Origin: Pseudomonas sp. 7SR1
Lineage (GTDB): Bacteria; Pseudomonadota; Gammaproteobacteria; Pseudomonadales; Pseudomonadaceae
Length of the DNA stretch: 64,000 bases
Assembly: GCF_900156465.1 (NCBI RefSeq)
Contig: NZ_LT707064.1
Location: forward strand, 2,946,501-3,010,500
Reading direction: 5' to 3'
This document shows positions 1 through 64,000 of the stretch, piece after piece. Below the pieces are notes generated by a model, which saw nothing but the letters and a program-made list of their open reading frames with translations, searched no databases and had not been told where the DNA came from. Position 1 is the first letter of the stretch; each line of letters starts with the position of its first letter. The position numbers were made by a program, and so were the translations under genes.

Positions 1-1305
1 CAGGTCGCCGATGTCCACCAGGCTGCTTTCGCAGATAGCCGCGGCGCGGAAAATCACGTTCTGCAGTTGCCGGACGTTGCCCGGCCAGCGGTTGCCCAGC
101 AGCGCCGGGTACGTCCCCGGAGCCAGGCGACAGACCGGACGCTGGATCTGCGCACAGGCCTGCTGCATGAAATAGCGCGCCAGCAGCAGGATGTCCTGGC
201 CACGTTCGCGCAGGGGCGGGACTTCGACGTTGAGCACGTTCAGGCGATAGAACAGGTCTTCGCGGAACGAGCCTTCGCTGACCATCTTCTCCAGGTTGCG
301 ATGGGTGGCGCTGAGGATGCGTACGTTGACCTTGATTTCCCGGTCGCCCCCGACCCGGCGGAAGCTGCCGTCGTTCAGGAATCGCAGCAACTTGGCTTGC
401 AGGTACGGTGACATTTCGCCGATTTCATCCAGGAATACCGTGCCCTGGTTCGCCAATTCCATCAGCCCGGGCTTGCCGCCCCGTTGCGCACCGGTGAAGG
501 CGCCGGGGGCATAGCCGAACAGTTCGCTTTCAGCCAGGTTTTCCGGCAGGGCGGCGCAGTTCAAGGCCAGGAACGGCGCGCTGTGGCGGGCACTGATGGC
601 GTGGCAGGCCCGGGCCACCAGCTCTTTGCCGGTACCGGTTTCGCCCTGGATCAGCAGCGGTGCATCCAGGGCCGCCACCCGCTGGGCCCGGGCCTTGAGG
701 GTCCGGATCGCCGGGGATTCGCCCAGCAGCGCATCGAAGCCTTCGGCATGGTCGTGGTGCAGCGCCGACAGGCGTTCACCGATGCGATTGGGCTGATACA
801 GCGTCAGCAGCGCCCCCGCGTCGGTGATGGGCGTGGCGTCCAGCAGCAGCGTCTGGCCGTTGAGGGTGACTTCCCGCAGTGGCAGGCGGAACCCGTTTTC
901 CAACAGGGCGCCCAGCAGCGCTTCATCGCCGAACAGCCCGGCCACGCTCTTGCCGGTGGGGTCACGTCCGTACAGGGCGATCAATGCCGGGTTGGCCAGC
1001 AATACATTGCCGGCGCTGTCCAGTGCCAGCACCGGGTCGGTCATGGCGGCCAGCAGGGCGTCGAGCTGCAGGTGCCGGCGCTGGCCGGGCAGGATATCCA
1101 CCACGGTGACCGACTGCACGCCCCGCACGGCAAACAGCGCCTCGCGCAATTCATCCAGCACTTGCGGGCTGAGGGTCGGCGCATCGATGTAGACGTTGGG
1201 CGGCACCATCTCTACCGCATCCAGATTGAGATTGCGCCCACCGAGCAACGCCAGGACTTCCTGGGTGATGCCGACGCGGTCGATGAAGCTGACGTGGATG
1301 CGCAT
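1..1305 (-). CDS. phhR: PhhR/TyrR-type sigma54-dependent activator of aromatic amino acid metabolism (partial, C-terminus outside window)
   Basis: Open from the ATG at 1303-1305 to the window edge (435 codons, no stop), so the C-terminal HTH lies outside. The N-terminus (MRIHVSFIDRVGIT) is an ACT domain, residues 1 to about 70, followed by a PAS-like segment. The AAA+ sigma54-interaction domain shows Walker A GETGTGKE near residue 220 and an intact GAFTGA loop (GYAPGAFTGA). There is no receiver domain. The ACT-PAS-AAA+ order is that of TyrR/PhhR, which responds to phenylalanine or tyrosine and in pseudomonads activates phenylalanine hydroxylase genes. The target genes are not in the window. 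The family is secure; the exact ortholog is inferred from the domain order. Confidence 0.88.
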   Translation of the reverse strand, partial: MRIHVSFIDRVGITQEVLALLGGRNLNLDAVEMVPPNVYIDAPTLSPQVLDELREALFAVRGVQSVTVVDILPGQRRHLQLDALLAAMTDPVLALDSAGNVLLANPALIALYGRDPTGKSVAGLFGDEALLGALLENGFRLPLREVTLNGQTLLLDATPITDAGALLTLYQPNRIGERLSALHHDHAEGFDALLGESPAIRTLKARAQRVAALDAPLLIQGETGTGKELVARACHAISARHSAPFLALNCAALPENLAESELFGYAPGAFTGAQRGGKPGLMELANQGTVFLDEIGEMSPYLQAKLLRFLNDGSFRRVGGDREIKVNVRILSATHRNLEKMVSEGSFREDLFYRLNVLNVEVPPLRERGQDILLLARYFMQQACAQIQRPVCRLAPGTYPALLGNRWPGNVRQLQNVIFRAAAICESSLVDIGDL

Positions 1306-1409
1306 GGGGCGGTTTCGGGTTCTGGACGACGAAGGGTGGCAAGTATGCCTTGGGGCGGGCTATTGGTGAAATCCTGGTGCGAGGCTTGAAGCTGTACAGC
1401 GATTCCCTC

Positions 1410-1497
1410 TGGGAGCGAGCTTGCTCGCGATGGCTGTCAGCCAGTTAACAAAGGGGTGGCTGACACGCCGCCATCGCGAGCAAGCTCGCTCCCCCAC
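1410..1497. repeat. REP pair (inverted REPs, GAGCGAGCTTGCTCGCGATGG type)
   Basis: Two copies of the REP core GAGCGAGCTTGCTCGCGATG face each other at 1413-1432 and about 1472-1491, separated by about 40 bases. Each copy is itself a short hairpin. It lies between the phhR promoter side and the 3' end of the LysR gene. The same core recurs at 7811-7901 and 12710-12790. The rest of 1306-1518 shows nothing else I can name. Confidence 0.9.
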
Positions 1498-1518
1498 AAA
1501 GGCTCCCGCGGATGATGG

Positions 1519-2424
1519 TTACAACCCCATATCCCACTCTGGATCCTCGGGAAACTTCAGTACCAGGAAATCCACCAGGCTGCGCAGCGCCGACGGCATG
1601 TGCTTGCGTGAGGCATACACCGCATACATGGCCATCTGACGAGGTTCGGCGTGAGGCAGCAGGCGGATCAGCTCGCCGCTGCGGATATGAGTGCCGGCCT
1701 GGTAGCTGGGCAGCATGGCCACGCCGGCGCCTGCCATGGTGACCCGCAGCAGCGTGCTGGCTTCGTTGGTGCAGATGTTGCCTTGCACCGGTACCGAAAC
1801 CTGCTCGCCGTCCTGCTCGAAATGCCAGAGGCTCTTGCCCACATAGGAGTGGGTCAGGCAGTTGTGCCCGCTCAAGTCTTCGACCCGCTGCGGTGCCGGG
1901 TGGTCGCGCAGGTAGGCGGGCGAGGCGCAGATCACCGAGCGACAGACCGTGAGGCGCCGGGCGATCAGGTTCGGGTCCAGGTCGTTGCTCATGCGGATGG
2001 CCAGGTCGATACGCTCGTCCACCAGGTTCACGGTGCGATCGAGCAATTGCAGGTCGACTTTCACGCCAGGGTATCGCTTGACGTATTCGACCAGGGCCCC
2101 GGCCAGTTGGGCCTGGCCGAACGAGGGGCTGGCGCTGATGCGCAGCATGCCCCGGGGCACGTCGTCGGGTGTGCTGACCGCCGCTTGCATGTCGCCAGAG
2201 AGTTCCAGCATCTGCCGACAGCGCGGCAGGATCTCCGTCCCCGCGGCCGTCAGGCTGAGCTTGCGGGTGGTGCGGTGCATCAAGCGGGCACCCACCCAGT
2301 CCTCCAGTTCCGCCAGGTAGCGCGACACCACCGGGCGCGACAGCTCCAGGTGATCCGCCGCTGCCGACTGGCTGCCCAGGTCCACCACCGTGACGAACAC
2401 CCGCATTGCTTGTAGACGATCCAT
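1519..2424 (-). CDS. LysR-family transcriptional regulator
   Basis: A 301-residue protein of normal LTTR length. The N-terminal winged HTH occupies residues 1-60 (MDRLQAMRVFVTVVDLGS, then SRPVVSRYLAELE), and the rest is the LysR substrate-binding domain. It is transcribed divergently from the exported MBL-fold gene at 2537, with 112 bases between the starts. In LTTRs this arrangement usually means regulation of the divergent gene, and autorepression is common. The effector cannot be read from sequence. The start is the first ATG before the HTH. Confidence 0.93.
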   Translation of the reverse strand: MDRLQAMRVFVTVVDLGSQSAAADHLELSRPVVSRYLAELEDWVGARLMHRTTRKLSLTAAGTEILPRCRQMLELSGDMQAAVSTPDDVPRGMLRISASPSFGQAQLAGALVEYVKRYPGVKVDLQLLDRTVNLVDERIDLAIRMSNDLDPNLIARRLTVCRSVICASPAYLRDHPAPQRVEDLSGHNCLTHSYVGKSLWHFEQDGEQVSVPVQGNICTNEASTLLRVTMAGAGVAMLPSYQAGTHIRSGELIRLLPHAEPRQMAMYAVYASRKHMPSALRSLVDFLVLKFPEDPEWDMGL

Positions 2425-2536
2425 GATTTGCCCGATTTCAGAAACAAACTATGTTCGATCATCGCATTTTTTGAAATCAATCACGTCACTAAGCTCCGTC
2501 TCATTCCCTTCCGGGCTTTTGGACACTGGAGCATCC

Positions 2537-3415
2537 ATGACCGCATTCACCCCATTCAAACGCCTGTTCCTGGTAGGCGCATCGATGGCATTCGCCGCCC
2601 ACGCCTGGGCGGCCGACCTGACGCTCGATGTCTACAACCCCGGCACGGCGGCGATCTTTCCCGTGACCTCGGTGCTGGTCAGCGGCGAGAAGGAGGCCAT
2701 CCTGGTGGACGCCCAGTTCGGCCAGTCCCAGGCGGCCCAGGTGGTGGAAAAAATCCGCGCCAGCGGCAAGCGACTGACCACCATCTACATCAGCCACGGC
2801 GATCCAGACTACTATTTTGGTCTGCAAACCCTGACCGCCGCGTTCCCTGAGGCCAAGGTGCTGGCCTCCGCGCCGACCGTCGAGCACATCCGGCAGACCG
2901 TCGAGGGCAAGCTGAAGTATTGGGGGCCGATCCTGAAGGCCGACGCACCGGCCAAGGCCATCGTGCCCCAGGTACTCAAGGGCCACAGCCTGAGCCTGGA
3001 AGGCAAGCGTCTGCAGATCGTTGGCCTGGAGGGCCCGCAGCCGGACCGCAGCTTCGTGTGGATCCCCTCGATCAAGGCCGTGGTCGGCGGTGTGGTGGTG
3101 GCCGAGAACATTCACGTCTGGATGGCGGACACCCAGACGCCGCAGTCCCACCAGGACTGGCTGGCGACGCTCGCAGGCATTGAAAAACTGCAGCCGAACA
3201 CCGTGATCCCGGGCCATTACCTGGGCGAAAGCGTCCGTTCCCTGGCGCCGGTGGCATTCACCGCCGGTTACATCAAGGCCTTCGACGAGGAAACCGTCCG
3301 GGCCAAGGACTCCACCGCGCTGGTCGCCGCCATGAAGCAGCGTTATCCGGAGCTGGGCGAAGCCAGCTCCCTGGATCTCAGTGCCAAGGTCGCCAAGGGA
3401 GAAATGAAGTGGTGA
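2537..3415 (+). CDS. exported metallo-beta-lactamase-fold hydrolase-like protein with altered metal motif
   Basis: 292 residues from the ATG at 2537; the frame is open further upstream, but this start puts a signal peptide (FLVGASMAFAAHAWA/AD) at the N-terminus. The MBL-fold landmarks are the beta-strand ILVDAQFG and the motif SHGDPDYYFG, where a canonical enzyme has HxHxDH. The second His is Asp and the last His is Tyr, so the usual zinc site is not intact. A later GHYLGE keeps a candidate metal His. It is probably periplasmic. It is followed 94 bases downstream by an NAD(P)-binding oxidoreductase, and both are divergent from a LysR regulator. The substrate is unknown. Confidence 0.85.
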   Translation: MTAFTPFKRLFLVGASMAFAAHAWAADLTLDVYNPGTAAIFPVTSVLVSGEKEAILVDAQFGQSQAAQVVEKIRASGKRLTTIYISHGDPDYYFGLQTLTAAFPEAKVLASAPTVEHIRQTVEGKLKYWGPILKADAPAKAIVPQVLKGHSLSLEGKRLQIVGLEGPQPDRSFVWIPSIKAVVGGVVVAENIHVWMADTQTPQSHQDWLATLAGIEKLQPNTVIPGHYLGESVRSLAPVAFTAGYIKAFDEETVRAKDSTALVAAMKQRYPELGEASSLDLSAKVAKGEMKW

Positions 3416-3509
3416 ATCCCGATCTGTGATCGGAGCACCGTCGTGTCGAGAGCATAACCCTCTCGCCGCAAGAGCAGGTATTCAACATCGCGAATCACTG
3501 GAGAACATC

Positions 3510-4124
3510 ATGAGCAAGATCGCAATCATCGGCGCCACCGGGCGTGCGGGCAGCCAGCTGTTGGAAGAAGCGCTGCGTCGTGGTCACAGCGTCACGGCCA
3601 TTGCCCGCAACACGACAAAGATCGGCCAGCGGGCCGGAGTGACCAGCAAACAACTGGACGTGCTCGATAGCGAGGCGTTGACCGCCGCGGTGACAGGGCA
3701 TGATGTGGTGATCAGCGCCGCCCACTTCGCCACCGTGCCGGCCGACAAGGTCATTGCGCCGGTGAAGGCGGCTGGAGTCAAGCGCTTGCTGGTGGTGGGC
3801 GGGGCCGGTTCGTTGCTGCTGCCGGATAACAGCCGGGTGATCGACAGCGATGGCTTCCCGGAGCAATACCTTGCCGAAGCCACGGCCGGCGCGTTATTTC
3901 TCGACGTGCTGCGCAATGAACAAGACCTGGACTGGACCTTCCTTTCGCCTTCTGCGGAGTTCGTCGAAACCGAGCGTACCGGCCGGTTCCGTATCGGCGA
4001 GGATCACTTGCTGTTCGATGAGTCCGGGCGCAGCTGGATCAGCTTCGCCGATTACGCCATCGCCATGATCGATGAAGTGGAAAGCCCGCAGTTCCCGCGC
4101 GCCCGCTTTACCGTCGGCTACTGA
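3510..4124 (+). CDS. NAD(P)-binding oxidoreductase / atypical SDR (NmrA-like)
   Basis: 204 residues from the ATG at 3510, preceded by a GGAG about 7 bases upstream. The N-terminus MSKIAIIGATGRAGSQ is a Rossmann GxxGxxG nucleotide-binding loop. The family (COG2910/NAD(P)H-binding) lacks the YxxxK pair of classical SDRs, and none is evident here. The sequence DWTFLSPSAEF followed by a strand resembles other members of the group. Likely a cytoplasmic reductase of unknown substrate, co-transcribed with the MBL-fold gene and probably controlled by the divergent LysR protein. Confidence 0.85.
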   Translation: MSKIAIIGATGRAGSQLLEEALRRGHSVTAIARNTTKIGQRAGVTSKQLDVLDSEALTAAVTGHDVVISAAHFATVPADKVIAPVKAAGVKRLLVVGGAGSLLLPDNSRVIDSDGFPEQYLAEATAGALFLDVLRNEQDLDWTFLSPSAEFVETERTGRFRIGEDHLLFDESGRSWISFADYAIAMIDEVESPQFPRARFTVGY

Positions 4125-4144
4125 TCCGGCGCCTCGTGCCCCCG

Positions 4145-4167
4145 GTGGGAGCGAGACCGCTCCCACA
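4145..4167. terminator. REP-like hairpin between convergent genes
   Basis: GTGGGAGCGAGACCGCTCCCAC forms a perfect 9-bp stem with a 4-base loop, between the stop of the oxidoreductase (4124) and that of the glpM-like gene (4177). It resembles a half REP and could terminate transcription from both sides, though it has no T-tract. Confidence 0.55.
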
Positions 4168-4176
4168 CCCGGCTGT

Positions 4177-4515
4177 TCAGGCGTGAACCCTCACCCAGAC
4201 GCTGACCAGTAGCGTCGCGGCCATCAGCCAGGCCACTGTCGCCACGGCCAGCGAAGCTTCCAGGCGCATGCGATCGACCATCACATACAGCGTGCCCAGG
4301 TATACCAGGTACGGAATGACCGACCACATGCCGAACACGATGGTGGTCTTCAGGTCGTCCACCGAGCGACCCTTGCCGACAATGTAGTGAGCGATGAGGG
4401 CAAAGGTGGGGAACAACGGCACCAGCCCGGCGATGTAATAGTTCCTGGTCTTGGCGAGCATCGCCAGGATGACCACCACCGCCGCACCCAGCGCCGCCTT
4501 GAAAATCAGGTCCAC
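4177..4515 (-). CDS. glpM: GlpM-family small integral membrane protein
   Basis: 112 residues with four hydrophobic helices (AALGAAVVVILAML, YYIAGLVPLFPTFALIAHY, TIVFGMWSVIPYLVYLGTLY, VATVAWLMAATLLVSVWV). Length and pattern match the GlpM family of pseudomonads, a poorly understood inner-membrane family linked to alginate in P. aeruginosa. The start is a GTG at 4515; the nearest ATG (4523) is in another frame. It begins 17 bases after the aauR stop and may share its transcript. It is not next to glpD here, so the gene name reflects the family only. Confidence 0.78.
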   Translation of the reverse strand: MDLIFKAALGAAVVVILAMLAKTRNYYIAGLVPLFPTFALIAHYIVGKGRSVDDLKTTIVFGMWSVIPYLVYLGTLYVMVDRMRLEASLAVATVAWLMAATLLVSVWVRVHA

Positions 4516-4532
4516 CGTTTCATCACCCCAGG

Positions 4533-5858
4533 TTAATGGCTCAGGCCGTATTTCTTGACTTTGTCGAACAGCGTGGTCTTGGCCATGCCCAGCTCCTGGC
4601 TGGCCTGGGTCAGGTTGCCACCGCTGCGTTGCAGGGCGTCCGCCAGCAGGTTGCGCTCGAAGGCTTCCACCGCTTCGGCGAAGGCCAGCCCCTGGCCGCC
4701 ACTGGCTCCGGGTTTCTTGAAGGCCGGCAGGCCCAGGGCGAAGCGCTCGGCGACGTTACGCAGTTCTCGCACATTGCCCGGCCAGTCGTGGCTCATCAGG
4801 TTCGACAGGGTCTGGTTATCCAGCTCCGGCGGCGTACGGTCGAAGCGCAGGGACGACTGCTGGAGGAAATGTTCGAACAACTGGAGGATGTCTTCACGTC
4901 GTTCCCGCAGGGGGGGCAGTTCAAGGGTCACCACGTTGAGACGGTAATACAGGTCGCTGCGAAACTGCCCGGCGCGCCCCATTTCATCCAGGTCGGACTT
5001 GGTGGCGGCGATCACCCGGCAATCCACGGCCACGCTCTGGTTCGATCCCAGGCGTTCCAGGGTGCGCTCCTGCAATACCCGCAGCAGCTTGATCTGCAAG
5101 GGCAGGGGCATGCTCTCCACTTCATCGAGAAACAGTGTGCCGCCGTCGGCGTGCTCGATCTTGCCGATCCGACGCTTGCCGGCCCCGGTGAACGCGTTGG
5201 CCTCGTGGCCGAAAATCTCGCTTTCGAACAGGTTTTCCGGCAGGCCCCCGCAATTCAGCGCAACGAACTGTTTGTCGTGGCGGCGGCTGAAATCATGCAG
5301 GCAACGGGCGACCAGTTCCTTGCCGGTGCCGGTTTCGCCTTCGATCAGGACGTTGGCCGAGGTGTCGGCAACGTTGGCGATCAGCTCCCGCAAGTGCTGC
5401 ATGGCCGGGGAGCGGCCGATGATCCGACCTTCCAGGGAGTCGCGTTCGGCCAATTGCCGGCGCAGGGAGGAGACCTCCCGGGCCAGGCTGCGCTGCTCCA
5501 GGGCGCGGCGGGCGACATCCACCAGGCGTTCGGGGGAGAAGGGTTTCTCCATGAAGTCGTAGGCGCCTTTCTGCATGGCGCCCACCGCCATGGAGATGTC
5601 GCCATGGCCGGTAATCAGTACCACCGGCAGGCTGCGGTCCCGCGCCTTGAGACGGGTCAGCAGTTCCAGTCCATCGATGCCCGGCAGGCGGATGTCACTG
5701 ATGACGATGCCGGCAAAATCATCGCCGACCCGCTCCAGGGCCTCTTCGGCGCTGCCCACGCCGATGCAGGGAATGTCTTCCAGGGCCAGGGCCTGCTGGC
5801 AGCCCAGCAGGACATGGGGATCGTCCTCGACGATCAGTACGCTCAGGTCGTTGTTCAT
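4533..5858 (-). CDS. aauR: AauR, sigma54-dependent response regulator of acidic amino acid uptake
   Basis: 441 residues, NtrC/DctD type. The receiver domain spans 1-120 with acidic pocket D12/D13 and phospho-acceptor D55 (VISDIRLPG). The AAA+ domain has Walker A GETGTGKE, and the Fis-type HTH is at the C-terminus (LTQASQELGMAKTTLFDKVK). The sigma54-contact loop reads NAFTGA instead of GAFTGA. Position next to aatPMQJ identifies it as AauR rather than DctD. In P. putida the AauRS pair controls glutamate, aspartate, glutamine and asparagine use. Its ATG overlaps the aauS stop, so the two are translationally coupled. Candidate binding sites are at 11383-11396 and 11414-11427. Confidence 0.88.
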   Translation of the reverse strand: MNNDLSVLIVEDDPHVLLGCQQALALEDIPCIGVGSAEEALERVGDDFAGIVISDIRLPGIDGLELLTRLKARDRSLPVVLITGHGDISMAVGAMQKGAYDFMEKPFSPERLVDVARRALEQRSLAREVSSLRRQLAERDSLEGRIIGRSPAMQHLRELIANVADTSANVLIEGETGTGKELVARCLHDFSRRHDKQFVALNCGGLPENLFESEIFGHEANAFTGAGKRRIGKIEHADGGTLFLDEVESMPLPLQIKLLRVLQERTLERLGSNQSVAVDCRVIAATKSDLDEMGRAGQFRSDLYYRLNVVTLELPPLRERREDILQLFEHFLQQSSLRFDRTPPELDNQTLSNLMSHDWPGNVRELRNVAERFALGLPAFKKPGASGGQGLAFAEAVEAFERNLLADALQRSGGNLTQASQELGMAKTTLFDKVKKYGLSH

Positions 5859-7759
5859 AGCGGCTCGGCAGGTGAAAGGCTTACCAACGGTAAACTGAGG
5901 ACGAAGGTGGTGCCACCGTCATCGGGGTGCTCGACTTCCAGGTGACCGCCCGCAGCGGCGGCCAGGCTCGCCGAGAGGGTCAGGCCCAGGCCAAGGCCCT
6001 GCTCGCCGGGTTTGGTGGTGAAGAAAGGTTCGAACAGATGCTTGCGTGCCTGCGGATCGATGCCGTGGCCATTGTCCCGCACCCGCAGGCGATACTTGCC
6101 CTCCAGGGCTTCGCCTTCAAGCCACAGCCGAGGCTCGGCCTGCGCCTGCATGGCATCCAGGGCATTGCCCACCAGGTTCCCGAGGATCTGCTCCAGGCGT
6201 GTCTGGTCGATCTGTACCTGCACGTTATCGAAATCGGCCTGCACCTTCACGTTCAGGTTCTCAAGGCGGGCGCCCAGCAGTTGCAAGGCGGCCTCGACGG
6301 CCTTGCCGAGGCTGGCCCGGCCCTGGTCGTCCCCACGTCGGGCGAAGGAGCGCAGGCTGGCGGTGATCCGGCCCATGCGGTCGATCAGTTCATTGATGGT
6401 CTTGAGATTGGCATTGGCGATATCCAGCTGGCCACGCTCCAGGAAGCGCACGGTATTGCCGGACAGGGTGCGCAGGGCTGCCAGTGGCTGGTTGAGTTCG
6501 TGGGCGATGCTGGTGGACATCTGGCCGATAGCCGCCAGTTTTCCCGCCTGGACCAGTTCATCCTGGGCACGACGCAGGGTCTCTTCGGCCTGGCGGCGTT
6601 CGCGGATCTGGTTCTTGAGGCGTTCATTGCTGGCCCGCAGGTCGCTGGTGCGTTCGGTAATCCGCCGTTCGAGCTGGTTGTTGGCTTCCTGCAGGGCCTC
6701 GCGGGCGGCGAGGCGGGTGGCGATGACCTTGCGTCGCTCGTTCCAGGCGATCAGCAGGAACGCCACCAGGGCGAACGCCACCGCTACCAGGATGCCTTGG
6801 TTGACGGCCTGTCGGCGCAGGTCCTCAAGCGGCGTCAACAAGGTGAAATTCCACGGTGTATCGCTCAGGGGGCGGGTCTGGGAGAGGTAGCTGATGGCTT
6901 GTTTGTCGGTCGCCACCTGGGTGTTGGCGGGGAAGGTCAGTTTTTCCATGTCTTCGGTTAGCCGCTCCCGGTCCAGGGGCACCAGTTCGTTCAGCGGGAA
7001 CCAGTAGTATTGAAGGCTGCGGGCCAGGCGTTCCTTGGTTTCGTCGCTCAGCGGTCGTACCGACTTGAGCCGTCGTGCCGGATCGCTGGAGAGAATGATG
7101 ACGCCATTCTCGTCACTGACGAACGCCTCCAGGCGGGCCCGTTGCCAGCGTTCTTCGAGGGCTTCGAGGCGCACCTTGACCACGGCGACGCCGATGATCT
7201 TGCCTTGTTGCTCCAGGCCATGGGCCAGGTAATAGCCGGGCTCGCCGTTCGTACTGCCGATGCCATAGAAGCGGCCCGGTTGACCACGCACGGCGTTCTG
7301 GAAATAGGCCCGGAAAGACAGGTCTTCGCCCAGGTAACTGTCGACATCGCGCCAGTTGCTGGTGGCCATGACCCGACCGGTGGTGTCCATGACGTAGATG
7401 GCCCGGCTGCGGCTGCGTCGGTTCAGGCCTTCGAGGTATTCGTTGACGGTCTTGCGATGCTCGGGTGTCGGGTCGTCGAGCAGTTGCGAGACGCTGGATT
7501 CAAGCTCCAGCAGGCTGGGCAGGTAGGTGTACTTGCTGATCTCGCTCTCTACTGCGCGGGCATGCAGCTCCAGCTGGCGCTCGCCGTTCTCGGCCAGGCC
7601 ACGGATGCCGTAGTGCTCGCTGATCCAGAAACCGAGATAACCCAGGCCGATCGTCAGGGCGATGATCAGCGGTGGCAGCAACAGGTGGCGGATCAGGCGA
7701 GGTTTCACGGCGAGTGATGGCGGCGCGGCGCGATAAAGGGTGGGGTCGCATTTCATCAC
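5855..7759 (-). CDS. aauS: AauS, sensor histidine kinase for acidic amino acids
   Basis: 634 residues of the DctB type. There is an N-terminal membrane helix (residues about 25-45), a periplasmic double-Cache-like sensor of about 270 residues, and a second helix (ILVAVAFALVAFLLIAW). A coiled coil leads to HisKA with phospho-acceptor His in STSIAHELNQPLAALRT. The HATPase domain has N-box (LGNLVGNALDAM), DNGHGID and GLGLGLTLS. It phosphorylates AauR on sensing external acidic amino acids. The start at 7759 is the upstream of two adjacent ATGs (MMKCDP), so 7756 is equally possible. Confidence 0.87.
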   Translation of the reverse strand: MMKCDPTLYRAAPPSLAVKPRLIRHLLLPPLIIALTIGLGYLGFWISEHYGIRGLAENGERQLELHARAVESEISKYTYLPSLLELESSVSQLLDDPTPEHRKTVNEYLEGLNRRSRSRAIYVMDTTGRVMATSNWRDVDSYLGEDLSFRAYFQNAVRGQPGRFYGIGSTNGEPGYYLAHGLEQQGKIIGVAVVKVRLEALEERWQRARLEAFVSDENGVIILSSDPARRLKSVRPLSDETKERLARSLQYYWFPLNELVPLDRERLTEDMEKLTFPANTQVATDKQAISYLSQTRPLSDTPWNFTLLTPLEDLRRQAVNQGILVAVAFALVAFLLIAWNERRKVIATRLAAREALQEANNQLERRITERTSDLRASNERLKNQIRERRQAEETLRRAQDELVQAGKLAAIGQMSTSIAHELNQPLAALRTLSGNTVRFLERGQLDIANANLKTINELIDRMGRITASLRSFARRGDDQGRASLGKAVEAALQLLGARLENLNVKVQADFDNVQVQIDQTRLEQILGNLVGNALDAMQAQAEPRLWLEGEALEGKYRLRVRDNGHGIDPQARKHLFEPFFTTKPGEQGLGLGLTLSASLAAAAGGHLEVEHPDDGGTTFVLSLPLVSLSPAEPL

Positions 7760-7810
7760 AGAAGCCTTGGGTCAACCACAACACAAATCTACAAGCCAAC
7801 ACTGGATCCT

Positions 7811-7901
7811 TGTGAGAGCGAGCTTGCTCGCGATGACTGTTTACCGGCCGACAATAATGTTGACTGACAGTCTGCTATCGCGAGCAAGCTCGCTCCCACA
7901 G
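7811..7901. repeat. REP pair between aatP and aauS
   Basis: Inverted REP copies GAGCGAGCTTGCTCGCGATG (about 7816-7835) and its complement (about 7874-7896) flank a spacer of about 40 bases. They occupy nearly the whole gap between the aatP stop and the aauS start. The position could separate transporter from regulator expression by stem-loop formation. Confidence 0.88.
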
Positions 7902-7917
7902 GGGAGAGTGGTGTTGT

Positions 7918-8652
7918 TTAGTGCTGCAGGATCTTCTCGAGGAAATGCTGCGCACGTTCAGAGCGGGCGCTGATGTCGCCGAAGAATTCTTCCTTCGCGC
8001 AATCTTCGATGATCTGGCCCTGGTCCATGAAGATCACCCGGTTCGCCACTTTGCGGGCGAAGCCCATTTCGTGGGTCACGCACATCATGGTCATGCCTTC
8101 GTGGGCCAGTTGCACCATCACATCGAGCACTTCGTTGACCATTTCCGGGTCGAGGGCCGAGGTCGGTTCGTCGAACAGCATCACCACCGGGTCCATCGCC
8201 AGCGCCCGGGCAATGGCCACGCGCTGTTGCTGGCCGCCGGAAAGCTGGCCCGGATGCTTGTGGGCATGGGCGGAGAGGCCGACCCGTTCAAGCAACTGCA
8301 GGCCTTTCTTGGTGGCTTCTTCCTTGCTGCGACCCAGCACCTTGATCTGCGCGATGGTCAGGTTTTCGGTGATGGTCAGGTGCGGGAACAGCTCGAAGTG
8401 CTGGAACACCATGCCCACCCGCGAACGCAGTTTCGGCAGGTTGGTCTTCGGATCGGCGATGGACGTGCCGTCGACCACGATGTCGCCTTTCTGGAACGGC
8501 TCCAGGGCATTCACGCACTTGATCAGCGTGGATTTGCCCGAGCCCGACGGACCGCACACCACCACGACCTCACCCTTGCTGACCTCGGTGCTGCAATTGG
8601 TCAGTACCTGGAAGTCCCCATACCACTTGTTGATGTTCTTGATAGAGATCAT
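7918..8652 (-). CDS. aatP: AatP, ATP-binding subunit of the acidic amino acid ABC transporter
   Basis: 244 residues, typical of GltL/GlnQ polar amino acid ATPases. Walker A is GPSGSGKST, the Q-loop QHFELFPH, the signature LSGGQQQR, Walker B VVMLFDEP and the H-loop VTHEMGF. It binds the cytoplasmic EAA loops of AatQ and AatM and powers import of glutamate and aspartate. The start overlaps the aatM stop by four bases (ATGA). Last gene of aatJQMP. Confidence 0.95.
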
Positions 8653-9323
8653 ACGGCGAACCTTTTTTGCAGACGCTTGACCAGCAGCGAGGCGGCAAAG
8701 CTGATTGTGAAGTACACGAGACCTGCGATGATCAGGAACTCATTGGAGCGGCCGATGATGTCGCCACTGGCCCGCGAAGCATTGAGGAAGTCCACCAGGC
8801 CGACCGTGTAGACCAGCGAGGTGTCCTGAAACAGGATGATGCTCTGCTGCAGCAGCAGCGGGGTCATCTTGCGAAACGCCTGGGGCAGGATGATCAGGCG
8901 CATGGTCTGGCCATAATTCATGCCCAGTGCCTGTGCCGCGCCCATCTGGCCCTTGGGGATCGACTGCACGCCGGCCCGCACGATTTCGCAGAAATACGCC
9001 GCCTCGAACATCATGAACGCCACGACGCAGGAGCCGAACGCACCGATCGGGGTGTCCTCGCCGGTGATCCAGCGCAGCACGAATGGCACCGCCAGGTAGA
9101 ACCAGGTGATCACCAGCAGCAGCGGGATCGAGCGGAAATAGTTGACGTAGGTGCCGGCGATGTTGGAGACCAGCTTGTTGTGGGACAGGCGCATGAGGGC
9201 CAGGATCGTTCCCAGAACGATCCCGCCGACCACGCCCAGGGCCATCAGCTTGAGCGTCATCACCATGCCGTTCCACAAGCCGGGAATGGCCGGGACGATG
9301 CCCGTGAAATCGAATTCCATCAT
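8649..9323 (-). CDS. aatM: AatM, permease subunit of the acidic amino acid ABC transporter
   Basis: 224 residues of the HisM/GltK type with about five membrane helices. The EAA loop ([17 protein letters not shown]) docks the ATPase. It forms a heterodimeric inner-membrane channel with AatQ. Overlaps of four bases with both aatQ (upstream) and aatP (downstream) indicate tight translational coupling. Confidence 0.94.
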
Positions 9324-10066
9324 TTACCCCCTACGGAGATCAGGCCGGGCACTGCCACTTTCTTCTCGACCATGCGCATGAGCAGCATCAGGCTCATGTT
9401 CAGGGTGAAGTAGATCAGCGTCGCCAGGGTGAACGCTTCGAACAGGTTGGCGGAGAACTCGGCGGTCTGCTTGGTCTGCGCCAGCAACTCCATGAGGCCG
9501 ATCAGCGAGGCCACGGAGGAGTTCTTGAAGACGTTGAGGAATTCCGAGGTAAGCGGCGGAATGATGATCCGGTAGGCCTGGGGCAGCAGCACGTTCCAGT
9601 AGATCTGCGGCAGCTTGAAGCCCATGGCCCGGGCGGCGGATTCCTGGCCCCGCGGCAGTGCCTGGATACCGGTGCGCACCTGTTCGCAAACCCGGGCGGC
9701 GGTGAACAGGCCCAGGCACACGACGACGCTCAGGTAGGCCGAGGTGGTCGGGTTCAGGTCCTGCTTGTACCATTCCTGCAGGTTCTCGGGCAGCAGGTCG
9801 GGTATCAGGAAATACCAGATAAACAGCTGAACCAGCAGTGGTACGTTTCGGAAGAGCTCCACGTAGCAAGTGGCGATACCCGACACCAGCCGGTTCGGCA
9901 CGGTGCGCATCACGCCGAGGATCGAGCCCAGCAGCAGGGCAATGATCCAGGCCGCGACGGCGATGGCAATGGTCCAGCCCAGGCCGGCCACGTACCAGTC
10001 GAGATAGATCTCGCTGCCCACGCCGGTGGACTTGAAGAACACGCCCCAGTCCCAGTTGTAATTCAT
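9320..10066 (-). CDS. aatQ: AatQ, permease subunit of the acidic amino acid ABC transporter
   Basis: 248 residues of the GltJ type, with several membrane helices and the EAA loop GIQALPRGQESAARAMG. The ATG at 10066 is preceded by GAGGGGAGA. A 193-base gap separates it from aatJ and holds a stem-loop, the usual layout for a binding-protein gene that must be made in excess over the permease. Confidence 0.94.
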   Translation of the reverse strand: MNYNWDWGVFFKSTGVGSEIYLDWYVAGLGWTIAIAVAAWIIALLLGSILGVMRTVPNRLVSGIATCYVELFRNVPLLVQLFIWYFLIPDLLPENLQEWYKQDLNPTTSAYLSVVVCLGLFTAARVCEQVRTGIQALPRGQESAARAMGFKLPQIYWNVLLPQAYRIIIPPLTSEFLNVFKNSSVASLIGLMELLAQTKQTAEFSANLFEAFTLATLIYFTLNMSLMLLMRMVEKKVAVPGLISVGGK

Positions 10067-10212
10067 CAGGGTCTCCCCTCAGATCGTTCGATGTACAAAT
10101 GCCCGCCTGGGGAAGCTCCGTTCCCGTCCAGCCTTGACGGCCGGGCACACGCGTTCGGCTCGATAGCACCGGTTCGAGTGTTTCCTGAAAATTGCCAGCA
10201 GGGAGTGACCAT

Positions 10213-10240
10213 CCCCTGAAAGGGCCGGGCCCCTTCAGGA
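10213..10240 (-). promoter_or_regulatory. stem-loop between aatJ and aatQ (partial terminator / mRNA stabiliser)
   Basis: Reading on the minus strand, TCCTGAAGGGGC pairs with GGCCCTTTCAGGGGA around a short loop, 20 bases after the aatJ stop. There is no T-tract, so complete termination is unlikely. Such hairpins at binding-protein/permease junctions commonly protect the upstream mRNA or reduce readthrough. Confidence 0.6.
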
Positions 10241-10259
10241 GATAAGGTTAGTCAGAAAA

Positions 10260-11174
10260 TCAGGACTTCTTGTCGTCAGCCGCCTTGTCGGTCGGATTGG
10301 CGATCAATGCCTTGAGCTCGTCGCTCATCGGGAAGTTCAGGTTCAGGTTCTTTGGCGGGATGGGCTGGGTGAACCATTTGTCGTAGATCTTGTTGATTTC
10401 GCCCGACTTGTAGGTGGCCACGATGGCGTCATCCACGGCCTTTTTGAACGGCGCGTCGCCCTTGCGCATCATGCAGCCATAGATTTCATACGACTGTGGG
10501 GTACCGGTCACTTCCCAGTCGCTGGCCTTCTTGGCCTTGGCGGCTTCGCCGGCCAGCAGGGCGTCGTCCATCATGAACGCAACGGCACGGCCCGATTCCA
10601 GCATCTGGAAGGACTCGCCGTGGTCCTTGGCGGAGATGACGTTCATGCCCATCTGCTTGTCGGCGTTCATCGCCTTGAGCAGGCGCTCGGAGGTGGTGCC
10701 GGCGGTGGTCACGACGTTCTTGCCTTTGAGATCGTCGAAATCCTTGTACTTGGAATCTTTCTTGGAGAGCAGGCGAGTGCCGATCTCGAAGATGCCGACG
10801 GAGAAATCAACCTGCTGCTGGCGTTCCACGTTGTTGGTGGTGGAGCCGCACTCCAGGTCCACGGTGCCGTTCTGCACCAGCGGGATACGGGTCTGGGAGG
10901 TGACCAGGTTGTACTTGACCTGCAGGTTCGGCATGTCCAGGTCTTTTTTCAGCGCCTCGACGACTTTCAACTGGATGTCGTGGGAGTAGCCGACCGGTTT
11001 ACCGGAAGCGTCCGCGATGTAGGAAAACGGAATGGAAGCGTCGCGATGCCCGAGCGTGATGACGCCGGACTCTTTGATCTTTTTCAGCGTGCCGGTCAGT
11101 TCGGCCGCGAAGACTGGAGTGCTGATCAGAGCGGCAGCAATGGCTGCGCCCAGGAGATGGGGAACGATACGCAT
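10260..11174 (-). CDS. aatJ: AatJ, periplasmic glutamate/aspartate-binding protein
   Basis: 304 residues from the ATG at 11174, preceded by GAGGAAAC. An N-terminal signal peptide (MRIVPHLLGAAIAAALISTPVFA/AE) is followed by a type-II periplasmic binding fold (SBP_bac_3) with motifs GVITLGHRDASIPFSY and GKPVGYSHDIQ. It is of the GltI/AatJ type, which delivers acidic amino acids to AatQM-AatP. A longer frame starts upstream, but the signal peptide and SD fix this start. Its leader carries a sigma54 promoter and two AauR-type palindromes. Confidence 0.95.
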   Translation of the reverse strand: MRIVPHLLGAAIAAALISTPVFAAELTGTLKKIKESGVITLGHRDASIPFSYIADASGKPVGYSHDIQLKVVEALKKDLDMPNLQVKYNLVTSQTRIPLVQNGTVDLECGSTTNNVERQQQVDFSVGIFEIGTRLLSKKDSKYKDFDDLKGKNVVTTAGTTSERLLKAMNADKQMGMNVISAKDHGESFQMLESGRAVAFMMDDALLAGEAAKAKKASDWEVTGTPQSYEIYGCMMRKGDAPFKKAVDDAIVATYKSGEINKIYDKWFTQPIPPKNLNLNFPMSDELKALIANPTDKAADDKKS

Positions 11175-11290
11175 CGATGTTTCCTCGACATTGTTTTTTT
11201 TATTTCGGCCGGTACGTCGGCCCTGAGTACCTCTGATGTCCGGTAGCTCCTGTTGTGCTGGCACCCGGACAATCGTCTCCACGAGTGTAG

Positions 11291-11307
11291 AGCATGACTC
11301 GTGCCAG
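11291..11307 (-). promoter_or_regulatory. sigma54 (RpoN) -24/-12 promoter of aatJ
   Basis: On the minus strand the sequence CTGGCACGAGTCATGCT matches the RpoN consensus YTGGCACGrNNNTTGCW at every defined base except one (ATGC for TTGC). The -24 GG and -12 GC have correct spacing. Transcription would start near 11280, giving a leader of about 105 bases to aatJ. This fits a gene switched on by the sigma54 activator AauR encoded downstream. Confidence 0.85.
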
Positions 11308-11382
11308 GCCAGTGATGTATAGCTAACTTGTTGTTTTGTAATGAAATTAATGTTTTGTTTCGCATTTTGTATAGCTTGTTTA

Positions 11383-11427
11383 TCCGGTTAGCCGAATTGA
11401 CTGTCGGGTCGCGTTCGGAAAACCGAA
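11383..11427 (-). promoter_or_regulatory. two AauR-type palindromes upstream of the aatJ promoter
   Basis: TTCGGAAAACCGAA at 11414-11427 is a perfect TTCGG-N4-CCGAA palindrome. TCCGGTTAGCCGAA at 11383-11396 has one mismatch. Centres are 31 bases apart (three helical turns) and lie about 85-115 bases upstream of the sigma54 promoter, the right place for an NtrC-type enhancer. From memory of the P. putida literature, AauR recognises TTCGGNNNNCCGAA; the match is seen, and the binding is inferred. Confidence 0.78.
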
Positions 11428-11502
11428 TGCCTTGAACCTGTCCCGAGCTATTGTGGGAGCGAACTTGAACTGGTCAAGTAATTCTGGACACCAGTTAAGG
11501 TT

Positions 11503-12339
11503 TCACGCCGCCAGTTTCTCCATAGCTACCGGCGACCGGTAGTCGTTGTAGCTATGGAGCCTGACGTTGTTGTAACGCATCACATAACGTTGTATATCCA
11601 CACGAGCTTCGTGCTCCGAGTTGTAACCATTCTCTGGCACCCACTCCGACTTCAAGCTTCCAAAAAAACGCTCCATTGGGGCGTTGTCCCAGCATTCACC
11701 TTTACGACTCATGCTGTGCACAAGCCCGTGCCTATTTATTTCATTCCTGAATTTATGGCTGGTGTACTGGCAGCCTTGATCAGAATGAAACAGCACTCCC
11801 TTTGGGCGGCCTCGCAACTCGACCGCCATCCGCAGTGCCTCGCAAGTCAGCGCGGCGTCAGAAATCAACGAGAAAGACCAGCCCACGATCCGGCGAGCGT
11901 ACAAATCCAGAACAGCCGCAAAATACAGCCACCGATTGCCGACCTTGATGTACGTCACATCGCCACACCACACCTGGTTGATCGCCGTGACATCAAACTT
12001 GCGTTTGAGCAGGTGCGGCGTCACCAGGGCTTCCACACCGGAAGATTTGTACTTGTGCCGTCGACGCTGCCGACTCGCAACACCGGCTTCACGCATCAAA
12101 CTGCGAGCCATATGTCGCCCGACACGATGCCCCTTTGCTTGCAGCTCCTTGGAAAGGGTGCGAGCCCCCGCGGATGCTCTGGATTCCTTGTGATGCTCGA
12201 CCAGCACGGCTTTAAGTTTCTCCCGCTCAGGCTTCACCTTGCCTTGGCGCTGCCGCCAAGCGTAAAAGCTGCTGCGGTTGACTCCAAACGCCCGACAGCA
12301 ATTGTTAACGCCGTACTGCTCGTCCAGCTCATCGATCAA
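11503..12339 (-). CDS. IS3-family transposase OrfB (DDE catalytic frame)
   Basis: 278 codons in the -1 frame relative to orfA. The rve integrase core shows the DDE triad: D in WCGDVTYI, D in HSDQGCQYTS, and E in ERFFGSLKSE. An N-terminal HTH_21 segment (RSSFYAWRQRQGKVK, ASAGARTLSKEL) precedes it. The nominal start is a TTG at 12339, but in this family OrfB is normally made as an OrfAB fusion by -1 frameshifting, and the slip site at 12381-12387 is present. No disruption is seen. Confidence 0.93.
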   Translation of the reverse strand: MIDELDEQYGVNNCCRAFGVNRSSFYAWRQRQGKVKPEREKLKAVLVEHHKESRASAGARTLSKELQAKGHRVGRHMARSLMREAGVASRQRRRHKYKSSGVEALVTPHLLKRKFDVTAINQVWCGDVTYIKVGNRWLYFAAVLDLYARRIVGWSFSLISDAALTCEALRMAVELRGRPKGVLFHSDQGCQYTSHKFRNEINRHGLVHSMSRKGECWDNAPMERFFGSLKSEWVPENGYNSEHEARVDIQRYVMRYNNVRLHSYNDYRSPVAMEKLAA

Positions 12340-12644
12340 CGAGAATGATCTTTGGAGTCCAAAAGCAGGAGAGCACTGGCCTTTTTTAGGATTTCAATGT
12401 CCAGGTCTTTTTGCCTGAGCAACGCTTTGAGCTGCTGAATCTCTCGCTGATCGGCGGTAATCGCCTTGGCCCCTTGCGGGGTTGAGCCCAAGCGTTCTTG
12501 ACGCACCTGATCGACCCAACGGCGCAAGGCCGTTGGGCCAATATCCAAACTGGCACAGACCTCTGGGACCGACTGGCCCTCGTCCAGCACCAAGCTGGCA
12601 GCCTTGAGCTTGAATTCCCTGGAATAAGATTTACGCATAGCCAA
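12336..12644 (-). CDS. IS3-family transposase OrfA (HTH subunit)
   Basis: 102 residues: an N-terminal HTH_Tnp_1 domain (SREFKLKAASLVLDEGQS, then CASLDIGPTALRRWVDQ) and a C-terminal leucine-zipper helix (QQLKALLRQKDLDIEILKKA). It binds the terminal inverted repeats and represses when made alone. The minus-strand AAAAAAG at 12387-12381, near its 3' end, allows -1 slippage into orfB. Confidence 0.93.
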   Translation of the reverse strand: MAMRKSYSREFKLKAASLVLDEGQSVPEVCASLDIGPTALRRWVDQVRQERLGSTPQGAKAITADQREIQQLKALLRQKDLDIEILKKASALLLLDSKDHSR

Positions 12645-12709
12645 ACACCTCAGATTTGAGCGCCATCATAGCGCCCGATTGAAGTGTCCAAAATCATTAG
12701 GCCAGTTCA

Positions 12710-12790
12710 ACTTGCTCGCGATAGCGGTGTGTCAATCTCCCCAGGGTGTTGAATGTGCTGGTCTCATCGCGAGCAAGCTCGCTCCCACAG
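12710..12790. repeat. REP pair, the left copy split by the IS3 element
   Basis: ACTTGCTCGCGATAG at 12710 is the distal part of a REP whose first part (GTGGGAGCGAACT) lies at 11453-11465, on the other side of the IS. An intact inverted REP copy follows at about 12764-12790. Confidence 0.85.
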
Positions 12791-12814
12791 GGGGGCATCG
12801 GTGGATGCCGGATA

Positions 12815-12852
12815 GCAAAAAGCCCCTGAATCGCTGGATTCAGGGGCTTTAG
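12815..12852 (-). terminator. intrinsic terminator of glpD
   Basis: On the minus strand AGCCCCTGAATC-CAGC-GATTCAGGGGCT is a perfect 12-bp stem followed by TTTTT, 17 bases after the glpD stop. Confidence 0.92.
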
Positions 12853-12869
12853 GTTGCGCGCAATATTCG

Positions 12870-14408
12870 TCAGGCCGCTTCTATCTTGCGGCGGTTGTGT
12901 TCGACCTCGTCCAGGTACTGTTGAAGCTTTTGCTGTTCGGCCGCGCTGGTAAACAAGCCCAGTTTGCTGCGGCGCCACAGGATGTCCTGGGCGCTGACGG
13001 CCCATTCATCGCTGCACAGGTAGTCGACTTCCCGGGTGTAGAGGCCGCCACCGATGTGTTCGCCCAGGTCTGCCAGGCTGTGCACGCCTTCGAGCATGCG
13101 CCAGGTACGGCTGCCATACGTGGTGGCCCAACGGCGGGCGAGCTCGGTCGGTACCCAGTCGAACTTGTCGCGGATCGAAGAGCACAATGCTTGTGGCGTG
13201 GTCATGTTTTCGCCACCGGGCAGCGGGTCGACGGCCGTCCAGCTCGGGCGCATCTGGGTGAAATACGGCGCCAGCTGCGCCATGGCCGATTCGGCCAGTT
13301 TGCGGTAGGTGGTCAGCTTGCCACCGAATACCGACAGCAGCGGGGCGTCTTCGCCGCCGCCGGACAGCGCCAGGGTGTAGTCCCGGGTGACTGCCGAGGG
13401 GTTGTCCGACTCGTCGTTGCATAACGGGCGTACGCCGGAATAGCTGTGCAGGATATCGCTGCGGCTGATCTGCTTCTTGAAGTGGGCGTTGACCACATTC
13501 AACAGGTAATCGGTTTCGCCGTCGGTAATCGCTACCTTGGCCGGGTCGCCGGTGTATTCGCGGTCGGTGGTGCCGATCAGGGTGAATTGGTTCAGATAGG
13601 GAATGGTGAACACGATTCGTTGGTCTTCGTTCTGAAGAATGTGCGCATGTTCGCCTTCGTAGAGTTTTGGCACGATGACATGGCTACCCTGGATCAGCCG
13701 GATGCCATAGGGCGATTCCATTTTCAGGTCGTCGCGGATGAACTTGGCGACCCACGGGCCGGCGGCATTCACCAGTGCCTTGGAACGGATCGAGAACAGG
13801 CTGCCGTCGGCACGTTCCAGGTTCAAGTGCCACAGCCCCTTGCTGCGACGAGCGTTCACGCAACGGGTGCGTGTATGGATGTGGGCGCCTTTTTCCCGGG
13901 CGGCCATGGCATTGAGCACCACCAGCCGCGCGTCATCGACCCAGCAATCGGAATATTCGAAGCCCTTGGTGATTTCGCTTTTCAACGCGCTGTCGGCGCC
14001 GAACTTCAGGCTCCTGGAGCCGGCGAGCTGCTCGCGCTTGCCCAGGTGGTCATAGAGGAACAGGCCGGCGCGGATCATCCACGCCGGACGCAGGTGCGGG
14101 CGATGGGGCAACACGAAGCGCATCTGCTTGACGATGTGCGGAGCCTTGGTCAGCAACACTTCGCGCTCGGCCAGCGCTTCACGCACCAGGCGGAACTCGT
14201 AATGTTCGAGATAGCGCAGGCCGCCATGGATCAGTTTGCTGCTGGCCGACGAAGTGTGGCTGGCCAGGTCGTCCTTTTCGCAAAGGAACACCGAAAGACC
14301 GCGACCGGCAGCATCCGCGGCGATCCCCACGCCATTGATGCCGCCACCGATGACGGCGATGTCATAAACTTCGGCGAGAGGGGGCGTAGGCAAGGTAGAA
14401 GTGGGCAT
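12870..14408 (-). CDS. glpD: GlpD, aerobic glycerol-3-phosphate dehydrogenase
   Basis: 512 residues from the ATG at 14408, the usual Pseudomonas GlpD length; the frame is open further upstream. The N-terminal FAD-binding motif is DIAVIGGGINGVGIAADAAG, followed by the DAO fold (SSKLIHGGLRYLEHYEFRLV) and a C-terminal helical domain (DPLPGGENM region onward). It oxidises glycerol-3-phosphate to dihydroxyacetone phosphate at the inner membrane and passes electrons to ubiquinone. It is separated from glpR by a repeat and has its own palindrome upstream, so it is likely a GlpR-controlled monocistronic unit. Confidence 0.97.
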   Translation of the reverse strand: MPTSTLPTPPLAEVYDIAVIGGGINGVGIAADAAGRGLSVFLCEKDDLASHTSSASSKLIHGGLRYLEHYEFRLVREALAEREVLLTKAPHIVKQMRFVLPHRPHLRPAWMIRAGLFLYDHLGKREQLAGSRSLKFGADSALKSEITKGFEYSDCWVDDARLVVLNAMAAREKGAHIHTRTRCVNARRSKGLWHLNLERADGSLFSIRSKALVNAAGPWVAKFIRDDLKMESPYGIRLIQGSHVIVPKLYEGEHAHILQNEDQRIVFTIPYLNQFTLIGTTDREYTGDPAKVAITDGETDYLLNVVNAHFKKQISRSDILHSYSGVRPLCNDESDNPSAVTRDYTLALSGGGEDAPLLSVFGGKLTTYRKLAESAMAQLAPYFTQMRPSWTAVDPLPGGENMTTPQALCSSIRDKFDWVPTELARRWATTYGSRTWRMLEGVHSLADLGEHIGGGLYTREVDYLCSDEWAVSAQDILWRRSKLGLFTSAAEQQKLQQYLDEVEHNRRKIEAA

Positions 14409-14444
14409 CGGCTGGCCTCGGGGTCTTTTTGAATATTTGAAATC

Positions 14445-14458
14445 GAACATTAATGTTC
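14445..14458. promoter_or_regulatory. palindromic operator candidate upstream of glpD
   Basis: GAACATTAATGTTC is a perfect 14-base palindrome 37 bases upstream of the glpD ATG. GlpR, encoded just upstream, is the natural candidate ligand, and its E. coli half-site also contains TGTTCG, which occurs here. The palindrome is seen; the GlpR assignment is inference. Confidence 0.55.
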
Positions 14459-14584
14459 ATTTGCGAAAAATACTAGCCCATAAAGACAGCAACAGCCAGC
14501 CAACTTCGATTGAAAATACTGATCAAAGGAAGCTGAAAGGAAAATTTTCGAACACGAAGATTGCTTGACGCAGGCAGGAGGTAT

Positions 14585-14716
14585 TTGTGGCGAAGGGATT
14601 CATCCCCGTTGGGTTGCGCAGCAACCCTGGATTTGCGCGACTCGGTATACCAGGCAAATTGAGTGACTGTATTGGGATTGCTGCGCAACCCGGCGGGGAT
14701 GAATCCCCTCGCCACA
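14585..14716. repeat. intergenic inverted repeat, second family (GGGGATGAATCCC type)
   Basis: TGTGGCGAAGGGATTCATCC at the left and its near-complement GGATGAATCCCCTCGCCACA at the right flank an inner pair (GGGTTGCGCAGCAACCC / TTGCTGCGCAACCCGG). It lies between glpD and glpR. Related copies are at 40274-40306 and 62336-62462. It is distinct from the GAGCGAGCTTGCTCG REPs. The rest of the 340-base gap 14409-14748 holds the glpD promoter region. Confidence 0.8.
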
Positions 14717-14748
14717 GAATCCTGTCGCCACAGGGTACCGAGAGGGCG

Positions 14749-15504
14749 TCAGACCACTTCCAGCCGAATCTTGTGCTGGCTCAGCAATTGCGCCAGGGCC
14801 GGCACGGGTTGCTGGTCGGTCACCAGGCAATCGATCAGGCTGATGGGGCCCAGGCGAACCATGGCGTTGCGCCCGAACTTGCTGGAGTCCGCCGCCAGCA
14901 GCACCTGCCGGGCGTTGGCGATGATCGCCTGGGAGACGCGCACTTCCTGGTAGTCGAAATCCAGCAGGCTGCCGTCTTCGTCGATACCGCTGATGCCCAC
15001 CAGGGCGAAGTCCACCTTGAACTGGTTGATGAAGTCGACGCTGGCCTGGCCCACCACGCCACCGTCACGGCGTACGTTGCCGCCGGCGATCAGGACTTCG
15101 AAGTCGTCCTTGGCGCTGAGGATCGAGGCCACGTGAAGGTTGTTGGTGATGACCTTGAGATGGTTGTGATTGAGCAGCGCCCGGGCGATGGATTCAGTGG
15201 TGGTGCCGATGTTGATGAACAGCGAGGCGTGATCGGGGATCTGGGCGGCGATGGCTTCGGCGATACGTTGCTTCTCGTCGCGCATCTGATCGGCGCGCAT
15301 GGCGTAGGCGGTGTTTTCCACGCTTGAGTCGTAGGCCGCGCCGCCGTGGTAGCGGCGCAGCAGATTCATTTCCGCCAGTTGATTAATGTCGCGGCGGATG
15401 GTCTGCGGAGTCACGACGAATAACTGCGCCATTTCCTCGATACTGACATAGCCGCGCTCGCGGACCAGTTCGAGGATTTGCTGCTGACGGGGAGGCAGAT
15501 TCAT
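14749..15504 (-). CDS. glpR: GlpR, DeoR-family repressor of the glycerol regulon
   Basis: 251 residues. The N-terminal DeoR HTH (residues 1-57: [34 protein letters not shown]) precedes the DeoR C-terminal sensor domain, with [14 protein letters not shown] and the NLHVASIL segment. It binds glycerol-3-phosphate and releases glp operators. It lies between glpD and glpK in the same orientation, as in other pseudomonads. Confidence 0.95.
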
Positions 15505-15587
15505 GGGGCTTCCTTTGGGCTGCCATACAAAATTTGCCCATGATGCCGCAGGAATCCACTCCCGGCCAGTTTCAGACCCTCAGGGGC

Positions 15588-18015
<2,428 letters not shown>

Positions 18016-18137
18016 GCAAACCTCGGTTTTGTTGTTGTCCGCGCATTCGGTAAGGCTTCGATCGCGCGTTTTTCACCGAGGCAGGATCCCCATCCTGGGC
18101 TCGGGGTGTTGCTTGTAGACACACGATATGTCTTTCA

Positions 18138-18174
18138 GTTTCGAAAAAATATAGACAAGAAACGCTACTGTCAA
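18138..18174 (-). promoter_or_regulatory. sigma70 promoter of glpFK with overlapping palindrome
   Basis: On the minus strand the -35 is TTGACA (18174-18169, perfect), the spacer is 17 bases and the -10 is TATTTT (18151-18146). A TTTCGAAA palindrome at 18139-18146 overlaps the 3' edge of the -10, a place where a repressor such as GlpR would block transcription. The leader is about 125 bases. Nothing else is evident in the 320-base gap 18016-18335. Confidence 0.65.
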
Positions 18175-18335
18175 AGGTCGAAAATGAACCAGCAGTCACT
18201 TTTCAACTATCAATGATGTGAATGACCATGGTGCCGATATCTCTCCTATAGCGTGGTGCCGTGCCCCGAAGCCTTTTGGATGCCGATCACTTAGAATCCC
18301 GTTCACTCTTTTTTGATTTCTCGTCAGGAGCGGTC

Positions 18336-18806
18336 ATGACCCCCGCATTGGATCTGCTGAAAAAGGTGCGCGCCGATCATCGTATCCACAGTTACGAACA
18401 TGATCCCAAGGCCGCCTCGTACGGTCTGGAAGCTGCAGAAAAACTGGAACTCGATCCGGCGCAAGTGTTCAAGACGTTATTGGCGGCGAGCGAAAAAGGT
18501 GAGCTGTTGGTGGCCGTGGTGCCTGTAGCCGGTAGCCTGGACCTGAAGGCGCTGGCTCATGCCGCGGGTGTGAAGAAAGTCGAGATGGCCGATCCGGCGG
18601 CCGCGCAACGCTCCACTGGTTACCTGCTCGGAGGTATCAGCCCCTTGGGGCAGAAAAAACGCCTGCGGACGTTCATCGACAGTTCCGCCCAGCCCTTCGC
18701 CAGCATCTTTGTCAGCGCGGGACGGCGTGGCCTGGAAGTGGAACTGGCGCCTTCGGTATTGGCCGAACACACCGGGGCGAAGTTCGCGCAGATCGGGCGG
18801 GCTTGA
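18336..18806 (+). CDS. ybaK: YbaK/EbsC-type Cys-tRNA(Pro)/Cys-tRNA(Cys) deacylase
   Basis: 156 residues from the ATG at 18336, preceded by CAGGAG. Single YbaK/aaRS-associated domain: [19 protein letters not shown], with VFKTLLA and the conserved lysine region, then [20 protein letters not shown], which is the family signature. It hydrolyses mischarged Cys-tRNA(Pro) in trans. It stands alone between glpF (divergent) and the PhzF-like gene. Confidence 0.93.
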
Positions 18807-18969
18807 AAGAGCCGTTTTCTGCCTTCTCGCGAAGTGGGGCAGCGCGTCCGGCACGATGGGACCTGGATCGTCGGTCCTGTTCTGTCGGGTGAAAAATCCG
18901 CCGATCTGTCACTGGATAACCGGTGTCCTCAGCCTTCATGCTGGTGCATCAATAACAAGGAGAAGTGCC

Positions 18970-19752
18970 ATGCAGCTCGCGTTTCATCAAGTCGATGCGT
19001 TCAGTGACCGGCCGTTTGGCGGTAACCCGGCGATGGTCTACCGACTTGACGCCTGGCTTGCCGATGACTTGATGCAGAAGATCGCCTCGGAACACAACCT
19101 GGCCGAGACGGCTTTTCTGGTACGCGAAGGCCAGCGTTGGCATATCCGTTGGTTTACCCCCACCACTGAAGTGCCCTTATGTGGGCACGCCACCTTGGCC
19201 AGTGCCTACGTGTTGTTCGAGATCTATCACGAAACGGTGGAGAGGCTGGACTTTATCTGCAAATCCGGGCCTTTGAGCGTCACTCGCGAAGGGGATCGGC
19301 TGTGGCTGGATTTCCCTGCCACCATGCCTGGGGAAGTAGGAGCATCCCTGGCGGTCCAGAGCGCCCTGGGCGTCGAGGCGGTGGATGTGCTGGGCTTCAA
19401 TGAGCTGTTCGTGGTGCTGGAGTCGGAACAGGCGGTACTCGACTGCAAGCCGGACATGGCGGCCCTGGCGAAATTGCCGTGGCCCGGCGCCATCGTGACC
19501 GCACCCGGCAGCCGGCATGACTTCGTCTCACGTTACTTCGCGCCTGCCATTGGCATCAACGAAGACCCGGTGACCGGCTCGACCCATTGCAGCCTGATTC
19601 CATACTGGTCCAAGCGTCTGGGCAAGCTAGGGCTGACGGCTTACCAGTGCTCGGCACGGGGCGGGGCGCTGTTCTGCAGGCTGGAGGGCGATCGCGTGAA
19701 GATCGGTGGCAATGCGACGCTGGTAGCCAGCGGGACCCTGATGCTGGGCTGA
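18970..19752 (+). CDS. PhzF-family isomerase-like protein
   Basis: 260 residues from the ATG at 18970 with a strong AAGGAGAAG SD. PhzF fold: FHQVDAFSDRPFGGNPAMV at the N-terminus; the catalytic glutamate is in SEHNLAETAFLV; then GHATLASAYVLF and the C-terminal NEDPVTGSTHCSLIPYW, both diagnostic. There are no phenazine genes around, so the function is probably a different isomerisation or proton shuffle on an unknown metabolite. Confidence 0.93.
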   Translation: MQLAFHQVDAFSDRPFGGNPAMVYRLDAWLADDLMQKIASEHNLAETAFLVREGQRWHIRWFTPTTEVPLCGHATLASAYVLFEIYHETVERLDFICKSGPLSVTREGDRLWLDFPATMPGEVGASLAVQSALGVEAVDVLGFNELFVVLESEQAVLDCKPDMAALAKLPWPGAIVTAPGSRHDFVSRYFAPAIGINEDPVTGSTHCSLIPYWSKRLGKLGLTAYQCSARGGALFCRLEGDRVKIGGNATLVASGTLMLG

Positions 19753-19767
19753 CCACTTTCCATGCGC

Positions 19768-19799
19768 TTGAGGCGAGGGGGCATTTTCCCTCGCCTCAA
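19768..19799. terminator. strong hairpin between convergent genes
   Basis: TTGAGGCGAGGG pairs with CCCTCGCCTCAA (12 bp) around GGCATTTT. It sits 15 bases after the PhzF-like gene and 18 bases after the stop of the ABC ATPase on the other strand. No T-tract of note. Confidence 0.7.
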
Positions 19800-19816
19800 A
19801 GGCGAACACTTGAACA

Positions 19817-20926
19817 TCAGTTGGCGCTGCTGTATCGGCGCACGCCGCTTTCCACTGGCGGGATATGCGCCGCCGTGCTGCCGGAAGCCTGGAACAGCAC
19901 CAGGTGTTCAGCCGACACCCGGATGCCGACACTGGCGCCGACCTGATGGTCGGCGTGGCTCGGGAAGATCGATTCCAGCTGTGCTCCCGTCGGCAGTTGG
20001 AGGCGATACAGGGTTGAAGCCCCCTGGAATGTCTTGCCGACGATCGTGGCGGTGAGCGGGCTATCGGGGGAGTAGACGATATCGTCCGGCCGCAGCAGTA
20101 CGTCCACTGCGCAGCCGATGGGCCAGGTGTAGGCTCGATTGCCGCGCAGCACCCCCAGTTCGGTCTGGACCGATTCCGGGCTGTCGAGTTGGCCACGAAT
20201 GAAATAACCCTGGCCGATGAAACTGGCAACGAACGGCGTCAGCGGTTCGTGATAGAGGTTGTAGGGCGTATCCCACTGCTCGAGTCGACCTTCCTTGAAT
20301 ACACCGACATGGTCGCTCACGGCAAAGGCTTCTTCCTGGTCGTGTGTGACCAGGATCGCGCTGGTACCGCGGGCCTTGAGGATGTCGCGCACCTCATGAC
20401 TGAGCTTGCGTCGCAGCTCGCCGTCGAGATTGGAGAAAGGTTCGTCGAGCAACAACAGTTGTGGCTCCGGGGCCAACGCACGGGCCAGCGCCACGCGTTG
20501 TTGCTGGCCGCCGGAGAGCTCATGGGGCAAGCGCTTGCCCAGGTTCTTCAGGTTGACCAGTTCCAGGAGTTCTTCGACCACGCGTTCCTTGTCCGGATGC
20601 TTGCGAATGCCGAAGGCAATGTTCTCGGCCACGCTCAGGTGAGGGAACAGTGCGTAATCCTGGAACACCATGCCGATGCGGCGTTTTTCCGGGGCGAGGG
20701 TGAAGCCGGCGCGGGAAATAATTTGCCCGTCCAGTTGGATCTCCCCTGCATGCACCGGTTCGAAACCGGCTATGGCCCGCAGCGTCGTGGTCTTGCCGCA
20801 CCCGGAGGAGCCGAGCAGGCAACCGATATCGCCGGCATTGAGGTGCAGGTTGAGGTTTTGCACGACCCGCTGGTTCTGGTAACCACAGGCCAGGTCATGC
20901 AGGTTCAGGAGCAGGGGATGGCTCAT
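19817..20926 (-). CDS. ABC transporter ATP-binding protein (PotA/FbpC type), orphan, coupled to argF
   Basis: 369 residues from the ATG at 20926, whose first bases overlap the argF stop (ATGA). The N-terminal ATPase has Walker [11 protein letters not shown]-loop FQDYALFPH, signature LSGGQQQR, Walker B LLLLDEP and H-loop VTHDQEEAF. Residues from about 240 form a TOBE-type regulatory domain (LLRPDDIVY). This architecture belongs to importers of iron, spermidine or putrescine and similar solutes, but no permease or binding-protein gene is adjacent. The substrate is unknown; coupling to argF suggests an ornithine or arginine-derived solute as a guess. Confidence 0.9.
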
Positions 20927-21843
20927 GCGTGGTGGTACGCCGGCTCGACGAGAAACTCCAGCAGGGCCTTCTGCGCATGGAGACGGTTCTCTGCCTGGTC
21001 CCACGCTACCGCCCGTGGGTCTTCCAGGACATCGAAGCTGATCTCCTCGCCGCGGTGAGCGGGCAGGCAATGCATGAACAGCACTTCAGGTGTCGCCAGG
21101 TCGAGCAGCGCCCGGGTGACCTGGAACGGCGCGAAATCCTTGAGTCGCTTGGCGGTTTCTTCTTCCTGGCCCATGGAGGTCCAGACGTCGGTGCTCACCA
21201 GGTGCGCGCCGGGCACTGCCAGTTTCGGATCGCGGACGATGGTGACACGGTCCCCGGCCCTGGCCACCAGTTCAGGGTTAGGGTCGTAGCCTTCGGGACA
21301 GGCAATGCGCAGCTGGAAGTCGAGTTGCATCGACGCTTCTATATAGCTGTTGCACATGTTGTTGCCATCACCGACCCAGGCGACGGTCTTGCCCTGGATC
21401 GAGCCACGGTGTTCGAGGAACGTCTGCATGTCGGCCAGCAACTGGCAGGGGTGCAGGTCGTCGGACAGGCCGTTGATCACCGGTACGCGGGAGTGGGCCG
21501 CAAACTCGGTCAGGGTGCTGTGGGCAAAGGTTCGGATCATCACGACATCGAGCATGCTGGACATGACGATGGCGCAGTCGCTGATCGGCTCGCCGCGGCC
21601 CAGCTGGGTGTCGCGGGGCGACAGGAAGATCGCCTGGCCGCCGAGCTGGATCATGCCGGCTTCGAACGAAATGCGGGTGCGGGTCGACGACTTCTCGAAG
21701 ATCATCCCCAGCACGCGGTTTTTCAAGGGCTCGAACAGTACACCGCGGTTACGCAGGTCCTTGAGCTCCACGCCTCGACGGATCACGCCGAGCAACTCAT
21801 CGGTCGTGAAGTCCATCAGGGAGAGAAAGTGCCTTGCGCTCAT
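20923..21843 (-). CDS. argF: ArgF, anabolic ornithine carbamoyltransferase
   Basis: 306 residues from the second of two adjacent ATGs ([13 protein letters not shown] is the usual Pseudomonas start; the first ATG at 21846 adds one Met). The carbamoyl-phosphate loop is [10 protein letters not shown], followed by [11 protein letters not shown], the ornithine-binding DVWTSMGQE and [10 protein letters not shown]. It makes citrulline from ornithine and carbamoyl phosphate. The sequence matches the anabolic rather than the ArcB-type enzyme. Upstream are an ArgR-type box (21950-21991) and a leader hairpin. Confidence 0.96.
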
Positions 21844-21912
21844 CATTGACTACCTTTTTGTAACTGACCGCAGATGCTCAAAGCCTTGTTTAACGAAAAA
21901 ACGGGCGAGACC

Positions 21913-21928
21913 TGCGGCAAAAGCCGCA
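21913..21928 (-). promoter_or_regulatory. leader hairpin upstream of argF
   Basis: TGCGGC-AAAA-GCCGCA is a perfect 6-bp stem with a 4-base loop, about 70 bases before the argF start and downstream of the ArgR-type box. It could lie in the 5' leader. No T-tract or leader peptide was seen, so an attenuator is not supported. Confidence 0.4.
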
Positions 21929-21949
21929 CGGGGCGACGAAAATAGGGGA

Positions 21950-21991
21950 AGGCGCGATATTGACATTAAATGTCGCGTATTACCAATAGTG
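21950..21991. promoter_or_regulatory. ArgR-type operator of argF
   Basis: On the plus strand TGTCGC-GTATTACC-AA-TAGTG (21971-21991) fits the Pseudomonas ArgR half-site TGTCGCN8AAN5 exactly. The preceding 21 bases (from 21950, AGGCGC..CA) form a weaker half-site in direct repeat. ArgR represses argF in P. aeruginosa. The same 21-base repeat layout occurs before argG at 30206-30247. Confidence 0.7.
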
Positions 21992-22243
21992 CCCTGGTTT
22001 TAAGGGGAATTCAGCGAGGCCGGCGTACGAATACGGAGGCGATTCGAGGCCGGTTTCCTGACAGCGGCGATCCCTTTGTACACTGGCGGTATACGGCTTG
22101 GCAATCAAGCAGGGCGGGGGCAAGGTCGTTGGTGGATGGTTTGCGCTCGCGTTTGAGGATCTGCCTGTCAGTTGTCGGATGTGAGCATTTCCTAAAGCAG
22201 GGGGCTGGGTTATAAAAGACCTCTTAGAGGCAGGAGCGTCGAA

Positions 22244-22531
22244 ATGGATTCGAAAGAGCAACAACTGATGGAATTGCTGGGGCTGACGGCACGCTCCCTG
22301 ACGCACCTTACCGCCTCGATGACGTCCATGTCGTTCGAGTTGTTGCGCAGCGACGATGAAGTCATCAAGGCCGCCGGACGGCGCATGATCGATCGCATGG
22401 CCACTATCAGCGGAGGGCTCGACGAGCATTGGCGTCTGATCGGCGAGCTGACCGGCGTGCCGATGGCCCAGGAACAGGTGGAGACTGTCGAGGAGATCCA
22501 GCTGCTGGCGCCTCCTGTGGAGCAGCCCTGA
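22244..22531 (+). CDS. conserved small acidic helical protein, function unknown
   Basis: 95 residues from the ATG at 22244, preceded by GGCAGGAGCG. All-helical prediction by eye, no signal peptide or membrane helix, acidic C-terminal half (QEQVETVEEIQ) and a Pro-rich end. Syntenic small genes sit next to argF in other pseudomonads as far as I recall. I do not recognise a domain. It is divergent from argF across a 400-base gap that otherwise holds the argF operator and leader. Confidence 0.75.
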   Translation: MDSKEQQLMELLGLTARSLTHLTASMTSMSFELLRSDDEVIKAAGRRMIDRMATISGGLDEHWRLIGELTGVPMAQEQVETVEEIQLLAPPVEQP

Positions 22532-22663
22532 CGCCAACTTCATCGGCAAGCCTGATGCCCGGCAATTCACAGGACGAACGTCGCTGGCGCGGTGACGGTC
22601 CAGGCGCCATAGTTTTGTTCCCGCGGCCAAAAGTGCCCGCCACGAATAAAACAGAGACTGGCC

Positions 22664-24772
22664 ATGACCAAGACTCTTCATCACCGTGCGTGCCATCTGT
22701 GTGAAGCCATCTGTGGCTTGACCCTGGAAACCACCGAAACCGAAGGCCAGGGCCTGGCGATCACCTCGATCAAGGGCGATTCGCTGGACAGCTTCAGCCG
22801 GGGGCATATCTGCCCCAAGGCAGTGGCCTTGCAGGATATCCAGAACGATCCGGACCGACTGCGCCAACCCATGCAGCGGGTGGGCAGTCAATGGCAGCCC
22901 ATTGCCTGGGAAGACGCCTTCGCGCTGGTAGCCGAACGCCTGGCGGACATCCAGGCGCGTCACGGCCAGAATGCGGTGGCGGTCTATCAGGGCAACCCCA
23001 GCGTGCACAACTACGGGCTGATGACCCACAGCAATTATTTCCTGGGTCTGCTCAAGACCCGCAGCCGTTTCTCTGCGACCTCCGTGGACCAGTTGCCCCA
23101 TCACCTGACCAGCCACCTGATGTACGGTCATGGCCTGCTGCTGCCGATCCCGGACATCGATCACACCGACTTCATGCTGATCCTGGGCGGCAATCCTCTG
23201 GCATCCAATGGCAGCATCATGACCGTGCCAGACGTGGAAAAACGCCTCAAGGCGATCCAGGCCCGCGGCGGCAAAGTGGTGGTGGTCGATCCGCGTCGTA
23301 GCGAAACGGCCGCCATCGCGAGCCAGCACCTCTTCGTGCGCCCAGGCGGTGATGCCGCGCTGTTGTTCGGCATGCTCAATACCCTGTTCAGCGAAGGCCT
23401 GACCCGTGATAGTCATTTGCCGGTGGATGGGCTGCAAGAGGTGCGCCAGGCTGTGGCCGCCTTCACGGCCGAGGCCATGAGCCCGCTGTGTGCGGTGCCC
23501 GCAACGCAGATCCGTCAGTTGGCCCGAGACTTCGCCGCGGCCCCGTCGGCTGTCTGCTACGGGCGGATGGGCGTTTCGACCCAGGCATTCGGTACGCTGT
23601 GCCACTGGCTGATCCAGGTGATCAACCTGGTGACCGGTAACCTGGACCGAGTGGGGGGCGCCTTGTGCACCGAACCGGCGGTGGACCTGGTCGCCACCAC
23701 TTCGGGTGGACATTTCAACCGCTGGCAAAGCCGTGTGTCCGGGCGTCCCGAGTATGCCGGGGAGTTGCCGGTATCGACCCTGGCCGAGGAAATGCTCACC
23801 GAGGGTGAAGGACAGATTCGCGCCCTGGTGACGGTGGCCGGCAACCCGGTGCTGTCGACGCCCAACGGGCGACAGCTGGAACAGGCGCTGGACGGTCTGG
23901 AGTTCATGGTCAGCGTGGACCTGTACATCAACGAAACCACCCGCTACGCCGACCTGATCCTGCCTTCGACGTCGGCGCTGGAAAATGACCACTATGACAC
24001 CACGTTCAACCTGTTCGCGGTGCGCAATGTGACCCGTTTCAACCGGGCCATCCTGCCCAAGCCGGAAGGGGCGCTGCACGATTGGGAGATCTTTGTCGGC
24101 CTGGCCAAGGCCTTCGCCGCCAGGACCGGCAAGGAGCTCAAGCCCACCATGCCGCCCGCGCAGATGATCGATTTCGGTTTGCGGGCAGGGCCTTATGGAG
24201 ATGCCTCGTCACACAAACTGTCCCTGGCGACCCTGTTCGACCATCCGCACGGCCTTGACCTCGGTGCGCTCAAGCCCAACCTGGCGTCGCGATTGAAAAC
24301 CGAAAACCAGCGGATACAGGCTGCTCCCGCCGTGATCCTCGCCGATATCGGGCGGTTCGCCGCGATGCAGGCCCCTCAGCCAGACGAATTGCTGATGATC
24401 GGTCGTCGACACGTTCGCAGCAACAATTCCTGGATGCATAATTTCCATCGGCTGGTGAAAGGCAAGTCGCGTCATCACTTGCTGATGCATCCCGACGACC
24501 TGGCCAGTCGTGGGCTGGATGATGGGCAGCGAGTGAAGGTCAGCTCGCGGGTGGGTGTGATTGAAGTTGAAGTGCAGGGTTGCTCCGACATGATGAAAGG
24601 CGTTGTCAGCCTGCCCCATGGCTGGGGACACGCCCGGCCGGGGGTGCAGATGAGTATCGCCAGTGGGCAACCCGGCTCCAGTGCCAATGACCTGACCGAT
24701 GAGTGCCAGCTCGATGAATTGTCCGGCAACGCGGCCCTCAACGGTGTGCCTGTGAAGGTGGCGGCTGCGTGA
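22664..24772 (+). CDS. molybdopterin-dependent oxidoreductase (formate dehydrogenase/DMSO reductase superfamily)
   Basis: 702 residues. An N-terminal [4Fe-4S] motif C10-x2-C13-x3-C17-x32-C50 (HRACHLCEAICG ... SRGHICPK) is followed by the molybdopterin domain (YQGNPSVHNYGLM, ILGGNPLASNG, VVVDPRRSETA) and the C-terminal molydop-binding domain (LMIGRRHVRSNNSWMHN, GRVKVSSRVG-like segment). No Tat signal, so it is cytoplasmic. No partner Fe-S or cytochrome subunit and no cofactor genes are adjacent, so it may use a soluble electron carrier. The expected Mo-ligand position has no Cys or Sec that I can identify with certainty. Substrate unknown. Confidence 0.92.
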   Translation: MTKTLHHRACHLCEAICGLTLETTETEGQGLAITSIKGDSLDSFSRGHICPKAVALQDIQNDPDRLRQPMQRVGSQWQPIAWEDAFALVAERLADIQARHGQNAVAVYQGNPSVHNYGLMTHSNYFLGLLKTRSRFSATSVDQLPHHLTSHLMYGHGLLLPIPDIDHTDFMLILGGNPLASNGSIMTVPDVEKRLKAIQARGGKVVVVDPRRSETAAIASQHLFVRPGGDAALLFGMLNTLFSEGLTRDSHLPVDGLQEVRQAVAAFTAEAMSPLCAVPATQIRQLARDFAAAPSAVCYGRMGVSTQAFGTLCHWLIQVINLVTGNLDRVGGALCTEPAVDLVATTSGGHFNRWQSRVSGRPEYAGELPVSTLAEEMLTEGEGQIRALVTVAGNPVLSTPNGRQLEQALDGLEFMVSVDLYINETTRYADLILPSTSALENDHYDTTFNLFAVRNVTRFNRAILPKPEGALHDWEIFVGLAKAFAARTGKELKPTMPPAQMIDFGLRAGPYGDASSHKLSLATLFDHPHGLDLGALKPNLASRLKTENQRIQAAPAVILADIGRFAAMQAPQPDELLMIGRRHVRSNNSWMHNFHRLVKGKSRHHLLMHPDDLASRGLDDGQRVKVSSRVGVIEVEVQGCSDMMKGVVSLPHGWGHARPGVQMSIASGQPGSSANDLTDECQLDELSGNAALNGVPVKVAAA

Positions 24773-24871
24773 ATTTGTCTCTGGCGTAGACCGAGCACCT
24801 TGCTCGGGTTTCCGTTACAATGCGCCACCGTGTCGACGACTTGAGTCGCGAAGTTTAAGCCGAGGTGCTCC

Positions 24872-25210
24872 ATGGATATCATCGAAACCATCAAAGAACA
24901 GATTGCCAACAACACCGTGCTGCTCTACATGAAAGGCTCGCCGAATGCGCCACAGTGCGGTTTCTCGGCCAAGGCTGCTCAGGCCGTGATGGGATGTGGC
25001 GAGAAGTTTGCCTATGTCGACATCCTGCAGAACCCGGAAATCCGCGCCAACCTGCCCAAGTACGCCAACTGGCCAACCTTTCCACAACTGTGGGTTGCCG
25101 GTGAGCTGATCGGTGGCAGTGACATCATGGTTGAAATGGCTGCTGACGGTTCCCTGCAGAGCACCATCAAGGAAGCAGTCGCCAACGCGACCAAGAAGAC
25201 CGAGGCCTGA
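24872..25210 (+). CDS. grxD: GrxD, monothiol glutaredoxin (Grx4 type)
   Basis: 112 residues with the CGFS active site (Cys29 in PQCGFSAKA), and the family motifs YANWPTFPQLWV and GSDIMVEM. CGFS glutaredoxins carry glutathione-bound [2Fe-2S] clusters and work with BolA and Fe-S assembly. It has an SD (GAGGTG) ahead of its ATG and a terminator after it. Its neighbours bfr and bfd also concern iron. Confidence 0.95.
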   Translation: MDIIETIKEQIANNTVLLYMKGSPNAPQCGFSAKAAQAVMGCGEKFAYVDILQNPEIRANLPKYANWPTFPQLWVAGELIGGSDIMVEMAADGSLQSTIKEAVANATKKTEA

Positions 25211-25314
25211 TCCAAGGGCGTCGGTTCACCGCACCGGTTGTGGTAAGCGCCAAACCTTGTGGGGCGAGCCTGCTCCCTCCAGGGTGGATGTCGGTACTGC
25301 CTGAAATCCCGGCA

Positions 25315-25354
25315 ACAAAAAGCCCCGCCTCTCACAAGAGGGCGGGGCTTTTTG
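25315..25354. terminator. bidirectional terminator, grxD / bfr
   Basis: AAAAAGCCCCGCC(CT) ... GGCGGGGCTTTTT forms an 11-bp GC-rich stem with A- and T-tracts on both sides, between the grxD stop and the convergent bfr stop. Confidence 0.95.
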
Positions 25355-25375
25355 TTGGTTCGCGTTTGCCGGAGG

Positions 25376-25849
25376 TTATTCGTCGCCCATCTGCGATTGC
25401 AGGTAATTCTCCAGGCCCACTTTGTCGATCAGGCCCAGCTGGGTTTCCAGCCAGTCGATATGCTCTTCCTCGGACTCGAGAATGTCTTCAAGCAGTTCGC
25501 GGCTGCCGAAGTCGCCAACGCTTTCGCAGTGGGCGATGGCGGCCTTCAGGTCGGCATGCCCGGTGCGTTCGATACGCAGGTCGCATTCGAGCATTTCGCG
25601 GGTGTGTTCGCCGATGTGCAGCTTGCCCAGGTCCTGGACGTTGGGCAGGCCTTCAAGGAACAGGATGCGCTTGATCAGCTTGTCCGCGTGTTTCATCTCG
25701 TCGATGGACTCGTGGTACTCGTGCTTGCCCAGCTTGTTCAGGCCCCAATCTTCATACATGCGTGCGTGCAGGAAGTATTGATTGATTGCGACCAGCTCAT
25801 TGGCAAGGATCTTGTTGAGATGCTGGATGACTGTAATGTCGCCTTTCAT
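25376..25849 (-). CDS. bfr: Bacterioferritin (BfrB-type, haem-binding)
   Basis: 157 residues from the ATG at 25849. Ferroxidase ligands are in register with E. coli Bfr: E18, E51, H54, and later E94- and E127/H130-type residues in LECDLRIER and [10 protein letters not shown]. Met52 (IDEMKHAD), the axial haem ligand, is present, so this is a haem-containing Bfr. It forms a 24-mer that stores iron; Bfd, encoded just upstream, reduces it to release Fe(II). Confidence 0.96.
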
Positions 25850-26003
25850 GGTGAGGCCTGCCTGTAAAATAGCTGTGTATGAGGCAGAGTTTGAGCCGCG
25901 CATTTCCGGGTGTCAAACCTAAGTTATTGAATAATAAATGAAAATTAATCGGAATAAGAATGTTTGTGTTCCGCGTCTGGAAGCTAAGCGTTTGATTTAC
26001 AGG

Positions 26004-26034
26004 CATAAAAAAACCGGACATTGAGTCCGGTTCC
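26004..26034 (-). terminator. terminator of bfd
   Basis: On the minus strand AACCGGACTCAATGTCCGGTT is followed by a T7 tract, 15 bases after the bfd stop. Confidence 0.92.
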
Positions 26035-26048
26035 TTGGAAAGCGGTGT

Positions 26049-26267
26049 TTACGCGGCGGTAAATTCTACAGGGTAGGGGATCGATGCCTGGGCCGTTTGT
26101 ACTTTGGCGAGGGTTTCACGAACCACTTCCTTGGCCAGGCATGCGCATTTGCCGCATTGGCTGGCTACGCCGGTGGCCTGGCGGACTTCACGATAGCTGC
26201 AGCAACCTTCATAGATCGCTTCGCGGATTTGTCCGTCGGTGACGCCAGTGCAGAGGCAAACATACAT
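26049..26267 (-). CDS. bfd: Bfd, bacterioferritin-associated [2Fe-2S] ferredoxin
   Basis: 72 residues; the [2Fe-2S] ligands C4, C6, C38 and C41 (MYVCLCTGV; ASQCGKCA) are all present. It docks on Bfr and donates electrons to the haem to mobilise stored iron. Expression under iron starvation fits the Fur-like box just upstream at 26315-26333. Confidence 0.95.
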   Translation of the reverse strand: MYVCLCTGVTDGQIREAIYEGCCSYREVRQATGVASQCGKCACLAKEVVRETLAKVQTAQASIPYPVEFTAA

Positions 26268-26314
26268 AAGTAAGAACCGTCGCGGGTTGTGGCTTAAGTG
26301 AGACGGATCTTAAT

Positions 26315-26333
26315 GTTAACGAGAATGATTGTC
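26315..26333. promoter_or_regulatory. Fur box upstream of bfd
   Basis: GTTAACGAGAATGATTGTC matches the 19-base Fur consensus GATAATGATAATCATTATC at 14 positions. It lies 48-66 bases upstream of the bfd ATG. bfd is Fur-controlled in P. aeruginosa. The 296-base gap 26268-26563 holds this and the peroxiredoxin promoter; I see no other structure there. Confidence 0.68.
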
Positions 26334-26563
26334 AAAGTGGTTTCTCGACGCTTCCAGGCCAGAGAGATGCCGGGCTGACGAACGGCTTTCCAAGACGGGC
26401 TGTCGATTTTTCGATATCACCAAAAACCGTTGAGAAGAGCTCAAATGGGCGGTGTATGATGGTCGGTCCTTGCGAAGCGGGTTCGTGTCACAGGGCTGTC
26501 GTCTGAGGGTGGCAGGCTGGCGCGGACCTGAGTTTTTCACGTTACTACACCAGGAGATATTCA

Positions 26564-27166
26564 ATGAGCGTACTCGTAGGCAAGCAAGCCCCTGACTTCA
26601 CTGTTCCTGCCGTTCTCGGCAATGGCGAGATCGTCGACAGCTTCACCCTGTCGTCGGCCATCAAAGGCAAATACGGCCTGGTGTTCTTCTACCCGCTGGA
26701 CTTCACCTTCGTCTGCCCATCCGAGCTGATCGCCCTGGACCACCGCATGGACGACTTCAAGGCTCGCAACGTGGAAGTGATCGCTGTTTCCATCGACTCG
26801 CACTTCACTCACAACGCATGGCGTAACACGCCAATCAACGGCGGCGGCATCGGCCCGGTGAAATACACCATGGCTGCCGACATGAAGCACGAAATCGCCA
26901 AGGCCTATGATGTCGAGTCCGAAGGCGGCGTGGCTTTCCGTGGCGCGTTCCTGATCGACGACAAAGGCGTGGTCCGTTCGCAGATCGTCAACGACCTGCC
27001 GCTGGGTCGTAACATGGAAGAGCTGATCCGTCTGGTCGACGCTCTGCAATTCCACGAAGAGCACGGCGAAGTCTGCCCGGCCAACTGGAAAAAAGGCGAC
27101 AAAGGCATGACCGCTTCCCCGGAAGGTGTTGCTGCCTACCTGGGCGAGCACGGCGACAAGCTGTAA
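26564..27166 (+). CDS. typical 2-Cys peroxiredoxin (AhpC/TSA, Prx1 subfamily)
   Basis: 200 residues. The peroxidatic Cys51 is in DFTFVCPSEL, and the resolving Cys near residue 172 is in GEVCPANW. It reduces H2O2 and organic peroxides in the cytoplasm, using thioredoxin or AhpF-type donors. Preceded by AGGAG. It follows the bacterioferritin genes in a divergent arrangement, fitting protection against iron-driven oxidative damage. Confidence 0.95.
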   Translation: MSVLVGKQAPDFTVPAVLGNGEIVDSFTLSSAIKGKYGLVFFYPLDFTFVCPSELIALDHRMDDFKARNVEVIAVSIDSHFTHNAWRNTPINGGGIGPVKYTMAADMKHEIAKAYDVESEGGVAFRGAFLIDDKGVVRSQIVNDLPLGRNMEELIRLVDALQFHEEHGEVCPANWKKGDKGMTASPEGVAAYLGEHGDKL

Positions 27167-27177
27167 GCGAATCAGGC

Positions 27178-27212
27178 ATAAAAAAACCGGCCCTTGGTGG
27201 CCGGTTTTTTTA
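27178..27212. terminator. bidirectional terminator, peroxiredoxin / rnt
   Basis: AAAAAACCGGCC-CTTGGT-GGCCGGTTTTTTT: an 8-bp GC stem with A- and T-tracts, 15 bases after the peroxiredoxin stop. Confidence 0.95.
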
Positions 27213-27268
27213 TGGGTATTTCAAGCCGGATCATCGGCTGAAACACAGAGCTGGGTTGACTCTACTCT

Positions 27269-27946
27269 CTAGTCGTCGAAATCCTGCCAGCCGCCCAGCT
27301 CTTTCCACCGGTTGACGATGCCGCAGAACAGCTCGGCGGTCTTCTCGGTGTCGTAGCGGGCCGAGTGCGCCTCACGACCATCGAAATCGATGTCGGCCGC
27401 CTGACAGGCCTTGGCCAGGACGGTCTGGCCGTATGCCAGGCCCGCCAGGGTTGCAGTGTCGAAGCTGGAAAACGGGTGGAACGGATTGCGCTTCATGTCC
27501 AGGCGGGCAACGGCTGCGTTGAGGAAACCCAGGTCGAAGCTGCTGTTATGACCCACCAGGATCGCGCGCTTGCAACCATTGGCCTTGAGCGCCTTGCGGA
27601 CGCCACGGAAGATGTCGGTCAGGGCTGTCTCTTCGCTTACCGCCATGCGCAACGGATGGTCGAGCTTGATCCCGGTGAACTCCAGGGCCGCCGCTTCGAT
27701 GTTGGCGCCTTCGAACGGTTCGACGCGGAAGAAATAGGTGTGGTCAGGGAAAACGAACCCTTTTTCGTCCATGCCGATGGTGGTCGCGGCGATTTCCAGC
27801 AGCGCATCGGTGGCGGAGTTGAAACCGCCGGTCTCTACGTCAACGACGACAGGCAGATAGCCCCGGAACCGTGCAGCCATGGGGTGACGGATGCCGCCCG
27901 AACCACCGTTGCCGTCCAGTTCGTCGTCGAAATGCTCTTCACTCAC
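27269..27946 (-). CDS. rnt: RNase T, 3'-5' exoribonuclease
   Basis: 225 residues, DEDDh exonuclease fold. Exo I is [10 protein letters not shown] (D and E), Exo [14 protein letters not shown] (D), and Exo [18 protein letters not shown] (H and D). It trims tRNA and rRNA 3' ends. Its start overlaps the pyrC stop by four bases (ATGA), so they form a coupled pair. Confidence 0.96.
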
Positions 27947-28989
27947 GGTGTTTCCTCCAGCAGGCGCCAGCGCAGTTTTTCACCGGCGCGCAGCGGGATG
28001 ACAGTCTGCTCGCCGAAGGGCAGGCTGGCAGGGGCGGTCCACTCGTCGCGGACCAGCGTAATACGATCGGTGTTCACCGGCAGGCCATAGAACCGAGGGC
28101 CGTGGAGGCTGGCGAAGCTTTCGAGCCTGTCCAGCGCATTACGCTGTTCGAACGCCTCGGCATACATTTCGATGGCGGCGTAGGCGGTGTAGCAGCCGGC
28201 GCAACCGCAAGCGGCTTCCTTGGCGTGACGGGCGTGGGGCGCCGAATCCGTGCCGAGGAAAAACTTGGCGCTGCCACTGGTGGCGGCGTCGAGCAAGGCC
28301 TCCTGGTGGGTGTTGCGCTTGAGGATCGGCAGGCAATAGAAATGCGGCCGGATCCCGCCTACCAGCATGTGGTTGCGGTTGTACAACAGGTGATGCGCCG
28401 TGATGGTGGCGCCGACGTTGGCCGGCGCTTCCTTGACGAATTGCACGGCATCGGCGGTGGTAATGTGCTCGAACACCACCTTGAGAGTCGGGAAGCGCTC
28501 CACGACGCGGCGCATATGCTCGTCGATGAAGATTTTCTCGCGATCGAACACGTCGACATCACCGCGGGTGACCTCTCCGTGGATCAGCAACGGCATCCCG
28601 ACTTCGGCCATGGCCTCCAGCACCGGGAAGATCCTGTCGATGCTGGTGACGCCGGAATCCGAGTTCGTCGTGGCGCCAGCCGGGTACAACTTGGCGGCAT
28701 GGACGAAGCCGCTGGCCTTGGCGTCGCGGATTTCCTCGGGCTGGGTACGGTCGGTGAGGTAAAGCACCATCAGCGGTTCGAAGCGGCTGCCGGCCGGCCG
28801 CGCGGCCAGGATGCGCTGGCGATAACCATCGGCCTCGGCGGCGTTGCGTACAGGCGGAACCAGGTTGGGCATGATGATTGCGCGCCCGAAGGTACGCGCC
28901 ACATCGGCGACGGTATGGGTCAACACAGCACCATCGCGAAGATGAATATGCCAGTCGTCGGGACGCAGCAGGGTCAGGCGGTCGGACAT
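27943..28989 (-). CDS. pyrC: PyrC, dihydroorotase
   Basis: 348 residues, class II dihydroorotase. Metal ligands: WHIHLRDG (HxH), the carbamylated Lys in [18 protein letters not shown] and GTDSAPH. It converts carbamoyl aspartate to dihydroorotate in pyrimidine synthesis. Upstream gene of the pyrC-rnt pair; divergent from motY. Confidence 0.97.
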
Positions 28990-29179
28990 TGAGGGGCTTC
29001 CAGGCGGGTCAAACTCTGGGGAATGCTACCGGAAAAGACTGTTGCAGGCATCCGCTATCAAGTTTTGCCGCAAGTTACCGATAGCCCCTTCAGGTATGTC
29101 CGTGATCCGGGACAATGCCCCGGACCGGCGTCACGCCTCGGCGTGTATCGATTTTTGTATAAAGCCAGTGGAGCCTCCC

Positions 29180-30175
29180 GTGCGCCAGCGTTATCTAGCC
29201 TTGCTCAGTGTGTTTGCCAGCCTTCCCGCCATGGCGCTCACTTTCCAGACCCGTCTGGAGAGCATTGAGTGGACGGTCGAAGGCGACAAGTTCGAGTGTC
29301 GGCTGAGCCAGCCGATCACCGATTTCGGCAGTGGCGAGTTCGTGCGACGCGCGGGTGAGCAGGCGACGTTCCGGCTCAAGGCCTATAACCCGATGCTCGG
29401 CGGTGGCTCCGCGACCTTGCTGGCCGCCGCGGCGCCGTGGCAGCCGGGACGAGGCGATATCAACCTGGGTTCGGTCAGGCTCGGCAGTGGCGATGTGCTG
29501 TTCAACAGCTCCCAGGTCCAGGCGGGCCGTTTGATCAGCGGGTTGATGGAGGGGCGCAGCCCGGTGGTGCGACGCAATACCGAGGATGGCCGGGTCTCGG
29601 AGGTGCGACTGCTGCCCGTGCGCTTCAGCAAGGCCTTCAACGACTATCAAGGCTGCGTGGCGAAGCTGCTGCCCAAGAACTTCGAACAGATCAAGCAGAC
29701 CCAGATTGCCTTCCCTGGGGAAGGGATCGAACTCGACGCGCGGGCCAAGGCCCAGTTGCAAGTGATGCTCGACTTCATCAAGGCTGACCCGAGCGTCAAT
29801 CACGTCGAGCTGGATGGCCATTCCGATAACAGCGGCAACCGTTTGACCAACCGTGAACTGTCCCGTCGCCGGGCATTGGCGGTCATGGACTTCTTCAAGG
29901 CCAATGGTTTCCAGGAGTCGCAGATCACCTTGCGTTTCCATGGCGAGCGTTATCCCCTGGTGGCGAACACCAACGCGGCCAACCGGGCCAGGAACCGTCG
30001 GGTGGTGGTGCAGTTGTCGCGTGTCGAGCCCACCGAAGCACCGGCACCGGCACCGCAACCGGCAACCCCGCCGTCACCACCCGCCGCGGCTCCGGCCAGG
30101 GCGCCTGCGCCCGCTCCGGCACCTGCCTCGGCTCCAGGCAAGCCTGTGGCGACCACGGCGGCGCGGACATCCTGA
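29180..30175 (+). CDS. motY: MotY, OmpA-like flagellar T-ring protein
   Basis: 331 residues from the GTG at 29180 (VRQRYLALLSVFASLPAMA/LTF), a start that gives a clean signal peptide; the frame is open upstream. The N-terminal MotY domain (FQTRLESIEWTVEGDKFEC) precedes an OmpA/MotB peptidoglycan-binding domain (residues about 170-280: VNHVELDGHSDNSG, ELSRRRALAVMDFF, ANRARNRRVVV). The last 50 residues are almost all Pro and Ala. It anchors the MotCD/AB stators in the periplasm. It lies between pyrC and argG, as in P. aeruginosa. Confidence 0.9.
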   Translation: MRQRYLALLSVFASLPAMALTFQTRLESIEWTVEGDKFECRLSQPITDFGSGEFVRRAGEQATFRLKAYNPMLGGGSATLLAAAAPWQPGRGDINLGSVRLGSGDVLFNSSQVQAGRLISGLMEGRSPVVRRNTEDGRVSEVRLLPVRFSKAFNDYQGCVAKLLPKNFEQIKQTQIAFPGEGIELDARAKAQLQVMLDFIKADPSVNHVELDGHSDNSGNRLTNRELSRRRALAVMDFFKANGFQESQITLRFHGERYPLVANTNAANRARNRRVVVQLSRVEPTEAPAPAPQPATPPSPPAAAPARAPAPAPAPASAPGKPVATTAARTS

Positions 30176-30205
30176 AGGGCTGATCGTCGCGCGCTCGACA
30201 TAATC

Positions 30206-30247
30206 TGTCGCTTCGTCGTCATAAGCTGTCGCGCCTCTGTAAATTAT
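30206..30247. promoter_or_regulatory. ArgR-type operator of argG
   Basis: Two direct half-sites 21 bases apart: TGTCGC-TTCGTCGT-CA-TAAGC (30206-30226) and TGTCGC-GCCTCTGT-AA-ATTAT (30227-30247). They fit TGTCGCN8AAN5, the first with one change and the second perfectly. The operator ends 53 bases before the argG ATG, so it probably overlaps the promoter. Confidence 0.78.
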
Positions 30248-30300
30248 CCGCGCCGGACGTTAGACTTCACGGCTTTCCGTACAACCCGTGGAGTGATGGC

Positions 30301-31518
30301 ATGGCGGACGTAAACAAGGTCGTTCTGGCGTATTCCGGCGGCCTGGACACTTCGGTGATCCTCAAGTGGCTGCAGGACACTTATAACTGCGAAGTGGTGA
30401 CCTTCACCGCTGACCTGGGGCAGGGCGAAGAAGTCGAACCTGCACGCGCCAAGGCTCAGGCCATGGGCGTCAAAGAGATCTACATCGATGACCTGCGCGA
30501 AGAGTTTGTCCGCGACTTCGTGTTCCCGATGTTCCGCGCCAATACCGTCTACGAAGGCGAGTACCTGCTGGGTACCTCCATTGCTCGTCCGCTGATTGCC
30601 AAGCGCCTGATCGAAATCGCCAACGAAACCGGTGCCGACGCCATTTCCCACGGCGCCACCGGCAAAGGCAACGACCAGGTACGTTTCGAACTGGGTGCCT
30701 ATGCCCTCAAGCCTGGCGTGAAAGTCATCGCCCCATGGCGCGAGTGGGACTTGCTGTCCCGTGAAAAACTGATGGACTACGCCGAGAAGCACGGGATTCC
30801 GATCGAGCGCCACGGCAAGAAGAAATCCCCGTATTCGATGGATGCCAACCTGCTGCACATCTCCTATGAGGGCGGCGTGCTGGAAGACACCTGGACCGAA
30901 CACGAAGAAGACATGTGGCGCTGGACCGTTTCCCCGGAAAAGGCTCCCGATACCCCGCAGTATCTGGAACTGACCTATCGCAACGGTGACATCGTCGCGC
31001 TGGACGGCGTGGAAATGAGCCCGGCCACTGTGCTGGCGACCTTGAACCGTATCGGTGGCGCACACGGCATCGGTCGTCTCGATATCGTCGAGAACCGCTA
31101 CGTGGGCATGAAGTCCCGTGGTTGCTACGAAACCCCGGGCGGCACCATCATGCTGCGTGCTCACCGGGCGATCGAATCGATTACCCTGGACCGCGAAGTG
31201 GCTCATCTTAAGGACGAGCTGATGGCCAAGTATGCCAGCCTGATCTACACCGGCTACTGGTGGAGCCCGGAGCGTCTGATGCTGCAGCAGATGATCGACG
31301 CTTCCCAGGTCAACGTGAACGGTGTCGTACGCTTGAAGCTGTACAAGGGCAATGTGATCGTCACCGGGCGCAAGTCTGACGACTCGCTGTTCGATGCCAA
31401 TATCGCGACGTTCGAAGAAGACGGTGGTGCCTACAACCAGGCCGACGCGGCCGGCTTCATCAAGCTCAACGCCCTGCGCATGCGCATTGCGGCGAACAAG
31501 GGTCGCAAGCTGTTCTGA
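30301..31518 (+). CDS. argG: ArgG, argininosuccinate synthase
   Basis: 405 residues with the PP-loop ATP site AYSGGLDTS at the N-terminus and the family motifs [13 protein letters not shown] and [15 protein letters not shown]. It condenses citrulline and aspartate to argininosuccinate, using ATP, two steps after ArgF. ArgR-type operator upstream and terminator downstream; monocistronic. Confidence 0.97.
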
Positions 31519-31528
31519 TCCCGATCAA

Positions 31529-31562
31529 AAAAAGAGGCCTGCCATGTGCAGGCCTTTTTTTT
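31529..31562 (+). terminator. terminator of argG
   Basis: AGGCCTGC-CATGT-GCAGGCCT followed by eight T, 17 bases after the argG stop. Confidence 0.95.
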
Positions 31563-31616
31563 GCCCATATCTTGCTGGTTGCTCGCGTTCTCGTCGCGGT
31601 ACGGTCCTCGTGTCGC

Positions 31617-32117
31617 TTACCCATCCGGCCCATCCAGGGGGACCTGCGCCTCATCGCGGCTGTAAATGATATACACGGTGATTTCACCGGGCCTTGCGGC
31701 CCGCTTGGGACCTTTGGATCGAGTGACCTCGCACAGAGGCTCCGGGAGTCCGGACACGAAAAGGACCCCTCGTCGTGGAGCGGGCCCTTCCCTATGCAGA
31801 TGTATCAGCCAACCCCTGACCTTGCGAGGGCGATGCAATACGCGTTTATGTCTACGGGTTGCGTCATCCATGGTCTTGACGAAGTGCTTGTTCTTGCGAA
31901 AGTCCGAGGGAGAGTACAACGAGCGATAGTTGAAGTTGAGCGTCACGAAGAAGAGCAATAGTAGATAGAAGGGGAAGCTGATCAGGAACCACAGGTAATA
32001 CTCTCGATCCTGGTCATCCAGGAACGGCAATGAAATGGCCGCGGAGGTTTCGGATAAAGTCGCAAATATGGCAATCAGGGTCATCGGGTTGGTTATTGTC
32101 TTCAGAGGTTTGTTCAT
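31617..32117 (-). CDS. conserved inner-membrane protein of unknown function
   Basis: 166 residues with two N-terminal membrane helices (NPMTLIAIFATLSETSAAIS and YYLWFLISFPFYLLLLFFVT), followed by LNFNYRSLYSPSDF, a conserved-looking motif. The basic, Arg-rich cytoplasmic tail has about 90 residues (RRHKRVLHRPRKVRG). I have seen this helix-helix-NFNYRxLYxPSDF pattern in unnamed bacterial proteins but know no function. Weak SD. It is convergent with argG and lies at the edge of an AT-rich region. Confidence 0.72.
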   Translation of the reverse strand: MNKPLKTITNPMTLIAIFATLSETSAAISLPFLDDQDREYYLWFLISFPFYLLLLFFVTLNFNYRSLYSPSDFRKNKHFVKTMDDATRRHKRVLHRPRKVRGWLIHLHREGPAPRRGVLFVSGLPEPLCEVTRSKGPKRAARPGEITVYIIYSRDEAQVPLDGPDG

Positions 32118-32592
32118 GGTGGATGCTCATATGTTGTTCGGGCTCGATAATGAATGTTGAGTGAAGTTTTATTGGGTTTGAAGTTCATGTGGGAGTGACT
32201 GGAAGACCTGTGTCTGATGTATTTTCTGGATTAACTTTGGCTGGTCTTCTTATATAAATCCAGGCGTCTTGATGCGCAATGCGCGCTGTTTTATTGGCAA
32301 ATAATTCAGTTACTTTTTATGAGCGGAAGGCTTCAATTCCTGTGTGGCGACGTGCTTTTAACAAGTAAAAGCCGTGCTGTTCATGGGGTTGCTACGCTGT
32401 CAGAAAAGCGTTCTGCTCTTGCTGGACAAATTCATGGCACATTATTTCCAGGCTAATTTGTAGGAATTTTCTGTATTGCTTGTAGGTTGCGTCTTTCGGT
32501 GTGAGCGGTCAGGGGGGGCAGCATGCCAAGGTAGAAATGACTAGGCTATTGTGCGTGCTCTAAAAATTCGAACAGCGAAGTTGGATTTGCCC
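32118..32592. other. AT-rich intergenic region (475 bases)
   Basis: It separates two divergent genes and is visibly richer in A and T than the rest of the window. No ORF, terminator or tRNA was recognised. A short inverted repeat CTTTTAACAAGTAAAAG lies near 32352-32370. It must hold the promoters of both neighbours; its length leaves room for an unrecognised small RNA or regulatory sites. Confidence 0.6.
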
Positions 32593-33219
32593 ATGAATAA
32601 AGTGCTGATCGTGGATGATCATCCCGTCATTCGTCTTGCTGTACGTTTGCTGATGGAGCGTCATGGATATGAAGTTGTTGCCGAAACGGATAATGGCGTC
32701 GATGCGTTACAACTTGCCCGGGAACTGTCACCGGATATCGTTATCCTGGATATCGGTATTCCGAAACTGGATGGGTTGGAGGTTATCGCGCGACTGACCT
32801 CCAACCCATCGCCATTGAAAGTGCTGGTATTGACCTCCCAATCGCCGGGGCATTTTTCCATGCGTTGCATGCAGACGGGCGCCGCCGGTTACGTGTGCAA
32901 GCAACAGGACCTTACCGAATTATTGAGTGCGATAAAGGCGGTATTGTCCGGCTACAGTTATTTTCCCAACCAGGCATTGCATACGGTTCGCTCGAGTCTT
33001 GGCAATGCCAGCGAGTCGGACATGGTGGACCGCCTGTCAGGACGGGAAATGATGGTGCTGCAGCAACTGGCGCGTGGAAAAACCAATAAGGAAATTGCAG
33101 ATGGAATGTTCTTGAGCAACAAGACCGTCAGTACCTACAAGACCCGGTTGTTGCTCAAGCTCAATGCCCGTTCGCTGGTCGATCTGATCGAGCTGGCGCA
33201 ACGTAACGGGTTGGTGTGA
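32593..33219 (+). CDS. orphan LuxR-type response regulator (BvgA/FimZ-like)
   Basis: 208 residues from the ATG at 32593. The receiver domain (residues 1-120) has D8/D9 and phospho-acceptor D53 (VILDIGIPKLDG). The GerE HTH at the C-terminus (LSGREMMVLQQLARGKTNKE, LSNKTVSTYKTRLL) is complete. No histidine kinase lies nearby, so it depends on a distant sensor. Related regulators in pseudomonads act on surface structures or biofilm, but no target is visible here. Confidence 0.92.
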   Translation: MNKVLIVDDHPVIRLAVRLLMERHGYEVVAETDNGVDALQLARELSPDIVILDIGIPKLDGLEVIARLTSNPSPLKVLVLTSQSPGHFSMRCMQTGAAGYVCKQQDLTELLSAIKAVLSGYSYFPNQALHTVRSSLGNASESDMVDRLSGREMMVLQQLARGKTNKEIADGMFLSNKTVSTYKTRLLLKLNARSLVDLIELAQRNGLV

Positions 33220-33242
33220 GGCAGGCGGTGACGCGTACTCAG

Positions 33243-33271
33243 TAAAAAGCCTCCATCAGGGAGGCTTTTAC
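33243..33271. terminator. bidirectional terminator
   Basis: AAAAAGCCTCC-ATCA-GGGAGGCTTTTA, an 8-bp stem with A- and T-tracts, between the response regulator (33219) and the convergent small gene (33275). Confidence 0.93.
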
Positions 33272-33274
33272 GTG

Positions 33275-33457
33275 TCAGAGGTCAAAGTCGTAATCGGCCA
33301 ATTGCTTCTGCAAGCGACGCTCTTCCAGCAGGTTATCGATGGTGCGCCGTTTGCTCAGGTTGGTCTTGGGCACTTCCACCACCACCGGTTCGACGTCTTC
33401 GGCTTCAGCGGTGATGAAATCGTCTTCTACATCCAGTTGTTCTTTACCAGTACTCAT
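33275..33457 (-). CDS. PA3496-family small acidic protein (putative envelope integrity)
   Basis: 60 residues: a strongly acidic N-terminal half (VEDDFITAEAEDVEPVVVEV) and a charged C-terminal helix with KRRTIDNLLEERRLQKQL. No signal peptide. Length and position next to nth match the family known from P. aeruginosa PA3496. The mechanism is unknown. Confidence 0.82.
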   Translation of the reverse strand: MSTGKEQLDVEDDFITAEAEDVEPVVVEVPKTNLSKRRTIDNLLEERRLQKQLADYDFDL

Positions 33458-33564
33458 GGGTTCGACTCCAGGCTAAGACTGCCTTTGGCGCTCCTTATAT
33501 CGATAAACCACGAGCGGGTAAAAAAGATTTTTTCAATCGAAGGATCAATAAAAGCAATAGCGCT

Positions 33565-34203
33565 TCAATCGTCAGAGGTCTTGTGCTTGTACTCGCACAG
33601 GTCCTCGATCCTGCAGCTGCCACAGCGCGGCTTTCGGGCCAGGCAGACGTAGCGTCCATGGAGAATCAGCCAGTGATGGGAGTCGAGAAGGTACTCCTTG
33701 GGCACGAACTTCATCAGTTTCTTCTCGACCTCCACCACGTTTTTACCGGGGGCCAATCCGGTCCGGTTACTGACCCGGAAAATGTGGGTATCGACTGCCA
33801 TGGTCAACTGGCGAAACGCCGTATTGAGCACCACGTTGGCAGTCTTGCGGCCGACGCCTGGCAGGGCTTCCAGCGCTTCTCGGGTCTGGGGCACGACACT
33901 GCCGTGACGCTCGATCAGCAGGCGGCAGGTTTCGATCACGTTCTTTGCCTTGCTGTTGTACAGCCCGATGGTCTTGATGTATTCGGACAACCCCTCGACG
34001 CCAAGGGCATAGATCGCTTCCGGAGTATTGGCCACCGGGAACAGCCGGGCAGTGGCCTTGTTCACGCCGACATCGGTGGATTGGGCCGACAGGATTACCG
34101 CGATCAACAGTTCGAACGGCGAGGAATAGGCCAGTTCAGTCTTGGGTTCCGGGTTGTCTTCATGAAAGCGACGGAATATTTCCAGGCGTTTTGCGGCGTT
34201 CAT
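33565..34203 (-). CDS. nth: Nth, endonuclease III
   Basis: 212 residues. The HhH motif with catalytic Lys is LPGVGRKTANVVL, the catalytic Asp is in MAVDTHIFRV, and the [4Fe-4S] ligands are the C-x6-C-x2-C-x5-C at the C-terminus (CLARKPRCGSCRIEDLC). It removes oxidised pyrimidines in base excision repair. Its start overlaps the rnfE-like stop by four bases, so it is the last gene of the rnf transcript. Confidence 0.97.
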   Translation of the reverse strand: MNAAKRLEIFRRFHEDNPEPKTELAYSSPFELLIAVILSAQSTDVGVNKATARLFPVANTPEAIYALGVEGLSEYIKTIGLYNSKAKNVIETCRLLIERHGSVVPQTREALEALPGVGRKTANVVLNTAFRQLTMAVDTHIFRVSNRTGLAPGKNVVEVEKKLMKFVPKEYLLDSHHWLILHGRYVCLARKPRCGSCRIEDLCEYKHKTSDD

Positions 34204-34733
34204 GGGCGCGGCATTTCCTTGGGAGGTGATGGGGTTTTCGCAGGTTTCCAGGCCTGGCGGGCCGCTAGCAGCAAGCCGAGCAAAAGGAACCCGCCCGGGG
34301 TCAGTTGGGCCAGAGGCGTGCCGTGGCCGATCAGTTCGCGCAGGGCTCCCAGGCCGACCATCGACAGGCCGAACAGTCCTGCCAGCTGGGCGTGACCAGG
34401 CCAGCGTGATTCGACGAAGACGCGATCATGTTCCAGTACCACGCAGCTCAGGGCGATCCAGCCCATGTACAGGCTTGACGGTCGATATGATTCTGGCGCC
34501 CAGGCCTGTGCGACCAGGCTGGCACAAGCGGCCAGGGCCGCAGCCAGTATCAGGGAGGCCAGGTGTCGTTGATGGATCGTCAGGCGAGGCCGCAAAAGCC
34601 CCATGGCCAAGCCGTGGCCAATGCTGATCAGCGTCCATGCCAGCCATAGGCCCAAGGCGTTGTTCAATGAATGGCTCGCACCGATCAGTGGGACGAGCAG
34701 CAGGCCACGGGACAATAACGATGAGTGGGTCAT
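34200..34733 (-). CDS. rnfE: RnfE-like membrane subunit of the Rnf/Rsx electron transport complex
   Basis: 177 residues from the ATG at 34733, with about five membrane helices (LLLVPLIGASHSLNNALGLWLAWTLI onward). It belongs to the NqrD/RnfE family. It is shorter than E. coli RsxE (about 230) and lacks part of the N-terminus. Overlaps rnfG by four bases at its start and nth at its stop. Confidence 0.78.
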   Translation of the reverse strand: MTHSSLLSRGLLLVPLIGASHSLNNALGLWLAWTLISIGHGLAMGLLRPRLTIHQRHLASLILAAALAACASLVAQAWAPESYRPSSLYMGWIALSCVVLEHDRVFVESRWPGHAQLAGLFGLSMVGLGALRELIGHGTPLAQLTPGGFLLLGLLLAARQAWKPAKTPSPPKEMPRP

Positions 34734-35338
34734 GGGCGCCCCCCTGTGGTCAAGGAAACCTTGTGCTCGTCGAAGTAGCGCAAGGTGTCGTGCACGGCCT
34801 GGAGGACTGCCCGGGACGTCACCGTTGCGCCCGCCAATTGATCGAACTGCCCTTGTTCTTTTTTCAGCATCCAGTCCCTGTCGGTGCTGGTCTGGAGCGA
34901 TTTGCCACTGAAAGCCCGCAGCCAGGCATTGGGCCAATCGGCAATCGTCGCGCCCAGGCCGGGTGTTTCGGACTGTCGCAGGGTTTTCACGCCCAGCAGC
35001 CGACCCAGCGGGTCGATGGCGATCAACAACTCGATGGTGCCTTCATAACCCAGGGCCTGAGTCCGTAGCAGGATGGCCGATGGCTGGCCGGAACGTGTCG
35101 CGAGATAGCCGCCCAGCAGGGTGCTGTGGGCCAGAGGCACGGGCTCCGTCACGATCGGCTGCGCCAATGGCTGGTTGTCGTACAGGTCGGCCGGCAGTAC
35201 ATCGAGCAGGGTTCTGTTGGCGTCGGCCTGTTGCCGGGCCTCGATGTGCTCGGCGGTGCCGATCTGCGTGAGATAGGCAGCCCCAACGCCCAGGCCGGTC
35301 AGCAGTATCAGGGTCGCAACACCGCCAGGATTGCTCAT
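34730..35338 (-). CDS. rnfG: RnfG, FMN-binding subunit of the Rnf/Rsx complex
   Basis: 202 residues from the ATG at 35338. One N-terminal helix (GGVATLILLTGLGVGAAYL) and a periplasmic FMN-binding domain. The covalent-FMN Thr motif is AGATVTSRAV near residue 168. Four-base overlaps with rnfD upstream and rnfE downstream. Confidence 0.9.
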   Translation of the reverse strand: MSNPGGVATLILLTGLGVGAAYLTQIGTAEHIEARQQADANRTLLDVLPADLYDNQPLAQPIVTEPVPLAHSTLLGGYLATRSGQPSAILLRTQALGYEGTIELLIAIDPLGRLLGVKTLRQSETPGLGATIADWPNAWLRAFSGKSLQTSTDRDWMLKKEQGQFDQLAGATVTSRAVLQAVHDTLRYFDEHKVSLTTGGRP

Positions 35339-36321
35339 GTCGCCTGCCGCCCTTGTCGTGCCTCGGCGAAACGGTCCAGCGCCGGCACGCCGAGATTCAT
35401 CAGCAGTACCGCAAACGCCACGCCGTCGGGGTAACCGCCCCAGGTGCGGATCAGATAGACCAGCAGCCCGACGCCTGCGCCGAACAGCAGGCGCGCAAGC
35501 GGAGCCTTGGCGCCCGAGACGGGTTCGGTCACGATAAAAAACGCACCCAGCAGAGTTGCGCCGGTGAGCAGGTGGAACAGCGGCGAGCCATGGGAATCCG
35601 AGCCCGAACCGTTCCAGCACAACAGGCTGACGATGAACAGGCTGGCCAGCATGCCTACCGGTGCATGCCAGCTGAACACACGTTGTTGCAGCAGAAACAG
35701 GCCGCCCGCCAGGAAGGCCAGGTTGACCCATTCGATACCTTTGCCACCGAAGCGTCCGAAGGCCGGATGGCTGGCGAACAGTTCGTCGATGGTCAGGGTG
35801 GTGTTGATACGCAGGCTGTCCAACGCTGTCGCACCGGCCCAGGCATCGGCTGGTGGATGAAGGCCGAAGACCTGTTGCAGGCCTTCGAGCAAATCAACGC
35901 TGTGGGGAGCCGGCCATTGGCTCATGTGGGAAGGAAACGCCACCAGCACCAGGGCGTATCCAAGCATGGCCGGATTGAAAGGATTGTTGCCGACGCCCCC
36001 CCACAGGTGCTTGCCGAACAACAGGGCGCAGGCGGCTGCGGAAACGGTCAGCCACCAGGGGCAATACGCCGGCAGGGCCAACGCCAGCAGCGTGGCGCTG
36101 ACCAGCGCGCTGCCATCGTCCAGTTCGGGTCTGAGGGGCCGATGTCGCAAGCGCAGGACCAGGGCCTCGACCGCCAGAGCGGTGAGCCCGGACAGCAGCA
36201 GGTTGAATGCGATACCCCAGCCATACACCCACATCAAGGCCAACACACCGGGCAGGGTCGCCAGCAGCACGCGTCTCATCGCCTGCCGCAGTGCACCCTG
36301 CGAGGCGTCAGGACCGGGCAT
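35335..36321 (-). CDS. rnfD: RnfD, membrane FMN-binding subunit of the Rnf/Rsx complex
   Basis: 328 residues with about nine membrane helices, NqrB/RnfD family. The conserved [18 protein letters not shown] segment and the FMN-Thr motif AGATALD near residue 163 are seen. Its start lies within the rnfB 3' end (overlap of 14 bases). No rnfC gene lies between rnfB and rnfD. Confidence 0.92.
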
Positions 36322-37309
36322 GAGCGTCCACCTGGTATTCGGCGTCCTTCACCGCTTGCTCCAGCGCCCGCAGCTCCTGGTCCGGGACGGCGGCGGCCCG
36401 GCCCTTGCCGAGTTCGGCCCGACGCATCGCCAATTGAATCTTCGCCCGTTTCAGCTCGGCATCCTGCGCTGGTGCTGGTGCTGGTGCTGGCGTGGCGCGT
36501 GGTGCAGCGCTTTCCAACTGCGCCAGGGCCTGTTGCGCCGCTTCGAACTGGCGTTGCAGCTGGATCAGTTGCGACTGCTGTTCGAAAGTCGGTGGATGGC
36601 CGAACGCTTTCAAGGACTTATTCAGTTGCGCCCGGCTCATGGCCAGGTCGACCTTGGCCTTTTTCAGCGCTGCGTCGGCATTGGCGGCCTTTTGCGCGCG
36701 CACCCGCTCCAAGGCGGCCTGTACGGGATCAAGGGGCTGGCTCTGGGCTGGCTGGGTGCGGGCCAGGCGCTCGGCCTGGCGCTGCTCTTCGTCGCGCCGC
36801 AGACGCGCATTGCGCTGTTCGAAGCGCCGCCGTGCGTGATCGCGCTTGGCGGTTCGTGCCAGTCGTTCTTCTGCGCTGGCGGCCAGGTCACCGACCACGG
36901 GCACTGTCGAAGCCGGCAAGGGTTTCATTTCGATGCAGTCGACGGGGCAGGGCGCGACACAAAGGTCACAGCCGGTGCACAGCTCGACGATGACCGTATG
37001 CATCAGCTTGGGCGCACCGACAATCGCATCGACCGGGCAGGCCTGGATGCATTTGGTGCAGCCGATGCACTCGTTTTCGATGATGAAGGCGACCTGGGGC
37101 GGCGCCGAGCCCCGGCTGGTGTCCAGTTCCAGTACTGGCACCTTCATCAGGTCGGCCAGGGCCGCGATGGTTTCGCTTCCGCCGGGCGGGCATTTGTTGA
37201 TCGGCTCGCCCGCGGCGATGCCTTCGGCGTAGGGCTTGCAACCCGGATGGCCGCACTTGCCACATTGGGTCTGTGGCAGCAGGGCGTCGATACGTTGAAT
37301 CAGGTTCAT
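36308..37309 (-). CDS. rnfB: RnfB with RnfC-like C-terminal tail and no N-terminal membrane anchor
   Basis: 333 residues against about 190 in E. coli RsxB. It starts [20 protein letters not shown], so the usual N-terminal hydrophobic helix is missing. The Fe-S sites are the CGKCGHPGC...C cluster and two ferredoxin motifs ([24 protein letters not shown]). Residues from about 145 are a long charged helix region ([32 protein letters not shown]) resembling the C-terminal tail of RnfC, not RnfB. With rnfC absent, a fusion by deletion is one explanation; stand-alone long RnfB forms in other genera are another. Confidence 0.88.
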
Positions 37310-37878
37310 GTCTTGACCAGCCCGCGCAATCCAAGAAATGCCACCGCCATCAGCCCGGCTCCAATCAGCTGGATCGGCAGGCCACGAAAGGGCTGGGGAA
37401 TGTCATTGTCGACCGTGCGCCGGCGCAAATCATCGAACAGGCTCGACACCAGCCAGAAACCCAGCCCGGCGCCCAGGCTCAGGGCGATGGCGTGGACCAG
37501 TCCCTGGTCGGCCCGGCTGTTGAGCAGCGTGACCCCCAGTATGCCGGCATTGCCGAGCAGCAGCGGCCACAACCCCTCGAAAGACCATGCCGGTAGCCAA
37601 GTCGCCAGCAGACGCAGCAGTGGTCCGATCAGCAGCACGCTCAAGGGCAGCCAGGCAAACAGGCGCAACGATGTCAGGCTTGCCGGGACCAGCAGCCAGC
37701 GATCGACCAGGTAGCCCAGGGTGCCGACCACCAGCATCAGGCAGGCCGACGCCAGGCCCAGGGCATGCACCTGCCTCCTCCCGTCCACCGCCAGCATCGG
37801 ATCGACGCCCAGCGGCCAATGCAGCACCAGGTTGCTGATCAGGGCGGTGCCCAGCAGTGTGAGGAAGACGTCTGACAT
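37306..37878 (-). CDS. rnfA: RnfA, membrane subunit of the Rnf/Rsx complex
   Basis: 190 residues, six membrane helices, NqrE/RnfA family ([36 protein letters not shown]). First gene of the cluster rnfA-B-D-G-E-nth; four-base overlap with rnfB. The sequence appears somewhat divergent from the canonical RnfA opening (EYLLLLVGTVLVNNFVL type), consistent with relaxed constraint in this lineage. Confidence 0.85.
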
Positions 37879-37943
37879 GGCGTGTGGACAGCAAGGAACC
37901 TGTTACAAGATTAGGCATTATCTGGCGCGCGGCCAGATACGAA

Positions 37944-37979
37944 AATCCCACAGCCGCCAGCAGGGCGGCTGTGGGATCA
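37944..37979 (-). terminator. terminator of metG
   Basis: On the minus strand ATCCCACAGCCGCC-CTGCT-GGCGGCTGTGGGAT is a 14-bp stem followed by TTTT, 20 bases after the metG stop and 66 bases before the rnfA start. Confidence 0.85.
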
Positions 37980-37998
37980 GTGCAGCACGCAGTCGCGT

Positions 37999-40044
37999 TT
38001 ACTTGATCCTCTGACCCGGCTTGGCGCCGCTGTCGGGGCTCAACAGGTAGATCTCCTCACCCCCCGGGCCTGCCGCCATCACCATGCCTTCAGAGATGCC
38101 GAAGCGCATTTTGCGCGGCTTGAGGTTGGCGATCATCATCGTCAGCCGGCCTTCGAGCTTGGCCGGGTCCGGATAGGCGCTCTTGATGCCGGAGAATACG
38201 TTGCGTTGCTCGTCGCCGATGTCCAGGGTCAGGCGCAGCAGTTTATCCGCACCCTCCACGGCCTCTGCCTTGAGGATCAACGCGACGCGCAGGTCGACGG
38301 CGGCAAAGGTATCGAAATCGATTTCCGGCGACAGCGGGTCCTTGGCCAGTTCGCCGTTGCCGGCAGGAGCGCCGGTGTCGGTCTGGCTGGCAACCAGGTC
38401 TTCCTTGGAGGCGTCGGTCATGGCTTGCACCTTGGCGGCTTCGATACGGGTCATCAGCGGCTTGAATTCGTTCAGTTGATGGTTGCTCAGCAAGGTCTGG
38501 TGGTCGTCCCAGGTCAGCGGTGCCACGTTGAGGAACGCTTCGGCATCGGCGGCCAGCAGCGGCAGCACCGGCTTGAGGAAGATCACCAGCTGGCGGAACA
38601 GGTTGACGCCCAGGGCACAGATGGCCTGGACTTCATCCTGCTTGCCTTCCTGCTTGTTCAGCGACCAGGGCGCCTTGTCGGCGATCCAGGCATTGGCACG
38701 GTCGGCCAGGGCCATGATTTCACGCATCGCCCGGGCAAAGTCGCGGGTCTCGTAGGCCTCGGCGATGCTCGGTGCGGCGGCCAGGAAGGCGTCGGTCAGT
38801 TCCGGCGCGGCATTGCCGGCCACCAGGACCCCGGCGTTACCCTTGTGGATGAACCCGGCGCAACGGCTGGCAATGTTGACGACCTTGCCCACCAGGTCGG
38901 AGTTGACCTTCTGCACGAAGTCCTCGAGGTTCAGGTCCAGGTCGTCGACGCCGCGGCCCAGCTTGGCCGCGTAGTAGTAGCGCAGGTATTCCGGGGACAG
39001 GTGGTCCAGGTAGGTCCGTGCCTTGATGAAGGTACCGCGGGACTTGGACATCTTCTGGCCGTTGACGGTCAGGTAGCCGTGGACGTTGATGCCGGTCGGC
39101 TTGCGGAAACCGGCGCCTTCGAGCATCGCGGGCCAGAACAGTGCATGGAAATTGACGATGTCCTTGCCGATGAAATGGTACAGCTCGGCAGTGGAGTCCT
39201 TGCCCCAGAACGCGTCGAAGTCCAGCTCCGGCGTGCGGTCGCAAAGGTTCTTGAAGCTGGCCATGTAGCCGATGGGCGCATCCAGCCACACGTAGAAGTA
39301 CTTGCCGGGTTCGCCAGGGATCTCGAAACCGAAATACGGGGCGTCGCGGGAGATGTCCCACTGCTGCAGGCCGGCGTCGAGCCACTCGGAGAGCTTGTTG
39401 GCGACGGCATCCTGCAGGGTGCCGCTGCGGGTCCAGGCCTGCAGCATCTGCTGGAAGTCCGGCAGCTTGAAGAAGAAATGCTCGGAGTCCTTGAGCACTG
39501 GCGTGGCACCGGAAATCGCCGACTTGGGGTCCTTCAGGTCGGTCGGTGCGTAGGTCGCGCCGCATTTCTCGCAGTTGTCGCCGTACTGGTCTTCGGTGCC
39601 GCATTTCGGGCAGGTGCCCTTGATGAAGCGGTCGGCCAGGAACATTTTCTTTTCCGGGTCGAAATACTGGGTGATCGAGCGCGTGGCGATGTGCCCGGCG
39701 TCACGCAGCTTCAGGTAGATCAGGCTCGACAGCTCACGGTTTTCTTCGGCGTGAGTGGAGTGGAAGTTATCGAAGTCCACCAGGAAGTCGGCAAAGTCGG
39801 CGCTGTGTTCAGCCTGGACATTGGCGATCAGTTGTTCCGGGGTGATGCCTTCCTTTTCCGCGCGCAACATGATGGCCGAACCGTGGGCGTCGTCGGCGCA
39901 GACATAGATGCATTGGTTGCCGCGATGCTTCTGGAAGCGCACCCACATATCGGTCTGGATGTACTCCAGCATATGGCCGAGGTGAATCGAACCATTGGCA
40001 TAGGGCAGGGCACTGGTGACGAGGATCTTGCGTGGCTCGGACAT
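37999..40044 (-). CDS. metG: MetG, methionyl-tRNA synthetase
   Basis: 681 residues. The class I HIGH motif is in [12 protein letters not shown], the zinc-knuckle cysteines [18 protein letters not shown] are near residue 145, and KMSKSRGT is near 332. The C-terminal tRNA-binding (Trbp111/EMAP) domain starts after about residue 580 ([15 protein letters not shown]). It charges tRNA(Met). Divergent from mrp across a 354-base gap. Confidence 0.98.
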
Positions 40045-40273
40045 GGGGCTCGGCTACTTGATGAAACGGAGGTCGGCCACTATAAAGCGCTGGGAAATAT
40101 ATTTCACCCCACCGGCCTGTTTCCGCATGCATCGATTGGGCGCGGTGAAGGGCGCCGGGCCACGATCTGTGGTGAATGGATCGAGCGAAACATCGCACCG
40201 CCCCGCTGGACTGCGCAGCAGTCGCAAAAACAGTCGAACCAGACCAACCCGGGCGCGAGGTTCTGGGGCGCTT

Positions 40274-40306
40274 CGCAACCCGGCGGGGATGAATCCCTCG
40301 CCACAA
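40274..40306. repeat. single arm of the GGGGATGAATCCC repeat family
   Basis: CGCAACCCGGCGGGGATGAA and the following TCCCTCGCCACA match the right arm of the repeat at 14585-14716. A left half-copy near 40205-40225 (CTGGACTGCGCAGCAGTCGC) looks eroded. It fills much of the 354-base metG-mrp gap; no other element is evident there. Confidence 0.7.
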
Positions 40307-40398
40307 AAGGTGTTCGCCCTGTTGTAATCGGGTCGCCACGCGCAAGCGTGGGGCGTAGGATAGCGGCCTGTTTTCAAGTCCTGCTATCGGAGTTGCCC

Positions 40399-41493
40399 AT
40401 GAGCGCCGTCAATCGCGCAACGGTGGAAGCCGTCCTTCGCCAATACACCGACCCCTACCTGAACCAGGATCCGGTCAGCGCCGGATGTGTGCGCGATATC
40501 GACGTGCAAGGCGATCGCGTCAACGTTCGATTGGAGATCGGCTATGCCGCCGACCTGTTCAAGGGCGGTTGGGCGCAGATGCTGCAGATGGCGATCGAGG
40601 CCCTGGACGGGGTGACGAGCGCCAAGGTCGAAATCACCAGTGTGATCGCCCCCCACAAGGCCCAGGCGCAGGTTCCTGGTCTGGCGAACGTCAAGAATGT
40701 CATTGCCGTGGCCTCGGGCAAGGGCGGTGTGGGCAAATCCACCACCGCCGCCAACCTGGCCCTGGCCCTCGCCCGGGAAGGGGCGAAGGTCGGCATGCTG
40801 GATGCGGACATCTATGGACCGAGCCAGGGCATCATGTTCGGCATTGCCGAGGGCACCCGGCCGCAGGTCAAGGACCAGAAATGGTTCGTACCGATCCAGT
40901 CCCACGGCGTGGAAGTCATGTCCATGGCGTTCCTCACCGACGACAACACGCCGATGGTCTGGCGCGGACCGATGGTGTCCGGTGCCTTGCTGCAACTGGT
41001 GACGCAGACCGCCTGGGGCGACCTGGACTACCTGGTGATCGACATGCCGCCCGGCACTGGCGATATCCAGCTGACCCTTGCACAGAAAGTCCCGGTGGCC
41101 GGTGCGGTGATCGTCACCACCCCACAGGACCTGGCACTGCTGGACGCCCGCAAGGGGGTGGAGATGTTCCGCAAGGTGAACATCCCGGTGCTGGGCGTGG
41201 TGGAGAACATGGCCGTGCACATCTGTTCGAACTGCGGGCATGCGGAACATCTGTTCGGCGAAGGTGGCGGCGAGAAACTGGCGAACCAGTACGGCGTCGA
41301 GCTGTTGGCTTCGTTGCCGCTGTCCATGCTGATCCGCGAACAATCCGATGGTGGCAAGCCGACTGTCATTGCCGAGCCGGAAAGCCAGATCGCCATGGTC
41401 TACCAGGAACTGGCCCGTCACGTGGGCGCGCGGATCGTCCTGCAGGAAGCGGCGATGCCGTCGATGCCGAACATTACCGTCAGCGACGACTGA
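40399..41493 (+). CDS. apbC: Mrp/ApbC, Fe-S cluster carrier P-loop ATPase
   Basis: 364 residues from the ATG at 40399. An N-terminal MIP18/DUF59 domain (residues 1-90) precedes the Mrp/NBP35 ATPase: deviant Walker A SGKGGVGKST, DADIYGPSQG, and the cluster-binding CxxC HICSNCG. It transfers Fe-S clusters to apo-proteins. A much longer reading in this frame upstream is only antisense to metG. Hairpin 41513-41532 follows. Confidence 0.96.
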   Translation: MSAVNRATVEAVLRQYTDPYLNQDPVSAGCVRDIDVQGDRVNVRLEIGYAADLFKGGWAQMLQMAIEALDGVTSAKVEITSVIAPHKAQAQVPGLANVKNVIAVASGKGGVGKSTTAANLALALAREGAKVGMLDADIYGPSQGIMFGIAEGTRPQVKDQKWFVPIQSHGVEVMSMAFLTDDNTPMVWRGPMVSGALLQLVTQTAWGDLDYLVIDMPPGTGDIQLTLAQKVPVAGAVIVTTPQDLALLDARKGVEMFRKVNIPVLGVVENMAVHICSNCGHAEHLFGEGGGEKLANQYGVELLASLPLSMLIREQSDGGKPTVIAEPESQIAMVYQELARHVGARIVLQEAAMPSMPNITVSDD

Positions 41494-41512
41494 TCTCACG
41501 CCGACCCTCGTG

Positions 41513-41532
41513 GAAGCGGGCAAGCCCGCTCC
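41513..41532. terminator. hairpin between convergent mrp and SDR genes
   Basis: AGCGGGC-AA-GCCCGCT, a 7-bp stem, part of a short GTGGAAGCGGGCAAGCCCGC repeat of the kind common in pseudomonads. 20 bases after the mrp stop. Confidence 0.6.
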
Positions 41533-41552
41533 CGCAAGGGGACGTGGCGGTT

Positions 41553-42311
41553 CTACATCCGCAACCCGCCATCCATCTCCAGAATGCGGCCGGTGTAGTA
41601 GTCGTTCTCGAAGATATAGGCCGCCGAATGGGCGATCTCTTCAGGCCTGCCCATGCGTCTCAGGGGAATGGCGCTGGTCATTCTCTCCAGCGCCTCGGGT
41701 TTCATGCCCAGGGTCATCTCTGTCTCGATAAAGCCCGGTGCGATGCCGGCCACACGGATACCGTAGCGCGCCAGTTCCTTGGCCCAGGTCACGGTAGCGG
41801 CTGCCACGCCGGCCTTGGCGGCCGAATAGTTGGTCTGGCCGATATTGCCCGCCCGGGAAATCGAGGAAATATTGATGATGGCACCGCTGTTCTTCAGTTC
41901 GACCATCTTCGCGGCCACCTCGCGGGTGCACAGAAACACCCCCGTAAGGTTCACATCGATCACTGCCTGCCACTGGGCCAGGCTCATCTTGGTCATTTCG
42001 CCGTCCTTGACCTTGAGCAGCAAGCCGTCACGCAGGATCCCGGCGTTGTTGATCAGCCCGTGGATCGCTCCGAAATCTTCGGCCACCCGGGCGACCATGT
42101 CGCTGACCTGTTCTTCATTGGCGACGTTGCACAGGTAGGCGCGGGCCTCGACGCCCCTGGCCTTGCAGGCGGCAACCGCCTGGTCGAGTTTTTCCTGATT
42201 GAGGTCCACCAGGGCGAGCTTTGCGCCTTTGTCGGCGAAATACTCGGCCATGGAGCGGCCCAGACCCTGGCAACCGCCGGTGATAATGATTACTTTGTCG
42301 GTGAGTTGCAT
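41553..42311 (-). CDS. short-chain dehydrogenase/reductase (FabG-like)
   Basis: 252 residues from the ATG at 42311 ([13 protein letters not shown]); an ATG two codons upstream (42317) is equally possible. Classical [13 protein letters not shown] nucleotide loop, NNAG ([11 protein letters not shown]), catalytic Ser in NISSIS, YSAAK tetrad, and the PG motif [10 protein letters not shown]. The opening resembles 3-oxoacyl-ACP reductases, but no fatty acid genes are adjacent. Substrate unknown. Confidence 0.93.
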
Positions 42312-42469
42312 TCTCATGTCCCGGTGGCGCAGCGGTGAAGGGGAGCCCTGTGACGGCCTCTCGATCGGCGACGGTCGTTCAGCTGCGCAGAGAACTGCCC
42401 GTTGAGGGGCTGAAACATAGCCCGAACGCCTGACCGTTTTTAGACGGCTTTCACTAAAGGAGTCATAAA

Positions 42470-43201
42470 TTGAGCGTTGACGTTGCCAAGCATGCACGAG
42501 AATTGCTGCTCAAGGAATACCGTGGAATGCTCTCCACCCATTCCAAGTCCATGCCCGGCTTTCCGTTCGGTTCCGTGGTGCCTTACTGCCTGGACGAGCA
42601 GGGCCGGCCGCTGATCCTGATCAGCCGCATCGCCCAGCACACCCATAACCTGCAAAAAGACCCCAAATGCTCGATGCTGGTGGGCGAACGGGGAGCCGAG
42701 GACGTGCAGGCCGTGGGGCGCCTGACCTATCTGGCCGAGGCGCAAAAGCTCGAAGACAGCGCAGCCATCGAGGCCGCCGCCGAGCGCTATTACCGCTACT
42801 TCCCCGAGTCGCGGAACTACCACCAGGCCCACGATTTCGATTTCTGGGTGCTCAGCCCGGTGCGCCACCGCTATATCGGTGGCTTCGGCGCCATTCACTG
42901 GATCGACCGGATTACGCTTGCGAACCCCTTCGCTGGCAAGGCGGAGGCGAGCATGATCGAGCACATGAATGCCGATCATGCCAAGGCCATTGCTCATTAT
43001 GTGGAATTGGCCAATCTTCCCAGGACCGAGCCGGCGCAACTGGTAGGCATCGACAGTGAAGGCATGCACCTGCGCATCGGCCAAGGACTGCATTGGCTGG
43101 CGTTCCAGGCACCTTGCAACACGCCGACACAAGTACGCGAAGCCTTGGTTTATCTGGCTCACGCCGAACAATGGCCAAAAAATGCAGAGGCCGACGCTTG
43201 A
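42470..43201 (+). CDS. HugZ-like FMN/haem-binding split-barrel protein with DUF2470
   Basis: 243 residues from a TTG start at 42470 preceded by AAAGGAG; no better ATG exists. The N-terminal pyridoxamine-phosphate-oxidase-like split barrel (residues 15-150: [40 protein letters not shown]) is followed by a C-terminal DUF2470 domain ([18 protein letters not shown]). This pairing is found in HugZ-type haem utilisation proteins and in unrelated chloroplast proteins. Cytoplasmic. Role unproved. Confidence 0.9.
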
Positions 43202-43302
43202 ATTCACGAAAGGGTGACGTCATTTAGGGTTTCATAGCTGGTGGCCTGTGTGGCTGATTCGAGTACAGGCCACCAGGCATTCTTGCGTTGAGGAACCCTT
43301 TG

Positions 43303-43779
43303 ATGCGCCCTTTTTTGTTGCTCTTCCTGCTATTCCCGGTGCTGGAGCTGTTTGTATTCGTCAAGGTCAGCGGTGCGATCGGGTTTTTCCCGGCCCTCTT
43401 GCTGGTGATTCTCGGCTCCATGCTCGGCGTATTCGTATTGCGTATCGCCGGTCTCGCCACGGCACTGCGTGCTCGTGAAAGCCTGAACCGTGGCGAACTG
43501 CCCGCCCAGACCATGCTCGAAGGCCTGATGCTGGCCTTGGGCGGTGGCCTGTTGATCCTGCCAGGCTTCATCAGCGATGTGCTGGGCCTGATCATGCTGT
43601 TGCCTTTCACCCGTCGGATGCTGGCCAACAAGATGCGCCAGCGTGCCGAAGAGCAGGCCATGCGCCAGCGTGCCTTTTCCGACGATCTACAGCCTCGTGG
43701 CGGCCCGGCACCGCGGGAGCCCCTGGGCCGAGAGCCGAACGTGATCGAAGGCGAGTTCGAACACCGCGACTCCAAGTAG
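43303..43779 (+). CDS. fxsA: FxsA-family membrane protein
   Basis: 158 residues from the ATG at 43303 with GAGGAA ahead. FxsA fold: helices LLLFLLFPVLELFVFVKV, FFPALLLVILGSMLGVFVLR and MLALGGGLLILPGFISDVLGLIMLLP, then a charged tail ending in VIEGEFE, a common FxsA ending. In E. coli it affects phage F exclusion; the native role is unknown. The usual position just upstream of groES is kept. Confidence 0.92.
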   Translation: MRPFLLLFLLFPVLELFVFVKVSGAIGFFPALLLVILGSMLGVFVLRIAGLATALRARESLNRGELPAQTMLEGLMLALGGGLLILPGFISDVLGLIMLLPFTRRMLANKMRQRAEEQAMRQRAFSDDLQPRGGPAPREPLGREPNVIEGEFEHRDSK

Positions 43780-43851
43780 ACCCACCGCACGGCACCTTCG
43801 GGTGCCGTGTTCGTTTTCGGGGCGCCGGAAGAAAATTTTTTCGTCCCGGCC

Positions 43852-43880
43852 CTTGTAATCGTCTTGTACGCCCTTATGTA
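43852..43880 (+). promoter_or_regulatory. heat-shock (sigma32-like) promoter of groESL
   Basis: CTTGTAA, a 13-base spacer and CCTTATGTA resemble the sigma32 elements CTTGAAA and CCCCATNT. The start would fall near 43887, leaving a leader of about 137 bases. No CIRCE palindrome was seen, as expected for gamma-proteobacteria. Confidence 0.5.
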
Positions 43881-44022
43881 TCGGTCACCGCAAGGTTCCC
43901 GGTGGCAACACTGGACAGACTTCCGCGGTTCGGCTGACGAACCGCATCCGGCTTTGCCGGCTTTTGTTAAACCCGCCGGGAATACACCGGCCGATGAAAA
44001 CCAAAATTAGGAGAGATCGACA

Positions 44023-44316
44023 ATGAAGCTTCGTCCTCTGCATGACCGCGTCGTCATCCGTCGCAGCGAAGAAGAGAAGAAAACCGCTGGCGGTATCGTC
44101 CTGCCAGGTTCGGCTGCTGAAAAAGCCAACCACGGTGAAGTTCTCGCTGTAGGCCCAGGCAAGGCACTGGAAAACGGTGAAGTACGTGCGCCGGCCGTGA
44201 AAGTGGGTGACAAGGTTGTGTTCGGCCCTTACTCCGGCAGCAACACTGTGAAAGTCGACGGCGAAGACCTGCTGGTAATGAGCGAGAACGAAATCCTCGC
44301 TGTTATCGAAGGCTGA
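44023..44316 (+). CDS. groES: GroES, co-chaperonin
   Basis: 97 residues; canonical opening [14 protein letters not shown], the mobile loop [16 protein letters not shown] and the C-terminal strand [16 protein letters not shown]. It caps GroEL. Preceded by AGGAGAG. 52 bases before groEL. Confidence 0.99.
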
Positions 44317-44356
44317 TTTCTCCCGCCCATTTTTCCCGTTACTACAAAGTATTTAA

Positions 44357-46015
<1,659 letters not shown>

Positions 46016-46034
46016 GCCAGCCTTACCCCTGTAC

Positions 46035-46070
46035 TGAAAAACCCCGTCTGCGTCAGCAGGCGGGGTTTAA
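46035..46070 (+). terminator. groESL terminator, T-tract cut by IS insertion
   Basis: AAACCCCGTCTGC-GTCA-GCAGGCGGGGTTT forms a 12-bp stem. Only three T remain before AATGAG, while the bases after the far end of the IS (47422 on) read TTTTATTCG. This suggests that the T-run was split by the insertion. Confidence 0.82.
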
Positions 46071-46088
46071 TGAGATGGTCAGCCTGAC

Positions 46089-46128
46089 CGAGAAGCCCTG
46101 CAGGTTTACGCTTGCAGGGCTTTTCTCG
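46089..46128 (+). terminator. hairpin just inside the left end of the IS110-family element
   Basis: CGAGAAGCCCTGCA pairs with TGCAGGGCTTTTCTCG (14 bp, two bulged bases) around a 10-base loop. As RNA it would end in TTTTCTCG. It could terminate read-through from groEL and keep transposase expression low; its role in recombination cannot be excluded. Confidence 0.6.
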
Positions 46129-46148
46129 TTTTCGGCGGAGGATCTCTC

Positions 46149-47171
46149 ATGAACACGATGACGCTTCTCGGCATCGACATTGGTAAACACAGTTTCCATC
46201 TGCACGGCCAGGACGCCAAAGGTCATCAGGTTTTGCGCAAGAAAACCAGCCGCAGCCAATTGCTCGGCACATTGGCCCAACTGCCGGCCTGCACGGTGGT
46301 GATGGAGTCGTGTGGCGGTGCCCACTGGCTGGCTCGACAGGTTGAGGCATTGGGCCACGAGGTAAAACTGATTGCCCCGCAATACGTTAAGCCGTTCGTC
46401 AAAGGCAACAAAAACGACTTCATTGATGCCGAAGCGATTTGCGAGGCGGCGAGCCGCCCCGCGATGCGCTTCTGCTCGATTAAAACCGCAGAGCAACAAA
46501 CGCTTTCAGCTTTGCATCGTGTCCGAGATTCCTTGATTGGCCATCGCACCGTCGCGACCAATCAGATTCATGGTTTTTTGCTGGAATTCGGGATCAGCCT
46601 GCCCATTGGCGCAACGGCGTTGAACCGCGTGCCAGCGCTGCTGGACGATCCACAACATCCGGTTCCATTGCGCCTAAAGAGCGTGTTGATGCGTCTTCAT
46701 CGTCAAATCCAACAGCTGAATGATGAAATCAAGGACATCGAGTCCGACCTGAAACAGCAGTTGAAAGAAGACGATGCCGGAAATCGTTTGCAGAGTATTC
46801 CTGGCATCGGCCCAATCACCGCCAGTGCGGTATTGGCGGATGTGGGCGATGCGTCGAACTATCGAAGTGGACGCGATTTTGCCGCTTCGCTGGGGCTGGT
46901 GCCGAGGCAGTATTCGACGGGTGGGAAGACGGTGCTTCTGGGGATCAGCAAGCGTGGCGACAAGCACATCCGCCAATTGCTGGTACAGGGCGCGCGATCC
47001 GTTATTCAGCATATCGATAAGCGAGAGGACGCCTTGGGGCCTTGGGTTCGAGAGCTACTGACGCGTCGCCACTCCAATGTCGTCGCGTGTGCGCTAGCAA
47101 ACAAACTGGCGCGAATCGTGTGGGCGGTACTGGCCAAAGGCGGCCAGTACGACCCACATCCGAACGCTTGA
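46149..47171 (+). CDS. IS110-family transposase (DEDD recombinase)
   Basis: 340 residues. The N-terminal RuvC-like DEDD domain has GIDIGKHSFHLHG (D), VVMESCGG (E) and NDFIDAEAICEAA (D, D). The C-terminal transposase_20 domain shows IPGIGPITASAVLADVGD with the catalytic Ser and GLVPRQYSTGGKTVLLGISKRG. SD GGAGG, six bases before the ATG. Appears intact. In this family the protein is guided by an RNA from the element. Confidence 0.96.
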   Translation: MNTMTLLGIDIGKHSFHLHGQDAKGHQVLRKKTSRSQLLGTLAQLPACTVVMESCGGAHWLARQVEALGHEVKLIAPQYVKPFVKGNKNDFIDAEAICEAASRPAMRFCSIKTAEQQTLSALHRVRDSLIGHRTVATNQIHGFLLEFGISLPIGATALNRVPALLDDPQHPVPLRLKSVLMRLHRQIQQLNDEIKDIESDLKQQLKEDDAGNRLQSIPGIGPITASAVLADVGDASNYRSGRDFAASLGLVPRQYSTGGKTVLLGISKRGDKHIRQLLVQGARSVIQHIDKREDALGPWVRELLTRRHSNVVACALANKLARIVWAVLAKGGQYDPHPNA

Positions 47172-47421
47172 ATGCACAGCGTTACCACCGGCTTTTGCGA
47201 CGTCACTGACTGATGACAGTAAACGGCAAACGGCCCGACTGAGAACCTGGCAATAAAATCAGCTTTAGAAGCTGAGGGTTTTTTCAGGACAGTCGGGAGC
47301 GGCTACTCATCGAGGGCCGAGCGTTGTTGCAGCAACGCTCACAACGAGCCCGGATACATTAGCGCAAGCCAGCTTTACCGAAAACAGCCCATGAGGTTGC
47401 AGGAGAAGGGCTGACCATACA
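47172..47421 (+). ncRNA. candidate seekRNA/bridge RNA of the IS110-family element
   Basis: The noncoding 3' end folds readily. CCCGACTG (47234-47241) pairs with CAGTCGGG (47290-47297); inside it AACC (47244-47247) pairs with GGTT (47277-47280), enclosing TCAGCTT-TAG-AAGCTGA (47259-47275). A second hairpin GAGCGTTG-TTGCAG-CAACGCTC lies at 47319-47340. IS1111-group elements encode their guide RNA here, downstream of the transposase. The folding is seen; transcription and guide function are inferred. Confidence 0.5.
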
Positions 47422-47472
47422 TTTTATTCGCTTCAAAAATGTTAGCTCGAAATGGCGGTGTGGCTATCCCGT

Positions 47473-48216
47473 TCAGGCATTGGCGGGACGCGCCTCGGCT
47501 ACCGACTCATTTGTGGAAGCTGGCCGGTACAGGATGTAGTAATAACATCCCAGGCAAATCAGCCAGCAGAACACCGCCGTCCACACATTGTGGGAAAAGA
47601 AGTGTGCTCCCTGCATCATCCGACCGACAGAAAACACCGTGCCCAGGGCGAAGGCCAATACCAGCGTCTGGCGGGCGAGGCGCGGGCGACGGTCGCGCAG
47701 GGCGAAGAACAGCGCAAACAAGGTGAAGCCGGTCGCCGCATGGCCGCCGGGCCAGCATCGGCCAGGCTTGTCGGTGGCAGGGCGAGGACTCAGCAGTTCA
47801 CTGTAGGCTTCGCTGCCGCCAAATTCCTTCAGGCTCCAGGGACATTGCACCGCCGTCACGGCTTTCATCGGGGTAACGAAAGAAGTCGCCAGGGCCAGGG
47901 ATAAGACCAGGCAGCCCATCTCGCGTTTGAAGGGTTTGAGTCGGGCGACGAAAAACGTGCCGATGAAACCGAGGATCGCCAGCACGGAAAAACCGATGAC
48001 CATCTGTTTGGCCCGGTCATGCAGGATGTCTTCCAGAAAAAAACTGTGCCGGCCGATGAAACCACCACCGGCCGGGTCGTAGAACAGCCTGGCCAGCTCC
48101 ATGTCCACGGTCGTCGCCTCCAGTAGCACCAGAATCAGGGCAACCACGGCGGGCACGCCCAGGGCGATCCGGAAATTCAAGGGTCTGGAAGCGGGACGGA
48201 TGGCTGTGTGGACCAT
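47473..48216 (-). CDS. PAP2-family phosphatase, inner membrane
   Basis: 247 residues from the ATG at 48216, chosen because GAAGGT lies eight bases upstream; an ATG at 48243 has no SD. Six membrane helices and the acid-phosphatase motifs KAVTAVQCPW, CWPGGHAATGF and GRMMQGAHFFSHNVW. Related enzymes act on undecaprenyl pyrophosphate, phosphatidylglycerophosphate or lipid A. Divergent from colR, so possibly part of the envelope module controlled by ColRS. Confidence 0.88.
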   Translation of the reverse strand: MVHTAIRPASRPLNFRIALGVPAVVALILVLLEATTVDMELARLFYDPAGGGFIGRHSFFLEDILHDRAKQMVIGFSVLAILGFIGTFFVARLKPFKREMGCLVLSLALATSFVTPMKAVTAVQCPWSLKEFGGSEAYSELLSPRPATDKPGRCWPGGHAATGFTLFALFFALRDRRPRLARQTLVLAFALGTVFSVGRMMQGAHFFSHNVWTAVFCWLICLGCYYYILYRPASTNESVAEARPANA

Positions 48217-48445
48217 GGCGGTACCTTCGATGGCAGTGTTCATGAACGGCAATGCGCGCAGTCTGCCCGGCGCTGCGTTGGGGAGGTGTGAATGCCCGGT
48301 GAAAAACTCGTCAAGATCCTTTTTCCGGAAAGGTCCCCTCAAGGTTCACCGGCGAGGACCAAAGATGCGCCTCTAGCCGGAAGCTACGCTTGGCCTTAAG
48401 CTGCGCGGGCCACGAAGACCGTCTAGCGTGAGCGGAGGAGATCCC

Positions 48446-49129
48446 ATGCGAATTCTGTTGGTTGAAGACAACCGTGACATCCTGGCCAACCTGGCCGATT
48501 ACCTGGGGCTCAAAGGCTATACCGTCGATTGCGCACAGGACGGTTTGTCGGGGTTGCATCTGGCCGCGACCGAGCACTACGACCTGATCGTGCTCGATAT
48601 CATGCTGCCGGGGATCGACGGCTACACCTTGTGCAAGCGCCTGCGGGAAGATGCCCGGCGCGACACGCCCGTGATCATGCTCACGGCTCGCGACCAACTG
48701 GATGATCGCTTGCAAGGTTTCAAATCCGGGGCCGACGATTACCTGATCAAACCCTTTGCCCTGTCGGAACTGGCGGCACGGATCGAAGCCGTGATGCGTC
48801 GGACCCAGGGCGGCGGTCGGCGCGCCTTGCAGGTTGGCGACCTGAGCTACGACCTCGACACCCTGGAAGTGACACGCGAAGGCAAGCTGCTCAAGCTCAA
48901 CCCGGTCGGCCTGAAGCTGCTGGCAGTACTGATGCAGAAGAGCCCCCACGTGTTGCGCCGGGAAATCCTCGAGGAAGCCTTGTGGGGCGACGACTGCCCG
49001 GACAGCGACAGCCTGCGCAGCCACGTTCACCAATTGCGCCAGGTGATCGACAAGCCTTTCGACAAACCCCTGCTGCATACCGTGCACGGCGTGGGTTATC
49101 GCCTGGCCGAGGGCCGAGATGGAGTTTAA
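48446..49129 (+). CDS. colR: ColR, OmpR-family response regulator
   Basis: 227 residues. The receiver has D8 and phospho-acceptor D51 (LIVLDIMLPGIDGYTL); the C-terminal winged helix ends VHGVGYRLAEG. Strongly resembles ColR of P. fluorescens and P. putida, which maintains outer-membrane integrity, metal tolerance and root colonisation. SD GGAGGA. Overlaps colS by 11 bases. Confidence 0.93.
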   Translation: MRILLVEDNRDILANLADYLGLKGYTVDCAQDGLSGLHLAATEHYDLIVLDIMLPGIDGYTLCKRLREDARRDTPVIMLTARDQLDDRLQGFKSGADDYLIKPFALSELAARIEAVMRRTQGGGRRALQVGDLSYDLDTLEVTREGKLLKLNPVGLKLLAVLMQKSPHVLRREILEEALWGDDCPDSDSLRSHVHQLRQVIDKPFDKPLLHTVHGVGYRLAEGRDGV

Positions 49130-50396
49130 GCAGAGCCTTGCCCAACGGATCATCATCGCTTTTGCACTGATGAGCGCGTTGGTGGCCGGAGCGTTCGCCA
49201 TGGGCATCGTGGCGACGGTCCATCTGGTGGAAGAAAAGTTGATTTCCGCCGGGCTGGGAGGCGACCTGCAGCGCCTGTTGCTGATGGACAGCGTGTCGGA
49301 CTGGAGCCATCGCCCGGAACCCGACCAGCTGTTCTACTTCAGTGGTGGCCCGGGCGACTTCGAGTTGCCCAAGGATCTGCGTCATCTGGAACGCGGTTTC
49401 CATGAAGTGTTCCGGGAGCAGTTGTCCTATCACGCCATGGTGGAGATCGTGGACGGTCGGCACTACGTGCTGCTGCAAGACCAGAGCGATTTCGAGGAGC
49501 GTGAACGGGTACTGTTCGCCGTGGTGCTGGTGGGGTTCGTGCTCAGCCTGGCGCTTGCAGTGTTCCTGGGTTGGGTCCTGGCTCGTCGGGTGATGGCGCC
49601 GGTGGTGCGCCTGGCCCAGCAAGTGCGCCATCGAGACCAGCTCCTCGGGCTCGCCCCGCCGTTGGCCCCCGATTATGCCGCCGATGAGGTGGGCGAACTT
49701 GCCGTGGCATTCGACGCCACGCTGGGGCGTTTGCGCCAGGCGTTGACGCGGGAACGGTTGTTCACCAGTGATGTGAGTCACGAGTTGCGCACTCCGTTGA
49801 TGGTGCTGGCGACGTCCTGCGAGCTGTTGCTGGAGAACCCGGCCTTGGATCAACGCGGTCGCACCCAGGTCGAGCGTATCAACCGCGCCAGTGAAGAGAT
49901 GCGTGAGCTGGTGCAGACCTTCCTGATGCTCGCCAGGACCCAGCGTGAAGACAGTGGCATGTCCCCTCGAATGACGCTGGGCCAAGTCGCCGATAACCTC
50001 ATCGGGTTGTGGCGAACCCCGATCGAGTCCAAGGGCCTGGAACTGATCTTCGAGCCCGGGCATCCCCCCGATACCCTGTACAACGCGACATTCCTGACAG
50101 CCGTCATGGGCAACCTGTTGCGCAACGCCTTGCACTACACAGACCAGGGGTTCATTCGCCTCACGCTGAATTCCAGCGGGTTCGTGGTCGAGGACAGCGG
50201 GGTCGGTATTCCCGAGGAGAAGCGCGAGGCGATGTTCGAACCGTTCGTACGCGGCAACGAAAAACGCGGAGAAGGGCTTGGGTTGGGGCTGTCGCTGGTG
50301 CAGCGAATCTGTGAGAACCAGGGCTGGACGGTGAGCCTCAGCACCATGGAGCCTAACGGTTGCCATTTCGAAGTGGACTTGAATCCGCAGCCTTGA
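49119..50396 (+). CDS. colS: ColS, sensor histidine kinase
   Basis: 425 residues. Membrane helices near residues 10-32 and 135-160 enclose a periplasmic sensor of about 100 residues ending in an ExxE-type motif (SDFEERER), the kind of site that binds Zn/Fe in P. putida ColS. HAMP, then HisKA with His in SDVSHELRTPLMVLAT, then HATPase with N-box GNLLRNALHYTD, DSGVGIPEE and GEGLGLGLSLV. Partner of ColR. Confidence 0.93.
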   Translation: MEFKQSLAQRIIIAFALMSALVAGAFAMGIVATVHLVEEKLISAGLGGDLQRLLLMDSVSDWSHRPEPDQLFYFSGGPGDFELPKDLRHLERGFHEVFREQLSYHAMVEIVDGRHYVLLQDQSDFEERERVLFAVVLVGFVLSLALAVFLGWVLARRVMAPVVRLAQQVRHRDQLLGLAPPLAPDYAADEVGELAVAFDATLGRLRQALTRERLFTSDVSHELRTPLMVLATSCELLLENPALDQRGRTQVERINRASEEMRELVQTFLMLARTQREDSGMSPRMTLGQVADNLIGLWRTPIESKGLELIFEPGHPPDTLYNATFLTAVMGNLLRNALHYTDQGFIRLTLNSSGFVVEDSGVGIPEEKREAMFEPFVRGNEKRGEGLGLGLSLVQRICENQGWTVSLSTMEPNGCHFEVDLNPQP

Positions 50397-50538
50397 ACGT
50401 TCCCGTCACCTGCTTGCATGTCGAAAAGTCTTGAAAACATTCGGCCGTTTACACGACGAAGTTTTCACAAAGACATGACCTGACGCCAACATGCCCAACC
50501 CTAAGGTGGAAGCCATTCAGTAATGGAGGCTTCTCACC

Positions 50539-51207
50539 ATGTCAAATGCCATCAAGCTCGATTTCTCTGAAAAGTACGACGAGCAGCATGCCCAGCAATA
50601 CCTGCATAAACACCGTGACGGCTTGAGTCGGCGCCTTTCCCATCAGCGTGACGAGCAACTGGCCCGGCGGGCATTGGCGCTTGCGGGGGATCCTGGCCTG
50701 GTGCTGGATTTGCCATGTGGTGCCGGGCGTTTCTGGCCCTTGCTGGCGGAAAAACCTAATCGGGTCATCATCGGTGCGGACAATTCCGAGGCGATGCTCA
50801 TGACGGCATTGAAGGCCCAGCCGACCGATGTCGTAAAACGGGTACGACCTTTGCACACATCTGCGTTCGACATTGCCTTGCCTGATAACGCCGTCGACAG
50901 CATTTTTTGCATGCGTTTGTTGCACCACATCGGTGAAGCCGCGCACCGACTGGCGATCCTGCGGGAATTCCAGCGTGTCAGTCGAGACAGCGTGATCGTT
51001 TCATTGTGGGTCGATGGCAATTTCAAGGCCTGGAAGCGCAAGCGCCTGGAACGTTCACGTGGGCAGAAAGACTACCAGAACAGATTTGTGTTACCGGCCG
51101 CTACAGTCGAGGAAGAATTCCGACAGACTGGGTTCCGTATTCAAGAACGATTGGATTTCCTACCGCTCTATGCCATGTGGCGAGTTTATGTATTACGCAA
51201 GAGGTAA
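50539..51207 (+). CDS. SAM-dependent methyltransferase (orf222 of the colRS locus)
   Basis: 222 residues, class I methyltransferase fold: motif I VLDLPCGAGRFWPLLA, then GADNSEAML, and NAVDSIFCMRLLHHIG. It equals the size of the gene called orf222 downstream of colRS in P. fluorescens WCS365, which with wapQ is ColR-regulated and affects LPS. First gene of orf222-wapQ-small ORF. Confidence 0.9.
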   Translation: MSNAIKLDFSEKYDEQHAQQYLHKHRDGLSRRLSHQRDEQLARRALALAGDPGLVLDLPCGAGRFWPLLAEKPNRVIIGADNSEAMLMTALKAQPTDVVKRVRPLHTSAFDIALPDNAVDSIFCMRLLHHIGEAAHRLAILREFQRVSRDSVIVSLWVDGNFKAWKRKRLERSRGQKDYQNRFVLPAATVEEEFRQTGFRIQERLDFLPLYAMWRVYVLRKR

Positions 51208-51211
51208 CAGC

Positions 51212-51922
51212 ATGGTTGCGCAGGCGCAAGAGGTACCGACGGTTCACCTTGGCAATTTCGATCACTTCTGGAACCAGCAGGGGGAGTGGGTCGAAGCACC
51301 CAATGTGCGCCGTGGCGGTGAAAGCGGTGTGCAGCGGATCCACAATGATGACGGCAATCTACTGTACGCCAAGCGTCAGATCGGTCATGTGTACCGCAGC
51401 TTTTTCCATCCGTTTGGTCGGCCAACCGTACTGCGCGAGCAGGACGCGCTGCTGGCTCTGACTCGGCTGGACGTTGGCGTCCCCCAGATCATCTTTTGCG
51501 GCGCCCAGCGCGATCCGGTCCATAAATGGCGTGCACTGTTGGTGACCCATGCGTTGGATGGCTTCGTGGAGTTGGAACAGTGGTATGCCGCAGGCGAACG
51601 CGAGCGTCATGGCGAAGCGCTGCATGAGCGTATCCTCCAGGCATTGGCTGAGAACCTGGCTCGCATGCACAAAGGTCGCTGGCAACACGGCTGCCTCTAT
51701 ATGAAGCATGTGTTTGTGCGGGTCAGCGGCGAGGGCGAGTTTGCCAAGGCCGAGGTGGCCCTGTTGGACCTGGAGAAGTGCCGCCAGCGACTGACTGCCC
51801 GAAGTGCCGCCTCCCATGACTTGAAGCAGCTGCGTCGCCATTCGTCGTTCAGCGAGTCTGACTGGAGAAAACTCGTCTACTTTTATGAGGCGGCGTTTGG
51901 CAGCGCTATCAAAGGCTTATGA
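51212..51922 (+). CDS. wapQ: WapQ/InaA-like lipopolysaccharide kinase
   Basis: 236 residues from the ATG at 51212, four bases after the methyltransferase stop. Kdo/WaaP kinase-like: the Lys of VYRSFFHPFGRPTVLREQ region, a long helix ENLARMHKGRWQHGCLYMKHVFV (catalytic loop) and ALLDLEKCRQ (DFG-like Asp). Members phosphorylate core heptose or related sugars. Known as inaA or wapQ in colRS loci. Cytoplasmic. Confidence 0.87.
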   Translation: MVAQAQEVPTVHLGNFDHFWNQQGEWVEAPNVRRGGESGVQRIHNDDGNLLYAKRQIGHVYRSFFHPFGRPTVLREQDALLALTRLDVGVPQIIFCGAQRDPVHKWRALLVTHALDGFVELEQWYAAGERERHGEALHERILQALAENLARMHKGRWQHGCLYMKHVFVRVSGEGEFAKAEVALLDLEKCRQRLTARSAASHDLKQLRRHSSFSESDWRKLVYFYEAAFGSAIKGL

Positions 51923-52152
51923 CGATGAAATTGGAAATTGCTAGAGGTGTGTTCCTGGTGGGAGCCCTGGCAGTGACATCGATGGCGGTGGCTGTCTGGG
52001 AACAGCCTCGTTCGCAGATCCTCAATGCCTCCCACACCGATGCACATTGCCCATTGCCGCGGGTGGCCAAGGCCAGTGAGGCGGTCAGGCCGGATCAGGA
52101 CCTGTTGCTGTTCATGTTCGGTCTTTCCCAAGGCATGAGGCCACAGAGTTGA
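51919..52152 (+). CDS. small exported or membrane-anchored peptide coupled to wapQ
   Basis: 77 residues; the ATG overlaps the wapQ stop (ATGA). An N-terminal helix (IARGVFLVGALAVTSMAVAVW) is a signal or anchor, with a short tail holding one Cys (DAHCPLPRVA). I do not recognise the family. Coupled translation and a terminator 20 bases later argue that it is a real gene of the ColR-linked envelope operon. Confidence 0.68.
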   Translation: MTMKLEIARGVFLVGALAVTSMAVAVWEQPRSQILNASHTDAHCPLPRVAKASEAVRPDQDLLLFMFGLSQGMRPQS

Positions 52153-52167
52153 GTTTCACGAAACCAG

Positions 52168-52203
52168 AATGAAAAGGCCTCGCTTGTACGAGGCCTTTTC
52201 ATT
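52168..52203. terminator. bidirectional terminator, small ORF / mexW
   Basis: GAAAAGGCCTCG-CTTGTA-CGAGGCCTTTTC, an 11-bp stem with A and T ends, just before the mexW stop at 52204. Confidence 0.92.
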
Positions 52204-55200
52204 TCATGCAGTCTTGTCCGGCTTGGCCAGCAGCGTGTAGATGCAGGGCAGTACGAACAGGGTGAACAGGGTGCCGATGGACATGCCGGTGGCAATCACC
52301 ATGCCGATGTCGAAGCGGCTGACCGCCCCGGCACCCGTGGCCAGGATCAGCGGTACCATGCCAAACACCATCGCCGCGGTGGTCATCAGTACTGGCCGCA
52401 AGCGAATCGAGGCGGCCTGCTCCACGGCTTCCCTTGGTGCCAGCCCCTGTTCCTTGCGCAACTGGTTGGCAAACTCGACGATCAGGATCCCGTGCTTGCT
52501 GATCAGGCCGATCAGCGTCACCAACCCTACCTGGGTATAGATGTTCATGCTCGACCAGCCGAGGAACAGCGGAATCAGTGCTCCGCAAATGGACAGCGGC
52601 ACTGTCACCAGGATGACCAGTGGATCCCGGAAACTCTCGAACTGGGCGGCCAGTACCAGGAAGATGATTGCCAGGGCCAGGGCAAAGGTGACCCACAGTG
52701 CGCTGCCTTCCTGGACGAACTGACGCGATGCGCCTGCATAGTCGAAGGCGAACCCCGTTGGCGCTTCTTCCTGGGCGATCTGGCGAACCGTCTCGATCGC
52801 CTCGCCCATGCTGACGATGGGAAAACCTGAAATCGTGACTGCGTTGAGCTGCTGGAACTGGTTCAACTGCCGCGGTCGAGCCCGATCACTGACCTTGATC
52901 AGCGTGGACAGGGGGAGCGATTCGCCCTGGGCATTCTTGACGTAATAGTTGTTCAGCCAGTCCGGGTTGTCCCGGTAGGGGCGTTCTACCTGGGCGATGA
53001 CCTTGTAGCTGCGCCCTTCGATGGTAAAGCGGTTGATTTCCGATTCCCCCAGCAGCGTGGCGAGGGTGCCGCCAAGGTCCTGCATCGATACGCTCATCTG
53101 GGCGGCCTTGGCGCGATCGATGTCCACGACGACCTCGGGTTTGTCGAAGGCCAGGTCGATGTCCATGAAGGCGAACTTGCCGGACTCCAGCGCGCGTTTC
53201 TTGACCCGCTCGGCAATCTCCAGCAGCGTCGCGTAGTCTTTCGGCGCGTTGATGACGAATGCAAAGGGCAGCCCCTCGCCAGTGCCCGGCAGGGAAGGCA
53301 GGTTGAAGCCGAAGATCTGCAGGCCCGGTATCGTCTCCAGTCGTTCCTGGACTTCAGGCAGGATTTCCATCTGGGTGCGGTCGCGTTCGTTCCAGGGCTT
53401 GAGGAGGAAACCACCGATACCGGACTGGACGCCGTTGTAGCCATTGATCTGGAACGAGGAGTAGTACTCCGGGAATTCCTTGAAGATCGTGAGGAAGTGG
53501 TCGGTGTAGGCGTTCAGGTAATCGAGGTTGGTGTGCTGTGGCGCGCTGGCCATCATGAAGATGATGCCCTGGTCTTCATCGGGGGCCAGCTCGGATTTGG
53601 TGAACATGACCAGCACCGGAATCAGCAGCAATACGATCACCGCGAATACCAGCACCGCCGGCCGGGTATTGAGGGTGCCGTGGAGCATGCGCTGGTAGCG
53701 GCTTTTCAGGCGTTCGAACATGCCATCCAGGCGATGAGCCAGGCCCGAAGGGTTTTCGTCGCGCCGCAGCAGCATGGCGCACATCATCGGCGACAAGGTC
53801 AGGGCAACGATGCCGGATATCACCACGGCACCGGCCAGGGTCAGGGCGAACTCCTTGAACAAGGCGCCTGTCAGGCCTTCCAGCAGGCCGATCGGCGCAT
53901 ACACCGCTGCCAGGGTGATGGTCATCGAGACCACCGGCATGGCAATTTCCCGGGCGCCTTCCAGCGCAGCGTCGAACGGGCTCTTGCCTTCCTCGATATG
54001 CCGGTGGATGTTCTCCACCACGACGATGGCATCGTCCACCACCAGGCCGATGGCCAGCACCATGGCGAGCAGCGTCAGCAGGTTCATCGAGTAGCCCATC
54101 AACTGCATGAAGAACATCACGCCGATCATCGACAGCGGGATGGTCACCACCGGGATGACGACCGAACGCAGCGCACCGAGGAAGAGAAAGACCACGACGA
54201 TGACGATCAGCACGGCTTCGAAGAGGGTCTTCACCACTTCATCGATGGAAGCCTGGATGAACAGCGTCGCGTCATAGGCGATCTCGGCCTTCAGGTTCGA
54301 CGGCAGCTGGGCTTCCAGTTCCGGCATGACCCGGCGTACTTCCTTGATCACGTCCAGCGGGTTGGCGCCGGGGGTGGCCTTGATGCCGATGTAAACGGAG
54401 GGGGTGCCCCCGAAGGAGCTGATGGTGTCGTAGTTTTCCGCGCCCATCTCCACCCGCGCCACGTCCCGTAGCAGCACGCGGCTGTCACCCTCGGTCTTGA
54501 GCGGAATCGCGGCGAAGGCTTCCGCGGTCTTGAGCTCGGTATTGGCGTTGATGCTGGTGACGACGTATTCGCCTTTCACTTCGCCGGCGGCCGAGAGGAA
54601 GTTGTACTGGCGCACGGCAGCTGTCACGTCGGCGGCGGTCAGGCCGAAGCCGGCGAGCTTGACCGGGTCCAGCCACAGGCGCATGGCGAAGACCTGGTTG
54701 CCGAGGATTTCCGCTTCAGCCATGCCAGGGAGGGTGGCCAGCTTGGGCTGGACCACCCGCGACAGGTAGTCGGTGATCTGCGGGTTGCTCAGTTCCTGGC
54801 TGTAGAAACTGATGTACATCAGCGCCGAGGCATCGGCCGCCTCACGGCTGAGCACCGGGTCTTCCGCGTCCTGGGGCAGCTCGTTCTTGACTTCGTTGGC
54901 CTTGGCCAGCAGCTCGGTGAACAGCCGGTCGTTGTTGGTGCCGATGCGGGCATAGACCGAGATCACCGAGAAGTTCTGGCGGCTGACCGAGGTCATGTAG
55001 TCGATGCCCTCGGCGCTGGCCAGGCTCTGTTGCATCGGCTGGGTGATATAGCCCTGGATGGTCTCGGCGTTTGCCCCCGGATAGGCGGTGGTCACCGTGA
55101 TCAGGGCGTTTTCCATTTGCGGGTATTGCCGCAGGGGCAACTTGCTCCAGGCCTGGAAGCCCAGCAGAACGATCAACAGGCTGACCACGGTGGCGAGCAC

Positions 55201-55233
55201 CGGGCGGCGGATGAACGGATCGGTAAAAGCCAT
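52204..55233 (-). CDS. mexW: MexW, RND efflux pump inner-membrane transporter
   Basis: 1009 residues of the HAE1 type, 12 membrane helices and two large periplasmic loops. The proton-relay aspartates are in GLVVDDAIVVVENIHRHIEEG near residue 400. N-terminal FIRRPVLATVVSLLIVLLG. In P. aeruginosa mexVW lies near inaA and the di-haem/imelysin genes, and the neighbours match here. It lacks its own outer-membrane gene; MexVW uses OprM. Starts 13 bases after mexV. Confidence 0.9.
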   Translation of the reverse strand: MAFTDPFIRRPVLATVVSLLIVLLGFQAWSKLPLRQYPQMENALITVTTAYPGANAETIQGYITQPMQQSLASAEGIDYMTSVSRQNFSVISVYARIGTNNDRLFTELLAKANEVKNELPQDAEDPVLSREAADASALMYISFYSQELSNPQITDYLSRVVQPKLATLPGMAEAEILGNQVFAMRLWLDPVKLAGFGLTAADVTAAVRQYNFLSAAGEVKGEYVVTSINANTELKTAEAFAAIPLKTEGDSRVLLRDVARVEMGAENYDTISSFGGTPSVYIGIKATPGANPLDVIKEVRRVMPELEAQLPSNLKAEIAYDATLFIQASIDEVVKTLFEAVLIVIVVVFLFLGALRSVVIPVVTIPLSMIGVMFFMQLMGYSMNLLTLLAMVLAIGLVVDDAIVVVENIHRHIEEGKSPFDAALEGAREIAMPVVSMTITLAAVYAPIGLLEGLTGALFKEFALTLAGAVVISGIVALTLSPMMCAMLLRRDENPSGLAHRLDGMFERLKSRYQRMLHGTLNTRPAVLVFAVIVLLLIPVLVMFTKSELAPDEDQGIIFMMASAPQHTNLDYLNAYTDHFLTIFKEFPEYYSSFQINGYNGVQSGIGGFLLKPWNERDRTQMEILPEVQERLETIPGLQIFGFNLPSLPGTGEGLPFAFVINAPKDYATLLEIAERVKKRALESGKFAFMDIDLAFDKPEVVVDIDRAKAAQMSVSMQDLGGTLATLLGESEINRFTIEGRSYKVIAQVERPYRDNPDWLNNYYVKNAQGESLPLSTLIKVSDRARPRQLNQFQQLNAVTISGFPIVSMGEAIETVRQIAQEEAPTGFAFDYAGASRQFVQEGSALWVTFALALAIIFLVLAAQFESFRDPLVILVTVPLSICGALIPLFLGWSSMNIYTQVGLVTLIGLISKHGILIVEFANQLRKEQGLAPREAVEQAASIRLRPVLMTTAAMVFGMVPLILATGAGAVSRFDIGMVIATGMSIGTLFTLFVLPCIYTLLAKPDKTA

Positions 55234-55246
55234 GGGGATTCCTTGA

Positions 55247-56395
55247 TCAGTCCGCGCGTGGCGGGCTGTTCTGTTCGGTCAGGGTCTTGTCATCGCTGAT
55301 GGCGACGGGGGTGCCGTTATCGAGCTTGATCTGGCCGGCGATCACGACCTGTTCACCGCTTTGCACGCCCTTGGAGACCAGCACCTGACCGTCACGGCGC
55401 TCACCGGTCTCGACGAAACGCCGTTCGGCGATCAGCACTGGCTGGCCCTTGTCATCCTTTTCAGTGCTGCCGTCGGCGGCTTTCTTCTGCGTCACCACGT
55501 ACATGGAGTTGCCATAGAGGGTGTAGGTCACGGCACTTTCCGGTACGACGATGCCGGCAGCCATCTCCGGCAGGATCACCTGGAGGCTGGCGAACATGCC
55601 GGGTAGCAGCTTGCCGTCGGGGTTGGCCAGGGTGGCGCGCACCAGTACGTTGCGAGTGCTGTCCTCGACCTTGGGGTTGATGGCGCTGATGGTGCCGACG
55701 AAGGTCTGGCCCGGATAGGCCGATACGTTCACGTTGACCGGTTGGGCAATGGCAAGCCTGGGCACCGTCTGTTCGGGCACATAGAAATCCACGTAGAGGC
55801 TGCTGAGGTCTTGCAGGGTGGCGATTACCGTACCGCTGGCCAGGTAGTCGCCGACATCCACCTGGCGAATGCCGATGGTGCCGCTGAACGGCGCGACGAT
55901 CTGTTTCTTGGCCAGCGAAGCCTTCAGTTGGTTGACCGTGGCCTGGTTCTTCTTGAGTTGCGCCCCGAGCCGGTCGAATTCGCCCTTGGAGATCGCCTGG
56001 CTGCCTACCAGCTGCCGGCCGCGGCCGAAGTCCAGTTGCGACAGGCCAAGGTCCGCCTGGGCGGTTTCCAGCAGGGCGGTTTCGACATCACTGTCCAGTT
56101 GCAGCAGGGGCTGGCCGGCCTTGACCTTTTGTCCCGACTGGAAGAGCACCTTCTGCACGGTCCCGGCGATCTCCAGGCTCAGGTCCACGCCTTGCAGTGC
56201 CTTGAGGCTGCCAACGGTGGGCAGTCGTGCCTGCCAGGGTTGTTCGGCGGCGGTGGCCACTGCCACGCTGATGGGCGGTTTCGGTGCAGAAAACATCTGG
56301 ATCTGCTGGTAAACGGAGAAGGCCTTGTAGCCAGCCAGCAACAGCACCACCAGCAGGACAACACCCAACATGATCAGCATGCGGCGTCGCAGCAT
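55247..56395 (-). CDS. mexV: MexV, periplasmic adaptor of the RND efflux pump
   Basis: 382 residues: an N-terminal anchor (MLIMLGVVLLVVLLLAGY), a lipoyl-like domain (VLFQSGQKVKAGQPLLQLDSD), an alpha-hairpin (residues about 105-165), a second lipoyl half (IVAPFSGTIGIRQVDVGDYL) and a beta-barrel. It bridges MexW to OprM-type channels. Possible alternative start at the next Met (MLIM). Confidence 0.9.
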   Translation of the reverse strand: MLRRRMLIMLGVVLLVVLLLAGYKAFSVYQQIQMFSAPKPPISVAVATAAEQPWQARLPTVGSLKALQGVDLSLEIAGTVQKVLFQSGQKVKAGQPLLQLDSDVETALLETAQADLGLSQLDFGRGRQLVGSQAISKGEFDRLGAQLKKNQATVNQLKASLAKKQIVAPFSGTIGIRQVDVGDYLASGTVIATLQDLSSLYVDFYVPEQTVPRLAIAQPVNVNVSAYPGQTFVGTISAINPKVEDSTRNVLVRATLANPDGKLLPGMFASLQVILPEMAAGIVVPESAVTYTLYGNSMYVVTQKKAADGSTEKDDKGQPVLIAERRFVETGERRDGQVLVSKGVQSGEQVVIAGQIKLDNGTPVAISDDKTLTEQNSPPRAD

Positions 56396-56513
56396 GTTCC
56401 ACTTCCTTGGAAAAGCCTAAAAGAAATACAGTCAGGCGGGCACCTTACTCCGAGTGTGCGGGGGATTCCAGATGTTGTCGGGGGGCTGTCGCGTAGGATT
56501 ATTCCTGAAATTT

Positions 56514-56528
56514 CAAGGGGCTCGGCCC
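56514..56528. promoter_or_regulatory. palindrome upstream of mexV
   Basis: CCTGAAATTTCAAGG is a near-perfect 15-base palindrome about 120 bases upstream of mexV and 20 bases after the DUF1513 stop. It may be an operator or a weak terminator; there is no T-tract. Confidence 0.35.
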
Positions 56529-56548
56529 AGGCGGCTTCGCCCCTTCGA

Positions 56549-57646
56549 TCACACCAGGTGCAAATGGTTGTCCCAGAGCCCCGCTGGCAGGTCCAGCGGT
56601 TTTGCAACCAGTTGTGGCTGGCGGCAATCGTAATAGCGGCATCGGCCTTGACCCGAGGTCACGACGAAACCGTCGGCCACCGCACCCACGCCGGCGCAGT
56701 CTGGAAGAGGCGCGTCCAGGCGCACTTCGCCGCTGTCCAGGTCCCAGATGAAAAAGCGATTGCCCCGCGGCGCCGTCAGGGCCACCAGGCGCAGCTCGCT
56801 GTGCACGGCGACACTGGCGGTGTAGTGCCCCATCGCCTGCAACTGGTGGTCGGCCACCGGGAACGCCTTGAATGGCTGGCCCGGGCGCTTGATTGCCAGC
56901 AGCTCTGAGGATTCGTGAGGATCGCCCATGAACTGCTGGCCGGACACGATGGTGCCATCGCTGGCTATGCCCAGGTGGCGCACGCTGTTCATCGGTTGGG
57001 CGAGGGTTTCCTTGCTCAGCAGCGTGCCATCGCGCCGCATCAGGACCAGGCTCGGCTCCATGGCGTCGAGGTTCATCTCTACCCGGCTCTCGGCCTCGGT
57101 GCGGATGCCGCCATTGGCCACCACCAGGGTCTCGCCGTCGGGCAGCCACGACACCTGGTGCGGGCCGATGCCATGGGTGGAAATCTCGCCGCTGTGCACC
57201 AGGCGCTCGCCGTCGAAACGGTACATGCCCAGCAGGCCGCGTCCCGGATCGCTGGTGTCGTTCTCGGTGGCGTACAGCCATTCGCCGCTGCCATGGATCA
57301 CCGCGTGACCATAGAAATGTCGGTTCGGCAACGAAGCGATCGTCTGCAGCAAGGCTCCGTCGCGCAGGTCGATCAGATAGCTTTCGGTGCCCGGACGCCG
57401 GGCGACGAACAGGGCGATGGGCCGTGTCGGATGGTTGACGATGTCATGGCAGCGTTGCCCGACCCGGGTGGCGAATACTTGCGTGCCATCCAGTCGGTAG
57501 CCGACGGCATAGTGCTTGCCGTCACCATCGTCTCGTGCCGACAGCAGTAGCGGACTCTTGTCCTTTTGCTTGAACAGCGTCCAGCCGCCCAGGGTAACGG
57601 CACCGAGCAGCAAGCTGCCCAGCGCCAGAGCCTGACGTCGAAACAT
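56549..57646 (-). CDS. DUF1513 periplasmic protein of the di-haem/imelysin operon
   Basis: 365 residues. Possible Tat/Sec-type signal (MFRRQALALGSLLLGAVTLGG) with a single RR at positions 3-4. The body fits a seven-bladed beta-propeller (recurring segments such as GYRLDGTQVFATRVGQ and HFYGHAVIHGSGEWLYATE). Known as DUF1513. Starts two bases after the imelysin stop, so it is in the same operon. Function unknown; the company of di-haem protein and imelysin suggests iron handling. Confidence 0.85.
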   Translation of the reverse strand: MFRRQALALGSLLLGAVTLGGWTLFKQKDKSPLLLSARDDGDGKHYAVGYRLDGTQVFATRVGQRCHDIVNHPTRPIALFVARRPGTESYLIDLRDGALLQTIASLPNRHFYGHAVIHGSGEWLYATENDTSDPGRGLLGMYRFDGERLVHSGEISTHGIGPHQVSWLPDGETLVVANGGIRTEAESRVEMNLDAMEPSLVLMRRDGTLLSKETLAQPMNSVRHLGIASDGTIVSGQQFMGDPHESSELLAIKRPGQPFKAFPVADHQLQAMGHYTASVAVHSELRLVALTAPRGNRFFIWDLDSGEVRLDAPLPDCAGVGAVADGFVVTSGQGRCRYYDCRQPQLVAKPLDLPAGLWDNHLHLV

Positions 57647-57648
57647 GA

Positions 57649-58713
57649 TCAGTCACCGTCGTTGGCGTTGAAGCCCAGTTGGATGCCCAGCGCCTTGGCC
57701 AGTTCACCTTCGTGCAGGCGATGGACGACATTGAGGCTGTCGTACAGATCGTTGAGTTGCTGGCGACCGGCGTCGTCGCCGAGCATTTCGGTCAGCGAAC
57801 GCTGGCTGCTGGCGAACAGTTTCAGCGAAGCGTCATAGGCGGCGTCGATCTTGTCGGCCAGCGGTTTCTGGTCGCTTGGCAGCAAGCCGCGCAGGCCTTT
57901 GTTATCCACGCCTTCCCAGACGGTCCGGGCAGCACTCAGGCTGGCCTCCAGGCCTTGCAACGAGGATTGGCTGCGCCAGGCATCGGCCTGGAAAGGTTGT
58001 GGGACGCCCTTGCTCTGACGGCCCATCGGGGTGCCGAGTTTTTTCTTCAGGGTGTCCAGGGCGGTGACCTGGACACGTAGCAGGTCGGCAATGGCCTCAT
58101 GGGAGTCGGCGTAGCGCTGGTTGGGGAACTTGCTCATCTGGGCGAGCATGCCGTCGTTGGTGTTCCAGCGCGACAGGATCTCTTCGGCGAGTTGTTTCTG
58201 GCGTTCGCCAATGGCCATCAGCAGCGGGCAATACTTGGCTTTCTGCGCGCTGTCGGCCATGTCGATCCGGGCGTCGAACAGCAGGTATTCGTAGGCCGAC
58301 AGGCCCTGGACCACGACGCTGGACTTGGCCAGGCCGGCAGCGTCGATCTGCGGCTGGCTGTTGACCAGTTGCTCGACCTGACGGCCTACCAGGTTCTTCT
58401 TGTCCGGCCAGAACTGCACCTGCCAGGCGCGGTTGCCCTCGGCCAACGGGCCGATCAGCAGCGGCTGGAGTTCGGCCCAGGCCTTTTGTGCCTTGAGGAA
58501 ATCGGCGCGAGCGGTCTCCAGGTTTTCCTTGCCCTGGCAGAACGCCAGGGCGCTGGCTGCCAGTTGTCGGTCGGCATCGACCCAGCGGCTGTAGGTCGGC
58601 AGGATCACTTGCTTGGCGATAGCCGCCGAGGTGACCGCCTGTGGATCCTGTGGCGAGCAGGCACCGAGGGCGAGGGCGGCGAGGCTGGTGAACAACAGCT
58701 TGGGACGGAACAT
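57649..58713 (-). CDS. imelysin-family lipoprotein
   Basis: 354 residues. Lipobox LALGACSP puts it at the membrane (mature Cys19). Imelysin-type helical domain with the GxxxxE variant GLSAYEYLLFD and C-terminal NVVHRLHEGELAKALG. Imelysins are iron-responsive; the IcmP type was first called an insulinase, but the EfeO-related fold points to iron binding. 30 bases after the di-haem gene and 2 bases before the DUF1513 gene. Confidence 0.88.
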   Translation of the reverse strand: MFRPKLLFTSLAALALGACSPQDPQAVTSAAIAKQVILPTYSRWVDADRQLAASALAFCQGKENLETARADFLKAQKAWAELQPLLIGPLAEGNRAWQVQFWPDKKNLVGRQVEQLVNSQPQIDAAGLAKSSVVVQGLSAYEYLLFDARIDMADSAQKAKYCPLLMAIGERQKQLAEEILSRWNTNDGMLAQMSKFPNQRYADSHEAIADLLRVQVTALDTLKKKLGTPMGRQSKGVPQPFQADAWRSQSSLQGLEASLSAARTVWEGVDNKGLRGLLPSDQKPLADKIDAAYDASLKLFASSQRSLTEMLGDDAGRQQLNDLYDSLNVVHRLHEGELAKALGIQLGFNANDGD

Positions 58714-58743
58714 TGTCGGGCTCCCGTTTTTCGGAAAATGCGT

Positions 58744-60171
58744 TTAAAGAGAATTCAGGAACGCCAGCAACGCGGCGCGCTGCTCGGCATTGAACGCCAG
58801 GACCTGGCGCTGCGCCGCTTGTGCTTCGCCGCCATGCCAAAGCACGGCTTCGAGCAGGTTGCGGGCGCGACCGTCGTGCAAGAACTGGGTGTGGCCGTTG
58901 ACAGTTTCGGTCAGGCCGATGCCCCACAGCGGCGCAGTGCGCCAGTCACGGCCACTGGCCTTGAATTCGCTGCGGTTGTCGGCCAGCCCTTCGCCCATGT
59001 CGTGCAGCAGCAGGTCGGTGTAGGGCCGGATGACCTGGTTTGCCAGCTCCGGTTCGGCGGCGTTGGCCGAGGTGGTGTACTGCGGTGTGTGACACGATTG
59101 GCAGCCGGCCTGGAAAAACAGGTTCTTGCCGGCCAGCACCTGGGGCGAGTCGACATCGCGACGGGCTGGCACGGCGAGGTTGCGGCTATAGAACAGCACC
59201 AGCCGCAGGATGTTGTCGCTGACTTCCGGCTCGCCGTCCGGGCCATTGCCACTGGGAGCGCGTTTGCAATCGACCTGGGCCTGGGTGCAATCGTCGAACG
59301 GGCGCAGGCTTGTCGTCAGGCCCATATCGCCGGAAAAGGCATGAACGTTCTGTTGGTTCAGGTTGGGCTGGCCGGCCTTCCAGCCGAAGCGCCCCATGAC
59401 GGTTTTGTGCTGGGCATCGTCCCAGACCTGGTTCGGTCGCCCGGCGATGCCGTTGCTTTCCCGCGCCTGGGCCTCGGCATTCGCCAGGATCGCAGCGTCG
59501 GGAATGGCCTCCAGCAGCCCCAGGCCGATCATCGGTGGAGCGACGCGGGCGGAAAAGCGCGTGTCGGGATGCATCGGTCCATAACCGAGCTGGGTGATCC
59601 GCAACTCAGGCTTGCGCAACTCCACGACGGTGCCATCTTCGAAGCGCACAGGAACGGCGGAGTAATCGACCCGTACCTTGCCTTCCGGGACGACACCTGG
59701 CACGGACATGTCCTGCAGTTGCCCGCCGTAGACGGGCTCGGGCACCACACCCAGTTGTTCGATGACCTTGGCGTACGGCGGTGCGTCGGGTATCGACAGG
59801 CGCACCAGCATCGATACCGCACTGGTCGCGCCGGGTTCCGGCGGATGGCCGCGACCATCCTTGATGTGGCAGTTCTGGCAGGCGTTGGTGTTGAACAATG
59901 GCCCAAGACCATCCCGGGCAGTGGTGGTGGACGGCGCGATCACCCAGGGGCTGCGGAAGAAACTGTTGCCGACACTGAAATCCACGCGCCGCGAGGGTGG
60001 CAGGTTGGCCGAAGGCAGCGAGAAGGCATTCTGATCGGCCTTGCGTACCGTCGCCGCGCCACCGGATCGGGCTTCACCCGGTTCGGCCTGGGTAAAGCGC
60101 GGGGCGTCGTCGCAGGCACTCAGGCCCAAGGCCATGAACAGTGCACATAGACGAAGAGGCAACGACAGCAT
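58744..60171 (-). CDS. di-haem (cytochrome c) oxidoreductase-like lipoprotein, DUF1111 type
   Basis: 475 residues from the ATG at 60171 (an upstream frame adds 12 residues). Lipobox ALGLSACDD. Two c-type haem sites: CQNCH near residue 98 and CQSCH near residue 354. It is a MauG/di-haem-like fold of the so-called thiol oxidoreductase family and sits in the periplasm. It opens an operon with the imelysin and DUF1513 genes. In iron-linked operons of this type it may oxidise or reduce iron; this is inference. Confidence 0.9.
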   Translation of the reverse strand: MLSLPLRLCALFMALGLSACDDAPRFTQAEPGEARSGGAATVRKADQNAFSLPSANLPPSRRVDFSVGNSFFRSPWVIAPSTTTARDGLGPLFNTNACQNCHIKDGRGHPPEPGATSAVSMLVRLSIPDAPPYAKVIEQLGVVPEPVYGGQLQDMSVPGVVPEGKVRVDYSAVPVRFEDGTVVELRKPELRITQLGYGPMHPDTRFSARVAPPMIGLGLLEAIPDAAILANAEAQARESNGIAGRPNQVWDDAQHKTVMGRFGWKAGQPNLNQQNVHAFSGDMGLTTSLRPFDDCTQAQVDCKRAPSGNGPDGEPEVSDNILRLVLFYSRNLAVPARRDVDSPQVLAGKNLFFQAGCQSCHTPQYTTSANAAEPELANQVIRPYTDLLLHDMGEGLADNRSEFKASGRDWRTAPLWGIGLTETVNGHTQFLHDGRARNLLEAVLWHGGEAQAAQRQVLAFNAEQRAALLAFLNSL

Positions 60172-60324
60172 CGGGCGACCTGGGAGATAGGTGAAAAGAG
60201 GGCGCAAAGTCTAACAGGGCGGGGCGGTTTGAATAAGAGGAATTATCGTTTGCTCTGATGGCGAACAGCCTCGCCCGACGAGAGCACACTGCGCGGCCAC
60301 GGATTCGCTGGAATCCTTGCCAGG

Positions 60325-61665
60325 TCACGGTTGGACAACCGCGCCCGGCACCAACGGCAATTCAAGGCTGGCGATGAACCCGCCCTCGGGGTGATTGGCC
60401 AGCACCAGCGCACCACCATGGCGTTCGGCGGCGCGGCGGGCGATGGCAAGGCCCAGGCCATGGCCGGCGGCGGTCTGGCCCGGCGCGCGGTAGAACGGCT
60501 CGCCCAATTGCCCCAGGTGTTCGGCTTCCACCCCTGGGCCATGGTCACGCACGCTGATCAGGATCCGCTCCCCTTGGCGCACCGCGCGCATCTCGATCGG
60601 TTGCCCGGGCGGGTTGAAGCGCTGGGCGTTGCGCAGCAGGTTGTCCACGGCCCGTTCGATCATGGTCGGCCAGCCCTTGAGGGTCAGGTTCGGCTCAATG
60701 TCCAGTTGGACCGTTTGTTCCGGTGAGGCCAGTTGCGCGTCCTTTTGCAGGGCAACCAGCAGGCCGTCGAGGTCTACCTCTTCGGCGCTGGCGTTATCGG
60801 CATCGACCCGGGCCAATACCAGGATTTCGCTGATCAGCGCTTCCAGGCGGTCGCATTCGCGTGTCAGGCGCGGCCACAGGTTTTCCCGCTCCTGGGGAGC
60901 CGCCCGCTCGGCCAGAGCCAGCGCAATGCGCAGCCGGGCCAGGGGCGAGCGCAGCTCGTGAGAGACATCCCGCAGCAATTGGCGCTGACTGCCGATCAGG
61001 CTTTGCAAGCGTGCGCCCATGCGGTTGAAGTCTGTCGCCAGTACCCCGAATTCGTCCCGGCGATTGGCCAGTTTGGCGAGACTGTTCTGCTGATAGGTCG
61101 TCTGCCCCAGGTCATGCACGGCACCGCGCAGGCGACTCAACGGGCGAGTGATGGAAAGGGTCACCAGCAGGCTGAACAAGGTCAGCACCACCAGCGCGAT
61201 TCCCAGGGCGCTCAGCGGCCACAGCAGGCTGCCGCGATGCCAGGCATCCAGCTCGGGGTGGGGGATGCGATAGATGAACAGATACGTGTCGCCGGTCTTG
61301 CTGCTGGTGAACTCATCGGTCAGTCGCCGCCAGGGCAGGCGGCGGTCATCGTTGTTCTGACGTGCCTCGAAGGCCGCGGCGCGATGTGGAAAGGTGCCCC
61401 GCACCACGGGGTCGCCGCTTTCGTTGAGTACCTGAACGTCGATATGGTACTGACGCTTGCGTTGTTGCAGGATGCCTTGGGCGGCGTCTTCGCCCTGGCT
61501 TTCGTAGGTTTGCGTCCATTCTTCGGCCAGGGTGTTGAGGCCCGGATGACGGCTCAGTATCCAGGCGTCCTGGTTCAGCATGTGGCCCATGAGAATCGAA
61601 AGCCCTGCCACCAGGGTAATCGCCAGCCAGAAACTGGCCAGGATGCGCCAGAACAATGAACGCAC
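60325..61665 (-). CDS. cpxS: Cpx-like sensor histidine kinase
   Basis: 446 residues from a GTG at 61665 (VRSLFWRILASFW) with GAGGAT eight bases upstream. CpxA-type layout: helix 1 (residues 5-30), periplasmic domain to about 145, helix 2 (LSALGIALVVLTLFSLLVTL), HAMP, HisKA (His in RDVSHELRSPLARLRI), HATPase (DNLLRNAQRFN, DHGPGV, GHGLGLAIA). Matches the kinase PA3206 (CpxS) of P. aeruginosa in order with a CpxP-like gene and response regulator. Confidence 0.88.
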   Translation of the reverse strand: MRSLFWRILASFWLAITLVAGLSILMGHMLNQDAWILSRHPGLNTLAEEWTQTYESQGEDAAQGILQQRKRQYHIDVQVLNESGDPVVRGTFPHRAAAFEARQNNDDRRLPWRRLTDEFTSSKTGDTYLFIYRIPHPELDAWHRGSLLWPLSALGIALVVLTLFSLLVTLSITRPLSRLRGAVHDLGQTTYQQNSLAKLANRRDEFGVLATDFNRMGARLQSLIGSQRQLLRDVSHELRSPLARLRIALALAERAAPQERENLWPRLTRECDRLEALISEILVLARVDADNASAEEVDLDGLLVALQKDAQLASPEQTVQLDIEPNLTLKGWPTMIERAVDNLLRNAQRFNPPGQPIEMRAVRQGERILISVRDHGPGVEAEHLGQLGEPFYRAPGQTAAGHGLGLAIARRAAERHGGALVLANHPEGGFIASLELPLVPGAVVQP

Positions 61666-61686
61666 GGTAAATCCTCGAAAACAAAG

Positions 61687-61717
61687 AAAGCCCAACGGTC
61701 ATCAACCGTTGGGCCGG
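61687..61717 (-). terminator. hairpin/terminator after the CpxP-like gene
   Basis: On the minus strand GCCCAACGG-TTGATGA-CCGTTGGGC followed by TTTCTTTG, within the gap before the kinase. It could limit expression of the kinase relative to the CpxP-like protein. Confidence 0.78.
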
Positions 61718-61731
61718 GATGCATCAGCGCA

Positions 61732-62175
61732 TTATTGCGCTTTTTGTGGCTGTTGCGCTTTCCAGGCCTTGAACTCAGCCCATTCGGCGCGACGCTCGGC
61801 CTGTTTCTTCTGGATCGCGTCGAACTCTTTCTGCTGTTCAGGTTTGAGCAGGCCGCGGATCTGGGCATCGACTTTCTCGTGGCGAGCCTTCACTTCATCC
61901 TGCATGGCCTTCTGGTCGGCCGGCGATAGCTTCGCCAGGTACTTCTCGACCAGCTCCCGGCGTTCGTGGCGCTGTTCGCCCATGATCCGACGGATCTGCT
62001 GGCGCTGTTCGGGGGTCAGGTCCAGTTGGCTGTACGGACCTTTGTCGTGCATCTGGCCGTGACGCGGGCCGTCCATCGGGCCCATCGGCCCCATCGGACC
62101 GGCGCCTTCCGGCATGGCCATGGCGACGGTAGGCAGGGCGGTTGCGAACATCAGAGCGATGAGAGTCTTGCGCAT
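61732..62175 (-). CDS. CpxP/Spy-family periplasmic protein (LTXXQ motif)
   Basis: 147 residues from the ATG at 62175 with AAGGAGA ahead. Signal peptide (MRKTLIALMFATALPTVAMA/MP), a Met/Gly/Pro-rich linker (GAGPMGPMGPMDGP), then helices with LDLTPEQRQQI and LSPADQKA, both LTxxQ-type motifs. CpxP and Spy act as periplasmic chaperones and, in E. coli, CpxP restrains the kinase. Between the response regulator and the kinase. Confidence 0.9.
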   Translation of the reverse strand: MRKTLIALMFATALPTVAMAMPEGAGPMGPMGPMDGPRHGQMHDKGPYSQLDLTPEQRQQIRRIMGEQRHERRELVEKYLAKLSPADQKAMQDEVKARHEKVDAQIRGLLKPEQQKEFDAIQKKQAERRAEWAEFKAWKAQQPQKAQ

Positions 62176-62335
62176 GGTGTATCTCCTTGTCTCGTTCCCG
62201 GTCAGTTCCGGATGAGTGCAGATTACGCAGATCAAGGTCAGCGGCGGTCAGCGCAGGGTAAAGCTTGGGTAAAGAGGTCCTGGTGACGGGCTTACAAAAC
62301 GGTCGAAGCGCAAGCTGTGACAAGCAGATGATTGC

Positions 62336-62462
62336 GGCGAGGGGATTTATCCCCGTCGGGCCGCGTAGCGGCCCCCCTGTGTTTATCCGATACATCGCAA
62401 GGCAGGCACGCCTTGGGAGCGCTTCGCCCCCCACCAGGGATAAAACGCCCTCCCCACAAAGG
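62336..62462. repeat. intergenic inverted repeat of the GGGGATxxATCCC family
   Basis: GGCGAGGGGATTTATCCCCG at the left, CCAGGGATAAAACGCCCTCC at the right, with inner arms GGGCCGCGTAGCGGCCCCC and AAGGCAGGCACGCCTTGGG. Related to 14585-14716. It separates the response regulator from the CpxP-like gene. The rest of the 326-base gap 62176-62501 presumably holds the CpxP-like promoter. Confidence 0.72.
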
Positions 62463-62501
62463 CATCATGGCCTCGGTCCAGGCAAGGAATCGGTGCAGTG
62501 T

Positions 62502-63179
62502 TCAGAGGCTGTAGTAATAGCCCCGACTGCGCAGGGCAACGATGCGCGGCCGGCCGTCAGGGTGGGGACCGATCTTCTTGCGCAGGTTGCTCACGTGCAT
62601 GTCGAGGCTGCGGTCGTACAGGGTCAGCTTGCGGCCCAGGGCAATCTGCGCCAGTTCCTGTTTGTCCAGCGGCTCGCCCGGCTGCTTGAGCAGCGCTTCG
62701 AGCAGGCGGCTTTCGGATACGGTAAGCGTCTGTTCCTGTTCATCGATGCTGACCACGCCCCGTACCGGACTGAACGTCAGGTCACCCAGTTCGATCTGGC
62801 TGGATACGGCGGTGGGGTGGCTGCGGCGCAGCACTGCGCGCAGGCGGGCGGTCAGTTCCCGCGGATCGCAGGGTTTGGCCAGGTAATCGTCAGCGCCCAG
62901 CTCCAGGCCGAGGATACGGTCCAGGGGTTCGCCACGGGCCGAAAGCATCAGCACCGGCAGCTCGGGATGATCACTGCGCAATTGCTTGAGCAGTTCCAGT
63001 CCGCTGCCGTCGGGCAGCATCACATCCAGTACCACCGCCGCCGGTGCGGTTTCGGCCAGGGCCTTGCGGGCACTCTGACCGTCATGGCAGGCCCGTACCA
63101 GGAAACCCTCCTGGCCCAGCCAACTGCCCAGAAGCTCGCACAGCTCCTGGTCATCATCAATCAGTAACAGCTCGCTCAT
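62502..63179 (-). CDS. cpxR: Cpx-like OmpR-family response regulator
   Basis: 225 residues. Receiver with D9/D10 and phospho-acceptor D52 (VVLDVMLPDGSG); C-terminal winged helix (LYDRSLDMHVSNLRKKIG, ALRSRGYYYSL). Matches CpxR (PA3204) of P. aeruginosa, which directly raises efflux-pump expression. Starts 7 bases after the small membrane protein gene, so they are co-transcribed. Confidence 0.9.
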   Translation of the reverse strand: MSELLLIDDDQELCELLGSWLGQEGFLVRACHDGQSARKALAETAPAAVVLDVMLPDGSGLELLKQLRSDHPELPVLMLSARGEPLDRILGLELGADDYLAKPCDPRELTARLRAVLRRSHPTAVSSQIELGDLTFSPVRGVVSIDEQEQTLTVSESRLLEALLKQPGEPLDKQELAQIALGRKLTLYDRSLDMHVSNLRKKIGPHPDGRPRIVALRSRGYYYSL

Positions 63180-63186
63180 GAATCAC

Positions 63187-63597
63187 TCAATTTAGCCATT
63201 GCCGACGTTGTCTACGTCCACCGCTGGCAAAGATACCGCAGAGTACGGCCAATAGCGCTACCCCGGCGCCGATGACGAACCACTGCTGCTGGTCGGTCAG
63301 CAGGCGTGGCAGCGGGCTGGCCTGGGCTTCCTTGAGTTGCAGCTTCAGGCGCTGGTTCTCCTGGCGCAAGCGGCTCACCAGGGCGCTTTCACGTTCGTTG
63401 TTGGCGTTCTGCAATTGTTGGGTAAGCTCTTCGCGTACTCGCTCGCTGTCCTTCAAGCGTTGCTGCAGTTCGGTGAGCTGGCCGCCTGCGCTCAGGGACA
63501 GGGGCGTCGAGTGACTGCCCTCGGTGTGTTCTTCCCCGTGGGCGGGTGTCCCGATTGCCAACGTGATCCATAACAGGCACAACGGACCTTTGCGCAT
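63187..63597 (-). CDS. small periplasmic coiled-coil protein with C-terminal membrane helix
   Basis: 136 residues from the ATG at 63597 (AGGAG seven bases upstream). Signal peptide (MRKGPLCLLWITLAIGTPAHG/EE), a coiled coil (about residues 38-90: LTELQQRLKDSERVREELTQ, LRQENQRLKLQLKEAQ), then helix WFVIGAGVALLAVLCGIFAS and a basic tail. The layout recalls YgiM-like proteins without the SH3 domain. Function unknown; located just upstream of the cpxR-like gene. Confidence 0.82.
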   Translation of the reverse strand: MRKGPLCLLWITLAIGTPAHGEEHTEGSHSTPLSLSAGGQLTELQQRLKDSERVREELTQQLQNANNERESALVSRLRQENQRLKLQLKEAQASPLPRLLTDQQQWFVIGAGVALLAVLCGIFASGGRRQRRQWLN

Positions 63598-63634
63598 TGC
63601 CACTCCTGAATTCCAGTCGAGATTAGACAGAATA

Positions 63635-63725
63635 GGCTTTGTACGAAAAGTCGCCGAGCGCGTGATCAGGCAAGCCCGTTATCAACGCAGCCAGATCGTC
63701 GCGAAGGCACTTTTTGTACAAAGCC
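63635..63725. repeat. 91-base palindromic element (possible MITE)
   Basis: GGCTTTGTACGAAAAG at 63635-63650 and CTTTTTGTACAAAGCC at 63710-63725 are inverted repeats with 15 of 16 matches; inner TCGC/GCGA extend the pairing. No target duplication is clear. It fills much of the 63598-63809 gap. Confidence 0.6.
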
Positions 63726-63809
63726 CAAGCCTGGGCAGGTTGTCGGCAGGCAAACGAGAATAATGAGCAATTGAGCGCAATGAGCCACCCAGGCTCACTG
63801 CGCGAAGGG

Positions 63810-64000
63810 TCACGGCATGACTTGCTTGAACGGCTTGACCACGACATTGGCGTAGACGCCGGCGGTCACGAACGGATCGGCTTCGGCCCAGGCCTGGGCA
63901 TCGGCCAGGGAAGGGAACTCGGCCACGATCAGGCTGCCGGTGAAGCCGGCGGCGCCCGGGTCGTTGCTGTCCACCGCCGGGTGCGGGCCGGCCAGCACGA
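63810..64000 (-). CDS. YciI-family protein (partial, N-terminus outside window)
   Basis: The last 63 codons are seen, open to the window edge. Motifs [26 protein letters not shown] and [17 protein letters not shown] are typical of the YCII/DGPF dimeric alpha-beta barrel. The catalytic His/Asp pair of YciI would lie in the missing part. Role unknown. Confidence 0.9.

Follow-up and report, generated by a model that had tools for sequence, protein, structure and literature searches.

We consider it very likely that the Pseudomonas sp. 7SR1 genome carries an intact IS1111-group element (IS110 family) whose 3' noncoding segment encodes an RNA that guides insertion between the stem and the T-tract of intrinsic terminators. 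The copy examined here interrupts the groEL terminator and lies within a 64,000-nucleotide stretch of DNA that was analyzed as a whole (hereafter "the window"), to which coordinates refer unless otherwise noted. In the mechanism we propose, the 3' segment of the element would yield a guide RNA whose first internal loop recognizes, by pairing to both strands, the target sequence GGG(T/C)-T-tract-A-T. The 3' arm and T-tract of an intrinsic terminator are spelled in this way. A second RNA loop would pair with the two joined element ends, and the RNA-bound DEDD recombinase would insert the element in one orientation with no bases duplicated.

Sequence comparisons reveal the ends of the element, its empty site, a conserved predicted RNA fold, guide matches that co-change with their partners, and repeated insertion into apparent terminators. 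Transcription of the segment, RNA binding and catalysis are presumed to proceed as in the tested relatives ISEc11, ISKpn4, ISPa11 and IS621. The features of the element and its site are as follows.

46041..46067, +, groEL intrinsic terminator stem (ACCCCGTCTGC/GCAGGCGGGGT) and first T residues; left half-target
46068..47421, +, whole IS1111-group element, IS110 family, 1354 bp (from copies, empty sites and ends)
46068..46074, +, left 7-bp extension TAATGAG, the left donor sequence (predicted to pair with the donor guide)
46075..46084, +, left subterminal inverted repeat ATGGTCAGCC, 10 bp
46090..46125, +, left-end hairpin with T-rich tail, terminator-like, 5' of the transposase start (pattern scan, 16 pairs)
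46149..47171, +, IS110-family DEDD recombinase, 340 aa (profile matches, alignment to proteins of solved structure, motifs)
47194..47403, +, core of the predicted guide (seek/bridge) RNA, with closing stem TTTGCGAC (47194-47201)/GTTGCAGG (47396-47403) (alignment, covariation)
47212..47311, +, helix GATGA (47212-47216)/TCATC (47307-47311), overlapping the left donor guide
47234..47297, +, target-binding loop, made up of stem CCCGACTG/CAGTCGGG, an internal loop that holds the two target guides, and an inner hairpin
47250..47259, +, guide GCAATAAAAT, predicted to pair with the right half-target on its top strand (sequence matches)
47275..47284, +, guide AGGGTTTTTT, top-strand sense of the left half-target (pairs with the bottom strand)
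47306..47310, +, left donor guide CTCAT, predicted to pair with ATGAG in the left end
47319..47340, +, hairpin within the donor-binding loop (aligned core pairs covary)
47354..47361, +, right donor guide ATACATTA, same sense as ATACA of the right end (five letters agree in 50 of 51 elements)
47409..47418, +, right subterminal inverted repeat GGCTGACCAT, 10 bp
47419..47421, +, right 3-bp extension ACA
47422..47428, +, right half-target TTTTATT, the displaced remainder of the T-tract (flanks, empty sites)

Ends, copies and empty site of the element

The host genome (6.09 Mb, one contig) contains three identical copies of the element with different flanks, and each copy has a GC-rich hairpin ending in GGGTT on its left and TTTTATT or TTTATT on its right. 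In the window, the insertion separates the stem of the groEL terminator from most of its T-tract. The hairpin of this terminator scores 15.0 (shuffle p 0.003), and the terminator is intact in relatives; once split, it is no longer called by the pattern scan. The region 3' of groEL could be read in six relatives, four of which carry an unoccupied terminator, GGGGTTTTTTATT, that equals the left flank GGGGTT joined to the right flank TTTTATT of the window. In the other two relatives (L088 and L090), the terminator is spelled differently, GGGGCTTTTTTT. Because the joined flanks reproduce the empty site, the element is delimited at 46068 and 47421, exactly where a sequence-only reading of this DNA had placed an IS1111-type element. 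No target duplication is present, as the flanks sum to the empty site; since the junction lies inside a T run, the assignment of one T to element or target is ambiguous while the total number of T residues is fixed.

The ends have the layout of the IS1111 group, in which subterminal inverted repeats are bordered by extensions of 7 bp on the left and 3 bp on the right. Noncoding DNA amounts to 250 bases 3' of the transposase stop, as the sequence-only reading had reported, versus 81 bases 5' of the start. When we searched for a pattern of 36 letters with three or fewer mismatches, matches were obtained in 8 of 398 genomes. Two loci, L098 (G246) and L099 (G087), are deletion derivatives that keep the left part and the donor-loop end and have lost most of the transposase gene.

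A DEDD recombinase with a possible threonine nucleophile

The recombinase carries the domains PF01548 (E 2.8e-19) and PF02371 (E 9e-25) and matches the NF033542 profile, "IS110 family RNA-guided transposase", with an E value of 5.4e-110. Its C-terminal part is related to proteins of solved structure, namely IS621 (PDB 8wt6, E 1.5e-11) and ISCro4 (9t56, E 1.3e-12). From their positions, we take the motifs GIDIG, VMES, NDFID and STG (at 8, 51, 89 and 256) to contribute the DEDD residues, and in a weak alignment both Asp residues of NDFID lie opposite Asp residues of ISCro4. The GL-P----S(T)G motif of the IS1111 group is present as GLVPRQYSTG (residues 249-258; window 46894-46925). Because Thr257 of this motif aligns with the Ser of the ISCro4 sequence ESG, and because 65 of 83 loci contain the STG triplet (14 others have no readable motif and four have a different one), the nucleophile of this lineage may be threonine.

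A conserved RNA fold downstream of the transposase gene

The segment from 47172 to 47425 is predicted to fold with an energy of -87.7 kcal/mol (z -3.44), and none of 200 shuffled sequences did as well. For comparative analysis we aligned 30 elements with less than about 93% identity in the noncoding segment, leaving out L059 and L079. The RNAalifold consensus comprises 41 pairs, 17 of which have changes on both sides. Standard pairs occupy 95.6% of the 1225 cells of this alignment, versus 31-44% when partners are slid by one to three columns, and 156 cells are double-changed, versus 9-35 in slid and 50.2 in shuffled controls. Pairs with double changes average 13.3 in shuffled alignments, with 1 of 500 as high as the 17 observed. 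Among the five measures used, only the number of further pair types (48 versus 44.5 shuffled, with 41 of 500 shuffles as high) was not distinct.

Both the nested stem at 47234-47297 and the hairpin at 47319-47340 had been drawn in the sequence-only reading just as we find them, and the covariation among homologs to which it had looked for support is found: changes on both sides affect eight of nine aligned pairs in the target-loop stem, and two of four and four of four pairs in the donor-loop stems. The GATGA/TCATC helix is paired in 99.3% of cells and is nearly invariant, and for this reason displays little covariation. Its TCATC strand (47307-47311) overlaps the left donor guide, and the RNA may therefore cover this guide with GATGA (47212-47216) until donor DNA displaces it.

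At the Rfam gathering score, the sole match in the window is RF01721 near groES, a Pseudomon-groES RNA (88.6 bits, 43878-43991) upstream of that gene. We discarded as chance five sub-threshold Rfam matches between 45900 and 47600, four of which are at or beside the groEL terminator and left-end hairpin; the fifth coincides with the target loop but is on the minus strand. A sigma-70 scan of the same interval, 45900-47600, found no promoter.

RNA loops that match flanks and ends

The 5' side of the target loop, GCAATAAAAT, is the reverse complement of ATTTTATTGC, and the 3' side is AGGGTTTTTT. The complement of the top strand therefore comes first in the RNA and the match to the bottom strand second, which is also the guide order of IS1111 seekRNAs in the passages of PMC11187229 consulted. 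We examined whether such matches recur among relatives, beginning with 83 loci. Twenty-nine were dropped for a truncated gene or for want of a left or right end recognized by our end patterns, as were L004 (the copy already listed as L001), L038 (inserted at the site of L007) and L047 (left flank missing). In the remaining 51 elements, including the three host copies, we read 41 different guide pairs; the guides of seven elements were read solely by hand, and hand readings replaced two from the regex.

Two kinds of comparison tie these guides to the DNA that surrounds each element. When noncoding segments were scanned for the best window against the left flank, or against the reverse complement of the right flank, with no use made of guide positions, the best window fell at the predicted guide in 48 of 51 elements for the left flank (3.2 expected; misses L007, L013 and L023) and likewise in 48 of 51 for the right (3.1 expected; misses L007, L012 and L036). 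Guide scores against an element's own flanks also exceeded all 20000 permutations, with all elements or with one per unique guide, although the permutations ignore kinship and related elements are not independent. The same holds for the 24 unique guides that lack GGG, and for regex-read guides when the seven hand-read ones are omitted. In the permutation test over all elements, the right flank of L042 was wrong; the best-window and donor comparisons used its corrected flank.

Within the close clade, which we define by about 90% protein identity or more, L034, L036 and L049 have GGGCTTTTT guides and GGGCT flanks, and the remaining loci have GGGTTTTT(T) guides and GGGTT flanks. In this co-change of guide and flank, what appears to be natural reprogramming is visible. 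Two related lineages share the same RNA plan. One of them (L011, L012, L014 and L015) occupies an intergenic Pseudomonas repeat, GGGGCAA..GCC|TTTGCTTACTTT, that its own guides match; the other (L020, L024, L026 and L031) occupies a GGTAGCC|TTTT site that recurs from genome to genome and agrees with its guide TTAGCCTTTT.

The donor loop tracks the element ends in a similar manner. The right end reads ATACA in 25 elements and ATAGA in another 25, and these five letters recur in the RNA of every one of the 50; the exception is L064, with an end of ATAAA and an RNA of ATAGA. Left ends and donor guides co-change in the combinations TAATGAGAT/TCTCATC, TAATGAAAT/TTTCATC and TAATTATAT/ATATCATC, with a mean pairing run of just 5.2, a comparison in which the script anchor misplaced the guide in L020 and L031. 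The sequence-only reading had proposed a candidate seek/bridge RNA 3' of an IS1111-type transposase, with loops to be compared with target and donor DNA. This proposal gains support from the covariation and from loops that match both flanks (target loop) and both ends (donor loop), and that co-vary with them across relatives.

Intrinsic terminators as a proposed target class

The letters of the guides spell an intrinsic terminator, GGGTTTTTTATT. All three host copies reside between a putative terminator stem and its T-tract, as do 10 of the 11 close-clade loci that were scored; a site is called hairpin-positive here if a score of at least 8 is reached directly before the T-tract (L079 scores 7.0). 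Such hairpins precede the T-tract at 20 of 25 elements with GGG(T/C)T guides, versus 3 of 26 with other guides (Fisher p 8e-7). For reference, the same score is reached at 375 of 1779 GGG sites in the window that lack a following TTT. Hairpin-positive sites occur in Pseudomonas and in records named Stutzerimonas, Atopomonas, Pelomonas, Thalassotalea, Aestuariirhabdus and Vibrio. The sequence-only reading, which had proposed to compare the loops with the groEL terminator side, missed that the target appears to be the class of intrinsic terminators rather than groEL in particular.

The sequence GGGTTTTTT occurs at 78 sites in the host genome (three of which are the elements' own guides), versus 17 for its mirror, and 18 of the 30 sites examined have a hairpin. 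Because the 20 of 25 hairpins at GGG-guide sites are not a significant excess over these 18 of 30 (Fisher p 0.15), the choice of terminators may follow from the guide sequence alone. Among the same 30 sites, seven have AT after the T run, in keeping with the right guide, and all seven have a hairpin as judged by eye.

The RNA-guided mechanism of IS1111 elements is already known, as passages of PMC11187229 and PMC11208160 describe. In the literature searched, which included few subscription papers and left ISfinder, supplementary target logos and bioRxiv outside, we encountered no report of terminator targeting by the IS110/IS1111 family, and PMC11208160 does not contain the word terminator. 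The intrinsic terminator would therefore be a new target class for these RNA-guided recombinases. In addition, the 41 natural guide pairs with their targets are a resource from which the pairing rules of IS1111 guides could be learned.

A terminator-like left end that can stand alone

The sequence-only reading described the structure of the element well but missed the terminator-like hairpin at its left end. Among 32 left ends, 28 have a stem of at least nine pairs at the same place and 19 have at least six T residues within 12 bases at the stem end, counts for which no null was computed. Terminator-like sites in the region number three, versus 2.0 +- 1.5 in shuffles, and so are not in excess. 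A consensus fold of left-end alignment A2 gave no pairs, probably because alignment gaps break the stem, and so does not count in favor of the hairpin. With less certainty than for the guide RNA, we suggest that the left-end hairpin restores the termination broken by insertion, which would make terminators a tolerated niche for the element.

Left ends that lack a right end follow terminator-like stems at nine of 31 places inspected by eye, in nine Pseudomonas genomes (L096, at G203:C1:1610300-1611300, and L097, L100, L101, L103, L121, L122, L123 and L126). The 31 places had been selected on account of short or partial DNA matches, and the number of solo left ends is a lower bound. In genome G203, comparison with two relatives whose terminators are empty shows the solo left end to be an exact 53-bp insert that runs from TAATGAG to GCAGGGC. 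As a guess, the recombinase made this insert by using GCAGGGC-TTTT as a half-target; slippage in T runs would give the same 53-bp product. Terminator-like hairpins that resemble the left-end one and lack the TAATGAG end are found at L104, L105, L109, L124, L125, L127, L128, L129, L131, L132 and L133. They may be remnants of greater age or else terminators unrelated to the element.

From the solo left ends, it seems that elements of this kind may give rise to new terminators. Our broadest reading, which we hold tentatively and at somewhat less than even chances, is that an RNA-guided IS1111 lineage of Gamma- and Betaproteobacteria has adopted terminators as its target class and splits the host terminator while bringing its own in the left end. 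Upon loss of the element, this 53-bp end could stay behind as an added terminator, perhaps via the GCAGGGC-TTTT half-target. If this is true, then terminators would be spread through genomes by an RNA-guided transposon. Terminators are abundant and located behind genes, and a parasite that reads the terminator class and carries its own hairpin would be harm-avoiding, in parallel to group IIC introns.

Alternative explanations

The stems downstream of the gene might serve only to terminate or process the transposase mRNA, or might form a sponge RNA comparable to Ssr9 of ISPpu9, with the loop matches as a by-product. The inner hairpin together with GGGTTTTTT (47259-47275) is itself called terminator-like, and ISPpu9 produces a sense sRNA 3' of its transposase gene that its authors read as an antisense-RNA sponge (PMC8450116, in part). 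However, a terminator would not track two unrelated outside sequences, whereas each of the two guides agrees with its flank in 48 of 51 elements, non-terminator flanks among them; as a full account, this explanation is refuted by the flank permutations, the donor co-change and the best-window scan. We therefore judge it very improbable, although a terminator or sponge role beside guiding is possible. Also quite improbable, in our estimation, is that the recombinase reads the structure of the terminator hairpin and the guide adds little. Nearly all sites of the close clade are hairpins (10 of 11 scored), and group IIC introns do insert after the stem-loops of terminators or attC sites (PMC7923331, in part). 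Yet relatives that share the RNA architecture but differ in their guides are inserted at guide-matching sites that mostly lack hairpins (3 of 26 have one), and hairpins at GGG-guide sites do not clearly exceed the genomic GGGTTTTTT background (18 of 30, p 0.15).

We are far less decided about the left-end hairpin, for which there is a substantial chance, if short of an even one, that it acts within the 5' UTR to limit transposase translation and is not a replacement terminator. The hairpin is directly 5' of the GGAGG-ATG start, ISPpu9 is reported to be under the control of its 5'-UTR structure (in passages of PMC8450116), and Vibrio-type left ends (L051, L053, L056 and L058) have stems without a T run. 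Against this stand the 19 of 32 left ends in which the T-rich stretch follows the stem, and the persistence at terminators of solo left ends that lack the gene.

Comparison with known systems

Systems already described are compared here as represented in the consulted parts of the reports cited. The closest are the IS1111 seekRNA elements ISEc11, ISKpn4, ISPst6 and ISPa11 (Siddiquee et al. 2024, PMC11187229), which likewise have a noncoding RNA downstream of the gene and subterminal repeats extended by 7 bp and 3 bp, and which share the absence of target duplication, the guide order and the GL-P----S/TG motif. Those elements target a linear site, attC or REP, whereas the guide examined here spells an intrinsic terminator. 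IS621 and its bridge RNA (Durrant et al. 2024, PMC11208160; Hiraizumi et al. 2024, PMC11208158) involve the same recombinase family and likewise a target loop and a donor loop with two guides each, but the RNA is at the other element end and the guide order is opposite. Unlike the recombinases of IS621 and ISCro4, the protein described here has Thr at the position aligned with the catalytic Ser.

Other Pseudomonas elements of the IS110 family, ISPpu9, ISPpu10 and ISPa11 (PMC1525189, PMC8450116), similarly exploit abundant intergenic palindromes as safe targets, although these are REP sequences and not terminators. Finally, group IIC introns (PMC7923331) resemble the element in that they insert just after the stem of intrinsic terminators, and of attC sites, but they are ribozyme retroelements with unrelated machinery and chemistry.
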